A DNA stretch of 54,067 nucleotides from Dictyoglomus sp. NZ13-RE01 (lineage in GTDB: Bacteria; Dictyoglomota; Dictyoglomia; Dictyoglomales; Dictyoglomaceae), in NCBI GenBank assembly GCA_002878375.1, contig NIRF01000011.1, positions 1 to 54,067 on the forward strand, in the 5' to 3' direction. This document shows, in pieces, positions 1 to 54,067 of the stretch (position 1 is the stretch's first letter; every line of letters starts with the position of its first letter). Position numbers and translations under genes: made by a program. The notes under the pieces were generated by a model. It ran no database searches, had not been told where the DNA came from, and saw nothing but the letters and a program-made list of their open reading frames with translations.

Positions 1-816
1 AGCATATTCAATATCAAAACTTGTAGCTTCAGTATAAAATCCTCGCCACCATTCCTTTCCTGGCAAATTATATAGTCCTTTTGGAGCATTCCAATGCCAT
101 TGAAATTGTACTATCCCTCCCTCATTCCACCATCTTATTGCATTTTCCACCTCATAACTTTTAGCTCCAAATTCAACTCTTGATGGAGAATAGTCCATCA
201 TATCAAAACCACAAAGGGCAGGGAATTTACCAGTAGCATCAAATATCCAATAACAATCCATAATTCCAGCCTGCCCAGATAATACATACTTTCCAAATAT
301 ACTTACAAGATATTCCATTAATTTAACAGCTTCAGGAGAAGGATTAGGAGTAACTAATTTTGGCTCTACTTTCAAAGTTGGAATTTCTCCTTTTCTTATT
401 TCAAAATAATCCAAATAAATCCATCCCCAATTTTTTACTATACTTATAATATTTTTACCCCTTTTTAATGGAACAAATCCAGCAGACACCGTAGTAAAAG
501 TTTTTGATGGATTAAATTTTACATTTGACTGAAAAACATTGTTTATATAAAGAGCATTTTCTTTATATCCAAATGGAGCAGAATACCCTATTATTATCTC
601 ATATATACCATCCTCTTCAATATTTACAGTGACGGTGCAAGAATCCCCATCTTTATCAAAGCCATCTACATAGCCTTTTCCTTTATAACCTGAAACCGCA
701 TTAGAGACAAAAGTCCCATTAAGAATGCCATCTTCTGCTTGATAAATATTAGAGGAGGAACCAAAGCCCACAGTGATTAAATAGGTAATTACAAGAAGTA
801 TTATTAAGTACTTCAC
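1..816 (-). CDS. Secreted CBM35-GH26 glycosidase (mannanase-like), 3' part outside window
   Basis: Read on the minus strand from a GTG at 814-816, placed 11 bases after an AGGAGG (828-833); the frame stays open to the window edge, giving 272 residues of an incomplete protein. A signal peptide (VKYLIILLVITYLITVGFG) is followed by a CBM6/CBM35-type carbohydrate-binding module starting at YQAEDG (about residues 24-145, ending in WIYLDYFEI) and then the start of a GH26 catalytic domain (LSGQAG near 170, GFDMMDYSPSR, and QFQWHWNAP near 250). GH26 enzymes are mostly beta-mannanases; the catalytic glutamates lie outside the window, so exact specificity cannot be read. It is probably exported to attack mannan or a related beta-glycan. 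It lies downstream of the glycerate kinase gene on the same strand, with its own candidate -10 in the gap. Confidence 0.85.
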   Translation of the reverse strand, partial: MKYLIILLVITYLITVGFGSSSNIYQAEDGILNGTFVSNAVSGYKGKGYVDGFDKDGDSCTVTVNIEEDGIYEIIIGYSAPFGYKENALYINNVFQSNVKFNPSKTFTTVSAGFVPLKRGKNIISIVKNWGWIYLDYFEIRKGEIPTLKVEPKLVTPNPSPEAVKLMEYLVSIFGKYVLSGQAGIMDCYWIFDATGKFPALCGFDMMDYSPSRVEFGAKSYEVENAIRWWNEGGIVQFQWHWNAPKGLYNLPGKEWWRGFYTEATSFDIEYA

Positions 817-857
817 TGTTTCAAAAACCTCCTAAATAAAAAAATCTTTTGTATCAG

Positions 858-868
858 ATTGTAGCATA
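858..868 (-). promoter_or_regulatory. Candidate extended -10 promoter for the GH26 gene
   Basis: On the minus strand this reads TATGCTACAAT, an extended -10 (TATGN followed by TACAAT), 42 bases before the GTG start. No good -35 is visible upstream. It matches the TATGN form seen at several other starts in this window. Confidence 0.4.
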
Positions 869-879
869 GAAAAATAATA

Positions 880-2184
880 TCACTTTATTAATGCTATAAC
901 AATATCATTCACATTAGTATGGGTAGGTCCTATTTTTATCAAATCATTAAGCTTCTCGAAGAAATGGTAGGAATCATTATTTAAAAGATAAGATATTGGG
1001 TCCATCCCAAAATTTTCTGCCCTTTTTACTGTATTTCCATCTGCAAAAGCTCCTGCAGAATCTGTGGGACCATCTCTTCCATCAGTAGCAAAAGATGCTA
1101 AAAGGAGCCCATCTATCCCCTGAATCTCTATAGCAAAGGAGAGTACGAGCTCTTGATTTCGTCCTCCCAAACCATTACCTCTCAAAGTAACAGTTGTTTC
1201 CCCACCCAAAATTAAGGCACAAGGTGGTGAAACAGGATTTTTGAAAAATTTTATCTCCTTAACAATCCCAGCAATAACTTTTGCAACTTCCCTTGCCTCT
1301 CCCTCTAAAAAACCTGTAAGAAGAAGAGTATTAAGTCCAAGATCTTTTGCTTTTTCCATTGCTTTTTCAAGACAAATTCTATTGGATAAGACTACCTTTG
1401 TGAAGTGTCTTTCACTAATAAATTTGGGTGTTTCAGGAATTTCCCCTAGAATTCCTTTATTTATAAGTTCTCTTACCTTTTCTGGAACTTTTTCCCATAA
1501 ATCATATTTTTTTAAGATGGTAAAAACATCTTTATAAGTAGTAGAATCAGGAACTGTAGGACCAGAAGCAATGCTATCTAATTGATTCCCAAGAACATCA
1601 GAAACAACCAAGGTTATTATTGTTCCCTTACACTTTTCTGCAAGCTGACCCCCTTTAATTTTGCTTAAATGCTTCCTCACTGCATTTATTTCCTGAATCC
1701 TTGCAGAACAGGACAAAAGAAGTTTTGTTATTTCTATTTTGTCTTGCAGGGTAATCCCTTCCCTTGGAAGAGAAAGAAGAGCAGATCCTCCTCCTGAAAG
1801 TAGAAAAATTAATATATCATTTTCCTTTAAACTTTCTACAAAATTAAGGACAACTTGTGCTGATCTTTCACTATTTTCATCAGGTATGGGATGAGAAGAA
1901 TGTAGTATCTCTATATTTCCCTCAAGCTTACCTTCATATCCATAAGGAACTACTAAATATCCCTTTTTTATCAAATCACCTAAGACTTCCAATGCTCCTT
2001 CTGTCATGGGAAAAGAAGCCTTTCCCACAGAAAGGAGGTATATATCTCCTTTTATCTCAAACTCTCTATCTTCTATTTTTACTTTTCTTTCATCTTTATC
2101 ATAAAAAAGATAATTTTTTACTGCTAACTTAGGGTTAGCAGATTCCAGTGATGATTTAATTATCTCCCAAAGTATCTCTCTCAT
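880..2184 (-). CDS. Glycerate kinase (GK-II / MOFRL family)
   Basis: A 434-residue cytoplasmic enzyme, full length for the class II glycerate kinases, which phosphorylate D-glycerate with ATP (usually to 2-phosphoglycerate). Visible family marks are VGKAS with a conserved lysine at about 55, the glycine-rich LLSGGGSALLSLP near 129-140, and a C-terminal MOFRL domain with LGGETTV and GLGGRNQELVL from about 325 on. The start ATG at 2184 has no clear Shine-Dalgarno site. The gene is divergent from the sugar island, and its promoter lies back to back with that of the binding-protein gene. It could take up glycerate made from glyceraldehyde produced by the aldolase encoded in that island; this link is inference. 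It could equally serve serine or general glycerate metabolism. Confidence 0.9.
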   Translation of the reverse strand: MREILWEIIKSSLESANPKLAVKNYLFYDKDERKVKIEDREFEIKGDIYLLSVGKASFPMTEGALEVLGDLIKKGYLVVPYGYEGKLEGNIEILHSSHPIPDENSERSAQVVLNFVESLKENDILIFLLSGGGSALLSLPREGITLQDKIEITKLLLSCSARIQEINAVRKHLSKIKGGQLAEKCKGTIITLVVSDVLGNQLDSIASGPTVPDSTTYKDVFTILKKYDLWEKVPEKVRELINKGILGEIPETPKFISERHFTKVVLSNRICLEKAMEKAKDLGLNTLLLTGFLEGEAREVAKVIAGIVKEIKFFKNPVSPPCALILGGETTVTLRGNGLGGRNQELVLSFAIEIQGIDGLLLASFATDGRDGPTDSAGAFADGNTVKRAENFGMDPISYLLNNDSYHFFEKLNDLIKIGPTHTNVNDIVIALIK

Positions 2185-2207
2185 ATTTTTTCAAATACTT
2201 TTCTTTT

Positions 2208-2218
2208 ATTTTAGCATA
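2208..2218 (-). promoter_or_regulatory. Candidate extended -10 promoter for the glycerate kinase gene
   Basis: The minus strand reads TATGCTAAAAT, an extended -10, about 24 bases before the ATG. It lies just upstream (in plus coordinates) of the -35 box of the divergent sugar-binding protein promoter, so the two polymerase sites are back to back and may interfere. Confidence 0.45.
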
Positions 2219-2230
2219 TATTTTCAGATA

Positions 2231-2259
2231 TTGACCCTCCAAAAAATTTGTAATAAAAT
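2231..2259 (+). promoter_or_regulatory. Promoter of the sugar-binding protein / ABC operon
   Basis: TTGACC at 2231-2236 and TAAAAT at 2254-2259 are separated by exactly 17 bases. Transcription should start near 2266, leaving a leader of about 130 bases before the ATG at 2397. The AT-rich repeat listed separately begins just downstream of the expected start. Confidence 0.6.
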
Positions 2260-2273
2260 TATACAAAAAGAAA

Positions 2274-2308
2274 ATGAAAAATAAAAACAAATAAATAAAA
2301 ATGAAAAT
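2274..2308 (+). promoter_or_regulatory. Candidate operator repeats of the DeoR regulator
   Basis: Two copies of ATGAAAAaT occur at 2274 and 2301, each preceded by a run of A. The same word, in three closely spaced copies, sits just downstream of the promoter of the deoR-type gene (7386-7418). The shared position relative to two promoters suggests a repressor site. The region is AT-rich, so chance similarity is possible. Confidence 0.4.
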
Positions 2309-2396
2309 TAAATCTTGCAAATTGGGGGTGATAGAAAAGTATAAACCCAACATGCTTTCTACATGTTTCGAAAACAATTTTTAGGAGGTGTTTTTC

Positions 2397-3404
2397 ATGA
2401 AAAAATTGTTAGTAATTCTTCTCTTAGTAGCACTATTAACCTTAAGTATGGAATCCTTTGCAGCTAAAAAAGGTTTTGTTATAGGTTTAGTATGTAAAAC
2501 TGCAGGGAATCCATTCTTCGATGCTGTAAATAAAGGAGCTCAAGAGGCAGCTAAAGAATTGGGAGACACAGTAATTTACCAATCTCCAGCTGCATCAAGT
2601 GTACAAGGACAAATAGATATTATCAACTCTATGATTGCTCAAAAAGTTAATGCAATTTGCGTATCCGCCAATGATCCTGATGCATTAGTACCTGTATGTA
2701 GAAAAGCACAAATAAGGGGAATTCCTGTGGTTACTTTTGATTCTGCTGTAAAACCTGCAGGAAGAAAATTATTTGTCAATCAAGCGGATATGGAACAGAT
2801 AGGTAGAATTCAAGTTCAACTATTAGCCAAAATGATAAATTATGAAGGAGAAATTGCCATATTAAGTGCAGCAGCAACTATGGCCAACCAAAATACCTGG
2901 ATACAATGGATGAAAGAAGAATTAAAAGATCCAAAATATAGTAAAATGAAATTAGTCGCAATAGTTTATGGAGATGATTTAAGAGAAAAAAGTTATAACG
3001 AAGCCATGGGATTATTTAAGTCGTATCCAAATTTGAAAGGAATTATTGCTCCAACCACTGTAGGTATAGCAGCTGCAGCAAGAGCCATTGAAGATGCGGG
3101 ACTTTCTGGCAAGGTCCAATTAACAGGTCTTGGACTTCCCAGTGAAATGGCAGAATACATTAAAAGAGGTACATGTAAAGCAATGGCTCTTTGGAATCCT
3201 ATTGATTTAGGATACGCAACAATTTATGCTACTCATAGACTCCTGGCAAGAGAAATTAAAGGAAACGTCGGAGAGAAAGTAAATCTTGGTAGATTAGGTG
3301 ATAGAACTATAGTCGATGAAGGAAATGGTGGGAAAATGATTATTCTTGGACCTCCATTTGTATTTGATGCATCTAATATTGATTACTGGTCAAAAGTATA
3401 CTAA
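2397..3404 (+). CDS. Rhamnose-type sugar ABC transporter, substrate-binding protein
   Basis: A periplasmic binding protein of the RbsB/RhaS (peripheral-binding type 1) family, 335 residues. I chose the ATG at 2397 because AGGAGGTG at 2383-2390 is then a proper ribosome site; an upstream GTG at 2388 lies inside that site. The N-terminus (MKKLLVILLLVALLTLSMES then FAAKK) is a signal peptide. The mature part shows NPFFDAVNKGAQEA, the second-lobe GLPSEMAEYIK and ALWNPIDLGYATIYATHRLL, all typical of rhamnose/AI-2-like binding proteins. It is the first gene of the sugar island and is separated from the ATPase gene by a hairpin terminator, which should make it the most abundant transporter component. 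The real ligand is unknown: the downstream enzymes do not form a standard rhamnose pathway. Confidence 0.88.
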   Translation: MKKLLVILLLVALLTLSMESFAAKKGFVIGLVCKTAGNPFFDAVNKGAQEAAKELGDTVIYQSPAASSVQGQIDIINSMIAQKVNAICVSANDPDALVPVCRKAQIRGIPVVTFDSAVKPAGRKLFVNQADMEQIGRIQVQLLAKMINYEGEIAILSAAATMANQNTWIQWMKEELKDPKYSKMKLVAIVYGDDLREKSYNEAMGLFKSYPNLKGIIAPTTVGIAAAARAIEDAGLSGKVQLTGLGLPSEMAEYIKRGTCKAMALWNPIDLGYATIYATHRLLAREIKGNVGEKVNLGRLGDRTIVDEGNGGKMIILGPPFVFDASNIDYWSKVY

Positions 3405-3413
3405 ATCCAACAT

Positions 3414-3441
3414 AAAAGGGGAGGAAATATCCTCCCCTTTT
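3414..3441 (+). terminator. Intrinsic (probably partial) terminator after the binding-protein gene
   Basis: AAAAGGGGAGGA (3414-3425) pairs perfectly with TCCTCCCCTTTT (3430-3441) around a 4-base loop and runs into a T-rich tract to 3448. It lies 9 bases after the stop codon and before the ATPase gene, so read-through would set a lower level of the membrane components. Confidence 0.85.
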
Positions 3442-3461
3442 TTATTTTAAGGGGGTAGAAG

Positions 3462-4973
3462 ATGGATAAATATATCTTAGAACTTCAACATATTTCAAAA
3501 AGTTTCACAGGAACAAAAGCTGTCTTAGATAGTGTAGACTTTAATTTAATTAAAGGAGAAATCCATGCTCTTGTTGGAGAAAATGGAGCTGGTAAGTCAA
3601 CCTTAATTAAAATAATAAGTGGAATATTACAACCTGATACTGGCAGGATAATATTGGAGGGTAAAGAGGTTAAATTTAGAAATGCCTTAGAAGCTCAATT
3701 ACATGGAATTGCAGCTGTTTACCAAGAACCAGCAGTATTTCCCAATTTAAGTATTGCGGAGAATTTATTTGCCGGACATTACAAAACCTTAACATTTTCT
3801 AAAAGCATAAATTGGAAAGAAATGTATAATTCAGCTCAAAGTTTACTTAATTCGTTAGGTTTAGAGGTAGACCCTAAAACTCTGGTAAAAAACCTAAGCA
3901 TTGCGGAGAGACAAATTGTTGAAATAGCGAGAGTTCTTTCCATAAATCCTAAAGTTTTAATCTTGGATGAACCAACATCCGCTTTAACATTAGAAGAAAC
4001 AAAAAGATTATTTAATATTCTCAAAAAGTTAAAAAATGAAGGAACTTCTATAATATTCATATCTCACCGTTTAGAAGAAGTTTTTGAAATTGCGGACAGA
4101 GTTACTGTTTTAAGAGATGGGAAATATATAGGAACAAGAGATGTAAGCAAAACAAATATGGATGAGCTTATACAAATGATGGTAGGAAGAACTTTGAAAG
4201 ATATGTATCCAAAAGAAATAATTAAAAAAGGAGAGGTACTATTAAGAGTTGAAGGGCTAAGTAGAGAAGGAGAATTCTATGATGTATCTTTTGAGCTTCA
4301 TAAAGGAGAGGTCCTTGGTATAGCTGGTTTGATTGGAGCTGGAAGAACAGAGCTTGCTCAAACAATTTTTGGGATTAGGAAAAAGGACAAAGGTAAAATA
4401 TATTTAGATGGTAAAGAAGTAGAAATTAATAATCCTCAATCTGCTATTAAACATGGTATTGTTTATGTTCCAGAGGATAGACATCAATATGGATTGATAC
4501 TCCCAATGGATATTGCCTGTAACATTACTTTACCAATATTGCGAGATTTAGTAAGTAAGGGCTTTATAGATAGAAAAAAAGAAGAGGAATTAGCTAAAAG
4601 GTATTATGAACTTTTGGATATAAGAGCTCAAGGCTTATGGCAAAAAGTAATGAATCTTTCTGGAGGTAATCAGCAAAAAGTTGTACTTGCAAAGTGGCTT
4701 TCCACATCTCCTAAGATTCTATTATTAGACGAACCAACAAGAGGAATTGATGTTGGAGCTAAAGTTGCCATATATCAATTTATCAATAGATTGGCTCGGG
4801 AAGGATATGGAATCATTCTGATATCATCAGAACTTTCTGAAGTTTTAGGCATGAGTGATACTATTTTAGTAATGCATGAGGGAAGAATAGTTGGGAAATT
4901 TAATAGAGAAGAAGCAACTCAGGAGAAAATCTTATCTTTAGCTCTTGGTAGGGGAGTTTTTATAAATAACTAA
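3462..4973 (+). CDS. Sugar ABC transporter, double ATP-binding protein (RbsA/RhaT type)
   Basis: A 503-residue protein with two fused ATPase domains that powers the importer. The first domain has Walker A GENGAGKST at 39-47, signature LSIAERQ and Walker B LILDEP; the second has the degenerate Walker A GLIGAGRTEL usual in this family, signature LSGGNQQK and LLLDEPTRGID. Length and two-domain order match RbsA/MglA/RhaT proteins. A GGGGG-rich Shine-Dalgarno site lies just after the terminator. It is followed by two permease genes, so the importer should have one dimer-like ATPase chain and a heterodimeric membrane channel. Confidence 0.93.
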   Translation: MDKYILELQHISKSFTGTKAVLDSVDFNLIKGEIHALVGENGAGKSTLIKIISGILQPDTGRIILEGKEVKFRNALEAQLHGIAAVYQEPAVFPNLSIAENLFAGHYKTLTFSKSINWKEMYNSAQSLLNSLGLEVDPKTLVKNLSIAERQIVEIARVLSINPKVLILDEPTSALTLEETKRLFNILKKLKNEGTSIIFISHRLEEVFEIADRVTVLRDGKYIGTRDVSKTNMDELIQMMVGRTLKDMYPKEIIKKGEVLLRVEGLSREGEFYDVSFELHKGEVLGIAGLIGAGRTELAQTIFGIRKKDKGKIYLDGKEVEINNPQSAIKHGIVYVPEDRHQYGLILPMDIACNITLPILRDLVSKGFIDRKKEEELAKRYYELLDIRAQGLWQKVMNLSGGNQQKVVLAKWLSTSPKILLLDEPTRGIDVGAKVAIYQFINRLAREGYGIILISSELSEVLGMSDTILVMHEGRIVGKFNREEATQEKILSLALGRGVFINN

Positions 4974-4994
4974 GATAAGAAAGGATGGCGAAAA

Positions 4995-6005
4995 ATGGCT
5001 AAAAGTTCAGTATTAAACAAAAGTAAAAATGTTTACAGAGATATTGAGAAGATAAGAGAATGGGGAATATTAATACCTATAATACTTTTTGCCTTCATAG
5101 TAGCTTTAAGAAACCCATATTTCTTAACTGCTGAGAACATCCAATATATTTTCTTAGATGCCTCCATTTTAACTATAGTAGCAATTGGAGAAATGATGGT
5201 CATTCTTACTGGAGGGATTGATCTATCAGTAGGCTCCACTTTAGCCTTAATCGGCATGATTATTGCAATGTTTTACAAAAATAACTTTAATTTTCCTGCT
5301 ATCTTAGCCCCCTTCATGGGAATAGGACTTGGTATTATTTGTGGTGCCATTAATGGGCTATTAGTGAGTAAAGGGAAATTTTTACCTATCATTGCTACTC
5401 TATCAACTATGTATATTTATAGAGGCTTAGTTTACATTATAAGTGGAGGTAAATGGGTAAATGCCCATGAAATGCCAGAAGGATTTAAATTATTAACCCG
5501 AACCAACATATTAGGTATTCCAAGTTTAATCATTTTTGCAGGTATAATATTTATAATATTTTATTACTTTTTAAATCATAGGACCACTGGAAGGGAAATA
5601 TACGCTGTAGGAGATAATCCTAACTCTGCTATTTTTGTTGGTATCAATAAAGACAAAATTCTATTTTTGGTCTATGTTATTTCAGGAGCAATGGCTGGTT
5701 TAGGAGGAGTTTTGTATACTTCAAGATTTGCCTCAGCAGAAAGTAGTGCTGCTATGGGCTTTGAGCTTTCCGCAATTTCTGCAGTAGTCATTGGTGGAGT
5801 TAAAACAACTGGTGGATCAGGAAGAATAACAGGGGTTCTATTAGGAGCCTTCTTACTCACAATGATAATAAATGGGCTTAATGTTATGAAAATATCTCCT
5901 TTTTATAAACTCGCATTTCAGGGTGTCATGTTTTTAACTGCAGTTATAATTGATTCTCTTATTGCAGAAAGAACTCAAAAGGAGTATAGGAGGAAAAAAA
6001 GATGA
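4995..6005 (+). CDS. Sugar ABC transporter permease 1 (RbsC/RhaP type)
   Basis: A 336-residue integral membrane protein of the BPD_transp_2 family, with about 8 to 10 hydrophobic segments. The family motif ILTGGIDLSVGSTLAL lies near residues 70-85, and GGVKTTGGSGRITGVLLGA near 265-285 is the usual cytoplasmic coupling region. It has an unusually long charged N-terminus (about 25 residues) before the first membrane segment. AAAGGATGG precedes the ATG. The 3' end overlaps the next permease by 4 bases (ATGA), implying coupled translation and a heterodimer channel. Confidence 0.92.
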   Translation: MAKSSVLNKSKNVYRDIEKIREWGILIPIILFAFIVALRNPYFLTAENIQYIFLDASILTIVAIGEMMVILTGGIDLSVGSTLALIGMIIAMFYKNNFNFPAILAPFMGIGLGIICGAINGLLVSKGKFLPIIATLSTMYIYRGLVYIISGGKWVNAHEMPEGFKLLTRTNILGIPSLIIFAGIIFIIFYYFLNHRTTGREIYAVGDNPNSAIFVGINKDKILFLVYVISGAMAGLGGVLYTSRFASAESSAAMGFELSAISAVVIGGVKTTGGSGRITGVLLGAFLLTMIINGLNVMKISPFYKLAFQGVMFLTAVIIDSLIAERTQKEYRRKKR

Positions 6006-6946
6006 AAATAAAATTTTCTTGGGAGATCCTACTTATAATATTAATACTCATTGTTTTTATAACAAGTAGCCTTGTATCACCTTACTTTTTAGATGTAGTA
6101 AATCTTTTAGATACAACCACTAATTTTATGGAAAAAGGGATAATTGCCCTTGCAATGACTTACATAATAATAAGTGGTAATATAGACATTTCTGTGGCAT
6201 CTAATATGGGAATGGCTTCTGCTTTTATGGGAGTATTTTATAGAATGGGGATAAACATTTGGCTTAGTTCTTTCTTTGCATTAGTAATTGCTACATTAGG
6301 TGGCTTTTTTAATGGTTATTTAATTACAAGATTTAAATTACCTGCTATCGCAGTAACCTTAGGAACTTATGGTTTATATAGGGGTATAGCTTATGTATTA
6401 CTAAAGGATACTGCAGTAGGGATAAATGAAGAAAGTTTCCTATATATAGGACAAGGTTATATTGGTAATACTCCAATTCCTTTCTCATTAGTTTTATTTC
6501 TCATACTTGCTCTAATATTTGGAATTATTTTGCATAAAACAAATTTTGGAAGATATATATATGCTATGGGAAATAATGAACAGACCTGTAGATTTTCAGG
6601 AATACCTGTGGATAGAATAAAGAAAATATTATTTACTATCTCTGGCTTTATGTCAGGACTTTCCGCAATTTTACTATCTTCAAGATTAAGTAGCATTAGA
6701 CCTGATATTGGTGTAGGTTTAGAGCTTGAGGTAATCGCCACTGTAGTTTTAGGAGGAGTAAGTATATTGGGTGGTACAGGAAATATGATAGGAGTTATTC
6801 TTGCATTATTTTTAGTAGGATATGCTACTTTTAGTATGAATCTTGTAAACATACCAAGCCAGGTTATTACCATAATTATGGGACTTCTTCTCATAACCAC
6901 TGTATTGTTAACTCAAATCTTTCAATTTAGAGAAAGAAAAACATGA
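6002..6946 (+). CDS. Sugar ABC transporter permease 2 (RhaQ type)
   Basis: A 314-residue membrane protein of the same BPD_transp_2 family as its neighbour, but clearly diverged: the family motif reads IISGNIDISVASNMGMA and the coupling region VVLGGVSILGGTGNMIGV. Having two different permeases plus one double ATPase is the arrangement known for rhamnose (RhaP/RhaQ) and autoinducer-2 type importers, unlike the single permease of ribose systems. The start overlaps the previous stop codon (ATGA). Confidence 0.92.
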   Translation: MKIKFSWEILLIILILIVFITSSLVSPYFLDVVNLLDTTTNFMEKGIIALAMTYIIISGNIDISVASNMGMASAFMGVFYRMGINIWLSSFFALVIATLGGFFNGYLITRFKLPAIAVTLGTYGLYRGIAYVLLKDTAVGINEESFLYIGQGYIGNTPIPFSLVLFLILALIFGIILHKTNFGRYIYAMGNNEQTCRFSGIPVDRIKKILFTISGFMSGLSAILLSSRLSSIRPDIGVGLELEVIATVVLGGVSILGGTGNMIGVILALFLVGYATFSMNLVNIPSQVITIIMGLLLITTVLLTQIFQFRERKT

Positions 6947-6967
6947 TTGAAAAAGGAGGGTTTAGAA

Positions 6968-7351
6968 ATGATAGAAAAGGAAATTGGAGCAAATGTGTGG
7001 CTTATACCTGATGCATATCTTCCTTTAATTGGAGATCCAAATCTTCCAAGCCATGAGTCTACCTGCATACTAAATGTAAATAAAAAACCTGCAAAAGTAA
7101 AATTTACTTTCTATTTTGAAAACAAAGACCCTATAGAATCAAAGGAAATTATCGTTCCTCCTGAAAGAACCTGGCATGTTAGATTAGATAAATCTGAAGA
7201 AATATTAGGTGTAAGGTTAGAAAGAGACGTACCTTTTGCAATAAAAGTGGAGAGTGATGTAAAAATAGTAGTTCAACATTCAAGATTAGATACCAGACAA
7301 CCGAATTTAGCATACATGAGTAGTATGGCATGGACTCAAATTGACCATTGA
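6968..7351 (+). CDS. Sensory rhodopsin transducer (ASRT) family protein
   Basis: A 127-residue soluble protein. I place the start at the ATG at 6968, after AGGAGGG (6954-6960), not at a TTG at 6947 in the same frame. GANVWLIPDAYLP, SHESTCILN, KVKFTFYFE, PPERTWHVRLD and VVQHSRLDTRQPNLAYMSSM match the family of the Anabaena sensory rhodopsin transducer, a small beta-sandwich protein. No rhodopsin gene is nearby. As I recall, the Thermotoga maritima homologue (TM1070) also lies in a rhamnose gene cluster, so in such bacteria it probably binds a sugar or acts in sugar signalling. It is the last gene before a new promoter and the DeoR regulator. Function is not established. Confidence 0.82.
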   Translation: MIEKEIGANVWLIPDAYLPLIGDPNLPSHESTCILNVNKKPAKVKFTFYFENKDPIESKEIIVPPERTWHVRLDKSEEILGVRLERDVPFAIKVESDVKIVVQHSRLDTRQPNLAYMSSMAWTQIDH

Positions 7352-7375
7352 CAAAAGGGAATTTCATGTTAATAT
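7348..7375 (+). promoter_or_regulatory. Promoter of the deoR-type regulator and downstream enzyme operon
   Basis: TTGACA (7348-7353) and TAATAT (7370-7375) are 16 bases apart; the -35 overlaps the stop codon of the preceding gene. Transcription should begin near 7382, directly before the repeat block at 7386-7418. Confidence 0.6.
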
Positions 7376-7385
7376 TAATCTAAAA

Positions 7386-7418
7386 ATGAAAATATAAAAT
7401 GAATATAAATGAAAATAA
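7386..7418 (+). promoter_or_regulatory. Candidate autoregulatory operator: three AT-rich direct repeats
   Basis: ATGAAAATAT (7386), ATGAATATAA (7399) and ATGAAAATAA (7409) repeat at 13 and 10 base steps, close to one helical turn, so a protein could contact one face of the DNA. The block begins about 4 bases after the expected transcription start, a good place for repression, and shares its word with the repeats at 2274-2308. Confidence 0.45.
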
Positions 7419-7442
7419 TTGAAAAAGAGGGGAGTTTTTGAT

Positions 7443-8222
7443 ATGCTTGCAGAAGAAAGAAGGACAAGAATCTTAGAGTTAATTGAAAAAGAAAGAGGTG
7501 TCAAAGTTTCTGAGCTTGTTAAATTATTCAATGTCACAGGAGCAACTATAAGAAGAGACTTAGAAGCCTTGGAAAAAGAGGGACTGTTAAAAAGAACCCA
7601 TGGGGGTGCTGTGCTTCCACAAAGTTTCTCCTTTGAGCCTTTATATGCAACAAAAAAGAGACAGAATTTAAAAGAGAAAATGGCAATTGGTGCTAAAGCA
7701 GCAGAATTAATAAACGATGGAGAAACTGTTTTTATTGAAACAGGAAGCACAACCCTACAGATAGCAAAAAACATCAAAAATAGGCATGATTTAACAGTGA
7801 TAACAAATTCTATAGATGTCGCAAGAGAGCTTCTTAATGCAAGAGGGGTAGAAGTAATATTAACAGGAGGGAATTTAAGAAAAGAGACAATTGCATTAGT
7901 TGGTCCATTGGCGGAGAGAGTATTAAGAGAATTTAGAGTAGATAAAGCCTTCTTAGGTATAAGTGGAATAGTTCCTGGAAAAGGAATGAGCACTGCCAGC
8001 ATAGTAGAGGCAGAAATAAAAAGACTTATCATTGAAATGGCAAGAGAAGTAATTGGTGTGGCAGATTATAGCAAGTTTGGGAAAGAGTGCTTTGCCTTTG
8101 TAGCACCTACAAAAGTCTTACATAAAATAGTAGTCGATGATAAAGTTCCTCATAAATTTATTAATGAATTGAAAGAGGAGGGAATTGAGGTATTAATTGC
8201 TTCCCCAAATGATGTTAAATAA
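7443..8222 (+). CDS. DeoR-family transcriptional regulator of the sugar island
   Basis: A 259-residue protein from the ATG at 7443 (GAGGGG lies 11 bases upstream; a TTG at 7419 in frame is less likely). The N-terminal winged helix-turn-helix is clear (RRTRILELIEKERG, then TGATIRRDLEALEKEGLLKR and THGGAV, residues 4-58). The rest is the DeoR sensor domain, related to sugar-phosphate isomerases, with ETGSTTLQIAKNI and GKGMSTASIVEAEIKR. Such proteins usually repress their operon until a phosphorylated sugar intermediate binds. Its place between transporter and enzymes, and the repeats downstream of both promoters, make it the likely local regulator. Confidence 0.9.
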   Translation: MLAEERRTRILELIEKERGVKVSELVKLFNVTGATIRRDLEALEKEGLLKRTHGGAVLPQSFSFEPLYATKKRQNLKEKMAIGAKAAELINDGETVFIETGSTTLQIAKNIKNRHDLTVITNSIDVARELLNARGVEVILTGGNLRKETIALVGPLAERVLREFRVDKAFLGISGIVPGKGMSTASIVEAEIKRLIIEMAREVIGVADYSKFGKECFAFVAPTKVLHKIVVDDKVPHKFINELKEEGIEVLIASPNDVK

Positions 8223-8236
8223 AGGAGGAGAAATAA

Positions 8237-10612
8237 ATGCCAAAGGAAATAAGTATTTTTCCAGAGTTTGAACCTGGATTTATTGAGGTTGGGGGAAAAG
8301 TCCCAAAGTTTCAATATAATAAAAGTTTAAAAGAAGAGTTAAAAGAGGGGAATATTACAAAAGAAGAAAGTATTGATCTATTGAAATGTATGCTTCTTAT
8401 TAGAAATTTTGAAGAAATGATTTATGAGCTAAGAATAAATAAAGGTAAATATGGTCCTATAAGATACCTTTATATTGGAGCCTCACATCTTTCAATTGGA
8501 CAAGAGGCTGTTCCTACAGGAGGAATCTCAGTAATTACTAAGGATGATTTTATAACAAGTACCCATAGAGGACATGGAGATGCTTTAGCTAAAAGTTACT
8601 TTGGACTCAAGCAGATGAATAGTGAAGAATTAAAGGAGTTTATAAAAAACAATAAAGAAGTAGCTGATTTTTTAGGTTTTAACGTGGAAGGAAAAAGCAA
8701 AGAGGAACTTTTTGAGTATGCTTTAAATATTGCGCTTTTTAGGGCAATTGCAGAAATTTTTGGGAAAGAATGGGGATTTTGCAGAGGAAGAGGAGGCTCC
8801 ATGCATATAGCAGACTTCAGTCTGGGACATTTAGGGGCAAATGCAATTGTTGGTGGAAGTATGGGAATTGCAGTGGGGTCTGCAATGGCTTCCAGGTTTA
8901 TGGAGGATGGAAAGGTTACTTTATGTTTTGTGGGAGATGGGGCAATGAATACAGGTATTTCCCATGAGGCAATGAATATGGCTTCTATGGCACAATTCAC
9001 TAATGGACTTATGAGCAAAAAATTTGGTGTACCAGTAATTTTTATGGTTATGAATAATCAATATGGAGAATCTGGTCAACAAAGAGGAGAAGTCACAGGT
9101 ATTGATTATATAGCAGAAAGAGGATTTGCCTATAACAAAAAGGGAATGCACGCAGAAGTTGTAAACGGGATGAATGTTTTAGCGGTAAGAGATGCAGTAA
9201 AAAGAGCAGTTAATTTGGCAAGAAATGGGGAAGGACCAATTCTTTTAGAATTCTGGGGCTATAGATTTATGGGACATTCATTAAGTGATACTTTAGATAA
9301 ACCTGATAATGCCACATATAGAAGCTATGATGAGCTTCAAGCCTGGAGAAAATTTGATCCTATTGAATTATATATTAAAGAATTAGTAGAGGCTGAAGTA
9401 TTAAGTTTGGAAGAAATAGACAATCTAAAAAGGGAGTTTAGATTGAGAAATGAGAATATGGCTATTAAAGCAATAGAATCCCCAAACCCTGATCCCAAAG
9501 ATATGACTCTATACGTTTTTAAAGAAAATGGTATAAGTAGCGATGTTCCTGAGAAATTTAGAAATGTTCAGGTAATTAAAGAGCCAGCTTTTAAAGATAG
9601 AGACGAAAATGTCGAAATTAATTATAGGGAAGCAATTATTGAAGCATTATATCAAGAAATGAAAAGAGACAAAAGAGTTATATTATGGGGAGAGGACATC
9701 GCTGATTATGGTGGATCTTTTGGAGAAACCAAGGGACTTCTTGAGATCTTTGGGAGAGATAGAATTTTTAATACCGCAATTTCTGAGGCTGCAATAGTTG
9801 GAGCAGGGATTGGGGCAGCCATGAGAGGTTTAAGACCAGTTGTAGAGATTATGTATATAGACTTTATACTAATTGCTATGGACCAAGTGGCAAATCAGGC
9901 AGCAAAGATGAGGTATATGTCTGGAGGACAAGCGGAAATTCCATTAACTATTATAACTACCATAGGTGGAGGAAAAGGATACGCAGGTCAACATTCCCAA
10001 AGCATAGAATCTATTCTTACCCATTTTCCTGGTTTAAAAGTTGTCGCACCTTCTGATGCTTACGATGCAAAAGGTCTTTTAATTTCAGCCATTAGAGATG
10101 ATAATCCTGTAATTTATATAGAACATCAAAATTTATTGCAAGATCCTTTACTTTCATCCCTATCAAAAAGAAAAGTACCAAAAGAAGAATATTTAGTTCC
10201 TATTGGAAAGGCGGACATAAAAAGAAGAGCTAAAAACTATGATAAAAGTATAACTATTGTATCATGGTCCGCTATGCTGTATGCAGTCTTAAAAGCTGCT
10301 AGTGATCTTGAAAAAGAAGGAATAGAAGTAGAAGTAATAGATTTAAGAAGTCTATATCCTTTGGATGTAGAAACCATCATAAATTCTGTTAAAAAAACTG
10401 GAAAATTAGCTGTGGTAACCCAAGGAGTATCTTTTACATCCTTATCTTCTGAAATAGTAACACAAGTTGTGGAAAAAGCAGGAAGCTATTTGAAAAAACC
10501 CCCTCTCAGAATTTCAGCCCCTTATTGTCCACCACCAGCATCCCCTATATTAGAAAAAGCCTTCCTACCAAGTGACAAAACTATCATAGAAGAAGTAAAG
10601 AAATTGTTTTAA
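8237..10612 (+). CDS. Fused E1 alpha-beta subunit, 2-oxo-acid / acetoin dehydrogenase type
   Basis: A 791-residue thiamine-diphosphate enzyme joining two chains that are normally separate. The alpha part (to about 440) has THRGHGDALAKSY near 109-121, RGGSMHIAD and the ThDP motif starting with GDG at 233-235 and continuing to NNQYGE. The beta part (from about 457) has NYREAIIEAL, LWGEDIADYGGSFGETKGL, ISEAAIVGAGIGAAMRG and QVANQAAKMRYMSGG. Between HRGH (110-113) and EIFG (173-176) there are about 60 residues, which I judge some 40 longer than in usual AcoA/PdhA chains. It transfers an acyl unit from a 2-oxo compound to lipoyl-E2, encoded 12 bases downstream. The substrate is unknown; in this setting a 2-keto compound from the sugar pathway or acetoin is plausible. 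No E3 gene is in the window. Confidence 0.88.
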   Translation: MPKEISIFPEFEPGFIEVGGKVPKFQYNKSLKEELKEGNITKEESIDLLKCMLLIRNFEEMIYELRINKGKYGPIRYLYIGASHLSIGQEAVPTGGISVITKDDFITSTHRGHGDALAKSYFGLKQMNSEELKEFIKNNKEVADFLGFNVEGKSKEELFEYALNIALFRAIAEIFGKEWGFCRGRGGSMHIADFSLGHLGANAIVGGSMGIAVGSAMASRFMEDGKVTLCFVGDGAMNTGISHEAMNMASMAQFTNGLMSKKFGVPVIFMVMNNQYGESGQQRGEVTGIDYIAERGFAYNKKGMHAEVVNGMNVLAVRDAVKRAVNLARNGEGPILLEFWGYRFMGHSLSDTLDKPDNATYRSYDELQAWRKFDPIELYIKELVEAEVLSLEEIDNLKREFRLRNENMAIKAIESPNPDPKDMTLYVFKENGISSDVPEKFRNVQVIKEPAFKDRDENVEINYREAIIEALYQEMKRDKRVILWGEDIADYGGSFGETKGLLEIFGRDRIFNTAISEAAIVGAGIGAAMRGLRPVVEIMYIDFILIAMDQVANQAAKMRYMSGGQAEIPLTIITTIGGGKGYAGQHSQSIESILTHFPGLKVVAPSDAYDAKGLLISAIRDDNPVIYIEHQNLLQDPLLSSLSKRKVPKEEYLVPIGKADIKRRAKNYDKSITIVSWSAMLYAVLKAASDLEKEGIEVEVIDLRSLYPLDVETIINSVKKTGKLAVVTQGVSFTSLSSEIVTQVVEKAGSYLKKPPLRISAPYCPPPASPILEKAFLPSDKTIIEEVKKLF

Positions 10613-10624
10613 GGGGAGGTAACA

Positions 10625-11587
10625 ATGGTTAAAAAGTTTGTTTTACCGAAAGTAAGTGAAGTGATGGAGGTTGGTACTATAACTTCTTGGTTGAAAAAAG
10701 AAGGAGATTATGTAAAAAGAGGTGAACCTCTTTTAGAGATAGAGGTAGAAAAAGCAGTTATAGAGTTAGAAAGTGAAGAAGAAGGATATTTAAAGAAAAT
10801 ACTTGTTAAGGAAGGAGAAACTGTACCTATAGGAACTGTTTTAGCCTACATAACAGATACTTTGGAAGAGGAAATCGAGTTAACAGAAGAGAAAAAGGAA
10901 GAAAAAGCAGAGGAAAAGAAAGAAACAAAATCTATTCCATTATCCACTATGAGAAAAACAATTGCTGAAAGACTCTCTAAGAGCAAACAAACTATTCCAC
11001 ATTTTTACGCCATTGTGGATGTAGATGTCACAGAACTTTATAATTTCAAATCCTCTTTAGAAAATATTAAATATGATGACCTAATAATTAAGGCGACAGC
11101 CTTGGCTTTAAAGGATTTTCCTCTTTTAAATTCCCGATGGAAGGAAAATGAGATAGAACTTTTGGATAATATAAATGTTGGTTTTGCAGTATCCTTAGGA
11201 GATGAAGGGCTTATCGTCCCTGTTATAAAAGATGCTGATAAGAAGTCCTTAAGTGAGATTGCAAAGGAAAGAAATTCATTAATTGAAAAGGCAAAATCTG
11301 GGAAACTAAGTCTTGAGGATATATCCAATGGTAGTATCACTATTAACAATGTAGGGGTTTTTGGAGTCTCTGCAATTCTTGCCATAATTAATCCTCCTGA
11401 AACTGCCATATTAACCTGCGGTACCATTCAAGATAAACCTGTAGTAATAAATGGAGAAATAAAGATTAGGAAAATAATGCAAGTTACCATCTCCGCAGAC
11501 CATAGAGTTATAGATGGAGCCTATGGTTCAAGATTTCTTATGAAGGTAAAAGAAATTTTAGAAAACCCAGGTATTTTAAATTCATAG
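10625..11587 (+). CDS. Short E2 acyltransferase with lipoyl domain, no visible E1/E3-binding domain
   Basis: A 320-residue dihydrolipoyl acyltransferase, much shorter than the usual 400-550. Residues 1-75 are a lipoyl domain with the attachment lysine K43 in EVEKAVIELESEEEGYL. A Glu/Lys linker (about 80-103) follows, then at once the catalytic domain, beginning IPLSTMRKTIAERLSKSKQ and ending with ADHRVIDGAYG, where H293 and D297 are the expected catalytic pair. The peripheral subunit-binding domain of about 35 residues that normally docks E1 or E3 between these parts is absent. It is co-transcribed with the fused E1. Acyl specificity cannot be read from the sequence. Confidence 0.88.
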   Translation: MVKKFVLPKVSEVMEVGTITSWLKKEGDYVKRGEPLLEIEVEKAVIELESEEEGYLKKILVKEGETVPIGTVLAYITDTLEEEIELTEEKKEEKAEEKKETKSIPLSTMRKTIAERLSKSKQTIPHFYAIVDVDVTELYNFKSSLENIKYDDLIIKATALALKDFPLLNSRWKENEIELLDNINVGFAVSLGDEGLIVPVIKDADKKSLSEIAKERNSLIEKAKSGKLSLEDISNGSITINNVGVFGVSAILAIINPPETAILTCGTIQDKPVVINGEIKIRKIMQVTISADHRVIDGAYGSRFLMKVKEILENPGILNS

Positions 11588-11600
11588 GAGGAAAAAATAT

Positions 11601-12881
11601 ATGTCTGTTGAGACTATTGCGTTAAGAATGTATGGGAAAATGGATTTAAGATTAGAAAAATTTGATCTCCCAGAAATTACTGATGAAGAGATATTAGCAG
11701 AAATAATTTCTGATACCAGTTGTCCCTCCACATACAAAGAGATAACTCAAGGACCTGAACATCCTCGTGTTCCTAAGGATATTGATAAGAATCCAGTAAT
11801 AGTTGGACATGAGATGGCAGGAAGAATCCTCAAAGTAGGTAAAAAATGGAAAGATAAATATCAAGAGGGACAAATGTTTACCATTCAACCCGCTTTGCTA
11901 TACGAAAAAGGACCTGTAGGCGTACTTAGTGCTCCAGGCTACTCTTATAAATTTTTAGGTGGACTTGCCACAAAGGTTATTCTTCCCAATGAAGTAATGG
12001 AACAAAACTGTCTATTAATTTATGAAGGAGATTCCTTCTTCAAAGGTTCCTTAGTAGAACCAATATCGTGCATTGTGGGAGCTGTTAATGCCCAATATCA
12101 TACCCAAGAAAGAAACTATGAGCATATTATGGGGATAAAGAGGGGCGGGAAATTAGCCCTTCTTGGAGGGGCAGGACCAATGGGACTTGGGTTCTTAGAT
12201 TACTTTATTAATGGACCTCAAAATCCAAGTTTACTTGTTATTACTGATATTGATGACTCTAAGTTAGAAAGGGCAAAAAGAGCTTATCCCGTAGAAAAAG
12301 CAAAGACTAAGGGTATCGATTTGAGATTTGTTAATCCTCTCAAAGATGATTCCTATAAAAACATCCAATACGACGATATTTTTGTTTTATACCCCAGTAG
12401 CAAATTGGTTGAAGAGGCAGATTCATTACTTGCCAGAGACGGCTGTCTAAACTTCTTTGCAGGTCCTACAGACCACAATTTTACTGCATGTATCAACTTT
12501 TTCAAAATTCACTATGAAAAACATCATATAGTGGCAACATCTGGAGGAAATGCTGATGATATGTGGTTTGCTTTAGATTTAGTTTCAAAAGGAGTTCTAA
12601 ATCCGGCCCCTATGATTACCCATGTTGGCGGAATAAACTCTGCAAGAGATGTATTACTAAACTTTCCAAAGCTTCCTGGTGGGAAAAAATTAATCTATAC
12701 ACACCTTAATTTTCCTCTCTCTGATATTGACGATTTTGAAAGATTAAGCTATGAAGGTCCAGAACAATTAAGAGAGATATATAAAGATTTGCATGAGATT
12801 GTAAAGAGAAATGGAGGCTGGTGGTGTGCAGAGGCAGAAAAATACTTGTTAAGCCATAAAGAATTAGAGATCAAATTATGA
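11601..12881 (+). CDS. Medium-chain dehydrogenase, L-sorbose-1-phosphate reductase (SorE) like
   Basis: A 426-residue zinc-type medium-chain alcohol dehydrogenase relative. DTSCPSTYKEI near 38-48 and GHEMAG near 75 correspond to the zinc-binding part; LALLGGAGPMGLGFLDYF near 190 is the nucleotide-binding loop. The long form and FFAGPTDHNF, ATSGGNADDM and THVGGINSA stretches resemble SorE-type sorbose-1-phosphate reductases, which interconvert a ketose 1-phosphate and a polyol phosphate. The gene has a good GGAGG site and overlaps mtlD by 4 bases. Because no kinase is encoded nearby, it may act on a free sugar or polyol instead; specificity is inference. Confidence 0.75.
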   Translation: MSVETIALRMYGKMDLRLEKFDLPEITDEEILAEIISDTSCPSTYKEITQGPEHPRVPKDIDKNPVIVGHEMAGRILKVGKKWKDKYQEGQMFTIQPALLYEKGPVGVLSAPGYSYKFLGGLATKVILPNEVMEQNCLLIYEGDSFFKGSLVEPISCIVGAVNAQYHTQERNYEHIMGIKRGGKLALLGGAGPMGLGFLDYFINGPQNPSLLVITDIDDSKLERAKRAYPVEKAKTKGIDLRFVNPLKDDSYKNIQYDDIFVLYPSSKLVEEADSLLARDGCLNFFAGPTDHNFTACINFFKIHYEKHHIVATSGGNADDMWFALDLVSKGVLNPAPMITHVGGINSARDVLLNFPKLPGGKKLIYTHLNFPLSDIDDFERLSYEGPEQLREIYKDLHEIVKRNGGWWCAEAEKYLLSHKELEIKL

Positions 12882-14056
12882 AAATTGGATTACAATTTGG
12901 AGCAGGAAATATTGGTAGAGGATTTATTGGAGATCTTCTCCATAGATCAGGATATAAAATAGTTTTTGTAGATTCTAATAAAGAGTTAGTAAATATGCTA
13001 AGAGAAAGGGGAAATTATCCCTTAAAACTTTTTGATGTAGATGGGAGTTCAAAAGACTTAATTATTGATAATATATTATCATTTACCCTGGAAGATGAGG
13101 AAGAGATAAGTAATTACATATCAAAAGCAGATTTAATTTTTACGGCTGTAGGAGTAAAAAATTTGCCTGCCATTGCCCACTATATCTCTATGGGACTTAA
13201 AAAAAGATTTAAAGAAAATAGAGACTATTTAAACATATTCTTATGTGAAAATTTAAGTTCAGCTCCTGAAATACTTAAAAATAAGGTTTTGGAGTATCTA
13301 AATAACGATGAGAAGAAATACGTAGAAGATAAAGTAGGATTTGTAGGAACAACCATAGGAAGAATGGTAGCAGGCTCAGGTAAAAGATATGGATTTGAGG
13401 ATCCTCTTCTTATTGTAGCAGAATCTTATGATGTAATTCCCTTCTCATTAAAGGACATAAAGGGAAAAATCCCTAATATTTATGGATTAAAACCATCAAA
13501 AGATTTTGACTTCGAAATAAAAAAGAAGTTATTTATTCATAACTTAGGACATGCAGTCATAGCCTACTTTGGCTACCTTAAAAATTATACTTATATCCAT
13601 GAAGCAATAAAAGATGTAGATATCAAAAATATTTATGACCAGGCAATAAAAGAGGTAACATTAGCCATATTTAGTAAATATAAAGGTTTAGATAGAGAAG
13701 AGTTTGAAAATTACATAAGTAACTTAGAAGAGAGGTTCAAAAATCCCTTATTAATGGACCCTATATCCAGAGTAGGAAGAGATCCTATAAGAAAATTAGG
13801 TCCGGAAGATAGAATCATTGGTTCTGCTAAATTTTGCTTAAGCCAAGGAATATTCCCAGAAAATATTGCGTTAACTTGTTCTGCAGTTTTACTTTATGAT
13901 TATCCTCAAGATGAAGAAGCTAATAATCTACAAAGGTTAATTAAGGAAAACGGAGTTGAATGGGTTTTGGTTAATATTTGCAAGCTTTCTTTAGATGAAG
14001 AATTTACGAAAAAGGTATTATATTATTACAAAAAAATTAAGAGGATATCTATATAG
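12878..14056 (+). CDS. mtlD: Mannitol-1-phosphate 5-dehydrogenase family protein
   Basis: A 392-residue member of the polyol-specific long-chain dehydrogenases. QFGAGNIGRGFIGDLL at 6-21 is the MtlD NAD-binding signature, ESYDV near 182 and the Lys-Asn-His active site K217, N222 and H225 (in KLFIHNLGHA) are present, as is DPISRVGRDPIRKLGPEDR near 285-303. The known reaction is mannitol 1-phosphate plus NAD to fructose 6-phosphate. In most bacteria the substrate comes from a mannitol PTS, which is not encoded here, so either the cell makes the phosphate otherwise or this copy has another substrate. Translation is probably coupled to the previous gene (ATGA overlap, weak ribosome site). Confidence 0.85.
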   Translation: MKIGLQFGAGNIGRGFIGDLLHRSGYKIVFVDSNKELVNMLRERGNYPLKLFDVDGSSKDLIIDNILSFTLEDEEEISNYISKADLIFTAVGVKNLPAIAHYISMGLKKRFKENRDYLNIFLCENLSSAPEILKNKVLEYLNNDEKKYVEDKVGFVGTTIGRMVAGSGKRYGFEDPLLIVAESYDVIPFSLKDIKGKIPNIYGLKPSKDFDFEIKKKLFIHNLGHAVIAYFGYLKNYTYIHEAIKDVDIKNIYDQAIKEVTLAIFSKYKGLDREEFENYISNLEERFKNPLLMDPISRVGRDPIRKLGPEDRIIGSAKFCLSQGIFPENIALTCSAVLLYDYPQDEEANNLQRLIKENGVEWVLVNICKLSLDEEFTKKVLYYYKKIKRISI

Positions 14057-14068
14057 GAGGTTGAAAAT

Positions 14069-14863
14069 ATGGAATGCCAAGTTTTAAAAGATAGAGTAGC
14101 CATAGTTACTGGAGCTGCTCAAGGCTTAGGAGAGGCATTAGCTTATAGATTGGCAAAAGAAGGTTGTTCAGTTACTGTAGCAGATATAAAGATAGATAAG
14201 GCCAAAGAGGTTGCAGAAAGAATAACTAAAGAATATGGAAGACCTGCTATTGCTATAAAAACAGATGTTACAAATGAGGATGAAGTAAAAAACATGGTAG
14301 AAAAAACTGTAGAAAATTTTGGAAAGTTAGATATTATGATAGCAAATGCAGGTATATTAATTGCCCACGACATAACAGAGTTTCCCTTAGAAGACTGGAA
14401 AAAGGTTATTGATGTAAATCTAACAGGTTATTTCCTATGTGCTCGTGAGGCGGCAAAGGTAATGGTTAAACAAAGATCAGGTGTAATTATTCAGATTAAT
14501 TCAAAATCAGGTAAAAAAGGAAGCTTTAGAAATTGTGCCTACTCTGCTTCTAAATTTGGTGGTATTGGTCTTACTCAAAGTATTGCATTAGATCTTGCCC
14601 CCTATGGAGTTAGAGTTGTAGCGGTATGCCCTGGAGACCTCTTAGATTCTCCCCTTTGGAGAGATAGCCTATACGATCAATATGCAAAAAGGTTAGGAAT
14701 TAGCAAAGAAGAGGTTAGAGAAAGATACCTAAAACAGATTCCTTTAGGAAGACCGTGCACATACGACGATGTGGCCAACTTAGTAGTATTTTTAGCAAGT
14801 GATTATGCATCATATATTACAGGAGATGCAGTTAATGTAACGGGTGGAGTAGAAATGAGGTGA
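14069..14863 (+). CDS. Short-chain dehydrogenase, sorbitol-6-phosphate 2-dehydrogenase (SrlD) like
   Basis: A 264-residue classical SDR. TGAAQGLGEA at 14-23 binds the nucleotide, ANAG at 92-95 is the structural motif, and Y158 and K162 (YSASK) with the serines of QINSKSGKKGS form the active site. The run INSKSGK..GS..N..YSASKFGG.GLTQS is very close to that of SrlD, which oxidises sorbitol 6-phosphate to fructose 6-phosphate, and the end reads NVTGGVEM as in SrlD. It starts 13 bases after mtlD with AGGAGG. It is the third polyol or ketose oxidoreductase in a row; substrate is not certain. Confidence 0.82.
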   Translation: MECQVLKDRVAIVTGAAQGLGEALAYRLAKEGCSVTVADIKIDKAKEVAERITKEYGRPAIAIKTDVTNEDEVKNMVEKTVENFGKLDIMIANAGILIAHDITEFPLEDWKKVIDVNLTGYFLCAREAAKVMVKQRSGVIIQINSKSGKKGSFRNCAYSASKFGGIGLTQSIALDLAPYGVRVVAVCPGDLLDSPLWRDSLYDQYAKRLGISKEEVRERYLKQIPLGRPCTYDDVANLVVFLASDYASYITGDAVNVTGGVEMR

Positions 14864-14867
14864 AGCC

Positions 14868-15855
14868 ATGCCAAAAAGAAAACTAATATTAGATATTGGA
14901 ATAAATGGCGCCTTTTTAACAAGAAGATGGGAAGAGCCTGAAAATTTTATGAGGCTAACCAAGGAATTAGGCTATGATTATCATGAATTTTGTAGTGATG
15001 TATTAGATCCTTTTTTTAGTGGCGATAAAGAATACCAAATAGAAACTGCAAACAAGATAAAAGAATACTCAGAAAAATACAAGGTTAATATATGGGATTA
15101 TTATACTGGTATGGCAACTCATCGCTTTCATGGTCTATCCCATAGCGATGAGAGAGTAAGAAAAAGAATGAGAGAATGGATTATTAATGCTATGGATATT
15201 GCAAAAGCTATGGGTGCTAAGTATATTGGGGGACATTGGGATGCCATTTCAGTAGAGGTTTTAGAAGACAAAGAAAAAACTCAAAAGGCCATTGAAAATA
15301 TCTACAAGGAGTTTAAAGAGCTTTCAAAAATAGTAAAAGAAAAGGGTTTATTAGGCATCTCTAACGAACAGATGTATATTCCCAGTGAAAAACCATGGAC
15401 TATTAGAGAGGCGGAAGAATTTTTACAAGAAGTAAATAAGGATAAAATAGGAGCACCTGTTTACATTACAATAGATGTGGGACATCAGGCAGGAATGCAC
15501 TATGGTCTTAATGGAGAAGATTTATACTACACAGAATGGTTAAAAAGATTTGCCCCCTTTTCCCCTATGATACACCTTCAACAAACCACAAAAGACTCAA
15601 GTAGTCATTGGCCATTTACAGAAAAATATAATAAAATAGGACATGTAAAAATAGAGGAGATACTTGAGAGTATAAAATGGGCTTATGAACATTTAAAAGA
15701 AAATAGTCTAACAAAGGTTCTTGAACCAGTAGATAAGATCATTCTAATGGTAGAAGTTATACCTTCTTCTATTAAAACCGAGAGAGAGCTTCTAAAAGAG
15801 CTTAAAGAAACGGCAGAATATTTAAGAAGATATATACCTACAGGAGGTTTAATAT

Positions 15856-15872
<17 letters not shown>
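14868..15872 (+). CDS. TIM-barrel sugar(-phosphate) isomerase/epimerase
   Basis: A 334-residue protein of the xylose-isomerase-like TIM barrel superfamily. ATHRFHGLSHSDERVR near 85-100, GAKYIGGHWDAISVE near 117-131, LLGISNEQMYIPSE near 160-175 and ITIDVGHQAGMH near 200-211 hold the likely metal ligands (Glu, Asp, His). The RF.GLSH.D..VR pattern recalls the family that includes erythrulose/tetrulose-phosphate epimerases of erythritol pathways, from memory. It should interconvert ketose (phosphate) epimers before aldol cleavage. The start has AGGTG just upstream, overlapping the preceding stop, and the 3' end overlaps the aldolase gene by 17 bases. Confidence 0.75.
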
Positions 15873-17071
<1,199 letters not shown>

Positions 17072-17091
17072 TCTGGAACAATACTACAATC

Positions 17092-17102
17092 TATGATATA
17101 AT
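17092..17102 (+). promoter_or_regulatory. Extended -10 promoter of cysS, probably giving a leaderless mRNA
   Basis: TATGATATAAT is a perfect extended -10. The -35 position 17 bases upstream (TGGAAC, 17074-17079) is weak. The -10 ends only 10 bases before the cysS ATG, so transcription should start within about 4 bases of the start codon. Confidence 0.6.
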
Positions 17103-17112
17103 TCACTAAGCT

Positions 17113-18504
17113 ATGGATTTATATCTTTATAATACTTTAACAAGAAAAAAGGAAATATTTAAGCCTATACATCCTGATAGGGTAGGAATGTATACTTGTG
17201 GTCCTACTGTATATAACTTTGCCCACATTGGCAACCTAAGGACATATATATTTGAAGATATTCTTAAAAGAGTGCTATTATACAATGGATATAAAGTTTT
17301 ACATGTAATGAATATTACTGATGTAGGACATTTAACATCTGATGCAGACGAGGGTGAAGACAAAATAGAATTATCTGCTAAAAAAGAGAGAAAAAATGCC
17401 TGGCAAATTGCAGAATTTTATACAGAAGCCTTTAAAAGAGATATCAAAAAGCTTAACATTTTAGAGCCAGATATTTGGTGTAAAGCCACAGAACATATAG
17501 ATGATTTTATAGCTTTAATTAAAATCTTAGAAGAAAAAGGATATACTTATAGAACTTCCGATGGTATTTATTTTGACACATCAAAACTTCCTGATTATGG
17601 TAAATTAGCTGGTCAAAACTTAGACGAAATACTTCCAGGTGCAAGAGTGGAAGTAAATCCTGAAAAGAAAAATCCTTGGGACTTTGCCCTCTGGAAGTTT
17701 TCCCCCAAAGATGTAAAAAGACAAATGGAGTGGGACTCACCTTGGGGTATTGGTTTTCCTGGTTGGCATATTGAATGTTCCGCCATGTCTACAAAATACT
17801 TAGGTCAGCCCTTCGATATTCATTGTGGCGGTGTAGATCATATTGCCATTCATCATACCAATGAAATAGCTCAATCAGAAGCGGCATACGGAAAGCCTAT
17901 GGCAAATTATTGGTTACACGGAGAATTTCTAATAATGGGAGAAAAAAGAATGGGAAAATCTGAGGGGAACTTTATTACTTTATCTGATTTGGAAGAAAGG
18001 GGTTATAACCCATTAGCATACAGATACTTTTGTCTCACTGCCCATTACAGATCTCCTTTAAAATTTACATGGCAGGCAATAGATTCTGCCCAAAGAGCAT
18101 TAAATAGGATGTATGAGAATATTAAGAAGTATCCAGCTACAAATGTGGAGTATCATAAAGAATATGAAGAAAGATTTCATATGGCTATAAATGATGATTT
18201 AGATATGCCGAAAGCATTAGCTATTGCCTGGGAATTAATAAGAGATGAATCGGTAGCTCCAGAAGTCAAAAGAGCCACTCTAATTCAGTTTGATAAGGTC
18301 TTTGGTCTATCCTTAGATAACCCTCCTGAGATTAAAATAGATGTGCCAGATGAGATTTGGAATTTACTCGAAGAAAGAGAGAAAGCAAGAAAAGAGAAAA
18401 ATTACCAATTAGCTGACGAAATAAGAGATGAAATAAAAAGGAAAGGATATATTATTGAGGATACTCCTCAAGGTCCAAGAATCAAAAAAGCCCCTACCAT
18501 CTAA
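17113..18504 (+). CDS. cysS: Cysteine--tRNA ligase
   Basis: A 463-residue class I aminoacyl-tRNA synthetase charging tRNA-Cys in the cytoplasm. [21 protein letters not shown] at about 25-45 holds the first zinc cysteine and the HIGH-type motif HIGN (38-41); GWHIECSAM and [13 protein letters not shown] are the further zinc and substrate residues; the KMSKS loop appears as [10 protein letters not shown] near 277. Length is normal. There is no Shine-Dalgarno sequence, which fits a leaderless mRNA from the promoter immediately upstream. The DUF362 gene begins 2 bases after its stop. Confidence 0.97.
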
Positions 18505-18506
18505 AA

Positions 18507-19625
18507 ATGAGCTCAAAAGTATTTGTTTTACCAATAGAAGAGTACGATAAGAGCCTTATTAAAGAGAAATTAAACGTAGCAATTGAAAGCTTTAACCTCA
18601 ATTTCAAAAATAAAAAGGTCCTTCTTAAACCCAATTTATTGATGCCTGCTCCTCCAAATAGAGCTATTACAACACACCCAATTATAATAGAATCTATTGT
18701 AGAAACTCTAATTGATAAAGGGGCAAAAGAATTACTAATTGGGGATAGTCCGGGAAATAATAGATCTACAGTACAGGGACTTTATGAAATAACTGGAATG
18801 AAAAAGGTTGCAGAAAAAACTGGAGCAAGGCTTGTAAACTTTTCTACCGAAGGAGTTATTGAATTCACTACAAAGAACAATGTCAAAATTCCAGTAACTA
18901 AAATAGTGAAAGAAGTAGATTATATAATAAACTTACCTAAATTAAAAACCCACCAGTTAACATTAATGACATGCGCTATAAAGAATATATTTGGAACTAT
19001 TCCTGGATTTAACAAAACCAAAATGCACACCACTTTTCCCAACGCAAAGGACTTTTCAGAACTTTTGGTAGACCTTTTCAACTTTGTAAAGCCTGCATTA
19101 AACATAGTGGATGCAATTATAGGAATGGAAGGCGATGGTCCCTCTGCAGGAGAACCTAAAAAATTTGGAAAAATTATAGTAGGAGATGATCCTGTAGCTG
19201 TTGATACTGTCGCAGGCTGGATTTTGGGCTATAAACCCCAAGATGTTAAGACCACAGTATTAGCAAAAGAAAAGGGATTGGGAAATTACGAGTTTGATAA
19301 AATAGAACTTATTGGAGCAACATGGGAAGAAATTTATGGAAGAAATGTAAAAAGGGGTAAAAATTACTATGGAATTACCTTAAAACTTCCTTCTTTTCCA
19401 ACAAAACTCATTGCTCCTCTCATAGAAAAAATATTAAAAGTATCCCCTGTTATAAATGACGAGAAATGTATAAAGTGTAAAATATGTATGGAAAGTTGTC
19501 CCCAAAAAGCTATTTACTTGGAAAACGGCAAGATGAAAATAAATTATAAAGAATGTATATCCTGTTTTTGTTGCCATGAACTTTGTCCCCAACAAGCAAT
19601 AGACTTAAAAAGACTTTTCCTATAA
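18507..19625 (+). CDS. DUF362 protein with C-terminal 2x[4Fe-4S] ferredoxin domain
   Basis: A 372-residue iron-sulfur protein. The DUF362 part (about 1-290) shows KVLLKPNLL, THP near 52-54, GDSPG near 88, NLPKLKTHQLTLMTCAIKN and GDDPVAVDTVAG. The C-terminal 60 residues carry two 4Fe-4S motifs, CIKCKICMESCP and CISCFCCHELCP. The physiological reaction of such proteins is not known to me; redox electron transfer is likely. It has no ribosome site of its own and starts 2 bases after cysS, so it probably depends on reinitiation by cysS ribosomes. Confidence 0.85.
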   Translation: MSSKVFVLPIEEYDKSLIKEKLNVAIESFNLNFKNKKVLLKPNLLMPAPPNRAITTHPIIIESIVETLIDKGAKELLIGDSPGNNRSTVQGLYEITGMKKVAEKTGARLVNFSTEGVIEFTTKNNVKIPVTKIVKEVDYIINLPKLKTHQLTLMTCAIKNIFGTIPGFNKTKMHTTFPNAKDFSELLVDLFNFVKPALNIVDAIIGMEGDGPSAGEPKKFGKIIVGDDPVAVDTVAGWILGYKPQDVKTTVLAKEKGLGNYEFDKIELIGATWEEIYGRNVKRGKNYYGITLKLPSFPTKLIAPLIEKILKVSPVINDEKCIKCKICMESCPQKAIYLENGKMKINYKECISCFCCHELCPQQAIDLKRLFL

Positions 19626-19647
19626 TTAACTATTTGGAGGTGATTTT

Positions 19648-20700
19648 ATGAAGAATGAATATATGGGTGAAATGGAGAAATCGTTTTACGGCTTTACAAA
19701 GGAAGGCATTCCAATAGATCAATATATTCTTGTAAACTCAAATGGTCTAATGATGAAAGTGATAACATATGGTGGGGCTATCACAGAGTTGTGGGTACCT
19801 GATAAAAATGGCAATTTTCAGGATATTGTTTTAGGCTTTGACACCTTAGGAGAATATGAAAGTCCTGATAATCCATTCTTTGGTTCTATAATTGGAAGAT
19901 ATGGAAATAGAATAGCTTATGGGAGTTTTTATATAGACGGTATAAAGTACCAACTTGCCATAAATGATAGAGGGAAACATCATCTTCATGGAGGAGTCAA
20001 GGGCTTCCATAGGGTAGTTTTTAAAGCAGTTCCTATAAAAACTCCTTATGGTCCATCCCTTAGACTAAGATATCTAAGTCATGATGGAGAAGAAGGATAT
20101 CCTGGAAACTTGGAGGTTACAGTCACCTACACATTAACAAAAAGCAACGAACTAAGAATAGATTACCTTGCAACTACAGATAAACCCACTATCATTAACT
20201 TAACTAATCATTCCTACTTTAATCTGAGCGGGGATGCTACCAGAGATATTTTGGATCATGAGTTATGGATTGATGCAGATAATTTTACAGAAGTGGACGA
20301 ATATTTAATCCCTACAGGAAAAATCTTACCTGTAAAAGATACCCCCTTAGACTTTACAAAACCCAAAAAGATAAGAGAAGGGCTACCTCAAGGATATGAT
20401 CACAACTTTGTATTAAACAAGAAAAATGGAGAGATGAAGTTAGTAGCAACCTTAAAAGAAAAAACATCAGGACGAATTATGGAGGTATACACAACTGAAC
20501 CAGGATTACAACTATATACGGGTAATTATTTAAATATAAGAGGAAAAGCAGGAAAATTTTACAGTAAACATTATGGTCTATGTTTAGAAACCCAACACTT
20601 TCCAGACTCTCCTAATCATGAAAACTTTCCATCTACCATACTAAGGCCAGGAGAAACCTACATATCCACTACTATTTATAAATTTTCCATAGAAGATTAA
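19648..20700 (+). CDS. galM: Aldose 1-epimerase (galactose mutarotase)
   Basis: A 350-residue cytoplasmic enzyme that interconverts alpha and beta anomers of glucose or galactose. GRYGNRIAYGSFYIDG (about 88-103), the catalytic-region motif TNHSYFNLSG (about 186-195), the HHLHGG substrate motif near 112-117 and the C-terminal LCLETQHFPDSPNH with the catalytic Glu are all there. GGAGGTG precedes the ATG. It ends 4 bases from the convergent LapA-like gene without a visible terminator. Confidence 0.94.
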   Translation: MKNEYMGEMEKSFYGFTKEGIPIDQYILVNSNGLMMKVITYGGAITELWVPDKNGNFQDIVLGFDTLGEYESPDNPFFGSIIGRYGNRIAYGSFYIDGIKYQLAINDRGKHHLHGGVKGFHRVVFKAVPIKTPYGPSLRLRYLSHDGEEGYPGNLEVTVTYTLTKSNELRIDYLATTDKPTIINLTNHSYFNLSGDATRDILDHELWIDADNFTEVDEYLIPTGKILPVKDTPLDFTKPKKIREGLPQGYDHNFVLNKKNGEMKLVATLKEKTSGRIMEVYTTEPGLQLYTGNYLNIRGKAGKFYSKHYGLCLETQHFPDSPNHENFPSTILRPGETYISTTIYKFSIED

Positions 20701-20704
20701 CAAA

Positions 20705-20992
20705 TTATGAGGAAGACTTCTGAGATTCTTGTTTTAAATGGGAAATTTCTTCCTCAAGCTCCTTAATCCTTTTTTGCTGTCGATTTATTAGGGATCTATT
20801 CTTAAAGTATGTAGGGATATAAGTTAATAAAGTTAGAAGAAAACCTAAGGAGAAAGAGATTAAAATAATTAGAGATACTGGAGCAGAATATTGCCAAGGT
20901 CCAAAGTATATAGTAATACTTTGATTATTTTGTATGGAAAATATAACAGCAAAAAGAACCCCAATCAAAAATACTACCAAAAACCTACTCAT
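20705..20992 (-). CDS. Small LapA-like (DUF1049) membrane protein
   Basis: A 95-residue protein with two membrane helices (about 3-24 and 37-62) and a charged C-terminal coiled coil (KRIKELEEEISHLKQE). The pattern FAVIFSIQNNQSITIYFG is typical of the lipopolysaccharide-assembly LapA/DUF1049 family. It begins 20 bases after the LacI-type gene, behind GGAGGAGG, so it is probably co-transcribed with the maltose genes although its job (envelope assembly scaffold) is likely unrelated. Confidence 0.75.
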   Translation of the reverse strand: MSRFLVVFLIGVLFAVIFSIQNNQSITIYFGPWQYSAPVSLIILISFSLGFLLTLLTYIPTYFKNRSLINRQQKRIKELEEEISHLKQESQKSSS

Positions 20993-21012
20993 ATCAAACC
21001 TCCTCCTTATAT

Positions 21013-22026
21013 TTATTTGGAACAGACTGCTGTAGACTCTCTTATAATAAGCTTAGTAGGAAGCTTAATATGTTGAACAGGCATATCTGGATTTTTCAAT
21101 CTCTCAATTAGAATTTCACAAGCCTTTACTCCCATTTCATAAAAAGGTTGTGCCACTGTAGTTAGAGGAGGATTAGTCAATTCTGCCAAAGTATTATCAA
21201 AGCCTATGATAGAAACATCATCAGGTATTTTGTATCCTCTTCTTAAAAGGGCTTTCATGGTTTGTATAGCCATAAAATCACTAAATGTGAAAATTGCAGT
21301 AGGAGGATCCTCTAAACTCATCAATTCTTCTACTGCTTGATCCTCATCAACCTTATCGAAGAAAATCTTAACTAATCTTTCATCAAACTTTATATTTGCC
21401 TCTTCCAAGGCTTTTTTATATCCTTCATATCTTTCTTTAACTATTATACTATTAGGGTTTATGGTAATGTGAGCAATTCTTTTATGCCCTAATTCAATCA
21501 AATATTTTACAGCATTGTAGCTTCCTTCAATATTATCTACATAAACCACATCATGGTCTGAAAGTCGTGGATGTTCCAATATTACTAATGGAAGTTTCTT
21601 CCTCTTTGCAACCTTACTTACCTCTTCATTAGAAAGAGCAGCAGTAATTATTCCATCCACTCTTCTTTCCAACATAATGTTAAGATATTTCATTTCCCTT
21701 AAAGACTTTCCATCAGTATTACATAAAATTAGAGCATAACCATTATGTCTTGCAACATCTTCTACCCCTCGGGCCATGAGAGGAAAAACAGGGTTTACAA
21801 TATCTAATACAAAAAAGGCAATTACCTCAGTCTTCTGCTTTGCAAGACTTCTGGCAACGGCATTAGGTTGATAATCAAGAATTTTAACTGCTTCTAATAC
21901 CCTTCTTCTCGTTTCCTCGCTTATTTTTATTCCAGGAGTATTATTCAAAACAAAGGAAACTGTAGAGCGAGAAACACCCGCTAATTTTGCTACATCCCAG
22001 CTTGTTGGAGTTTTCTTTTTTTTCAA
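21013..22026 (-). CDS. LacI-family regulator of the maltodextrin transport operon
   Basis: A 337-residue repressor starting at a TTG (GGAGGAGG lies 4 to 11 bases upstream). Residues about 8-60 are a LacI helix-turn-helix with DVAKLAGVSRSTVSFVLN and the hinge YQPNAVARSL; the rest is a periplasmic-binding-protein-like effector domain (VDGIITAALS, RRVDG, SIIGFDNTLAELTNPPLTTV). It follows malG behind a hairpin and the matching palindrome stands at the start site of malE, so it likely represses malEFG until a maltodextrin-derived sugar binds. Confidence 0.92.
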   Translation of the reverse strand: MKKKKTPTSWDVAKLAGVSRSTVSFVLNNTPGIKISEETRRRVLEAVKILDYQPNAVARSLAKQKTEVIAFFVLDIVNPVFPLMARGVEDVARHNGYALILCNTDGKSLREMKYLNIMLERRVDGIITAALSNEEVSKVAKRKKLPLVILEHPRLSDHDVVYVDNIEGSYNAVKYLIELGHKRIAHITINPNSIIVKERYEGYKKALEEANIKFDERLVKIFFDKVDEDQAVEELMSLEDPPTAIFTFSDFMAIQTMKALLRRGYKIPDDVSIIGFDNTLAELTNPPLTTVAQPFYEMGVKACEILIERLKNPDMPVQHIKLPTKLIIRESTAVCSK

Positions 22027-22054
22027 AATACCTCCTCCTTCTTAAGACAAACCT

Positions 22055-22085
22055 AAGGTCCCCTGAGGGACCATCAGGGGACCTT
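22055..22085 (-). terminator. Hairpin between malG and the lacI-type gene
   Basis: On the minus strand AAGGTCCCCTGA pairs perfectly with TCAGGGGACCTT around a 7-base loop, starting at the malG stop codon. The following tract (AGGTTTGTCTT) is only mildly T-rich, so it is more likely a partial terminator or RNA-stabilising hairpin. GGTCCC is repeated in the loop, allowing a shorter alternative hairpin GGTCCC-TCAG-GGGACC with the same 3' arm. Confidence 0.7.
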
Positions 22086-22930
22086 TATTCTTTTACTGCT
22101 CCACGTGTAAGTCCCGAAACTATTAAATTTTGTAGAGCCAAAAATACAATTACTATGGGAAGCCCTCCAACTATAGATGCAGCTGCAAAATCTCCCCACC
22201 TTACATCATACATACCAGCAACAAAGTTTCTAAGACCAACTGCAAAGGTATATTTTGCAGGATCTTTTAAGAGAATGTTTGCTAAAATAAAATCTGAGTA
22301 TGTTCCAATAAAAGTTGTTATAGCTACTACTGCCAATATGGGGCGTGCAAGAGGAAGAACTATTTTATAATAAGTTTGGAATCTTGTTGCACCATCAATT
22401 AATGCAGATTCCTCCAAAGAGTCAGGAATGGTATCAAAGTATCCCTTAATAAGCCAGATATTGTATGGGATTCCACCACCTAAATACACCATTACAAGTC
22501 CCGATAAGGTATTAAGCCCCAAAAAAGGTATATATTTTCCAACATGGTAAAGCAAAAGATATACTGCTACCATTCCCATTATTGCAGGAAACATCTGCAA
22601 AATCAGCAAAGTCATAAGACTATAATTCTTTCCCCAAAATCTAAATCTGGAAAAGGCGTAGGCTGCTAAAGAGACAAAAAACACATTCAGAATAGATGTG
22701 GACGTAGATACAATAACAGAATTTTTTATCCATGTAAAAAAGCCAATTTCTGTTAATCTCTGATAATGATAAAGAGTGGGTTGTTCAGGAATAAGTCTCT
22801 GCCCCACTAATCCTCCCCCTGCTCTAAAAGAGGCAGAAATAGTCCACGCCACAGGGAAAAAAGTAAAAACCAAGAATATCCAGATAATTATATGTTTTGG
22901 AAACTGTTTTATAAAACTTTGATTTTTCAT
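22085..22930 (-). CDS. malG: Maltodextrin ABC transporter permease MalG
   Basis: A 281-residue membrane protein with six hydrophobic segments, the second permease of the importer. The EAA loop reads EESALIDGATRFQTYYKIVLPLARP (near 193-217), the contact to the ATPase. Length and position match MalG. It overlaps malF by 4 bases (ATGA) and the pair should form the heterodimeric channel. Confidence 0.93.
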   Translation of the reverse strand: MKNQSFIKQFPKHIIIWIFLVFTFFPVAWTISASFRAGGGLVGQRLIPEQPTLYHYQRLTEIGFFTWIKNSVIVSTSTSILNVFFVSLAAYAFSRFRFWGKNYSLMTLLILQMFPAIMGMVAVYLLLYHVGKYIPFLGLNTLSGLVMVYLGGGIPYNIWLIKGYFDTIPDSLEESALIDGATRFQTYYKIVLPLARPILAVVAITTFIGTYSDFILANILLKDPAKYTFAVGLRNFVAGMYDVRWGDFAAASIVGGLPIVIVFLALQNLIVSGLTRGAVKE

Positions 22931-24447
22931 TCAAATCTCACCTCTCGCTTTAACATACCGGAGATCCAAAAGTTAAACACGCTTATAGTAGCTATTATTA
23001 AGAATACGATGATTGATATAGTAGCTGCTAAGCCATAATCTTGCCCTCTTCCTCCTTCAAAGGCAAGCTTATAAGTATAAGATATAAGAATATCTGTAGT
23101 CCCTGCTACTGTAGAAACATCTGCCATGGGTGGTCTTCCTGCAGTTAAAAGGTATATTACATTAAAATTATTGAAGTTAAAGGAGAAAGAACCTACAAGC
23201 AGAGGACCAATAGCAGTTAACAATAGAGGAAGAGTTATATTCCAAAATTGCTGTCGAGGAGTTGCCCCATCAACTTTTGATGCCTCATAAAGCTCGTCAG
23301 GAATACTCTGTAATGCTCCAAGACATACAGTCATCATGTATGGAAATCCAAGCCAAAGATTAACAATAAACAAAGCTACCCTTGCCCAAAAAGTATCTAA
23401 AAACCAAGGAATTTTTACTCCAATTATACTATTTAATATTCTATTGACTACTCCTACTTCCTGATTTAGTAGACCTACCCATATTAAAAGGGAGATAAAA
23501 GCGGGAATAGCCCAAGGAACTATTAGAAGAGTTCTATAAAGGCTCTTGAATCTTAAATTTTTATCACTCATAAGTAAGGCAAGACCTAACCCTACAGCAA
23601 AATTAAGAAGAGTAGTTACTCCTGCCCAAATTACAGTCCAAGAAAATACTCTAAAGAAGGGTTTTGATACCCTTTCATCCTTAATAAGTCTTTTGAAGTT
23701 CTCCCATCCAACATCTTCTACAAATCCAGGAAGAAGTTCCTCACCATTTGATCTTACAAAAAATCCATTTTTAGCAACCAATTTCTCATTATTCATGTAA
23801 TCATACAATGCATCTTCTTCAGGTATATATTTATACCTCTGTCGAAGGGTAGAAAAGTGTAAGAGATCACTCATCTTAAGAACTATACCATTTTCCAAAT
23901 GATACTCTAATTTTTGGACTTCAGAGAGTTTGGAAAATTTCTTATCAGAAGGAATTTTAGTGAATCCATCAATCTCATTAGGGAAATTTTTAACTCCCAA
24001 AGAAATTAACTTATTATCCTTTACTATGTATACGTTTTCTTCTTCATCTTGGAATAGAAGTTTTATCTCTCCTTTTTTGTTTACATACACTTCATAAATA
24101 TAATTTTTTGAATCTGCAGGGGTAAAAGTTTCTTTTTCCAACTGTTCTACTACTTGTTCTTTTGTCAGGATATGACCTGTTCCATAATTTGTAAAAGCAA
24201 TTCTGATAGTATATATTATTGGATAAATCATGAATATAACCATTAACATGAAAGCAGGAACAATATATTTCCATGCATTGAATTTAGGATGAATAATTAG
24301 GAAAACAAAAAACAAAGTTATTAGAAATGTAACAAGTCCAAAGATAAAGCCAGCTATAGAAGAAAGGATATAGCTAAAAAATATTCCAACCCCTGCTATC
24401 AGAGAAGCATATAAAAAAACAAAAATATTTCTCCATAGATAACGCAT
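22927..24447 (-). CDS. malF: Maltodextrin ABC transporter permease MalF
   Basis: A 506-residue permease. After three N-terminal hydrophobic segments (to about 85) there is a large polar domain (about 90-260, containing YEVYVNKKGEIKLLFQDEEENVYIV), corresponding to the big extracytoplasmic P2 loop of E. coli MalF; the transport domain with the EAA loop EASKVDGATPRQQFWNITLPLL (about 390-411) follows. Such a large loop contacts the binding protein. It starts behind AGGAGG, after the hairpin that separates it from malE. Confidence 0.93.
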   Translation of the reverse strand: MRYLWRNIFVFLYASLIAGVGIFFSYILSSIAGFIFGLVTFLITLFFVFLIIHPKFNAWKYIVPAFMLMVIFMIYPIIYTIRIAFTNYGTGHILTKEQVVEQLEKETFTPADSKNYIYEVYVNKKGEIKLLFQDEEENVYIVKDNKLISLGVKNFPNEIDGFTKIPSDKKFSKLSEVQKLEYHLENGIVLKMSDLLHFSTLRQRYKYIPEEDALYDYMNNEKLVAKNGFFVRSNGEELLPGFVEDVGWENFKRLIKDERVSKPFFRVFSWTVIWAGVTTLLNFAVGLGLALLMSDKNLRFKSLYRTLLIVPWAIPAFISLLIWVGLLNQEVGVVNRILNSIIGVKIPWFLDTFWARVALFIVNLWLGFPYMMTVCLGALQSIPDELYEASKVDGATPRQQFWNITLPLLLTAIGPLLVGSFSFNFNNFNVIYLLTAGRPPMADVSTVAGTTDILISYTYKLAFEGGRGQDYGLAATISIIVFLIIATISVFNFWISGMLKREVRFE

Positions 24448-24469
24448 AATTTACTCCTCCTGGTGAGAG

Positions 24470-24492
24470 AAGGGGGGATATAATCCCCCCTT
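24470..24492 (-). terminator. Intercistronic hairpin between malE and malF
   Basis: AAGGGGGGAT (24470-24479) pairs perfectly with ATCCCCCCTT (24483-24492) around a 3-base loop. Read on the minus strand it lies between the malE stop and malF, followed by only a weak CT-rich tract, so partial termination or 3' protection of malE mRNA is expected, giving more binding protein than permease. Confidence 0.75.
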
Positions 24493-24499
24493 TATATTT

Positions 24500-25696
24500 T
24501 TATTTCTTTGCTTTAGCAATAGCATCCTTTATTTGGGCTACTGCATCTTTAAGAGCCACATCTGGAGCCTTTTTCCCTGTAGTGATAAGAGTTAAAGCAT
24601 CACCCATAAAGCTCCACACAGGTCCCATTTCTGGTATATTTGGCATGGGAATACCATCAGCAGCGCTGGCACCAAAGGCTTTAATATCTGGATTTGAGGA
24701 AACTACTTTATAAGCATCTTTTCTTGCTAATATTCTTGGGTCCTTTTCAAAAATCTTCAACTCTAACTCCTTTGTAGCCAAAACCTCTACTGCAAATGTC
24801 TTTACAATTGCAAGATTTGGAGTGCGGGCATTAATCATAAATCCCTGAACACCTACAAAAGGTCTCATAGGTTTTCCATCAATTTTTGGTAATTTTGCTA
24901 CTCCGTAATTAATTTTAGCCCTCTTGATATTATCTATCTCCCATGGACCATTAATCATCATTCCTAATTTTCCTTCTGAGAACAAGCTTGTAGTAGTTTG
25001 ATAATCTACTCCTTGCTTAAGAATCCCTTCTTTAAAGAGATTTACTAACTTCTCTACTCCCTTTATTGCTCCTTCATTTGCTAAACCAATATCTGTTGGA
25101 TCCAAACCTGATGGTGTCTCTTTAAATACATACCCACCAAGAGCAGAGAAGAAAGGAAAACTGAAATAGAAATTGTTATAATCATATAAAAATCCATATT
25201 GATTTCCTTTAGTTAATCTTTTTGCAATACTTACCAATGCTTCGTAAGTAGTAGGTGGATTTGGAACTAAGTCTTTATTATAAATTAAAGCAACAGCTTC
25301 CATAGAATATGGAATTCCGTATAATTTCCCTTTATAAGACATTGCTTGAAGAGTAACTGGTGTGAACTGATCAAGAACATTTTTAGGTAAAAAGTCAATA
25401 GGTAGTAATAATCCATTAGCAACCAATTCTCCTACCCAGTCATGAGCTCCAACTATTATATCTGGTGCTTCCCCTGTAGGTGCTGCTGTAATAAACTTTG
25501 GTTTAATATCTCCAAAACCAACCTCACTTACTTCCACAGGAATGCCATACTTTTCTGTAAAACCTTTCACAAATTCTCTAATTTGATTTACTTGTGCCTC
25601 AGATGTCCAAATAGTAATTTTACCAGGAACCGCTGCAGGAGTTAATGAAAAAACAACTAATAAAGCAAACACTAACAAAACAAGAAATCTTTTCAT
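24500..25696 (-). CDS. malE: Maltose/maltodextrin-binding protein
   Basis: A 398-residue solute-binding protein (family 1). The N-terminus MKRFLVLLVFALLVVFSLTP is a signal peptide. KITIWTSEAQVNQIREFVKGF begins the mature domain; APDIIVGAHDWVGEL, YGIPYSMEAVALIYNKDLV, EGKLGMMINGPWEI and VGVQGFMINA are typical MalE stretches. It captures maltose or longer dextrins outside the membrane and delivers them to MalFG. First gene of the operon, with AGGAGG, a good promoter and a LacI-type operator upstream. Confidence 0.93.
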   Translation of the reverse strand: MKRFLVLLVFALLVVFSLTPAAVPGKITIWTSEAQVNQIREFVKGFTEKYGIPVEVSEVGFGDIKPKFITAAPTGEAPDIIVGAHDWVGELVANGLLLPIDFLPKNVLDQFTPVTLQAMSYKGKLYGIPYSMEAVALIYNKDLVPNPPTTYEALVSIAKRLTKGNQYGFLYDYNNFYFSFPFFSALGGYVFKETPSGLDPTDIGLANEGAIKGVEKLVNLFKEGILKQGVDYQTTTSLFSEGKLGMMINGPWEIDNIKRAKINYGVAKLPKIDGKPMRPFVGVQGFMINARTPNLAIVKTFAVEVLATKELELKIFEKDPRILARKDAYKVVSSNPDIKAFGASAADGIPMPNIPEMGPVWSFMGDALTLITTGKKAPDVALKDAVAQIKDAIAKAKK

Positions 25697-25780
25697 TTTA
25701 AACCCTCCTTTAGATTTATTTTTCTCAAAAGGTTCAGGTTCATAAATATATTTTTAAAATTTCTCACCTCCATTTCCATT

Positions 25781-25800
25781 TAATTAACTCGCGTTAATTA
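25781..25800 (-). promoter_or_regulatory. LacI-type operator at the malE start site
   Basis: TAATTAAC-TCGC-GTTAATTA is an inverted repeat with perfect 8-base arms and a central CG, as usual for LacI/GalR proteins. It covers about +1 to +20 of the malE transcript, so bound repressor should block initiation. The regulator encoded at 21013-22026 is the obvious candidate. Confidence 0.75.
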
Positions 25801-25807
25801 CACGATA

Positions 25808-25837
25808 AGTTTACCATTTTTCATTAATTAGTGTCAA
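25808..25837 (-). promoter_or_regulatory. Promoter of malEFG
   Basis: On the minus strand TTGACA (25832-25837) and TAAACT (25808-25813) are 18 bases apart, just downstream of the phosphorylase stop codon. The expected start is near 25801, next to the operator. Confidence 0.7.
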
Positions 25838-25853
25838 TAAAAATTTATTTTAT

Positions 25854-27557
25854 CTAAATAAATTTCTTGAAATAGGCATCGGTAATATATCTTTTCATCA
25901 TTCTATGGGTATTAAAATAGGATGCTATATTCCCTATGGAATTCTTCATTATCTGTATCCATTGGTCTGGATTTTTGTAATACATAGGTATTATAATGTA
26001 CTCCAACTTGTTATATAAATCATCTATCTCTTCTTGAATGTGATTCTCAATACTTCTCTCTTCACTTGGAGATGGTCCTATTGACCATCCTGTTACCCCT
26101 TCTATGTGCCCCTCTATCCACCATCCATCAAGTACACTGAAGTTTATCACTCCATTGTGAGCTGCTTTCATTCCACTTGTCCCAGACGCCTCTAAGGGTC
26201 TTTGAGGGGTATTTAACCATACATCTACACCAGCTACTATCTTCTTAGCCATATCTAAATTGTAATCCTGCAAGTATACTATCTTTATTTCGTCTTTTAA
26301 TTCTTTCATGTATCCATATATCTCTTTTATTAATCTCTTCCCCTCCTCATCCTTTGGATGAGCTTTCCCTGCATATACTATCTGTATCGGTCCTTTTCTC
26401 TTTACCTTCTTTAATCTATTTATGTCAGTAAATAATAAGTGTGGTCTTTTATAGGCTGTAGCTCTCCTTGCAAACCCTAATGTAAGTACATTCTCCTCAA
26501 ACTTTACACCTGTCTGATCGTATATGTATGAGATTAAATCCCTCTTCGCCTGCATGTGCGCTTCCCATATCTTTTCATTTGGTATTACCTCTACCCTCGC
26601 TAATAACTCTGGCTCAGTTGCCCAACCTGGTATGTATTCGTCGTATAGCTTCCTAAATCCTGCTGAGGTCCATGTGAATGAGTGAACTCCGTTCGTTATG
26701 GCATGTATCACCCTACCTGGGAACATTTGGGAGGATACTTCTTGATGCCTCTTCGCTACCCCATTTACATATCCTGATAGGTTTAGGGCAAGTAGTGTCA
26801 TATTTAATTCTTTCTCTCCTCCAAACTTTTGTAAAAGCTCAAAGGAGATATAGTCGCCTAATATTTTTTTGACTAATTCGTATGGAAATCTGTCATGCCC
26901 TGCCTCTACTGGTGTGTGAGTAGTGAATACACAAAGATCTTTTACCACCTCTACTCTCTCTTCCAAAGGTCTTCCGTTTGTCTTATTCAGTAGCTCCAAT
27001 GTGAGTAGGGCTGAATGCCCTTCATTTATGTGATATTTTCTTATAGTTAATCCTAATGCCTCTAAAACTCTTACCCCTCCTATTCCTAATACTATCTCTT
27101 GTTTTAGTCTGTAACTTGCATCTCCCCCATATAGATAGTCGGTTATTGTCCTGTCTTCTAAACTATTTTCTTGTAGGTTCGTATCTAAAAAGATAACTGG
27201 AACAATTGAGCCTGTATACGACTTCCAATAATATACCCATGGTTTGATATATACATCTCTTCCTTCTATCTTCACTGATACCTGAATGGGCAAGGAAGTT
27301 AAATATTGCTCTGGATTCCATTCATATGGTAGTTCCTTTTGAGTGCCATCTTCCTCTATAATTTGTTTAAAGTATCCCTTCCTGCTTATCAATGTGACTG
27401 CTACAAAGGGTATATTTAGGTCCGCTGCAGTCCTTACTGTGTCTCCTGCAAGCACTCCTAATCCCCCACTGTATGTGGGTATCTCTGATATTAATGCTAT
27501 CTCCATTGAAAAATATGCTATTACTTGTTCCTTCTTTAAAATCTCCCAAATATCCAT
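25854..27557 (-). CDS. malP: Alpha-glucan (maltodextrin/glycogen) phosphorylase, GT35
   Basis: A 567-residue phosphorylase, the short prokaryotic form (classical MalP is about 800). It releases glucose 1-phosphate from alpha-1,4-glucans. YFSMEIALISEIPTYSGGLG (about 15-34) is the start of the family core, HINEGHSALLTLELL (176-190) and FTTHTPVEAGHDRF (211-224) follow, and the pyridoxal-phosphate lysine is K464 in EASGTSGMKAAHNG. It lies directly upstream of malE on the same strand but has its own promoter region; it would process dextrins imported by MalEFG. Confidence 0.95.
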   Translation of the reverse strand: MDIWEILKKEQVIAYFSMEIALISEIPTYSGGLGVLAGDTVRTAADLNIPFVAVTLISRKGYFKQIIEEDGTQKELPYEWNPEQYLTSLPIQVSVKIEGRDVYIKPWVYYWKSYTGSIVPVIFLDTNLQENSLEDRTITDYLYGGDASYRLKQEIVLGIGGVRVLEALGLTIRKYHINEGHSALLTLELLNKTNGRPLEERVEVVKDLCVFTTHTPVEAGHDRFPYELVKKILGDYISFELLQKFGGEKELNMTLLALNLSGYVNGVAKRHQEVSSQMFPGRVIHAITNGVHSFTWTSAGFRKLYDEYIPGWATEPELLARVEVIPNEKIWEAHMQAKRDLISYIYDQTGVKFEENVLTLGFARRATAYKRPHLLFTDINRLKKVKRKGPIQIVYAGKAHPKDEEGKRLIKEIYGYMKELKDEIKIVYLQDYNLDMAKKIVAGVDVWLNTPQRPLEASGTSGMKAAHNGVINFSVLDGWWIEGHIEGVTGWSIGPSPSEERSIENHIQEEIDDLYNKLEYIIIPMYYKNPDQWIQIMKNSIGNIASYFNTHRMMKRYITDAYFKKFI

Positions 27558-27597
27558 ATAAACCTCCTATGCACTAAAATATAAAAACTCCTTTAAT

Positions 27598-27625
27598 AAT
27601 ATAGCAACTTTTTCCAAAATGCAAA
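27598..27625 (-). promoter_or_regulatory. Possible malP promoter
   Basis: On the minus strand TTTGCA (27620-27625) and TATATT (27598-27603) are 16 bases apart, about 40 bases before the ATG. Several other AT-rich hexamers lie nearby, so this is only a best guess. Confidence 0.35.
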
Positions 27626-27692
27626 TTTGTATAATAAGCATGAGAAAAACAAATTACTTACTTCTCTTAATATTAACACATGTTAGTATCAT

Positions 27693-27721
27693 TTGAAATT
27701 TTATAGCTATTATGATAAACT
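27693..27721 (+). promoter_or_regulatory. Promoter of the DUF4914 gene
   Basis: TTGAAA (27693-27698) and TAAACT (27716-27721) are 17 bases apart, and the -10 is extended (TATGATAAACT from 27711). The start should be near 27728, about 17 bases before the inverted repeat. Confidence 0.55.
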
Positions 27722-27744
27722 TATTATTTGATGTGATCAACGGC

Positions 27745-27791
27745 GACCAACATTCATTTTCCCAAGAAGATAGTGAATGTTGGTCTTTTTT
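27745..27791 (+). terminator. Terminator-like inverted repeat in the leader of the DUF4914 gene
   Basis: GACCAACATTCA (27745-27756) pairs perfectly with TGAATGTTGGTC (27774-27785) around a 17-base spacer and is followed by six T (27786-27791). It lies upstream of, not after, a gene: the ATG is 28 bases downstream and no plus-strand gene precedes it. It may be an attenuator, the 3' end of a short RNA, or a DNA operator. An upstream ATGTTAGT (27680-27687) could pair with the 5' arm but lies outside the expected transcript. Confidence 0.65.
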
Positions 27792-27818
27792 ATAACGGGT
27801 GGAAAGGAGAGAGGGAAA

Positions 27819-29699
27819 ATGGTGAAGGAGGAGATAGAATATTTTATAGTACCAAAAGAAGTTGAGGAAATTCTGCATTCTTGTAAAAGTATCTTTATAC
27901 CTGAAAAAAGGGAAGAGTTTTTTGATCTCGCTACTGGTTGGAAAGACAACCTTTATTATGAGGTTAAATATTTTGTTCCAGGTAAAGGAGAAGTAGTTGA
28001 AGCAACGGTTACCCGTTGTAAGAACGGTATAGTAGTAAACTATCCAGATGTTTATATGAGAAGAAGAGACCCTGATAGCATGGTTATAGGAGATGAGGGA
28101 GATACTGATAAGCCAACCTTTAAAGAGAGATTTGGGGAAGATTTTGATGTATTACGCCAGAAAACCTTTGACTGGTTAAAAGAACAGGACTTAATAGTAA
28201 TGCCTTTTATGGCAGGAGGGGAAGATTTAGGCTATGAAGCACTCTTGATATCCCCATTAAATGCAGCATTTTTTGCTGGTGGACTTGCTGATATCCAAGG
28301 TTTTATACCAAGAAGTAAGCTAAGGCCAGGTTTTAAACCAATAGCTATAATTTACCTTGCACCCCCCTTTAGACATACCCATTTTGATGGTAAACAGATT
28401 GTTGTTCATAATAGAATAAACGGTCTCCATGAGATTTTCTCTTATAATTTATATCCAGGACCCAGTGCTAAAAAGGGTGTATATGGTTTTCTCATTACCA
28501 TAGGAGAGATCGAAGGTTGGGTCAGTGCCCATGCTTCTACAGTAAAGATAATTACTCCTTACGATAATGTTCTTGTCATAATGCATGAAGGAGCAAGTGG
28601 TGGTGGAAAAAGTGAAATGACCCAACAAATGCACAGAGAAAAAGACAATAGAGTCCTATTAGGAACAAATATTGTTACAGGAGAAAAATATTATATTGAG
28701 ATACAGGAATCTTGTGAAATCCACCCAGTAACAGATGATATTGCCCTTTGCCATCCTAAATTACAAACGGGAAGAGGTAAAATGGTAGTAAAGGATGCAG
28801 AACAAGGATGGTTCGTAAGATTGGATAATATAACACAATATGGAACAGACCCACAGTTAGAGAGGCTCTGTATTCATCCACCGGAGCCTTTGATCTTTCT
28901 AAATTTAGAGGCACATCCAGGCGCAACTGCATTGATATGGGAACACATCATGGACGAGCCTGGAAAACCATGTCCAAATCCAAGGGTCATCATTCCTCGT
29001 AGATTCATATCAAACATTGTAAACGAGCCTGTAGAAGTAGATGTAAGAAGCTTTGGATTAAGAACTCCGCCATGTACAAAAGAGAAACCTTCTTATGGAA
29101 TAGTTGGGCTATTCCATGTTCTTCCTCCTGCCTTAGCTTGGCTATGGAGGCTTGTAAGTCCACGAGGTTATGCAAATCCCAGCATAACTGATACTGACGC
29201 TATGAGTAGTGAAGGGGTAGGCTCATACTGGCCCTTTGCTACAGGGAAAATGGTAAAACAAGCAAATTTACTACTTGAGCAAATATTAGAATATAGAAAT
29301 ACCCAATACATACTTGTTCCCAATCAACATATAGGTGCTTATAAGGTTGGATTCATGCCTCAATGGATAGTTAGGGAATATTTGGCAAAAAGAGGAAGTG
29401 CAAGACTTAGACCAGAACAGTTAAAGCCTGCTCGTTGTGCTCTTCTTGGCTTTGCCCTGGAAGTTGTAAAGGTTGAAGGACATTACATTCCAAAAGCCTT
29501 TTTACAAGTTGATCAACAACCTGAAGTAGGGATAGAAGCATATGACAAAGGGGCAGAGATACTAAAGAACTTCTTTAAAAACGAGCTTAAAAAATTCATC
29601 TCTTTGGATCTTGATCCTCTTGGTAAGCAAATAATCGAGTGTTGTTTAGATGATGGTACATTAGAAGATTACATAAATTTGATACCACCAAGAAGATGA
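27819..29699 (+). CDS. DUF4914 family protein with a P-loop, PEP-carboxykinase-like
   Basis: A 626-residue cytoplasmic protein from the ATG at 27819 (AAAGGAG upstream; an ATG at 27777 in frame overlaps the leader hairpin). I recognise it as the uncharacterised DUF4914 family. A clear Walker A, GASGGGKS (258-265), sits in IMHEGASGGGKSEMTQQMH, and later stretches NPRVIIPRRFI and EGVGSYWPFATGKMVKQAN recall the kinase-like fold of PEP carboxykinase and HPr kinase. That relation is my inference and not a proven homology. H185, H187 and D190 in FRHTHFDG could bind metal. It overlaps the phosphatase gene by 4 bases, suggesting a joint pathway. The true reaction is unknown. Confidence 0.7.
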   Translation: MVKEEIEYFIVPKEVEEILHSCKSIFIPEKREEFFDLATGWKDNLYYEVKYFVPGKGEVVEATVTRCKNGIVVNYPDVYMRRRDPDSMVIGDEGDTDKPTFKERFGEDFDVLRQKTFDWLKEQDLIVMPFMAGGEDLGYEALLISPLNAAFFAGGLADIQGFIPRSKLRPGFKPIAIIYLAPPFRHTHFDGKQIVVHNRINGLHEIFSYNLYPGPSAKKGVYGFLITIGEIEGWVSAHASTVKIITPYDNVLVIMHEGASGGGKSEMTQQMHREKDNRVLLGTNIVTGEKYYIEIQESCEIHPVTDDIALCHPKLQTGRGKMVVKDAEQGWFVRLDNITQYGTDPQLERLCIHPPEPLIFLNLEAHPGATALIWEHIMDEPGKPCPNPRVIIPRRFISNIVNEPVEVDVRSFGLRTPPCTKEKPSYGIVGLFHVLPPALAWLWRLVSPRGYANPSITDTDAMSSEGVGSYWPFATGKMVKQANLLLEQILEYRNTQYILVPNQHIGAYKVGFMPQWIVREYLAKRGSARLRPEQLKPARCALLGFALEVVKVEGHYIPKAFLQVDQQPEVGIEAYDKGAEILKNFFKNELKKFISLDLDPLGKQIIECCLDDGTLEDYINLIPPRR

Positions 29700-30472
29700 G
29701 AGAAGAAATAAAGGTTATAGAAAAAATTGTTAAAGAAGCTGGAAAGATTCTTCTTAATTATTTCTACGAAGAAAAAGAGGTGAGATTCAAAAGTACATCT
29801 AATCCAGTAACAAAAATAGATAAACTATCGGAGGAAAAATTAATTGAAGGGTTAGAGAAATACTTTCCAGGATACACAATTTTAACAGAAGAATCAGGAT
29901 TCATCGATAAAGGTTCTGATTATAAGTGGATTATAGATCCTTTAGATGGGACAATAAATTATATTCATAATTTCCCCTTTTTCTCTATAAGCATTGCCTT
30001 AATAAAGAAGGATGAAATAATTTTAGGTGTAGTATATGATCCTTTAAGAGATGAATTCTTTTCTGCTTATAGGAAAGAAGGAGCCCATCTAAATTTTGAA
30101 AAAATTTATGTGTCTTCAGTAGACAAAATAAGTAATGCTTTACTTGCTTTTGGACTTCCATATCACCTCACCTTAGATGACGAAAATTTTCAGCCATTTA
30201 TAGATTTTTCAAAAAGATGCCAAAGTATAAGAAGAGCAGGATCTTCTGCCTTAGAACTTGCATATATAGCCTCTGGAAGGTTGGATGGATATTGGTGTAA
30301 AGAGCTAAATTTATGGGATATTGCAGGCGGAATAATTCTTGTAGAGGAAGCAGGGGGAAAAGTTACTGACTATCAAGGAAAGAAAATAATTCAGGAAAAG
30401 ACAAGTATCATAGCAACAAATGGTTTAATACATGAGGAAGTTAGGAATATAATAAATAGGGTGCGCCTGTAG
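29696..30472 (+). CDS. Inositol monophosphatase family phosphatase
   Basis: A 258-residue Mg-dependent sugar phosphatase. E65/E66 (LTEESG), the metal motif DPLDGTINYIHNFP with D81 and D84, and the C-terminal WDIAGGIILVEEAGG with its conserved Asp are all present. Such enzymes hydrolyse inositol 1-phosphate, fructose 1,6-bisphosphate or similar compounds; which one cannot be told. It overlaps DUF4914 by 4 bases. The last codons and the stop TAG (30470-30472) lie inside the tRNA-Arg gene. Confidence 0.9.
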   Translation: MREEIKVIEKIVKEAGKILLNYFYEEKEVRFKSTSNPVTKIDKLSEEKLIEGLEKYFPGYTILTEESGFIDKGSDYKWIIDPLDGTINYIHNFPFFSISIALIKKDEIILGVVYDPLRDEFFSAYRKEGAHLNFEKIYVSSVDKISNALLAFGLPYHLTLDDENFQPFIDFSKRCQSIRRAGSSALELAYIASGRLDGYWCKELNLWDIAGGIILVEEAGGKVTDYQGKKIIQEKTSIIATNGLIHEEVRNIINRVRL

Positions 30473-30537
30473 CTCAATGGACAGAGCATCAGCCTCCGGA
30501 GCTGAGGATAGAGGTTCAAATCCTCTCAGGCGCACCA
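30463..30537 (+). tRNA. tRNA-Arg (anticodon CCG)
   Basis: A full cloverleaf: acceptor GCGCCTG (30463-30469) pairs with CAGGCGC (30527-30533), discriminator A and an encoded CCA end at 30537. The anticodon stem TCAGC/GCTGA encloses CTCCGGA, anticodon CCG (reads CGG). The first 10 bases double as the end of the phosphatase gene. Confidence 0.95.
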
Positions 30538-30550
30538 AACCTTACAAAGA

Positions 30551-32611
30551 TTAATAGACAGTAAATTTCACTCTTACAACAAACTTTTCATTGGGGCTTA
30601 GATAAACATTATACAAATGAATAAGAGAGCTTCCTTGGTATACCCTTTCAAAACCTTCCTCTGAAAGAGAAACCGTCTCCACTGGATATCTATACCAAAG
30701 GGTCTTTCTATCTAAACTACAGTCCAAATTTAATATGGGAGTCTTTATTTGCCAAAAATCTATTTCCTTTTCTCCTACCGTCCTCAACAAATACTTTTCT
30801 CCATCCACTTGGAAGTAGTAATCCTCATGTTCTCCTGCTAAAAAGTTTAATACTATCTCCCATGCAAATACAAATTCTCTACTCTGAGAAGCATTATTTT
30901 CTAAAGAATAAAATACTTCCAAGTCCTTTTTATTGTTATCAACTATAAAGCTCTTAACTAATTTTATTCCATCCTTTTCTCCACTAAAAGTTAAAACTGC
31001 ATAATCTTTATTTTTATCAATATTCCATGTAAAAGGTACATCCAGGGATGTAAATAAAGGCTTCTCCTTCCCATGCCAAAAAGAAATAATAGAAGGTACA
31101 GTATCGAAAAAGTATTCTTTGAAGGAAATTCTCCTATGACTATCGTAAAAGAGTAGATTTTCTAAACCTTCTTCCTTCACTGCCCAACGCTCATGAATCG
31201 TCTTTCCTTTACCCTCTTCATCTTTTATATGGAATAACTTATCATGATATGCTTCTTTCCTTCTTGTAAGTGTATCGGTCAAATTAAAAGAGGCAGGTTT
31301 GTAATCCCACTCTAAAACCCCTCCCCCTAAATTAGGAGCAAAATACAAATTAAAATATTTTGATTCCAAAATTATCTCTTCCCTTCCATCACAATCAAAA
31401 TCAATATTTTTAATAGAAATCTCATCAGAATCTATAAAACTTTCCGCTTTAATAATATGGGAGTAAATGGCAGATCTTAGATGAGGAAGATAAAGCCCAC
31501 CAAAGATTCCATGCCAATAAGCATCATTAGCTTGAGCCATCAAAATTTCTTCTATTGCCAATTCTCTTTTCTCATTATCTTCTATATTCTTAATCTTATT
31601 TCTTACATATAACATCCTTTTATGCATGTGATTTGATTCATCATACTTTGATAAAAAGTTCCTGAAAAATCCTCCCCTGATAAAGGGAGAATACTTATCC
31701 CACTTGCCTTGCTCTTTAACCTCATTTGTTAGTTCTTCCAATACTTTTTGAGCTTCTGGGAATAAAACCCATTCCATCATCTCCCTGTAAGAGGCGGTAG
31801 GAAGATAAATCCTTCCAAGAGGGGGAAACTTATTTATATAATCTCCATAATGGACAAGACCTATTTCTTTTGAATTTTCCTTCAAAGCCTGCCAAAAATT
31901 ATCCAGCCATCGATCCTCATAGACTGTTTTATATGTATCGGGCCAAAGCCCAAATTTCTCCCCATCATCAAAATAAATAGCCAATTTATCTTCACTTGTA
32001 GAGGTAGCGTTTTTTATATAATTTATAATCTCATCGGGATAGTGAAAGGGTATAAGATATCTGAGCTTCATATTAATGGGGAAAACTTTTAATGTGTATC
32101 CTTGCTCCTCCATTATATAATAACCAAACAAATTCTCAGGGAACAAACCTGTGGATAGAAAATGGGCATCATCCAATACTATATATTCTATTTCTGCCAT
32201 AGACAAATATTTAACTAAATGAGGCTCCCATACCCTTTCCGCCATCCAAAGACCTCTCGGTTTTTGACCAAACTTATTCCAAATATATTTATTCATTTTA
32301 TTTATTTGGAGAATCTTATCCTCATTGGGAATAATTGACAAAATGGGCTCATAAAAACCTCCAGATAAGAACTCAATCTGTCCCCTATTTGCAAGAGTTT
32401 TTAAAGAGGAAATATATTCTGGATGGTTCTTTTCAAGCCAAAGGAACAAATAACCTGAAAAATGCATACTGAAAATAAAATCGGGATTGTTAATAAAAAA
32501 GTCAATTAAGGGTTTATAACATAAGTTATAAGCTCGTTCCATTACAAAATCAAAATTTCCTACAGGTTGATGATTATGTAGTCCAATGGCAAAATAAGCC
32601 TTTTTACTCAT
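30551..32611 (-). CDS. amyA: GH57 alpha-amylase / 4-alpha-glucanotransferase (AmyA type)
   Basis: A 686-residue GH57 enzyme, the same length as the known Dictyoglomus AmyA. GLHNHQPVGNFD (10-21) is GH57 region 1; the nucleophile is E125 in LWMAERVWEPH and the acid/base D216 in YFDDGEKFGLWP, matching E123 and D214 of the Thermococcus litoralis glucanotransferase as I recall them. SYREMMEWVLFPEAQ and a C-terminal beta-sandwich (about 400-686) complete it. No signal peptide, so it acts inside the cell on glucan or imported dextrin, by hydrolysis or chain transfer. It lies 10 bases after the branching enzyme gene and ends convergent with tRNA-Arg. Confidence 0.92.
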   Translation of the reverse strand: MSKKAYFAIGLHNHQPVGNFDFVMERAYNLCYKPLIDFFINNPDFIFSMHFSGYLFLWLEKNHPEYISSLKTLANRGQIEFLSGGFYEPILSIIPNEDKILQINKMNKYIWNKFGQKPRGLWMAERVWEPHLVKYLSMAEIEYIVLDDAHFLSTGLFPENLFGYYIMEEQGYTLKVFPINMKLRYLIPFHYPDEIINYIKNATSTSEDKLAIYFDDGEKFGLWPDTYKTVYEDRWLDNFWQALKENSKEIGLVHYGDYINKFPPLGRIYLPTASYREMMEWVLFPEAQKVLEELTNEVKEQGKWDKYSPFIRGGFFRNFLSKYDESNHMHKRMLYVRNKIKNIEDNEKRELAIEEILMAQANDAYWHGIFGGLYLPHLRSAIYSHIIKAESFIDSDEISIKNIDFDCDGREEIILESKYFNLYFAPNLGGGVLEWDYKPASFNLTDTLTRRKEAYHDKLFHIKDEEGKGKTIHERWAVKEEGLENLLFYDSHRRISFKEYFFDTVPSIISFWHGKEKPLFTSLDVPFTWNIDKNKDYAVLTFSGEKDGIKLVKSFIVDNNKKDLEVFYSLENNASQSREFVFAWEIVLNFLAGEHEDYYFQVDGEKYLLRTVGEKEIDFWQIKTPILNLDCSLDRKTLWYRYPVETVSLSEEGFERVYQGSSLIHLYNVYLSPNEKFVVRVKFTVY

Positions 32612-32621
32612 TGATAACTTA

Positions 32622-34172
32622 CTACCTCCTTCTAAAAATCCTGTAATCTATATAAGGGAATAAAGAATCTTTTTCCTCTAAACTTTTCAATATAGAAAAT
32701 TCTTCGACTTTAGGCTCTTTAATTTTTAAAAGCCCTAAAAGCTTATTAAAATGATCAAGATGTTGATAGAATCTATTATATCCATAATCTCTTGCTTGTC
32801 CAGTAGTTATTAGAAAAGGCCAGTCACTACTTTCTAAGAGAAGTTTCTCTCTTGCCATCTGCTTTAAAACTTTCTCCTCCCATAAAGAATTTGCATCTAT
32901 CATGGCTATTTCTTCCATTTTCTCCTCTACCTCATATATTTTTTCCCACAATCCTTCCGTATCTTTATTTAACCAAACCTCGTGCTTTCCTCCTCTACCC
33001 CAAGAAGATTCTGGTATATTTATCTTCTCCTTAGGAGAGTATAATTCTAAATATTTGCTTGGAGAAATACTTTTTACAATTTTGCTCTCGTTTATAAGCT
33101 CAAATACCTTCTCCAAGAAAATGATCCCTTCAAACCACCAATGCCCAAAAAGTTCCGTATCATACATTGCAGTTATTATACCTTCATTTTCCTTTCCTTC
33201 TTCCTCCAATAAACCAACAAAATGTTTTGCATGTTCTAAGGCTCTATTTCTTGCCACCTCGGGCTCGTAAAGCTCCTTTTTACCTAAATCTATACTCTTT
33301 GATACAATTCTCCAATACTGTATGCCTGACTTTTCTGCCTTCTTATGGAACTCTCTATAGACCCCATCCCCAGGATATCCCCATTCTGCAGACCAAACTT
33401 GCATACTTGTTCTTTCATGCCTACCAAACACTACCACATTACTATCTGCTACATAATATGGTTTTAGTATGGATCTTCCAATATCAACCTTCTTAAAGTC
33501 AGGATAGCTCAGTGCTTCTCCCCCTAAAATAGAGTGTGTATCTACGAAGAAATATTTCAAACCTAATTCCTCAAGGAACTTCTCTAATCCAGGTTTGTAT
33601 GCACACTCTGGTAACCAAATACCTTTAGGTTCTGTCTTAAAATGTCTTTTGTAAGCTTCCTTTCCAGTAAAAATCTGTGCATAAATTGATGAAGGTCTTC
33701 TTAATAGTGGCAGATAAGCATGGGTGGCAGAACTTGTAATTATCTCTAAGTTGCCCTCTCTTTGTAAGTCTCCCCAAAATTTTAATAAATTCCTGGAGAA
33801 TTTTTCCCTAAAGTTTTTTAATATGTTTTTATAAAATTCTATGTAGAATCTTGATAAATCCGCTTCTTTTCTTCCCTCTTTCTTAAAATTTTCATAATCT
33901 TCTTCTGCTAATAATATCCTCTCCTCAATATACTTTTCTGTTTCATATATCATGTAAGGATCATATAATTGCTCTGCAAGTACAGGCGTAACCCCCAATG
34001 TAATATGAAAATCAACTCCTTTGTTTTTAAGGTTATAAAATACCATTGAGAGAGGAATATAAGTCTCTAACATTGCTTCAAAAAACCATTCTTCTCCAAA
34101 GGGCCATCTTCCAGCTTTCTTAACATATGGCAGATGAGAGTGAAGAACTAAATTAAAATACATGTTTACCAT
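32622..34172 (-). CDS. GH57 1,4-alpha-glucan branching enzyme
   Basis: A 516-residue GH57 protein with the DUF1957 C-terminal helical domain, the form characterised as glycogen branching enzyme in Thermus and Thermococcus. NLVLHSHLPYVKKAGRWPFGEEW (region 1), nucleophile E189 in IWLPECAYKPG and acid/base D338 in AMYDTELFGHWWFEG are visible, as is QVWSAEWGYPGDG near 258-270. It transfers alpha-1,4 chains to alpha-1,6 positions. GGAGGG lies 6 bases before the ATG. Grouping with AmyA, MalP and MalK suggests an intracellular storage glucan. Confidence 0.93.
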   Translation of the reverse strand: MVNMYFNLVLHSHLPYVKKAGRWPFGEEWFFEAMLETYIPLSMVFYNLKNKGVDFHITLGVTPVLAEQLYDPYMIYETEKYIEERILLAEEDYENFKKEGRKEADLSRFYIEFYKNILKNFREKFSRNLLKFWGDLQREGNLEIITSSATHAYLPLLRRPSSIYAQIFTGKEAYKRHFKTEPKGIWLPECAYKPGLEKFLEELGLKYFFVDTHSILGGEALSYPDFKKVDIGRSILKPYYVADSNVVVFGRHERTSMQVWSAEWGYPGDGVYREFHKKAEKSGIQYWRIVSKSIDLGKKELYEPEVARNRALEHAKHFVGLLEEEGKENEGIITAMYDTELFGHWWFEGIIFLEKVFELINESKIVKSISPSKYLELYSPKEKINIPESSWGRGGKHEVWLNKDTEGLWEKIYEVEEKMEEIAMIDANSLWEEKVLKQMAREKLLLESSDWPFLITTGQARDYGYNRFYQHLDHFNKLLGLLKIKEPKVEEFSILKSLEEKDSLFPYIDYRIFRRR

Positions 34173-34208
34173 TGGATTCCCTCCAAAAGAAATTTTTGAT
34201 ATATAAAC

Positions 34209-34240
34209 AGAAGAAGGGGGCTTTTCTTCCCCCTTCTTCT
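34209..34240 (-). terminator. Terminator-like hairpin after malK
   Basis: AGAAGAAGGGGG (34209-34220) and CCCCCTTCTTCT (34229-34240) form a perfect 12-base stem with an 8-base loop; on the minus strand it is followed by GTTTATATAT. It lies between malK and the branching enzyme gene. Confidence 0.75.
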
Positions 34241-34273
34241 AATTTGATTTTTCCTTAATCTTCTCATTCAATT

Positions 34274-35386
34274 TTAGATTATAGCCATCTGAGTTACTGG
34301 ATCAAAGAGATGCATCTTTCTTAAATCAAACATTACTCTTACTCTTTCTCCCATCCTTGCTTTTGTTTCGGAGCCCACTCTTGCCACTACACTCACAGGT
34401 CCCTCTACAAGATAAAGGTAAACTTCTGTTCCCATTGGCTCCAAAACTTCTATTCTCATTTCTGCAACGTCCTCTAATATAATATCCTCAGTCTTTATAA
34501 GATTAACATCATAAATATGCTCGGGTCTAACCCCAAGAATTACTTTCTTTCCTAAATAACTCTTGGCTTTATCTGCCACAAAACTTTGCATATCTTGTGG
34601 AATTCCAAGCTTTATACTTCCTAAATTCAGGAATTTTGCATTGCTATCCAATTCTGCATCTATAAAATTCATAGGAGGACTACCAATAAAACCTGCTACA
34701 AATACATTGTTGGGCTTCTCATATACTGTTAGAGGATCGTCTACCTGTTGTACAACTCCATCCTTCATCACCACAATTCTATCTCCCATGGTCATTGCTT
34801 CGGTTTGGTCGTGGGTTACGTATATTGTGGTAACTCCAAGGCTTCTTTGTAATTTTTTCAATTCTGCCCTCATTTGCACTCTCAATTTTGCGTCTAAGTT
34901 AGAAAGAGGCTCATCCATTAAGAAGACTTTTGGCTCTCTTACAATAGCACGACCAAGAGCTACTCTTTGTCTCTGACCACCAGAGAGCTCTTTTGGCTTT
35001 CTCTTAAGAAGGTTTTCGATTCCTAACATCTCTGCTGCAGCTTTAACTCTTCTATCAATCTCGTCTTTTGGGAACTTTCTAAGCTTTAAGCCAAAAGCCA
35101 TATTGTCGTAAACTGTCATATGGGGATAGAGAGCGTAATTTTGGAATACCATTGCAATATCGCGATCCTTTGGGGGGACATCATTGACCAATCTTCCGCC
35201 AATATAAATTTTACCTTCAGTAACCTCTTCTAAGCCTGCAATCATTCTAAGAGTTGTGGTCTTCCCACAACCAGATGGACCAACAAGAACAATAAACTCT
35301 TTATCTTGGATATCAAGATTTACATTATTGACTGCAACTACATCTCCAAACTTTTTAGTTACACCTTCAAGTTTTACATCCGCCAT
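34274..35386 (-). CDS. malK: Sugar ABC transporter ATP-binding protein MalK/UgpC type
   Basis: A 370-residue ATPase. Walker [10 protein letters not shown] (37-45), signature [14 protein letters not shown], Walker [16 protein letters not shown] and a C-terminal TOBE regulatory domain (about 240-370, ending [17 protein letters not shown]) are all there. It probably powers MalFG, whose operon has no ATPase gene, and as in related bacteria it may be shared by other sugar importers. AGGAGG precedes the start. The 140 bases up to the next tRNA contain AT-rich promoter-like hexamers but no convincing unique promoter. Confidence 0.93.
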
Positions 35387-35525
35387 CTTTCAGACCTCCT
35401 TATTTTATCTGGACTTTTATAATAAAACAGAAAAGTAGTATAATGCGAGACACCAATTAGTTGGAACTTATCACCTCCAAGCATAGGTATATTGAAGCAT
35501 GGGGTAAATGCGAGTATTCCGGAAA

Positions 35526-35602
35526 TGGTGCGCCCGAAGGGACTCGAACCCCCGACACGCGGTTTAGGAAACCGCTGCTCTGTCCTACTGAGCTACGGGC
35601 GC
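35526..35602 (-). tRNA. tRNA-Arg (anticodon CCT)
   Basis: On the minus strand the acceptor GCGCCCG (5' end at 35602) pairs with CGGGCGC, and the gene encodes its CCA (35526-35528). Anticodon stem GCGGT/ACCGC encloses TTCCTAA, giving anticodon CCT, which reads AGG. Confidence 0.95.
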
Positions 35603-35693
35603 TTAAGAAGTGAAAAACCTTTTTAAGATCTATGTGAATTATTTTTAGTTTCAAATTCTGTAATTATTACCCAAAATTTAATTTTCTTATTTA

Positions 35694-35769
35694 TGGTGCG
35701 GACGGGTGGAATCGAACCACCGACGCAGGGATTTTCAGTCCCTCGCTCTACCGACTGAGCTACGTCCGC
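35694..35769 (-). tRNA. tRNA-Phe (anticodon GAA)
   Basis: On the minus strand acceptor GCGGACG (5' end at 35769) pairs with CGTCCGC; CCA is encoded (35694-35696). Anticodon stem AGGGA/TCCCT encloses CTGAAAA, anticodon GAA. It lies 91 bases upstream of tRNA-Arg(CCT) and the two may be processed from one transcript. Confidence 0.95.
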
Positions 35770-35816
35770 ATCCTTTAAAAAAATTATAACAAATGAAAAC
35801 TCTTATATCAAGTATT

Positions 35817-36203
35817 TTAATCTTTTTTTACTGGAATAATTAATTTTTGACCTACATAAAGCTTATTTGGGTCCTTCAAATTATTAATTCTTGCCAATTC
35901 TCTCCAATTAATAGAAAATTTTTGACCGATTCCTATAATTGTATCTCCAACTTTTACTTCATATACAATTTGTGTGTAAGTTTCAGATTCACTCTTTTGT
36001 TTTACTGTCTCCGTTTGTGTAATTTCCTGTTTCGGCTTTTCAGGAGGCGGACTAATTTCTGTTTTCTTTTCAGGAACTATACTTTCTTCTCTCTTCACAA
36101 CTACATTAGGAACCTTTTCAATAGAAAAAAGCTGTGTTGCAAGGAAAAAAACAATTAAGAAACTAAAAATATAAATTATAAGTTCCCTAAAAAATCTTTT
36201 CAT
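35817..36203 (-). CDS. Membrane-anchored LysM-domain protein
   Basis: A 128-residue protein. An N-terminal helix (about 7-27, IIYIFSFLIVFFLATQLF) anchors it, a proline- and lysine-rich stretch (35-75) follows, and residues about 80-126 are a LysM domain (YEVKVGDTIIGIGQKF, NNLKDPNKLYVGQKLIIP) that binds peptidoglycan. Its start overlaps the end of the ATPase gene by 17 bases, behind GGGAGAG, so it is the last gene of that operon; the tRNA genes come next. Confidence 0.87.
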   Translation of the reverse strand: MKRFFRELIIYIFSFLIVFFLATQLFSIEKVPNVVVKREESIVPEKKTEISPPPEKPKQEITQTETVKQKSESETYTQIVYEVKVGDTIIGIGQKFSINWRELARINNLKDPNKLYVGQKLIIPVKKD

Positions 36204-38787
36204 AAATTTTCTCTCCCAGATGTTTGATTAAAGGAATTATGGAGACAATTAAAATTAATATGAAATCATTAATACTAAGAGAACTAAGGTTAAAAAATTT
36301 TTTCCCAGCCTCAGTATAGAGGATTAACACTTGTAAGGCGAAGGAAAAAACAAAGGCGGAAACCAAATACATATTACTAAAAAGTCCTTTAATTGACTTT
36401 GCTCTCCTTATAGATAAAGCTAAAGCCTGGAACAATTGAGAAAAAACTAATGTGGAAAAGGCAACTGTTCTTGCAAAATTGATATCACCTGTCCTTAATC
36501 CCCAATAGAAGATAAGTAAAGAGCCAAATCCCATGATTAATCCATCAATTATAATTCTTCTCCATAGTCTTCCTGTAAGAATTCCCTCATTTATAGGACG
36601 AGGTTTTCTTTTCATTAAATCTTCTTCTGCAGGCTCCATTCCCAACGCTAATGCAGGGAAACCATCAGTAATAAGGTTTATCCATAAGAGTTCCAAAGGG
36701 GTTAGAGGTAAAGGAAATCTCAATAAGACACTTACCGCCACAACAAAAACCTCACTAATATTACAAGAAAATAAATAGTAAGTTACTTTCCTAATGTTGT
36801 CAAAGATCCTTCTACCTTCCTCAACTGCCTTTACGATTGTAGCAAAACTATCATCAAGCAAAACTAAATCTGATGCTTCTCTTGCTACCTCGGTTCCTCT
36901 ATTTCCCATGCTTACTCCTATATCCGCAGTCTTTAAAGCTGGAGCATCATTTACCCCATCTCCAGTCATTGCCACAATTTCTCCTTTTTCCTTCAATCTT
37001 TTAACAATTTCCATTTTATGTTCAGGAAGTACTCGAGAAAATAATGCTACGTTATCCCAATCAATCCTATCAAATATATTCTTTTCTTTTAAATCCTCCC
37101 CTTGATATGCCTTCCTATTCTCTATATCTATACCTAAATCTTTAGCTATCTTCCTTGCAGTCCATAGATAATCTCCCGTAACGATTATAGGCTTAATTCC
37201 AGCTTGAGAACAAAGTTCAATTGCTTCTTTTACTTCTTCCCTTAATGGATCTAAGAAGGCAATAAACCCTAAGAATATTAAATCTTCTTCAATATTATTA
37301 ACATCCAAAGTATCAAGAATCCTTTTTGCTACTGCTAAAACCCTAAGTCCATCTTTTGCTAAATTTATTTGAATCTCTGTCAATTTTTTTCGCAAATCTT
37401 CATCAATTGGCATTATTTCATTTCTTATTTTAATATACTTGCTCTTTTCTAATATACCCTCAGGAGCTCCTTTTAAAGCTACAATATACTTACTATCTTT
37501 GTTATCCTTATAAATTATGCATACTCTTTTTCTTTTAGAATCAAAGGGAATCTCCTGAATTCTTTCTTTACCATCTAAAGCTTGAGATAATATACCTAAG
37601 GACTCCGCAGTTCTATAAATTGCAATATCCAAAGGATCCCCTAAATATTCCTTCTCTTTCCTTCTTACACTACTACTAAGCACACTGATTTCTAAAATAT
37701 CAAAGATATCATTAATGCTCTCTGAAAATTCCTTTTTATTATAGGATTTATCAATAGTACTTATCTTGACAAGCTCCATTTTATTTTCTGTCAAAGTACC
37801 TGTTTTATCAGTACATATAACAGTAGTAGCCCCAAGAGCCTCTACAGCAGAGAGCCTTCTAACTACAGCTTTTCTTCTTGCCATCTCCTGAACTCCTATG
37901 GCAAGAAGTATGGTAATAACAGTTGGTAATCCTTCTGGGATAGCAGCAACTGCCAAACTTACAGAGGTCATAAACATTTCAAGCAAATTTCTTCCTTGTA
38001 CAATACCAATTATTAAAAGTATAAAAACTAAGGATAATATTAAAAGAGATATCTGTTTTCCCAACCTTTCCAGTTCTCGCTGAAGAGGAGTAGGTTCCTC
38101 TTTCATTTCTGATAAAAGCTTAGCTATCCTTCCAAGAGCTGTGTTTTCACCAGTCCCAACAACAATTCCTAATCCTTTTCCCGCTATTATATAAGTTCCT
38201 TTAAAGCCCATATTGTACTGTTCTCCTAAATCTAAATCTTCACTTCCCACAAAACTTGCATCTTTTCTCACTGCAATAGATTCTCCTGTAAGAATAGATT
38301 CATCTATTTGGATGTTATTTGTCTCTATAAATCTTATATCTGCAGGGATTTTCTCCCCTTCCTCCAAAATCACTATATCTCCTGGTACTAAATCTTCCAA
38401 CAAGACTTCCTCTATCTTTCCCTCTCTAATTACTTTCACACTTGGATTAGTAAGAGCTTTAATGCTTGATAAGGTTTTTTCAGCCTTAAATTCTTGTATC
38501 GAACCTAATAAAGCATTGATTATAACTATGACAAAAATGGCTATAGCATCTTTAACTTCGCCTAATAGAAGAGAAATAAAAGTTGCAACAAGAAGAATTA
38601 TTGTAAGGAATTCTTTAAACTGACTTAGAAAAACCTTTAAAAAAGTAGCAGGAGGCTTCTCAGGAAGAGTATTCTTCCCATATAAACTTTGTCTTCTTGC
38701 AACTTCTTCTTTGGAAAGTCCCTTTTCAATATCAGTATTTAACTCTTCTGCCACTTCCTCAATGGAAAGAGTATGCCAACTTTTCAT
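36187..38787 (-). CDS. Ca2+-type P-type (P2) cation-transporting ATPase
   Basis: An 866-residue membrane ATPase. The actuator motif LTGES, the phosphorylated aspartate D327 in CTDKTGTLTENKM, the nucleotide-domain KGAPE, and the hinge motif MTGDGVNDAPALKTADIGVSMG are visible; PEGLP in the fourth membrane helix and the N-terminal cation-ATPase domain (WHTLSIEEVAEELNT) and C-terminal domain fit PMCA/SERCA-like calcium pumps. It probably exports Ca2+ (possibly Mn2+) using ATP. It overlaps mscS by 4 bases and the LysM gene by 17. Confidence 0.93.
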   Translation of the reverse strand: MKSWHTLSIEEVAEELNTDIEKGLSKEEVARRQSLYGKNTLPEKPPATFLKVFLSQFKEFLTIILLVATFISLLLGEVKDAIAIFVIVIINALLGSIQEFKAEKTLSSIKALTNPSVKVIREGKIEEVLLEDLVPGDIVILEEGEKIPADIRFIETNNIQIDESILTGESIAVRKDASFVGSEDLDLGEQYNMGFKGTYIIAGKGLGIVVGTGENTALGRIAKLLSEMKEEPTPLQRELERLGKQISLLILSLVFILLIIGIVQGRNLLEMFMTSVSLAVAAIPEGLPTVITILLAIGVQEMARRKAVVRRLSAVEALGATTVICTDKTGTLTENKMELVKISTIDKSYNKKEFSESINDIFDILEISVLSSSVRRKEKEYLGDPLDIAIYRTAESLGILSQALDGKERIQEIPFDSKRKRVCIIYKDNKDSKYIVALKGAPEGILEKSKYIKIRNEIMPIDEDLRKKLTEIQINLAKDGLRVLAVAKRILDTLDVNNIEEDLIFLGFIAFLDPLREEVKEAIELCSQAGIKPIIVTGDYLWTARKIAKDLGIDIENRKAYQGEDLKEKNIFDRIDWDNVALFSRVLPEHKMEIVKRLKEKGEIVAMTGDGVNDAPALKTADIGVSMGNRGTEVAREASDLVLLDDSFATIVKAVEEGRRIFDNIRKVTYYLFSCNISEVFVVAVSVLLRFPLPLTPLELLWINLITDGFPALALGMEPAEEDLMKRKPRPINEGILTGRLWRRIIIDGLIMGFGSLLIFYWGLRTGDINFARTVAFSTLVFSQLFQALALSIRRAKSIKGLFSNMYLVSAFVFSFALQVLILYTEAGKKFFNLSSLSINDFILILIVSIIPLIKHLGEKIYEKIF

Positions 38788-39596
38788 ATGAGTTCTATAA
38801 CCCCCAATTTTTCTAAAGCATCGAGCAATTCAAATCGCATTTCCCTTTCTATTCTCCACCTTTCTCCAGCCTTCGTTTTTATAACTACTAAAACCTCATA
38901 TTTTCCGCCACCGTATCCTGTAATACCTAAAACCTTTGGATCCTCGAGAATTTTATCATCTCTTTCTCTTAATTTTTGAGAAATTTCTTTAACTAATTCT
39001 AATCCTTTCTTTGGAGGAAGTTTTGCTGGTATTATCAACTTTATAACTGCATTATTATAATCCGCCCCATAGTTTCTAATGGTGTTTATTTGCCCATTAG
39101 GTATCACATATAAAGTTCCATCAAAAGATCTCAACTTAGTAGACCTTATACTTATATCCTCAACGGTCCCCTCTATCCCACCAATCTCTACAAAATCTCC
39201 AACATTAATAGCTCTTTCTAAGAGTAAGAAGAAGCCAGATACAAAATCTTTTATAAGATTTTGAGCCCCAAAGGCTACAGCAAAACTTGCAATCCCCAAG
39301 CTTGCTAAAATAGTCTTTGCATCAAGACCAAAAAAGTTAAGAATGATGAAAATAACAGAAATTATAAAAGAATATCTTAATAAGTTCTGTAAGAGTCTAT
39401 AGAAGGTGAGAATGCTTCTTCTATGACTTTCTGGAAGATCTTTACTCAGTGCTAATTTTAAAGACCTATTTATTAAATAGTTAAGAAATTTAAATAATAA
39501 ATAGGCAATAAAAATATAAAGTAATGAATACATAAACTTTGTAAACAAGCCATCAAAACTATGAATCCATGAAAAAATATTTACGCCACTCTTCAT
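38784..39596 (-). CDS. mscS: Small-conductance mechanosensitive channel MscS
   Basis: A 270-residue channel with three membrane helices and the MscS beta domain. The pore-lining helix region GIASFAVAFGAQNLIKDFVSGF (about 99-120), GDFVEIGGIEGTVEDISIRST and the gating-domain YVIPNGQI are characteristic. It releases solutes on hypo-osmotic shock. The start lies inside the HNH gene (38-base overlap); GAGGAAA just before the ATG is an adequate ribosome site. A later in-frame ATG at residue 22 would shorten the N-terminal periplasmic part and avoid most of the overlap. Confidence 0.93.
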   Translation of the reverse strand: MKSGVNIFSWIHSFDGLFTKFMYSLLYIFIAYLLFKFLNYLINRSLKLALSKDLPESHRRSILTFYRLLQNLLRYSFIISVIFIILNFFGLDAKTILASLGIASFAVAFGAQNLIKDFVSGFFLLLERAINVGDFVEIGGIEGTVEDISIRSTKLRSFDGTLYVIPNGQINTIRNYGADYNNAVIKLIIPAKLPPKKGLELVKEISQKLRERDDKILEDPKVLGITGYGGGKYEVLVVIKTKAGERWRIEREMRFELLDALEKLGVIELI

Positions 39597-40080
39597 TTTC
39601 CTCTAACTCCAAATATTTCATTAATCTAAAATAGGGAATATACTTTGGAGGCTTAGGCTCCCTCAAAAGCTTCATTTTTGCCTCCTCCAAGGTTTTATCT
39701 CCTTTTTTCTTATTACATTCCTTACAAGCACAAACTAAATTCTCCCAAACCGATTTTCCGCCTAATCTTTTTGGTATAACATGATCAATAGTCATTTCCC
39801 CACCTTTTTTCCCACAATACTGACATGTATAATTATCCCTTATAAATATTCCCTTTCTTGATAGTTTCAATTCTAATCTTGGTCTTCTCACAAAATAAAG
39901 GAGCCTAATCACAGAAGGAATCACAAAATAAGTAGACGGAGAAACAATAATTCCACTATTTTGCTCCACAACCTCCGCTTTTTTCTGTATAATAAGGGAT
40001 ATAGCCCTCTTCACAGTACATACATCCAAGGGCTCATAATTGCTATTTAAAACCAAGACTTTGCTCTCTAAGGTCTTCAT
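39559..40080 (-). CDS. HNH endonuclease family protein
   Basis: A 173-residue protein. The central fold has zinc-binding CQYCGKKG, the HNH core TIDHVIPKRLGGKSVWENLV and CKECNKKKGDKT (about 95-145). The N-terminal part (KVLVLNSNYEPLDVCTVKRA) is the usual companion of solitary bacterial HNH proteins. Substrate DNA and role are unknown; such genes are common outside of restriction systems. There is no ribosome site; the -10 promoter lies 8 bases before the ATG, so a leaderless mRNA is expected. It overlaps mscS by 38 bases. Confidence 0.88.
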   Translation of the reverse strand: MKTLESKVLVLNSNYEPLDVCTVKRAISLIIQKKAEVVEQNSGIIVSPSTYFVIPSVIRLLYFVRRPRLELKLSRKGIFIRDNYTCQYCGKKGGEMTIDHVIPKRLGGKSVWENLVCACKECNKKKGDKTLEEAKMKLLREPKPPKYIPYFRLMKYLELEENEEWRKYFFMDS

Positions 40081-40088
40081 ATTTTAAA

Positions 40089-40099
40089 ATTATACCATA
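40089..40099 (-). promoter_or_regulatory. Extended -10 promoter of the HNH gene, probably leaderless
   Basis: The minus strand reads TATGGTATAAT, a perfect extended -10, ending 8 bases before the ATG (40080). It lies between the stop of the glycosylphosphotransferase and the HNH start. A TTGGAA 19 bases upstream is a poor -35. Confidence 0.6.
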
Positions 40100-41479
40100 C
40101 TAATAGGCTCCTCTTCCAAGAATCACCGCTGGAATTGTCTTAAGAATAATTTCTAAATCCAAAGCTAAAGACCAATTTTGGATATAGTATAAATCTAACT
40201 GCACCCTTCTTGCATAATCTAAATCGCTCCTTCCACTTACCTGCCAAAGTCCTGTAAGTCCTGGTTTAACTCTCAAAATCTCATCTGCAAAATTTCCATA
40301 TTTCTCCAACTCTTTCCTCGTAACAGGTCTTGGTCCTACAACACTCAACTCTCCCTTAAGAATATTGAATAATTGTGGAATTTCATCCAAACTCCATTTT
40401 CTTAAAAATCTTCCTATTTTTGTTACCCTTGGATCGTTCTTCAGCTTGAAATTCTTCTCAAATTCCATCTTTAGTTGAGGATATTGCTCTAAAATCTTGT
40501 CTGCATCCTTATACATGGTTCTAAACTTCCAAATATATATATCTCTCCCATATCTTCCTACTCTCTTATGTTTGTAAATAATAGGTCCCTCAGAGTCTAA
40601 CTTTATTAAAAGGGCAATAACAATCATAAGAGGAGAAAAGAGTACAAGACCCAGAGTAGCTATAAAAATATCCATAATCTCCTTAATATATCCTTGCCAA
40701 CCCTCAAGCCGAGAAGTCTTTATTCTTACTATTGGTATTCCGCTAATTTCATCAAAAACAATGTTTGAGCCAAAAAGAAGGTAAAGCTCTGGAACTATTT
40801 TTATAATTATTCCCTTTTTACGAGATATATCCAAAAGCTCCAATATCTCCTCACTTTTTACCGATTGAGTTATAACTATCTCATCCAAATCAGGAGATTT
40901 ATCCAAGTAATCCCTTAGTCCAGACAAATCTGGCAAAGCTTTTACTACCTTATAGCCTATCCACGAATTTTTATTCCAAAAATCTAAAAGAATATTTGAT
41001 ATTTCATTTTCTCCTATAACTGCAACCTTGTTTAAATTTTTATCAAGCTTAAAAATTCCCCATCTCAAGATAAATATAAAAATTCTATTTATAAAAAGGA
41101 GAAATAGAGAGGAAAAGCCAGTTAGAATAAATATGAGACGGGAAAAAGAAAAATCTCTATAAAAGAAGGAGAGAAAAGAAAGAATAAATATAGAAAAGGA
41201 TGAAGAGATAAATACAGGCTTAAATGTAAGATAATGTTTATACTCGTAAGCTCTATTTACGAATAGTAGAAAAATGGTTAATAAAGCGAAGATAAAGGTT
41301 AGATAAAAATAATATGGAAAAAATTCTGGAAAATCTCTTTCTGGTAAATAGAGCTGGGGAATTTTTGTAAGAAAATTGAATCTAATATAATAGGCAAAAG
41401 GGACAGAAAGTAGTAGACTTATAAAGTCTAATATTATCAGGAGAAGTAGCCAAAATGTCTCTTTTCTTTCTCTTTCCAT
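40100..41479 (-). CDS. Polyprenyl-phosphate sugar-1-phosphate transferase (WcaJ/WbaP type)
   Basis: A 459-residue membrane enzyme. Four or five N-terminal hydrophobic segments (10-125) precede a CoA-binding-like domain (about 140-240), one more membrane helix (near 270) and the bacterial sugar-transferase domain with KHKRVGRYGRDIYIWKFRTM, KWSLDEIPQLFNILKGELSVVGPRPV and KPGLTGLWQVSGRSD. It starts surface polysaccharide synthesis by moving a hexose 1-phosphate onto undecaprenyl phosphate. Its ATG has no clear ribosome site; a strong promoter lies upstream and overlaps the divergent one. Confidence 0.93.
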   Translation of the reverse strand: MERERKETFWLLLLIILDFISLLLSVPFAYYIRFNFLTKIPQLYLPERDFPEFFPYYFYLTFIFALLTIFLLFVNRAYEYKHYLTFKPVFISSSFSIFILSFLSFFYRDFSFSRLIFILTGFSSLFLLFINRIFIFILRWGIFKLDKNLNKVAVIGENEISNILLDFWNKNSWIGYKVVKALPDLSGLRDYLDKSPDLDEIVITQSVKSEEILELLDISRKKGIIIKIVPELYLLFGSNIVFDEISGIPIVRIKTSRLEGWQGYIKEIMDIFIATLGLVLFSPLMIVIALLIKLDSEGPIIYKHKRVGRYGRDIYIWKFRTMYKDADKILEQYPQLKMEFEKNFKLKNDPRVTKIGRFLRKWSLDEIPQLFNILKGELSVVGPRPVTRKELEKYGNFADEILRVKPGLTGLWQVSGRSDLDYARRVQLDLYYIQNWSLALDLEIILKTIPAVILGRGAY

Positions 41480-41488
41480 AATAAAAAC

Positions 41489-41517
41489 TTGCTTTATTTT
41501 CTCTTTTGGATTATAAA
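41489..41517 (+). promoter_or_regulatory. Promoter of the barrel/LolA-like gene pair
   Basis: TTGCTT (41489-41494) and TATAAA (41512-41517) are 17 bases apart; transcription should start near 41524, 31 bases before the ATG at 41555. Its -10 overlaps the -10 of the divergent promoter. Confidence 0.6.
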
Positions 41518-41538
41518 AAGAAATAATGAATATGTCAA
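41510..41538 (-). promoter_or_regulatory. Consensus promoter of the glycosylphosphotransferase gene
   Basis: On the minus strand TTGACA (41533-41538) and TATAAT (41510-41515) are exactly 17 bases apart, a perfect consensus promoter. The -10 shares four bases with that of the plus-strand promoter, so both cannot be occupied at once. Confidence 0.75.
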
Positions 41539-41554
41539 AACTTGGGAGGAGAGT

Positions 41555-42577
41555 ATGAGGAGATTTTACTTCTTCTTATTAATTATAGGTTTTTTAGTGA
41601 GCGTAAGCTTTGCAAGTGAGTGGGGAATTTTAGAATTAAGTACAGAAGTCTATTCAGGCTTAAGTGAATCTTTACAGAAATATAGCTTTCTACTTGAAAG
41701 GTGGTGGGACGATTCCTTAGGTTTCAGCCTTTATTTAGGAAAAGACGAATATTTCAAGTATAGAATTGGGATTCAAACTCCATATCTTAGAGGAATCTAT
41801 GGCTACTTTTATCCTAACTTGAATTTTTATACCAAAAATTTAGAATTTAAGGGAGGCTTTTTAGGACTTTATATTCAAAGTGATGAAATATATTTACTAT
41901 CTGGAGAAGACTTGGAAAATTACGAAAAGATAACAACTTTGGGATGGCAAAGAGCTATAAGTCAGTATAATATAGGGAATTTTTCTATATCCTCCTATTC
42001 AGGGAACTATCTATTTGATATAAATCTCCTCCATAAAATCAATATTTTTGGAAATTTACCCTTAGGAACAACTTCTGTATCAGAAGAAATTTCCATCCTT
42101 ATGAAAAGAAACCAGCTTTATTTAAGTGGAGCTTTAAAAGGAGAGTTAGGTGTAGGTAATCTGTACTTTATGGCTTACTTAGGCTCAAACCACAAGGAGA
42201 ACTTAGATCTAACAGATATATATCCTGGAGAGTTTGGAGGGGAAGCATATATTAGGTTTCCATTAACCTTAGAAGCAAACACCAGTTTCTCCTTAGGATA
42301 TTTCCATAATTTTGAGAATGGTATAGGAAGGATTAAAGCAGGAACCTCTTTAGAATGGAAACTCTCGGATTTTATAAACTTAGAAATTCTTTCTAATTTA
42401 GAATATTTCTTGTCTAAGAATTACAACTTTACTCAAAAAGTACAGATAAACTTTCCAACTCTTGAAGGAGCATTGGTAGGAAGTATTTATTGGCAATACT
42501 ATACTAATAGAGAATTAACAGGAAACTTGTTGGATGAGAGCCAGACCATTGGCCTAAAAATTTCATATCAGTATTAA
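41555..42577 (+). CDS. Secreted protein, probable outer-membrane beta-barrel
   Basis: A 340-residue protein from the ATG at 41555 (GGGAGG at 41544-41549; an in-frame ATG at 41489 lacks a site and lies in the promoter). The N-terminus MRRFYFFLLIIGFLVSVSFA is a signal peptide. The rest has no cysteines, many aromatic and glycine residues, and short alternating polar/hydrophobic stretches such as LYLSGALKGELGVGNLYFMAYLGSN, ending in ISYQY, as in outer-membrane barrels that end in an aromatic residue. I do not recognise a family. It precedes a LolA-like gene by 14 bases. Confidence 0.65.
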   Translation: MRRFYFFLLIIGFLVSVSFASEWGILELSTEVYSGLSESLQKYSFLLERWWDDSLGFSLYLGKDEYFKYRIGIQTPYLRGIYGYFYPNLNFYTKNLEFKGGFLGLYIQSDEIYLLSGEDLENYEKITTLGWQRAISQYNIGNFSISSYSGNYLFDINLLHKINIFGNLPLGTTSVSEEISILMKRNQLYLSGALKGELGVGNLYFMAYLGSNHKENLDLTDIYPGEFGGEAYIRFPLTLEANTSFSLGYFHNFENGIGRIKAGTSLEWKLSDFINLEILSNLEYFLSKNYNFTQKVQINFPTLEGALVGSIYWQYYTNRELTGNLLDESQTIGLKISYQY

Positions 42578-42591
42578 TGGAGGTATAAGCC

Positions 42592-43317
42592 ATGAGAAAA
42601 ATTAGTTTAATTCTATTTATCCTTATCTTTTTAATTAGTCCCATCTTAGCCCAGGTATCTGGAGAGAATATATTAAAGGATATGCAAGCAAAATGGTCCT
42701 CTGCAAAGGACTTGCAAATGAAATTTTCTATAACCATTTATTCTTACTCCTCTAAGGGTGAGGCTATATCCCAAAAAATGACCATGGAAATGTACTATAT
42801 TTCTTCTCCACAAGTAGTAAGAATAAACTTTCTTGAACCTGCTCTCTTTGCAGGACAGATCATACTAATAGATAATGAAAAGAAATTGGTTAGAATATAT
42901 ATGCCATCCACAAAACAAATATTAGAAAGTGATCTAACCCAAACAGGAACAATGACCTCTTCAATTTTAAACATACCTGGAGTAAGTGGGAAAGAAAGTG
43001 ATTTTTCCTTTGATGTCTCCGAGGTGGTAGAAAAAAATCAGAAATTGTATAAAATTGTTGGGAAACCTAATACTCCTGAGTTAAAAACGCAAATGTCCTA
43101 CTTTGAGCTTTATATTACAAAGGATGAAATGAAACCAGTAAGATTAAAGATTTATGATATTGAGCAAAAATTATATATGGAAATGGTTTGGCTGGATATT
43201 AAAATAAACCAAAACTTACAAGTAAGCAAATTAAGAACTCTACCTCAAGGAAAAGTTGTAAAACAAAAAGAACTTCAACAGGTAACTCCTATTCCTTTCT
43301 TTAGTCCAACAAAATAG
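42592..43317 (+). CDS. LolA-like periplasmic lipoprotein-sorting protein
   Basis: A 241-residue secreted protein (signal peptide MRKISLILFILIFLISPILA). The mature part follows the LolA/LolB or LppX fold: ENILKDMQAKWSSAKDLQMKF, YYISSPQVVRINFLEP, LIDNEKKLVRIYMPSTKQI and LYITKDEMKPVRLKIYD. Such proteins carry lipids or lipoproteins across the periplasm to the outer membrane. It belongs to the DUF4292 / outer-membrane-lipoprotein-sorting branch more than to true LolA. It ends in a shared bidirectional terminator. Confidence 0.8.
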   Translation: MRKISLILFILIFLISPILAQVSGENILKDMQAKWSSAKDLQMKFSITIYSYSSKGEAISQKMTMEMYYISSPQVVRINFLEPALFAGQIILIDNEKKLVRIYMPSTKQILESDLTQTGTMTSSILNIPGVSGKESDFSFDVSEVVEKNQKLYKIVGKPNTPELKTQMSYFELYITKDEMKPVRLKIYDIEQKLYMEMVWLDIKINQNLQVSKLRTLPQGKVVKQKELQQVTPIPFFSPTK

Positions 43318-43338
43318 GGAGGAACTCCTCCCTATTTT
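43311..43338. terminator. Bidirectional terminator between convergent genes
   Basis: AAAATAGGGAGGA (43311-43323) pairs with TCCTCCCTATTTT (43326-43338), with a very small loop. The A/T ends make it work on both strands; it contains the stop codons of the LolA-like and ROK genes. Confidence 0.85.
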
Positions 43339-44273
43339 CCTATATTATCTAAGGCTACAGCAAGTGCCCCATAAAGTCCTATATCCTCTCCTAATTTTGA
43401 TTTAACTATCTCCACTTTTTCTACTGGCACAAGCTTTACTCTATCTCTTACTACCCTTTTTACTACTTCTAAAACCTCTTCCCCCGCATTAGTTATACCC
43501 CCTCCTAATACTACTCTTTCAGGGCTTAAAATGGTTATTATATTAGCAACTCCTATTCCTAAATATTCCAAGGATGAGAACCAAATTCTTTCCGCAACTT
43601 TGTCCCCTTTAAGATATGCCTCTCTTACCAATTTTGCAGATATTTTCTCTCTTTTACTAAGCTCTTTTAGTATGGTATCCTCTCCAGCTAAAATAGCAGA
43701 CTCCGCTCTTTTTGCAATGGCGGTACCTGATGCAAGAGCTTCTAAGCATCCCCTATTCCCACAATTACAAAGGGGACCATCAGGAAGAATCGTCTGATGC
43801 CCGACCTCCCCTGCACTATCCCTTTGTCCATGCAAAATCTTTCCATCAATAATTATTCCTCCTCCTATTCCTGTGCTTACAGTAATATAAACCATATTTC
43901 TTACACCTTTTCCAGCACCAAAATAATACTCTCCTAATCCTGCCGCATTTGCATCATTATCTAAGAATACTGGGAGATTAAGAGCATTCTCTAAATCTTT
44001 TTTTAAGGGCACAGCATCCCAACCTGGAAGGTTTGGTGGAGAATAAATAATTCCCTCCTTACTATCTAAGGGTCCTGCACATCCAACACCAATAGCAATA
44101 ACTTTCTCCTCTTCAAGCATTTTTAAGCTACTAACAATTTCCTCAAGAATCTTTTTATATCCTCTTTCAGGCTGAGTACTAAACACTATTTTTCTCTCCA
44201 AAGTACCATCCTTACTAAATCTTCCAACCGCAATCTTAGTTCCCCCAATATCCAAAGCTAAGATCTTCTCCAT
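43332..44273 (-). CDS. ROK-family sugar kinase (glucokinase-like)
   Basis: A 313-residue kinase. LDIGGTKIAVGRF (6-18) is the ATP phosphate motif, LDNDANAAGLGEY holds the catalytic Asp, STGIGGGIIIDGKILHG follows, and LCNCGNRGCLEALASG (about 166-181) is the zinc motif of bacterial ROK glucokinases. It probably makes glucose 6-phosphate from glucose set free from dextrins. It is the last gene of the uvr operon and overlaps ogt by 16 bases. Confidence 0.9.
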   Translation of the reverse strand: MEKILALDIGGTKIAVGRFSKDGTLERKIVFSTQPERGYKKILEEIVSSLKMLEEEKVIAIGVGCAGPLDSKEGIIYSPPNLPGWDAVPLKKDLENALNLPVFLDNDANAAGLGEYYFGAGKGVRNMVYITVSTGIGGGIIIDGKILHGQRDSAGEVGHQTILPDGPLCNCGNRGCLEALASGTAIAKRAESAILAGEDTILKELSKREKISAKLVREAYLKGDKVAERIWFSSLEYLGIGVANIITILSPERVVLGGGITNAGEEVLEVVKRVVRDRVKLVPVEKVEIVKSKLGEDIGLYGALAVALDNIGK

Positions 44274-44728
44274 TTCAAATCCTCCACCCTAACTCCTTCT
44301 AAATTAAGTAATTTCCTTTTAAAATCAATACCTAAGCTGAAGTCACCTAATTCCCCATTACTTTTTATTACCCGATGGCAGGGAACTACAATTAAAAAGG
44401 GGTTTTTAGCCATCGCCTGTCCAACCGCCCTTGCTTTCTTTATATCCCCCAATTTTTCTGCTAATCCCTTATAGGATATAACATTACCATAGGGTATTTC
44501 TCTTGCAACCTCGTAAACTTTTTTGTAGAAATAGGGAACTTGAGAATAATCCAATGGAATATTAGAAAAATCTACTCTTTCTCCTTCAAAATAGGATTTA
44601 AAAAGATTAAAATAGGGGAATTTTTCATAACCATCTATATAATCCTCTTGCCAAAAGATTTTCTTAACAACCCTATCCTCATAAAAAACCACCAAATAAC
44701 CATTATAAATCGGTAATATGCCCGTCAT
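44258..44728 (-). CDS. ogt: Methylated-DNA--protein-cysteine S-methyltransferase
   Basis: A 156-residue suicide repair protein that removes methyl groups from O6-methylguanine. [23 protein letters not shown] (helix-turn-helix), the reactive C117 in IVVPCHRVI and the following [18 protein letters not shown] are typical. It overlaps uvrA by 4 bases and the ROK gene by 16, placing two DNA repair systems in one operon. Confidence 0.95.
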
Positions 44729-47559
44729 ACTAAGATACTCCTCTCAGAAAAAAGAATCTTCTTTAAAAATTGACCTGTATAAGACCTTGGATTCTGGGCA
44801 ACTTCCTCTGGAGTTCCCTCCGCCACTATTTCTCCTCCCCTTTCGCCCCCTTCTGGACCTAAATCTATTATATAATCCGCAGTTTTAATAACTTCCAAGT
44901 TATGTTCAATCACAAGAACAGTATTACCTAAATCTACCAATCGATGAAGAAGATCCACAAGCTTTTCTACATCTGCGAAATGAAGTCCTGTAGTTGGCTC
45001 GTCTAAGATATAAAAGGTTCTCCCTGTACTCTTCTTGGAAAGCTCAGCAGCAAGCTTAATTCTTTGAGCCTCTCCTCCAGAAAGAGTTGTAGCAGGCTGT
45101 CCCAACTTTATATATCCTAATCCAACATCATATAGAGTTTGAAGCTTTCTCTTTATAGAAGGTATCTTATCAAAAAACTCCAAAGCATACTCCACACTCA
45201 TATCAAGAACATCCGCTATATTTTTCCCTTTATAAGTAATTTCTAAGGTTTCACTATTATATCTCTTACCTTTACAAACCTCACAAGGTATATAAACATC
45301 TGGAAGGAAATGCATCTCTACCTTTATAACACCTTCTCCATGACAATTTTCACATCTTCCCCCTTTAACATTAAAGCTAAATCTTCCAGGTTTATAACCC
45401 CTCATCTTGGATTCAGGTAATTCTGCAAAAAGTTCTCTTATATCTGTAAAAACCCCGATATATGTAGCAGGATTAGAACGTGGAGTTCTTCCAATTGGAG
45501 ATTGATCAATTATTATAACCTTATCTATATACTCAGTTCCTTTTATTTCTTCATAATACTTACCCCTTATCTTTTTTCCATATATAGCCTTCTGCAATGC
45601 AGGATATATAACCTCCTCTACCAAGGTGCTCTTACCAGATCCTGAAACACCAGTAAGACATACAAAGGTACCCAATGGAATTCTTACATCTATATTTTTT
45701 AGATTTCTTGCATGGGCGGATTTTATCTCCAACCACCTACCATTACCTTTTCTTCTAACCTTAGGTATCTTAATCATCTTATCTCCTCTTAAATACTGGG
45801 CAGTTATAGAAGTTGGGTGTTTTAAGACCTCCTCTAATGTTCCAGCTACTACAACCTCACCACCATGCTCTCCTGCTCCAGGTCCCATATCTACTATAAA
45901 ATCTGCAGATCTTATAACCTCTTCATCATGCTCCACTACTAATATTGTATTCCCAAGATCCCTTAAATTCTTTAAAGTATCAATCAATCTCTTATTATCC
46001 CTTGGATGCAATCCAATACTTGGCTCATCCAAAACATAAATTACTCCTACAAGACCAGACCCAATCTGTGTTGCTAATCTCACTCTTTGGGATTCTCCAC
46101 CTGACAATGTATCTGCGGATCTATCTAAAGTAAGGTAATCTAAACCTACCTCAATGAGAAAGTTTAGTCTTTGAATGATCTCTTTTAATATGGGCTCTGC
46201 AATATATCTTTCTTTCTCTGTAAGACTTAGGTTTAGAAGGAAATCTTTAAGTTCTAAAACTGTTAAACTGCTTATCTCAGCAATATTTTTTCCTCCTACG
46301 GTTACAGCCAAGGCTTCTTTTCTTAATCTTTTTCCTCCACATTCACTACAAGGAGAAAAAACCATAAATTTTTCAAAGTAGTCCTTTATCTCTTCCGAAT
46401 CTGTCTCCTGATATCTCTTCATAAATATGTTAATTAATCCTTCAAAATGTCTATACCCCTCTATCTCCCAATCAGGATATTCCACATAAATAGCGTATGG
46501 AACACCATACAAGAGAGCATTTATCTGTTTTTCACTAAAAAACTTCAAAGGTACATCTAAGGAAAAACCCAATTTCTTACCTAAATTACTGAGAAGAATT
46601 TTATAATAAGGGCTTATATCTTTTCCCCAAGGAACAATTGCCCCCTCATTTATAGACTTTTCCAAATCAAGAATTAGATCAGGATCAAACTCCTTTTTTC
46701 CTCCAAGACCACTACAGGCAGGACATGCTCCATAGGGGCTGTTAAAAGAGAAGAATCTTGGAGATATTTCTCCAAAGGTAAATCCACAGATGGGACATGC
46801 AAAATTCTCACTAAATAGATGCTCCTTTATCCCTTCCTCTCCTATTTCCTCGATTAAAACTAATCCTTCACTCAACTTTAAAGATAATTCAATATCTTCA
46901 AATAACCTACTCTTTATATCGGGTTTTATTATTAATCTATCAATAACTACAGAAATATCATGCTTTTTATTTTTATCCAGTTCAATTTCATCATCTAAAG
47001 AATACATTTCGCCATCAATTTTTACTCTTAAAAATCCCTGTTTTCTTAGATTTTCTAATAACTTTTTATATTCTCCCTTCCTTCCTCTAACCACTGGTGA
47101 CAATACTTGGATTCTTGTTCCTTCTGGAAATTCCAATATTCTGTTTGTTATTTGTTCTACTGATTGGGCGGATATTTCTATACCACAATTTGGACAATGA
47201 GGTTTTCCAATATTAGCATATAAAAGTCTAAAATAATCGTAAATCTCAGTTACTGTACCTACGGTAGAACGAGGATTTTTAATAACAGTTTTTTGATCAA
47301 TAGAGATAGCAGGAGAAAGTCCTTCTATAAAATCTACATCTGGCTTATTTAATTGTCCTAAAAACTGCCTTGCATAGGTAGAAAGGGATTCTACATATCT
47401 TCTTTGTCCTTCAGCATAAATGGTATCAAAAGCCAAAGAAGATTTTCCAGATCCACTAATTCCTGTAAATACTACAAGCTTATTCCTTGGAATGTCCAAA
47501 TTTATATTTTTAAGATTATGTTCCCTTGCCCCTCTAATCCTTATGAACTTTTCGCTCAT
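44725..47559 (-). CDS. uvrA: Excinuclease ABC subunit A
   Basis: A 944-residue damage-recognition ATPase of nucleotide excision repair. Two ABC domains are seen: Walker [24 protein letters not shown] near 32 and [19 protein letters not shown] near 640; signatures [12 protein letters not shown] and [12 protein letters not shown]; zinc modules [18 protein letters not shown] with CPACSGLG, and CENCHGEG with CEVCKGKR. Length is normal. It overlaps uvrB and ogt by 4 bases each. Confidence 0.98.
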
Positions 47560-49544
47560 ATCCTACTCTTCTTTTTAATTATATCCTTTAATTCTTTAAT
47601 TTGGTCTCTTAATTGAATAGCTCTTTCAAAATCAAGATTGGCAGAGGCTTCATACATAGCCTTTTCCAGCTCCTTAATCATCTCTTCTATCTCCTCTACC
47701 TCTAATTCCTGGGAAATTGTTTTATAATCCACTTTGTTCTCCATAACTGCCTCTGCAAATTGAAAAACTTCCTTCAAAGACTTCTTTATAGTTCTTGGCA
47801 CTATTCCATGCTTATTATTATATTCCATCTGGATTCTCCTTCTTCTTTCCGTTTCTGCAATCGCTCTTGCCATTGAATCAGTAATCTCATCTGCATACAT
47901 AATAACCTTTCCATTAACATTTCTTGCTGCTCTTCCCATAATCTGTATTAGAGATCTCTCAGATCTTAAGAATCCTTCCCTATCTGCATCTAAGATGGCT
48001 ACTAAAGAAACCTCAGGAAGGTCCAATCCCTCCCTTAGTAAATTTATACCAACAAGAACATCAAATTTCCCTGCCCTTAAATCTTGAAGAATACCTGTTC
48101 TTTCCAGGGTTTCTATCTCGGAGTGTAAATAAGTTACCTTCATTCCCAAATCAGATAGATACTCCGCCAAATCTTCCGCTGTCCTTTTAGTTAGTGTAGT
48201 AACTAAAACCCTCTCTCCTCTCCCCACCACTTCTTTTATTTGAGATATAAGATGATCAATCTGTCCCTTCGTTGGATGAACTTCAATCTCAGGATCCAAA
48301 AGTCCTGTTGGTCTTATAAGCTGTTCTACCACCTGTTCTGAAACACTATATTCGAAGTCTGCAGGAGTCGCAGACACAAATATCACTTGATTTACTCTTT
48401 CTAAAAACTCCTCAAAAGTTAAGGGTCTGTTATCATAGGCAGAAGGAAGGCGAAATCCATATTCTACGAGATTATATTTTCTTGATCTGTCCCCATTATA
48501 CATAGCCCTTAGTTGAGGAATAGTAAGGTGTGATTCATCAATAAATATAAGAAAATCATCGGGGAAATAGTCTAATAATGTGTAAGGAGGCTCACCTGGC
48601 TGTCTACCATCAAAATGTCGAGAATAATTTTCAACCCCTTTGCAGTATCCTGTCTCCTGTATAAGCTCCAAATCATAAAGGGTACGAGATTCTAATCTTT
48701 TAGCCTCTGTAACTTTCCCCTGAGATATCAATTCTGCAACTCTCTCTTGTAACTCTCTCTTTATAGATTCTATTGCCCTCTCTATCTTTTCTTCAGGAGC
48801 AATGTAGTGGGTTGCTGGATATATCCAAACTTCATTATAGTCAACAATTCTTTTACCACTTATAGGGTCTATCTCAGAAATTCTCTCCACATAGTCTCCA
48901 AAAAACTCAACCCTAATAGCCGTTTCAGAACCAATGGGAAATACTTCAACAATATCTCCTCTTACCCTAAATTTTCCTCTTGCAAATTCATAATCATTCC
49001 TCTGATACTGCAGTTTTACCAACTTCCTTAAAAGCTTTTCCCTGGGAAACTCCTCCCCTAATTTTATCCTAAAGACCATTTTCTCATAATCTTCTGGAGA
49101 ACCTAATCCATATATACAAGATACACTTGCAACCACAATTACATCTCTTCTACTAAGAAGAGCACTTGTTGCACTATGTCTTAATCTATCAATTCTATCA
49201 TTTATATCCGCATCCTTTTCAATATAAGTATCCGTTTGAGGGATATAAGCTTCTGGCTGATAATAATCATAGTAGCTAACAAAATATTCCACTGCGTTAT
49301 AAGGGAAAAAATCTCTAAATTCGCTATAGAGTTGAGCAGCTAAGGTTTTATTAGGGGCTATAACCAGAGTAGGTTTTTGGACATTTGCAATAACATTAGC
49401 CATAGTAAAGGTCTTACCAGACCCTGTAACTCCTACTAAGGTCTGAAATTTTAGCCCCTTTTTAACTCCTTCAGTCAATTTCTCTATAGCTTGAGGTTGA
49501 TCCCCACAAGGCTTGAACTCAGATACTAATATAAATCCTGACAT
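47556..49544 (-). CDS. uvrB: Excinuclease ABC subunit B
   Basis: A 662-residue helicase-like subunit that loads on damage with UvrA and recruits UvrC. Walker [15 protein letters not shown] (about 38-51), the beta-hairpin [21 protein letters not shown], motif DESH, the helicase motifs [13 protein letters not shown] and QIMGRAARN, and the C-terminal UVR domain ([27 protein letters not shown]) are present. uvrC is not in the window. Confidence 0.98.
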
Positions 49545-49558
49545 ACCAATATTATATC

Positions 49559-50407
49559 TTAAAATTTTTTCTGAGTTAAATTACTAATGCTTCTGAAAAG
49601 AGATTCTTCAAAGGGTGGAAGATCATCCATTCCATAAAGACTTAAAACAAAATTGCTTAAAACCGAATAAAGAGGTCTTGGAGCTGGAGTTTTAAAGGTC
49701 TCTGGATTTAGAGGAATAACCTTAGCCTTTGGGATATTTAAAATCTCACACACTTTACAGGCAAAATCATACCTTGTTATGATTCCTTTATTTACAATGT
49801 GATAAGTACCATATAGGTTTTTATCAGTAAGCTCTTTTACCTTTCTAACTAAATCTCCTGCATAAGTACAAGAGGCAAAATGATAATTACTCAAATACAA
49901 ATCTTTTCCTTCCTTCAAAGAGTTATATATTTGGGTTAAAGCATTATTTCCTAATTCACCAAAAACATAAGAGGTTCGTATAATAAAATGCTTTTTGCAA
50001 AAATCCTTAACAAATCTTTCTCCTTCCAGCTTTGTTTTTCCATAGACATTTATAGGTTTTGGTTCATCAAACTCTGTATAAGGGGATCTTTTTTCTCCCG
50101 AAAAAACATAATCAGTACTTGTATAAACTAATGGAATATCTAAAATACCACATGCTATTGCCACATGTTTTGTTCCAAGAGCATTGACCTTCCAAGCCTC
50201 TTCAGGTTTTTCCTCACATAGATCAGGAGAGCGAATAGCTGCAGGATGAATCACTAAATCAGGCTTTAAACCTATTATTCTCTCAATAGTTTCTATATCT
50301 TCCAAATTCATATCCTTATGGGTAATGGGAATTAACTCCTCATCCCTATAAGCATTAACAAAGTATTGTCCTAAAAAGCCACTGGACCCAGTTATTAAGA
50401 CTCTCAT
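49559..50407 (-). CDS. RmlD-like NAD(P)-dependent sugar reductase
   Basis: A 282-residue extended short-chain dehydrogenase of the RmlD substrate-binding family. [11 protein letters not shown] (7-17) binds the cofactor; [32 protein letters not shown] and YGKTKLEGE with the catalytic Tyr and Lys follow; [12 protein letters not shown] is also typical. RmlD reduces dTDP-4-keto-rhamnose, but the same fold includes the regulatory subunit of methionine adenosyltransferase, and no other rml gene is near, so substrate is open. It overlaps the EamA gene by 4 bases and lies 14 bases before uvrB. Confidence 0.82.
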
Positions 50408-51255
50408 AAGATAGCCTCCCTCTCCTTAAGAGAGTTATAAAAAATAGCAAAAGAGATAATAATCATTCCAAAGGCTTGCAGAAGAGATATACTCTCTTTT
50501 AAGAAGATATATGCAAAGATTGTAGCAAAAACATTTTCCCCTAAAATCATTAATGCTACAGAGCTTGGAGGTAAAATTCTAATTGCATAATTTGCAGAAG
50601 AATGACCAATTAATTGAGGAATTAAAGCAAGCAAAAGAATAAAAAAGTAGGTCTTAAGTGGATAGTTAAAAAGAGGATAAGAAGAAAAAAGGTTTATGAT
50701 AAAAAGAAAAATGGAAGCTGTTGAATAAACCAATGTAATATAGGTTATAAAGGAAACTTTATTAGAAACTTTATTTCCAATGTAAAGGTAAACAGCCATA
50801 CAAAAACCACCTATAATAGCCAACAATTCTCCCTTGCCCAAGGCTAAGTTTATATCATTATTGGTTATAAGTATCATCCCAATAATTACAAAAAATAAGG
50901 AGAGAAAATAGTGAGCTGGTGGTTTCTTTTTATCAATGATTAAAGAAAGAAGAACAATAAATATGGGATTTGTGTTCACTAAAACTACCGCATTCGCCAC
51001 AGATGTAAGAAGTACAGAGGATATCCATGTATAGAAGTGAATTCCCAAGGATATACCCGAAATTATCATTAATGGAATAGCGTCCCATTTAAACTCTATC
51101 TTCTTCCCATAGATTAAGCCAAGAATTAGAGAAGATATTATTAATCTATAAACGGCAATAATTAAGGGAGGAGCCTGTGCAAGTCTTATAAAGATAGAGG
51201 CAGTTGCCATAGCTATAATTCCTATAAAGAGGAAAAGATAAGCTCTCTCCCTCAT
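50404..51255 (-). CDS. EamA / drug-metabolite transporter family permease
   Basis: A 283-residue membrane protein with ten hydrophobic segments made of two EamA repeats (about 1-135 and 145-280). ATASIFIRLAQAPPLIIAVYR and ILPPSSVALMILGENVFATIFAYIFLKES are typical. Members export amino acids, sugars or metabolites; the substrate cannot be predicted. It starts 9 bases after the preceding gene's stop codon. Confidence 0.88.
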   Translation of the reverse strand: MRERAYLFLFIGIIAMATASIFIRLAQAPPLIIAVYRLIISSLILGLIYGKKIEFKWDAIPLMIISGISLGIHFYTWISSVLLTSVANAVVLVNTNPIFIVLLSLIIDKKKPPAHYFLSLFFVIIGMILITNNDINLALGKGELLAIIGGFCMAVYLYIGNKVSNKVSFITYITLVYSTASIFLFIINLFSSYPLFNYPLKTYFFILLLALIPQLIGHSSANYAIRILPPSSVALMILGENVFATIFAYIFLKESISLLQAFGMIIISFAIFYNSLKEREAIL

Positions 51256-51264
51256 AAGAAAGAT

Positions 51265-52110
51265 TTATTCCTCAAGCTCTTTAACAACTATAGGATAAGA
51301 TAGCACCAAATCCTCATCTAAATATACCTTTACTTCATAGATACCTGGTTTAGTAAATTCAATATTTTGGAGTTCATCATAAAGAGCAATTATACTTTCA
51401 GGTGCAGTCTCTATATCCTGAGGTTCTGATTTATAAATTATATTTTTATCTGGATCCAATAACTCTATATGCTGTTTATAAACACCATCTCCCGAGTACC
51501 ATGTATTTGATATTATGAAGTAATCCACCTTTCCTGGAAACTGATCAAAACCAAAATACTCAAATATTCCTGATATTGCCTGAAGACCATACTCATCATC
51601 ATAAACTTTTAAGGCTGGTGTAGAAAGAATCAAAAGAGGTTTGTTATCCTCTACTGCATAGTCTAAATAATTCTCCTTAAGGATTACAAAAAGTGGTATC
51701 CTTTGATATTTTTCTTCATCTAAATATGCTTCAATCCAATAGATGCCAGGATCTTTAAAAACTATGTTTTCAAAGTTATGAGAGAAAGAGTAGGTATTGT
51801 TGTCCTCAACAAAGCTTAAATCCCTCTCATCTACACCTAAAACATTATTTTCTTCATCTACAACCTGTATTCTTACTTTATGATCTCCTACTCCTGACCA
51901 ACGAGAATAAACCATAAAAGTATCGGTACTGGGAAATTCGTCAAAGGAAGTAATACTGAAAAGACCGTCCACCATCGTTAAACCATACTCATCCTCTCCA
52001 ATATCAACAGCAGGAACTAATCCCAATAATTTCACATTCTTTGTTTGAGCAAAGCTTAAGGAAACAATTAAAAAAACAAAAAGAAACAGAAAAATTAAAA
52101 ATTTTCTCAT
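51265..52110 (-). CDS. Secreted protein made of two tandem copies of one domain
   Basis: A 281-residue protein with a signal peptide (MRKFLIFLFLFVFLIVSLSF then AQ). The mature part is an internal duplication: copy 1 (about 29-145) and copy 2 (about 155-279) share LxxVPAV/STPAL, DEYGL...G(L/I)F..., FD(E/Q)FP, a central beta-rich stretch, and near the end NIVFKDPGIYWIEAYLDEE versus NIEFTKPGIYEVKVYLDED. This looks like two immunoglobulin-like beta sandwiches. I do not recognise a family. It is the first gene of the operon that runs through uvrBA to the ROK kinase. A TATAAT (52148-52153, minus strand) may be its -10. Confidence 0.7.
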   Translation of the reverse strand: MRKFLIFLFLFVFLIVSLSFAQTKNVKLLGLVPAVDIGEDEYGLTMVDGLFSITSFDEFPSTDTFMVYSRWSGVGDHKVRIQVVDEENNVLGVDERDLSFVEDNNTYSFSHNFENIVFKDPGIYWIEAYLDEEKYQRIPLFVILKENYLDYAVEDNKPLLILSTPALKVYDDEYGLQAISGIFEYFGFDQFPGKVDYFIISNTWYSGDGVYKQHIELLDPDKNIIYKSEPQDIETAPESIIALYDELQNIEFTKPGIYEVKVYLDEDLVLSYPIVVKELEE

Positions 52111-52204
52111 ACCCTTATACCTCTTTCTTTAAATTTGTTTTTGATATATTATAGACTTTAAAGAGTAAAAAAGGAAATAGTATTTCTTTTAGAGGGAGGG
52201 TAAA

Positions 52205-53866
52205 ATGATAAATATAGAAATTAGAGGAGCAATAAAGATTCAAGAAGAAAATCCCATTCAGGCAAAAGATCTACTCACAAAATATAAAGAACTCTTCAAT
52301 GAGCTACTAAATGGTGATCATCCTGTTGCCATTAGAGTAAATGGAAAGATTGAGGATCTAAACTATCTCATACAGGAAGATGTCAGATTAGACTTTTTAG
52401 GTGTTAGAAACAATTTTGGAAGAAGAGTCTTAGAGAGAAGTTATATTTTCCTATTAAATCTTGCCTGTGAATTAGACTTTCCAGAGCATAAAGTAATTGT
52501 GGAACACTCTTATCACAAGAGTCTCTATGGAAGATTTAAAAATTATGTTCCAAAGACTAAGGATTTAGAGATTATAGAAAATAAGATGAGAGAATTGGCA
52601 GAAAAAGATATTCCCATTGAAAAGATTGAGGTCTCAAGGGAAGAAGCCCTTAAAATTTTCGAAGAAAGAAAAGAAGATGATAAAATAAGATTATTGAAGT
52701 ATATACCCTTTTCCAAAATACAGCTTTATAAAATTGATAACCACTATGAATACTCCTATTTACCTTTGGTTCCCTCTACAGGATATTTAAAAGTCTTTTC
52801 CTTAAAACTATACCAGCCAGGTTTCATTTTAATACTCCCTGAAGAGGATTTAAGCAGACTCAGTGAGTTTAAGGAAATTGTTAAACTCTTCCAAGCTTTC
52901 TATGAATACAAAAATTGGCTTGAAATATTAGGATTAGTTGATACTGCTTCATTAAATGAAAGTATTGAAAAGGGAGAAATATCAGATGTTATAAAAGTGG
53001 CTGAAGCATTACACGAAAAGAAAATTGCACAGATTGCGGATGAAATATGTTCAAAATTACCTGATTTAAAATTAGTTTTGATTGCAGGACCGTCCTCTGC
53101 TGGTAAAACAACTTTTAGTAAAAGGCTCCAAATTCAGTTAAAGGTAAATGGAATAAAACCCATTGTTATTGAAATGGATGATTACTTCTTACCACCTGAG
53201 TATATTGAGAGGGATGAATTTGGCAATTACGATTTTGATAGTCCTAAAGCTTTAGATATTCCACTCTTGAATAGAGATCTGAATATTCTGATGAATGGAG
53301 GAGAAGTAGAGCTCCCCAAGTATAATTTTCATAAGAAGAGAAGAGAAAAGTCAGGAAGAATAGTAAAATTAGAGGATAGAAGTATAATAGTAATGGAGGG
53401 AATTCATGGATTAAATCCTGAAATCACAAGAGATGTTCCAGGTTATATGAAATATCATATTTTTGTAAGTGCTTTAACCCACTTAAACCTTGATAACCAA
53501 AATAGAGTACCCACAACCGATGCCAGACTAATGAGAAGAATAGTAAGAGACAGTATTTTTAGAGGATACGGTGTGTTAGATTCTATAAGACAGTGGCCAT
53601 CAGTAAGAAAGGCAGAAGATTTGTATATTTTCCCAACTCAGGAAAGAGCGGATGTAATGTTTAATTCCGCTTTAGTTTATGAATTCTCTGTTTTGAGAAA
53701 CTTTGCAGAACCCATGTTAAAAGCTGTTCCCCCATATTATCCCGAATATCCTGAGGCAAAAAGGATATTAGATATTCTTTCTCATTTTCTACCTCTATCC
53801 CCTACAGAGGTGCCAATGACCTCCATTCTCAGAGAGTTTATAGGAGGTAGCTCCTTTACTTATTAA
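52205..53866 (+). CDS. Uridine kinase family protein with threonyl-tRNA-synthetase-like N-terminus
   Basis: A 553-residue protein. The N-terminal half resembles the TGS and second additional domain of ThrRS (NGDHPVAIRVNGKIEDLN, then FPEHKVIVEHSYHKSLYGRF), as in the Thermotogales/Clostridia nucleoside-kinase group. The C-terminal half is a phosphoribulokinase/uridine kinase: P-loop GPSSAGKTT (295-303), IEMDDYFLPPEYIERDEFGNYDFDSP, and EGIHGLNPE. It would phosphorylate uridine or a related nucleoside. AGGGAGGG precedes the ATG. It is followed by an independent promoter and a T-box leader. Confidence 0.88.
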   Translation: MINIEIRGAIKIQEENPIQAKDLLTKYKELFNELLNGDHPVAIRVNGKIEDLNYLIQEDVRLDFLGVRNNFGRRVLERSYIFLLNLACELDFPEHKVIVEHSYHKSLYGRFKNYVPKTKDLEIIENKMRELAEKDIPIEKIEVSREEALKIFEERKEDDKIRLLKYIPFSKIQLYKIDNHYEYSYLPLVPSTGYLKVFSLKLYQPGFILILPEEDLSRLSEFKEIVKLFQAFYEYKNWLEILGLVDTASLNESIEKGEISDVIKVAEALHEKKIAQIADEICSKLPDLKLVLIAGPSSAGKTTFSKRLQIQLKVNGIKPIVIEMDDYFLPPEYIERDEFGNYDFDSPKALDIPLLNRDLNILMNGGEVELPKYNFHKKRREKSGRIVKLEDRSIIVMEGIHGLNPEITRDVPGYMKYHIFVSALTHLNLDNQNRVPTTDARLMRRIVRDSIFRGYGVLDSIRQWPSVRKAEDLYIFPTQERADVMFNSALVYEFSVLRNFAEPMLKAVPPYYPEYPEAKRILDILSHFLPLSPTEVPMTSILREFIGGSSFTY

Positions 53867-53875
53867 AATACCCCC

Positions 53876-53904
53876 TTGTAAATTTTTCTATATTGATGTA
53901 TAAT
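53876..53904 (+). promoter_or_regulatory. Promoter of the T-box leader
   Basis: TTGTAA (53876-53881) and TATAAT (53899-53904) are exactly 17 bases apart. Transcription should start near 53911. Confidence 0.75.
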
Positions 53905-53910
53905 TCCTAA

Positions 53911-54067
53911 CCAAAATTAAAGGCTGTGAACGGGAATAGTAGCTACCGAAGCAGGATCCAGAGAGGCTGGGGAAAGGTGCGAGCCAGCTATCCTGCAGGT
54001 AGTGAATGGGCCCGGGAGCTGTGGACCGAAAAAAGAGCTTTGCTCTTTGAGTAGGCTCCACCGGAAG
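53911..54067 (+). ncRNA. T-box leader (tRNA-sensing riboswitch), 3' part outside window
   Basis: The leader shows the T-box stem I landmarks: AATAGTAG (loop E side), GCAGGAT pairing with ATCCTGC, AGAGAG bulge, the distal hairpin GCTGG...GGTGCGAGCCAGC with the conserved GGTG loop, and on the 3' side GGTAG followed by GAATGGGCCCG, where the specifier codon lies. Then GTGGA pairs with TCCAC around an AAAGAGC/GCTCTTT hairpin and GAGTAGGC (stem II region). The antiterminator and gene lie beyond the edge. The specifier is GGG (Gly) if one base follows GAA, or TGG (Trp) if none does; I cannot decide. Confidence 0.9.

Follow-up and report, generated by a model that had tools for sequence, protein, structure and literature searches.

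Does a P-loop protein encoded beside an inositol-monophosphatase family gene, in an alpha-glucan gene neighbourhood, act with that phosphatase on a common substrate, or does it belong to a different part of metabolism? The question is raised by a DUF4914 gene in a 54,067-nucleotide stretch of Dictyoglomus sp. NZ13-RE01 (contig NIRF01000011.1, hereafter the window), for which a sequence-only reading had proposed that kinase and phosphatase work as a pair, with a single sugar or inositol phosphate as their common substrate. By combining sequence profiles, structure prediction and surveys of other genomes, we conclude that an overlooked phosphoenolpyruvate carboxykinase (PEPCK) is probably the better explanation. 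The confidently predicted model has a PEPCK fold along its whole length and the aligned catalytic residues are conserved, both of which support this; judged from sequence and model, we put the probability that DUF4914 constitutes a distinct, divergent class of PEPCK at roughly 0.72, and we infer from this its reaction, direction and nucleotide or pyrophosphate (PPi) donor.

The DUF4914 gene and its neighbourhood

The frame at 27819-29699 on the forward strand is open and encodes a 626-residue protein, as the sequence-only reading had it, which in a profile search aligns end to end with PF16260 (DUF4914; positions 1-612 of 612; score 1103.6 bits, cut-off 25.7). A longer mechanical reading frame extends to an in-frame ATG at 27777; the start at 27819 is favoured because AAAGGAG, a ribosome-binding site, lies directly upstream of it. 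The leader, which sits between divergent genes, carries a strong hairpin followed by TCTTTTTT (27745-27791, forward strand), resembling a terminator or attenuator, that has no match to an Rfam family and was not seen in the relatives examined, two of which are finished genomes of the same family (1,855,560 and 1,959,987 bases). The short motif ATCAACGGYGA is also found in the DUF4914 leader (27736-27746 in the window, 10689-10699 in L110 and 10287-10297 in L111); the window genome shares it with the two finished relatives, and the other members of the genus have TCTTCAANGACGA in its place.

The adjoining gene (29696-30472, forward strand) encodes a 258-residue inositol-monophosphatase (IMP) family protein (Inositol_P, PF00459, E 1.1e-63), and the proposed 4-base overlap is indeed present as ATGA. 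The alpha-glucan surroundings hold up as well, comprising an alpha-glucan phosphorylase, a pair of GH57 proteins, of which one is branching enzyme-like, and genes of the MalE/F/G/K type. Conserved linkage is what failed: in a BLAST survey spanning many phyla, with the same genus and family included, an IMP-family gene was detected beside DUF4914 in none of 102 other loci, 92 of which had at least 800 nt of sequence downstream of DUF4914. The pairing is local to the window genome, and the IMP-family gene is not a conserved partner. IMP-family proteins can act as fructose-bisphosphatases; if the pairing is meaningful, it may reflect gluconeogenesis, which would fit the alpha-glucan surroundings. 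The PRK12676 model scores 171.8 bits against the IMP-family protein, below its cut-off of 264. At the far end of this reading frame, a tRNA-Arg(CCG) gene (30463-30537) overlaps the last 10 nt and contains the IMP stop codon.

Profile comparisons and conserved residues

In HMM-HMM comparisons, DUF4914 scores 46.0 against ATP-PEPCK (E 9.1e-5, 473 columns) and 43.9 against GTP-PEPCK (E 1.9e-4), with maxima of 26.4 and 25.1, respectively, among 40 column-shuffled decoys per comparison; the accepted ATP- and GTP-PEPCK homologues score 32 against each other in the same test, alignment depths differing between comparisons. The PF16260 model alone weakly picks up a genuine ATP-PEPCK (E 5.9e-4), and the sole PDB sequence match to the DUF4914 family profile, likewise weak, is the ATP-PEPCK of T. 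thermophilus (E 0.07); a single-sequence search of the PDB with the DUF4914 protein gave no match. Neither PF01293 (ATP-PEPCK) nor PF00821 (GTP-PEPCK) matches the DUF4914 protein or any protein in the window genome.

The profile alignments place R82, Y212, K218, K219, H238, K264, S265 and R389 on R61, Y196, K201, K202, H221, K243, T244 and R323 of an ATP-PEPCK (L093), equivalent to E. coli R65, Y207, K212, K213, H232, K254, T255 and R333. Against GTP-PEPCK, H238, K264, S265, D306, D307, N387, R389 and R415 align with their corresponding residues. The full catalytic set needs both alignments jointly because each misplaces or omits some residues: in the GTP alignment a gap displaces Y212, K218 and K219 by a few residues, and D306 and D307 are unaligned in the ATP alignment. 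The N-terminal half of the protein can also be aligned with PEPCK.

Across 95 DUF4914 sequences, none of these residues varies. The R81-R82-R83 triplet (28059-28067) is invariant, R82 aligning with the substrate-binding arginine R65 of the E. coli enzyme. The stretch Y212-P-G-P-S-A-K218-K219 (28452-28475), corresponding to Y207 and K212/K213 of PEPCK, whose second lysine is a Mn2+ ligand, is invariant save for P213, which differs in a single sequence. H238 (28530-28532), aligned to histidine in both the ATP and GTP profiles, corresponds to the Mn2+-ligand histidine (E. coli H232, rat H264), and D306-D307 (28734-28739), aligned to D285-D286 of a GTP-PEPCK (L103), correspond to the kinase-2 and Mn2+-ligand aspartates of the GTP-PEPCK GDDIAWM motif; both features are invariant. 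K219, H238 and D307 would supply the lysine, histidine and aspartate of a predicted Mn2+ site.

The Walker A motif noted earlier at residues 258-265 is confirmed as GASGGGKS, with G258-A259-S260-G261 and G263-K264-S265-E266 invariant and the position of G262 occupied by glycine in 88/95 homologues. It lies within H256-E257-GASGGGKS-E266 (28584-28616), whose flanks are family-specific: H256, E257 and E266 are invariant in DUF4914 and absent from the PEPCKs aligned here. Together with K264 and S265, the downstream arginine of the invariant N387-P388-R389 (28977-28985), aligned to arginine in both profiles (R333 of the ATP-PEPCK ENTR motif, R405 of the GTP-PEPCK HPNSR motif), completes the phosphoryl-handling residues of a PEPCK. 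Further downstream, G506-x-Y508-x-x-G511-F512-x-x-Q515-W516 (29334-29366) resembles, by eye, the GTP-PEPCK segment KFLWPGFGEN; G506, F512 and W516 are invariant and position 508 is tyrosine or tryptophan in 89 of the 95 sequences, and the likeness over G506-Q515, with its possible base-binding aromatics, hints at a purine-binding pocket without proving one.

Predicted fold

An AlphaFold2 model built from the 95 DUF4914 sequences, with no PEPCK sequence included, reached a pLDDT of 93.2 and a pTM of 0.91. When this model was compared with the PDB using Foldseek, the best 50 matches listed were all PEP carboxykinases (ATP-, GTP- or PPi-dependent), mostly over alignments of ~610-710 columns. The E. 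coli ATP enzyme 6at3 matched with E 1.0e-23 over 644 columns; the chicken and rat GTP-PEPCKs followed with E from about 2e-22 and weaker, the M. tuberculosis GTP-PEPCK with E ~3e-21 and the Propionibacterium PPi-PEPCK 8e1u with E 2.1e-21. In a viral structure library, two giant-virus PEPCKs were the only significant matches. Query-normalised TM-scores of ~0.60-0.66 and an rmsd of 5-7 Å to solved PEPCKs point to a true but distant relative in the modelled structure, and identity in the structural alignments is 12-17%. The earlier suggestion of a PEPCK/HPr-kinase fold, made from motifs, is supported for PEPCK by sequence profiles and predicted structure alike; HPr kinase is absent from the best 50 fold matches listed. 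The least confident part of the core, residues 451-470 (29169-29228; pLDDT blocks 66 and 84), has the sequence position of the PEPCK mobile lid loop and is presumably a lid of this type.

Distribution and metabolic setting

DUF4914 exceeds the PF16260 cut-off in 25 of 389 sampled genomes, always in single copy and with a wide gap in score (members ~950 bits, everything else 18 bits), and among 14 named control genomes its carrier is T. maritima. Across 85,000 species genomes it occurs in at least 583 stretches, from Clostridia, Spirochaetes, Chloroflexi, Bacteroidetes, Planctomycetes, Verrucomicrobia, Omnitrophota and others, and the window protein is 53-86% identical to DUF4914 proteins of several phyla. 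Recurrent neighbours in the 102 surveyed loci include MpsC (PF10057; 23 loci, Spirochaetes among them, nearly always upstream and on the same strand), PurE (14), DUF3360 membrane proteins (10, many overlapping or abutting with gaps of -4 to 44 nt) and an MFS transporter cluster (7); loci linked to MpsC or DUF3360 include L028, L034, L044, L052, L054 and L069. These neighbours fit loosely with metabolism of CO2 or carboxylates. The MpsC linkage is only a hint in this direction: in S. aureus, mpsC accompanies the genes of the bicarbonate transporter MpsAB but is itself dispensable, and no part in the uptake of bicarbonate has been demonstrated for it (PMC6689103).

In the window genome and three relatives (G002-G004), none of the four profiles searched (PEPCK_ATP, PEPCK_GTP, PEPcase and PYC_OADA) gave a match. 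Since these profiles turned up neither an ATP- or GTP-PEPCK nor a carboxylase of PEP or pyruvate, DUF4914 becomes the best candidate for the link between PEP and oxaloacetate, though not the sole conceivable entry to C4 compounds, since a malic enzyme is present in Dictyoglomaceae as an alternative C4 source. DUF4914 is probably the main PEP-oxaloacetate link in this family, and malic enzyme possibly joins it in a malate shunt. For D. turgidum, the genome paper predicts a reductive TCA cycle that is incomplete and extends to oxaloacetate, and its main text contains neither 'phosphoenolpyruvate' nor 'pyruvate carbox' (PMC5167688).

Outside Dictyoglomaceae, a full-length classical PEPCK is present as well in 13 of the 20 DUF4914 genomes sampled, and we accordingly rejected DUF4914 as a simple replacement of the latter. 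An enrichment of DUF4914 in genomes devoid of all other carboxylating enzymes was likewise discarded, being indistinguishable from 20 control genomes: among PEPCK-less genomes, DUF4914 carriers did not clearly lack PEP carboxylase and pyruvate carboxylase together more often than non-carriers (10 of 20 controls lack both). Given this coexistence and this comparison, presence and absence leave the function of DUF4914 unproven.

Other PEPCK-like sequences surfaced in these searches. A PF01293 match in genome G001 (L107, 2715-3425, reverse strand), ~20 kb from DUF4914 and considered as a decayed ATP-PEPCK, proved to be the truncated remnant of a divergent PEPCK-like protein with an LSANGKTST P-loop. 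Several other divergent PEPCK-like groups, 540-630 and ~900 residues long, give weak PF01293 matches (L142 5103-6728, L143-L145, L140 1401-4142, L141 1795-4479, L148 and L151); in G250, one of these is located 3 kb away from DUF4914.

Proposed mechanism and alternative explanations

As a PEPCK, the DUF4914 protein would bind oxaloacetate, or PEP and CO2, at a Mn2+ ion held by K219, H238 and D307, with R82 and Y212 positioning the carboxylates, the P-loop (K264, S265) and R389 handling the transferred phosphoryl group and the mobile lid (~residues 451-470) closing over the active site. Oxaloacetate would be decarboxylated to the enolate and then phosphorylated to PEP; alternatively, the reaction would run in reverse, fixing CO2. 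This step is both a central branch point and a CO2-fixing reaction, and a complete-looking PEPCK that is conserved and widespread, and labelled only as a DUF, may thus be causing metabolic models to miss a main carbon route; those of Dictyoglomus, Thermotoga maritima, Thermoanaerobacterium, many anaerobic Clostridia, Planctomycetes and Omnitrophota are possibly affected. A bolder and rather doubtful extension is that DUF4914, found in ~6% of sampled genomes, is a compact PEPCK class with a phosphoryl donor of its own (PPi/Pi or an unusual nucleotide) and the missing PEP-oxaloacetate enzyme of Dictyoglomaceae and of other anaerobes that seemingly lack every known one.

Among the alternatives, an enzyme that kept the PEPCK fold, metal site and phosphoryl-transfer chemistry but uses some other beta-keto acid or enolisable compound as its substrate is unlikely, though the likeliest outside PEPCK activity itself. 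The frequent coexistence of classical PEPCK with DUF4914, the invariant residues H256, E257 and E266 that flank the P-loop in this family only and the low identity to any PEPCK would all suit such a substrate; against this, the counterparts of the oxaloacetate- and PEP-contacting residues R65, Y207 and K213 are invariant, and no other PEPCK was found in the window genome and its three relatives. A tentative narrowing of the preferred PEPCK reading, rather than a departure from it, is a second, compact PPi-dependent enzyme (PEP + CO2 + Pi -> oxaloacetate + PPi). The presence of 8e1u among the fold matches is in keeping with this, as is the coexistence of DUF4914 with ATP and GTP enzymes, a pattern reported for the known PPi-PEPCK (PMC8100219). 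However, the solved PPi enzyme has 1126 residues and was ranked lower than the ATP enzymes by the fold search, and the invariant F512 and the Y/W at 508 resemble, by eye, the base-binding aromatics of GTP-PEPCK.

A sugar or inositol-phosphate kinase that shares a small pathway with the IMP-type phosphatase next to it, for which the 4-base overlap and alpha-glucan neighbourhood in the window genome would speak, seems very improbable, given the unlinked IMP gene elsewhere and a predicted PEPCK fold whose active site is of the oxaloacetate/PEP type, not that of a sugar kinase. We consider an HPr kinase/phosphorylase-like protein kinase less probable still. HPr kinase and PEPCK have a P-loop core in common, which is what would speak for it, but the best 50 fold matches listed are whole-length PEPCKs, Pfam gives no Hpr_kinase match for the DUF4914 protein and the alignment to PEPCK takes in the N-terminal half as well.

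Comparison with known PEPCK classes

The window protein is a full member of DUF4914 along its whole length; Pfam names no function for this family, NCBIfam 20.0 has no model matching the protein, and we found no mention of DUF4914 or PF16260 in the openly accessible papers searched. With ATP-PEPCK (PckA, PF01293, EC 4.1.1.49), DUF4914 shares the whole-length fold (6at3), the motif order and counterparts of R65, Y207, K212/K213, H232, K254, T255 and R333. It differs in identity (~14-17% in structural alignments), in length (626 against ~540 residues) and in its P-loop (GASGGGKSE against GLSGTGKTT), and by eye it has no equivalent of the R449-type base-pocket arginine. GTP-PEPCK (PF00821, EC 4.1.1.32) is similar to it in length; the EGWxxxH, DDIA, NxR and FGxR stretches align, and an aromatic base pocket is possibly common to both, whereas the GTP-PEPCK P-loop reads SACGKTN and its W516-F517 pair is replaced, by eye, by N502-Q503. 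PPi-PEPCK (EC 4.1.1.38, 8e1u) has the fold in common with DUF4914 (E 2.1e-21, TMq 0.66), but at 1126 residues the solved enzyme is much longer. By sequence, DUF4914 would take its place as a further class of PEPCK, with a presumed PEPCK function, beside the ATP, GTP and PPi enzymes.
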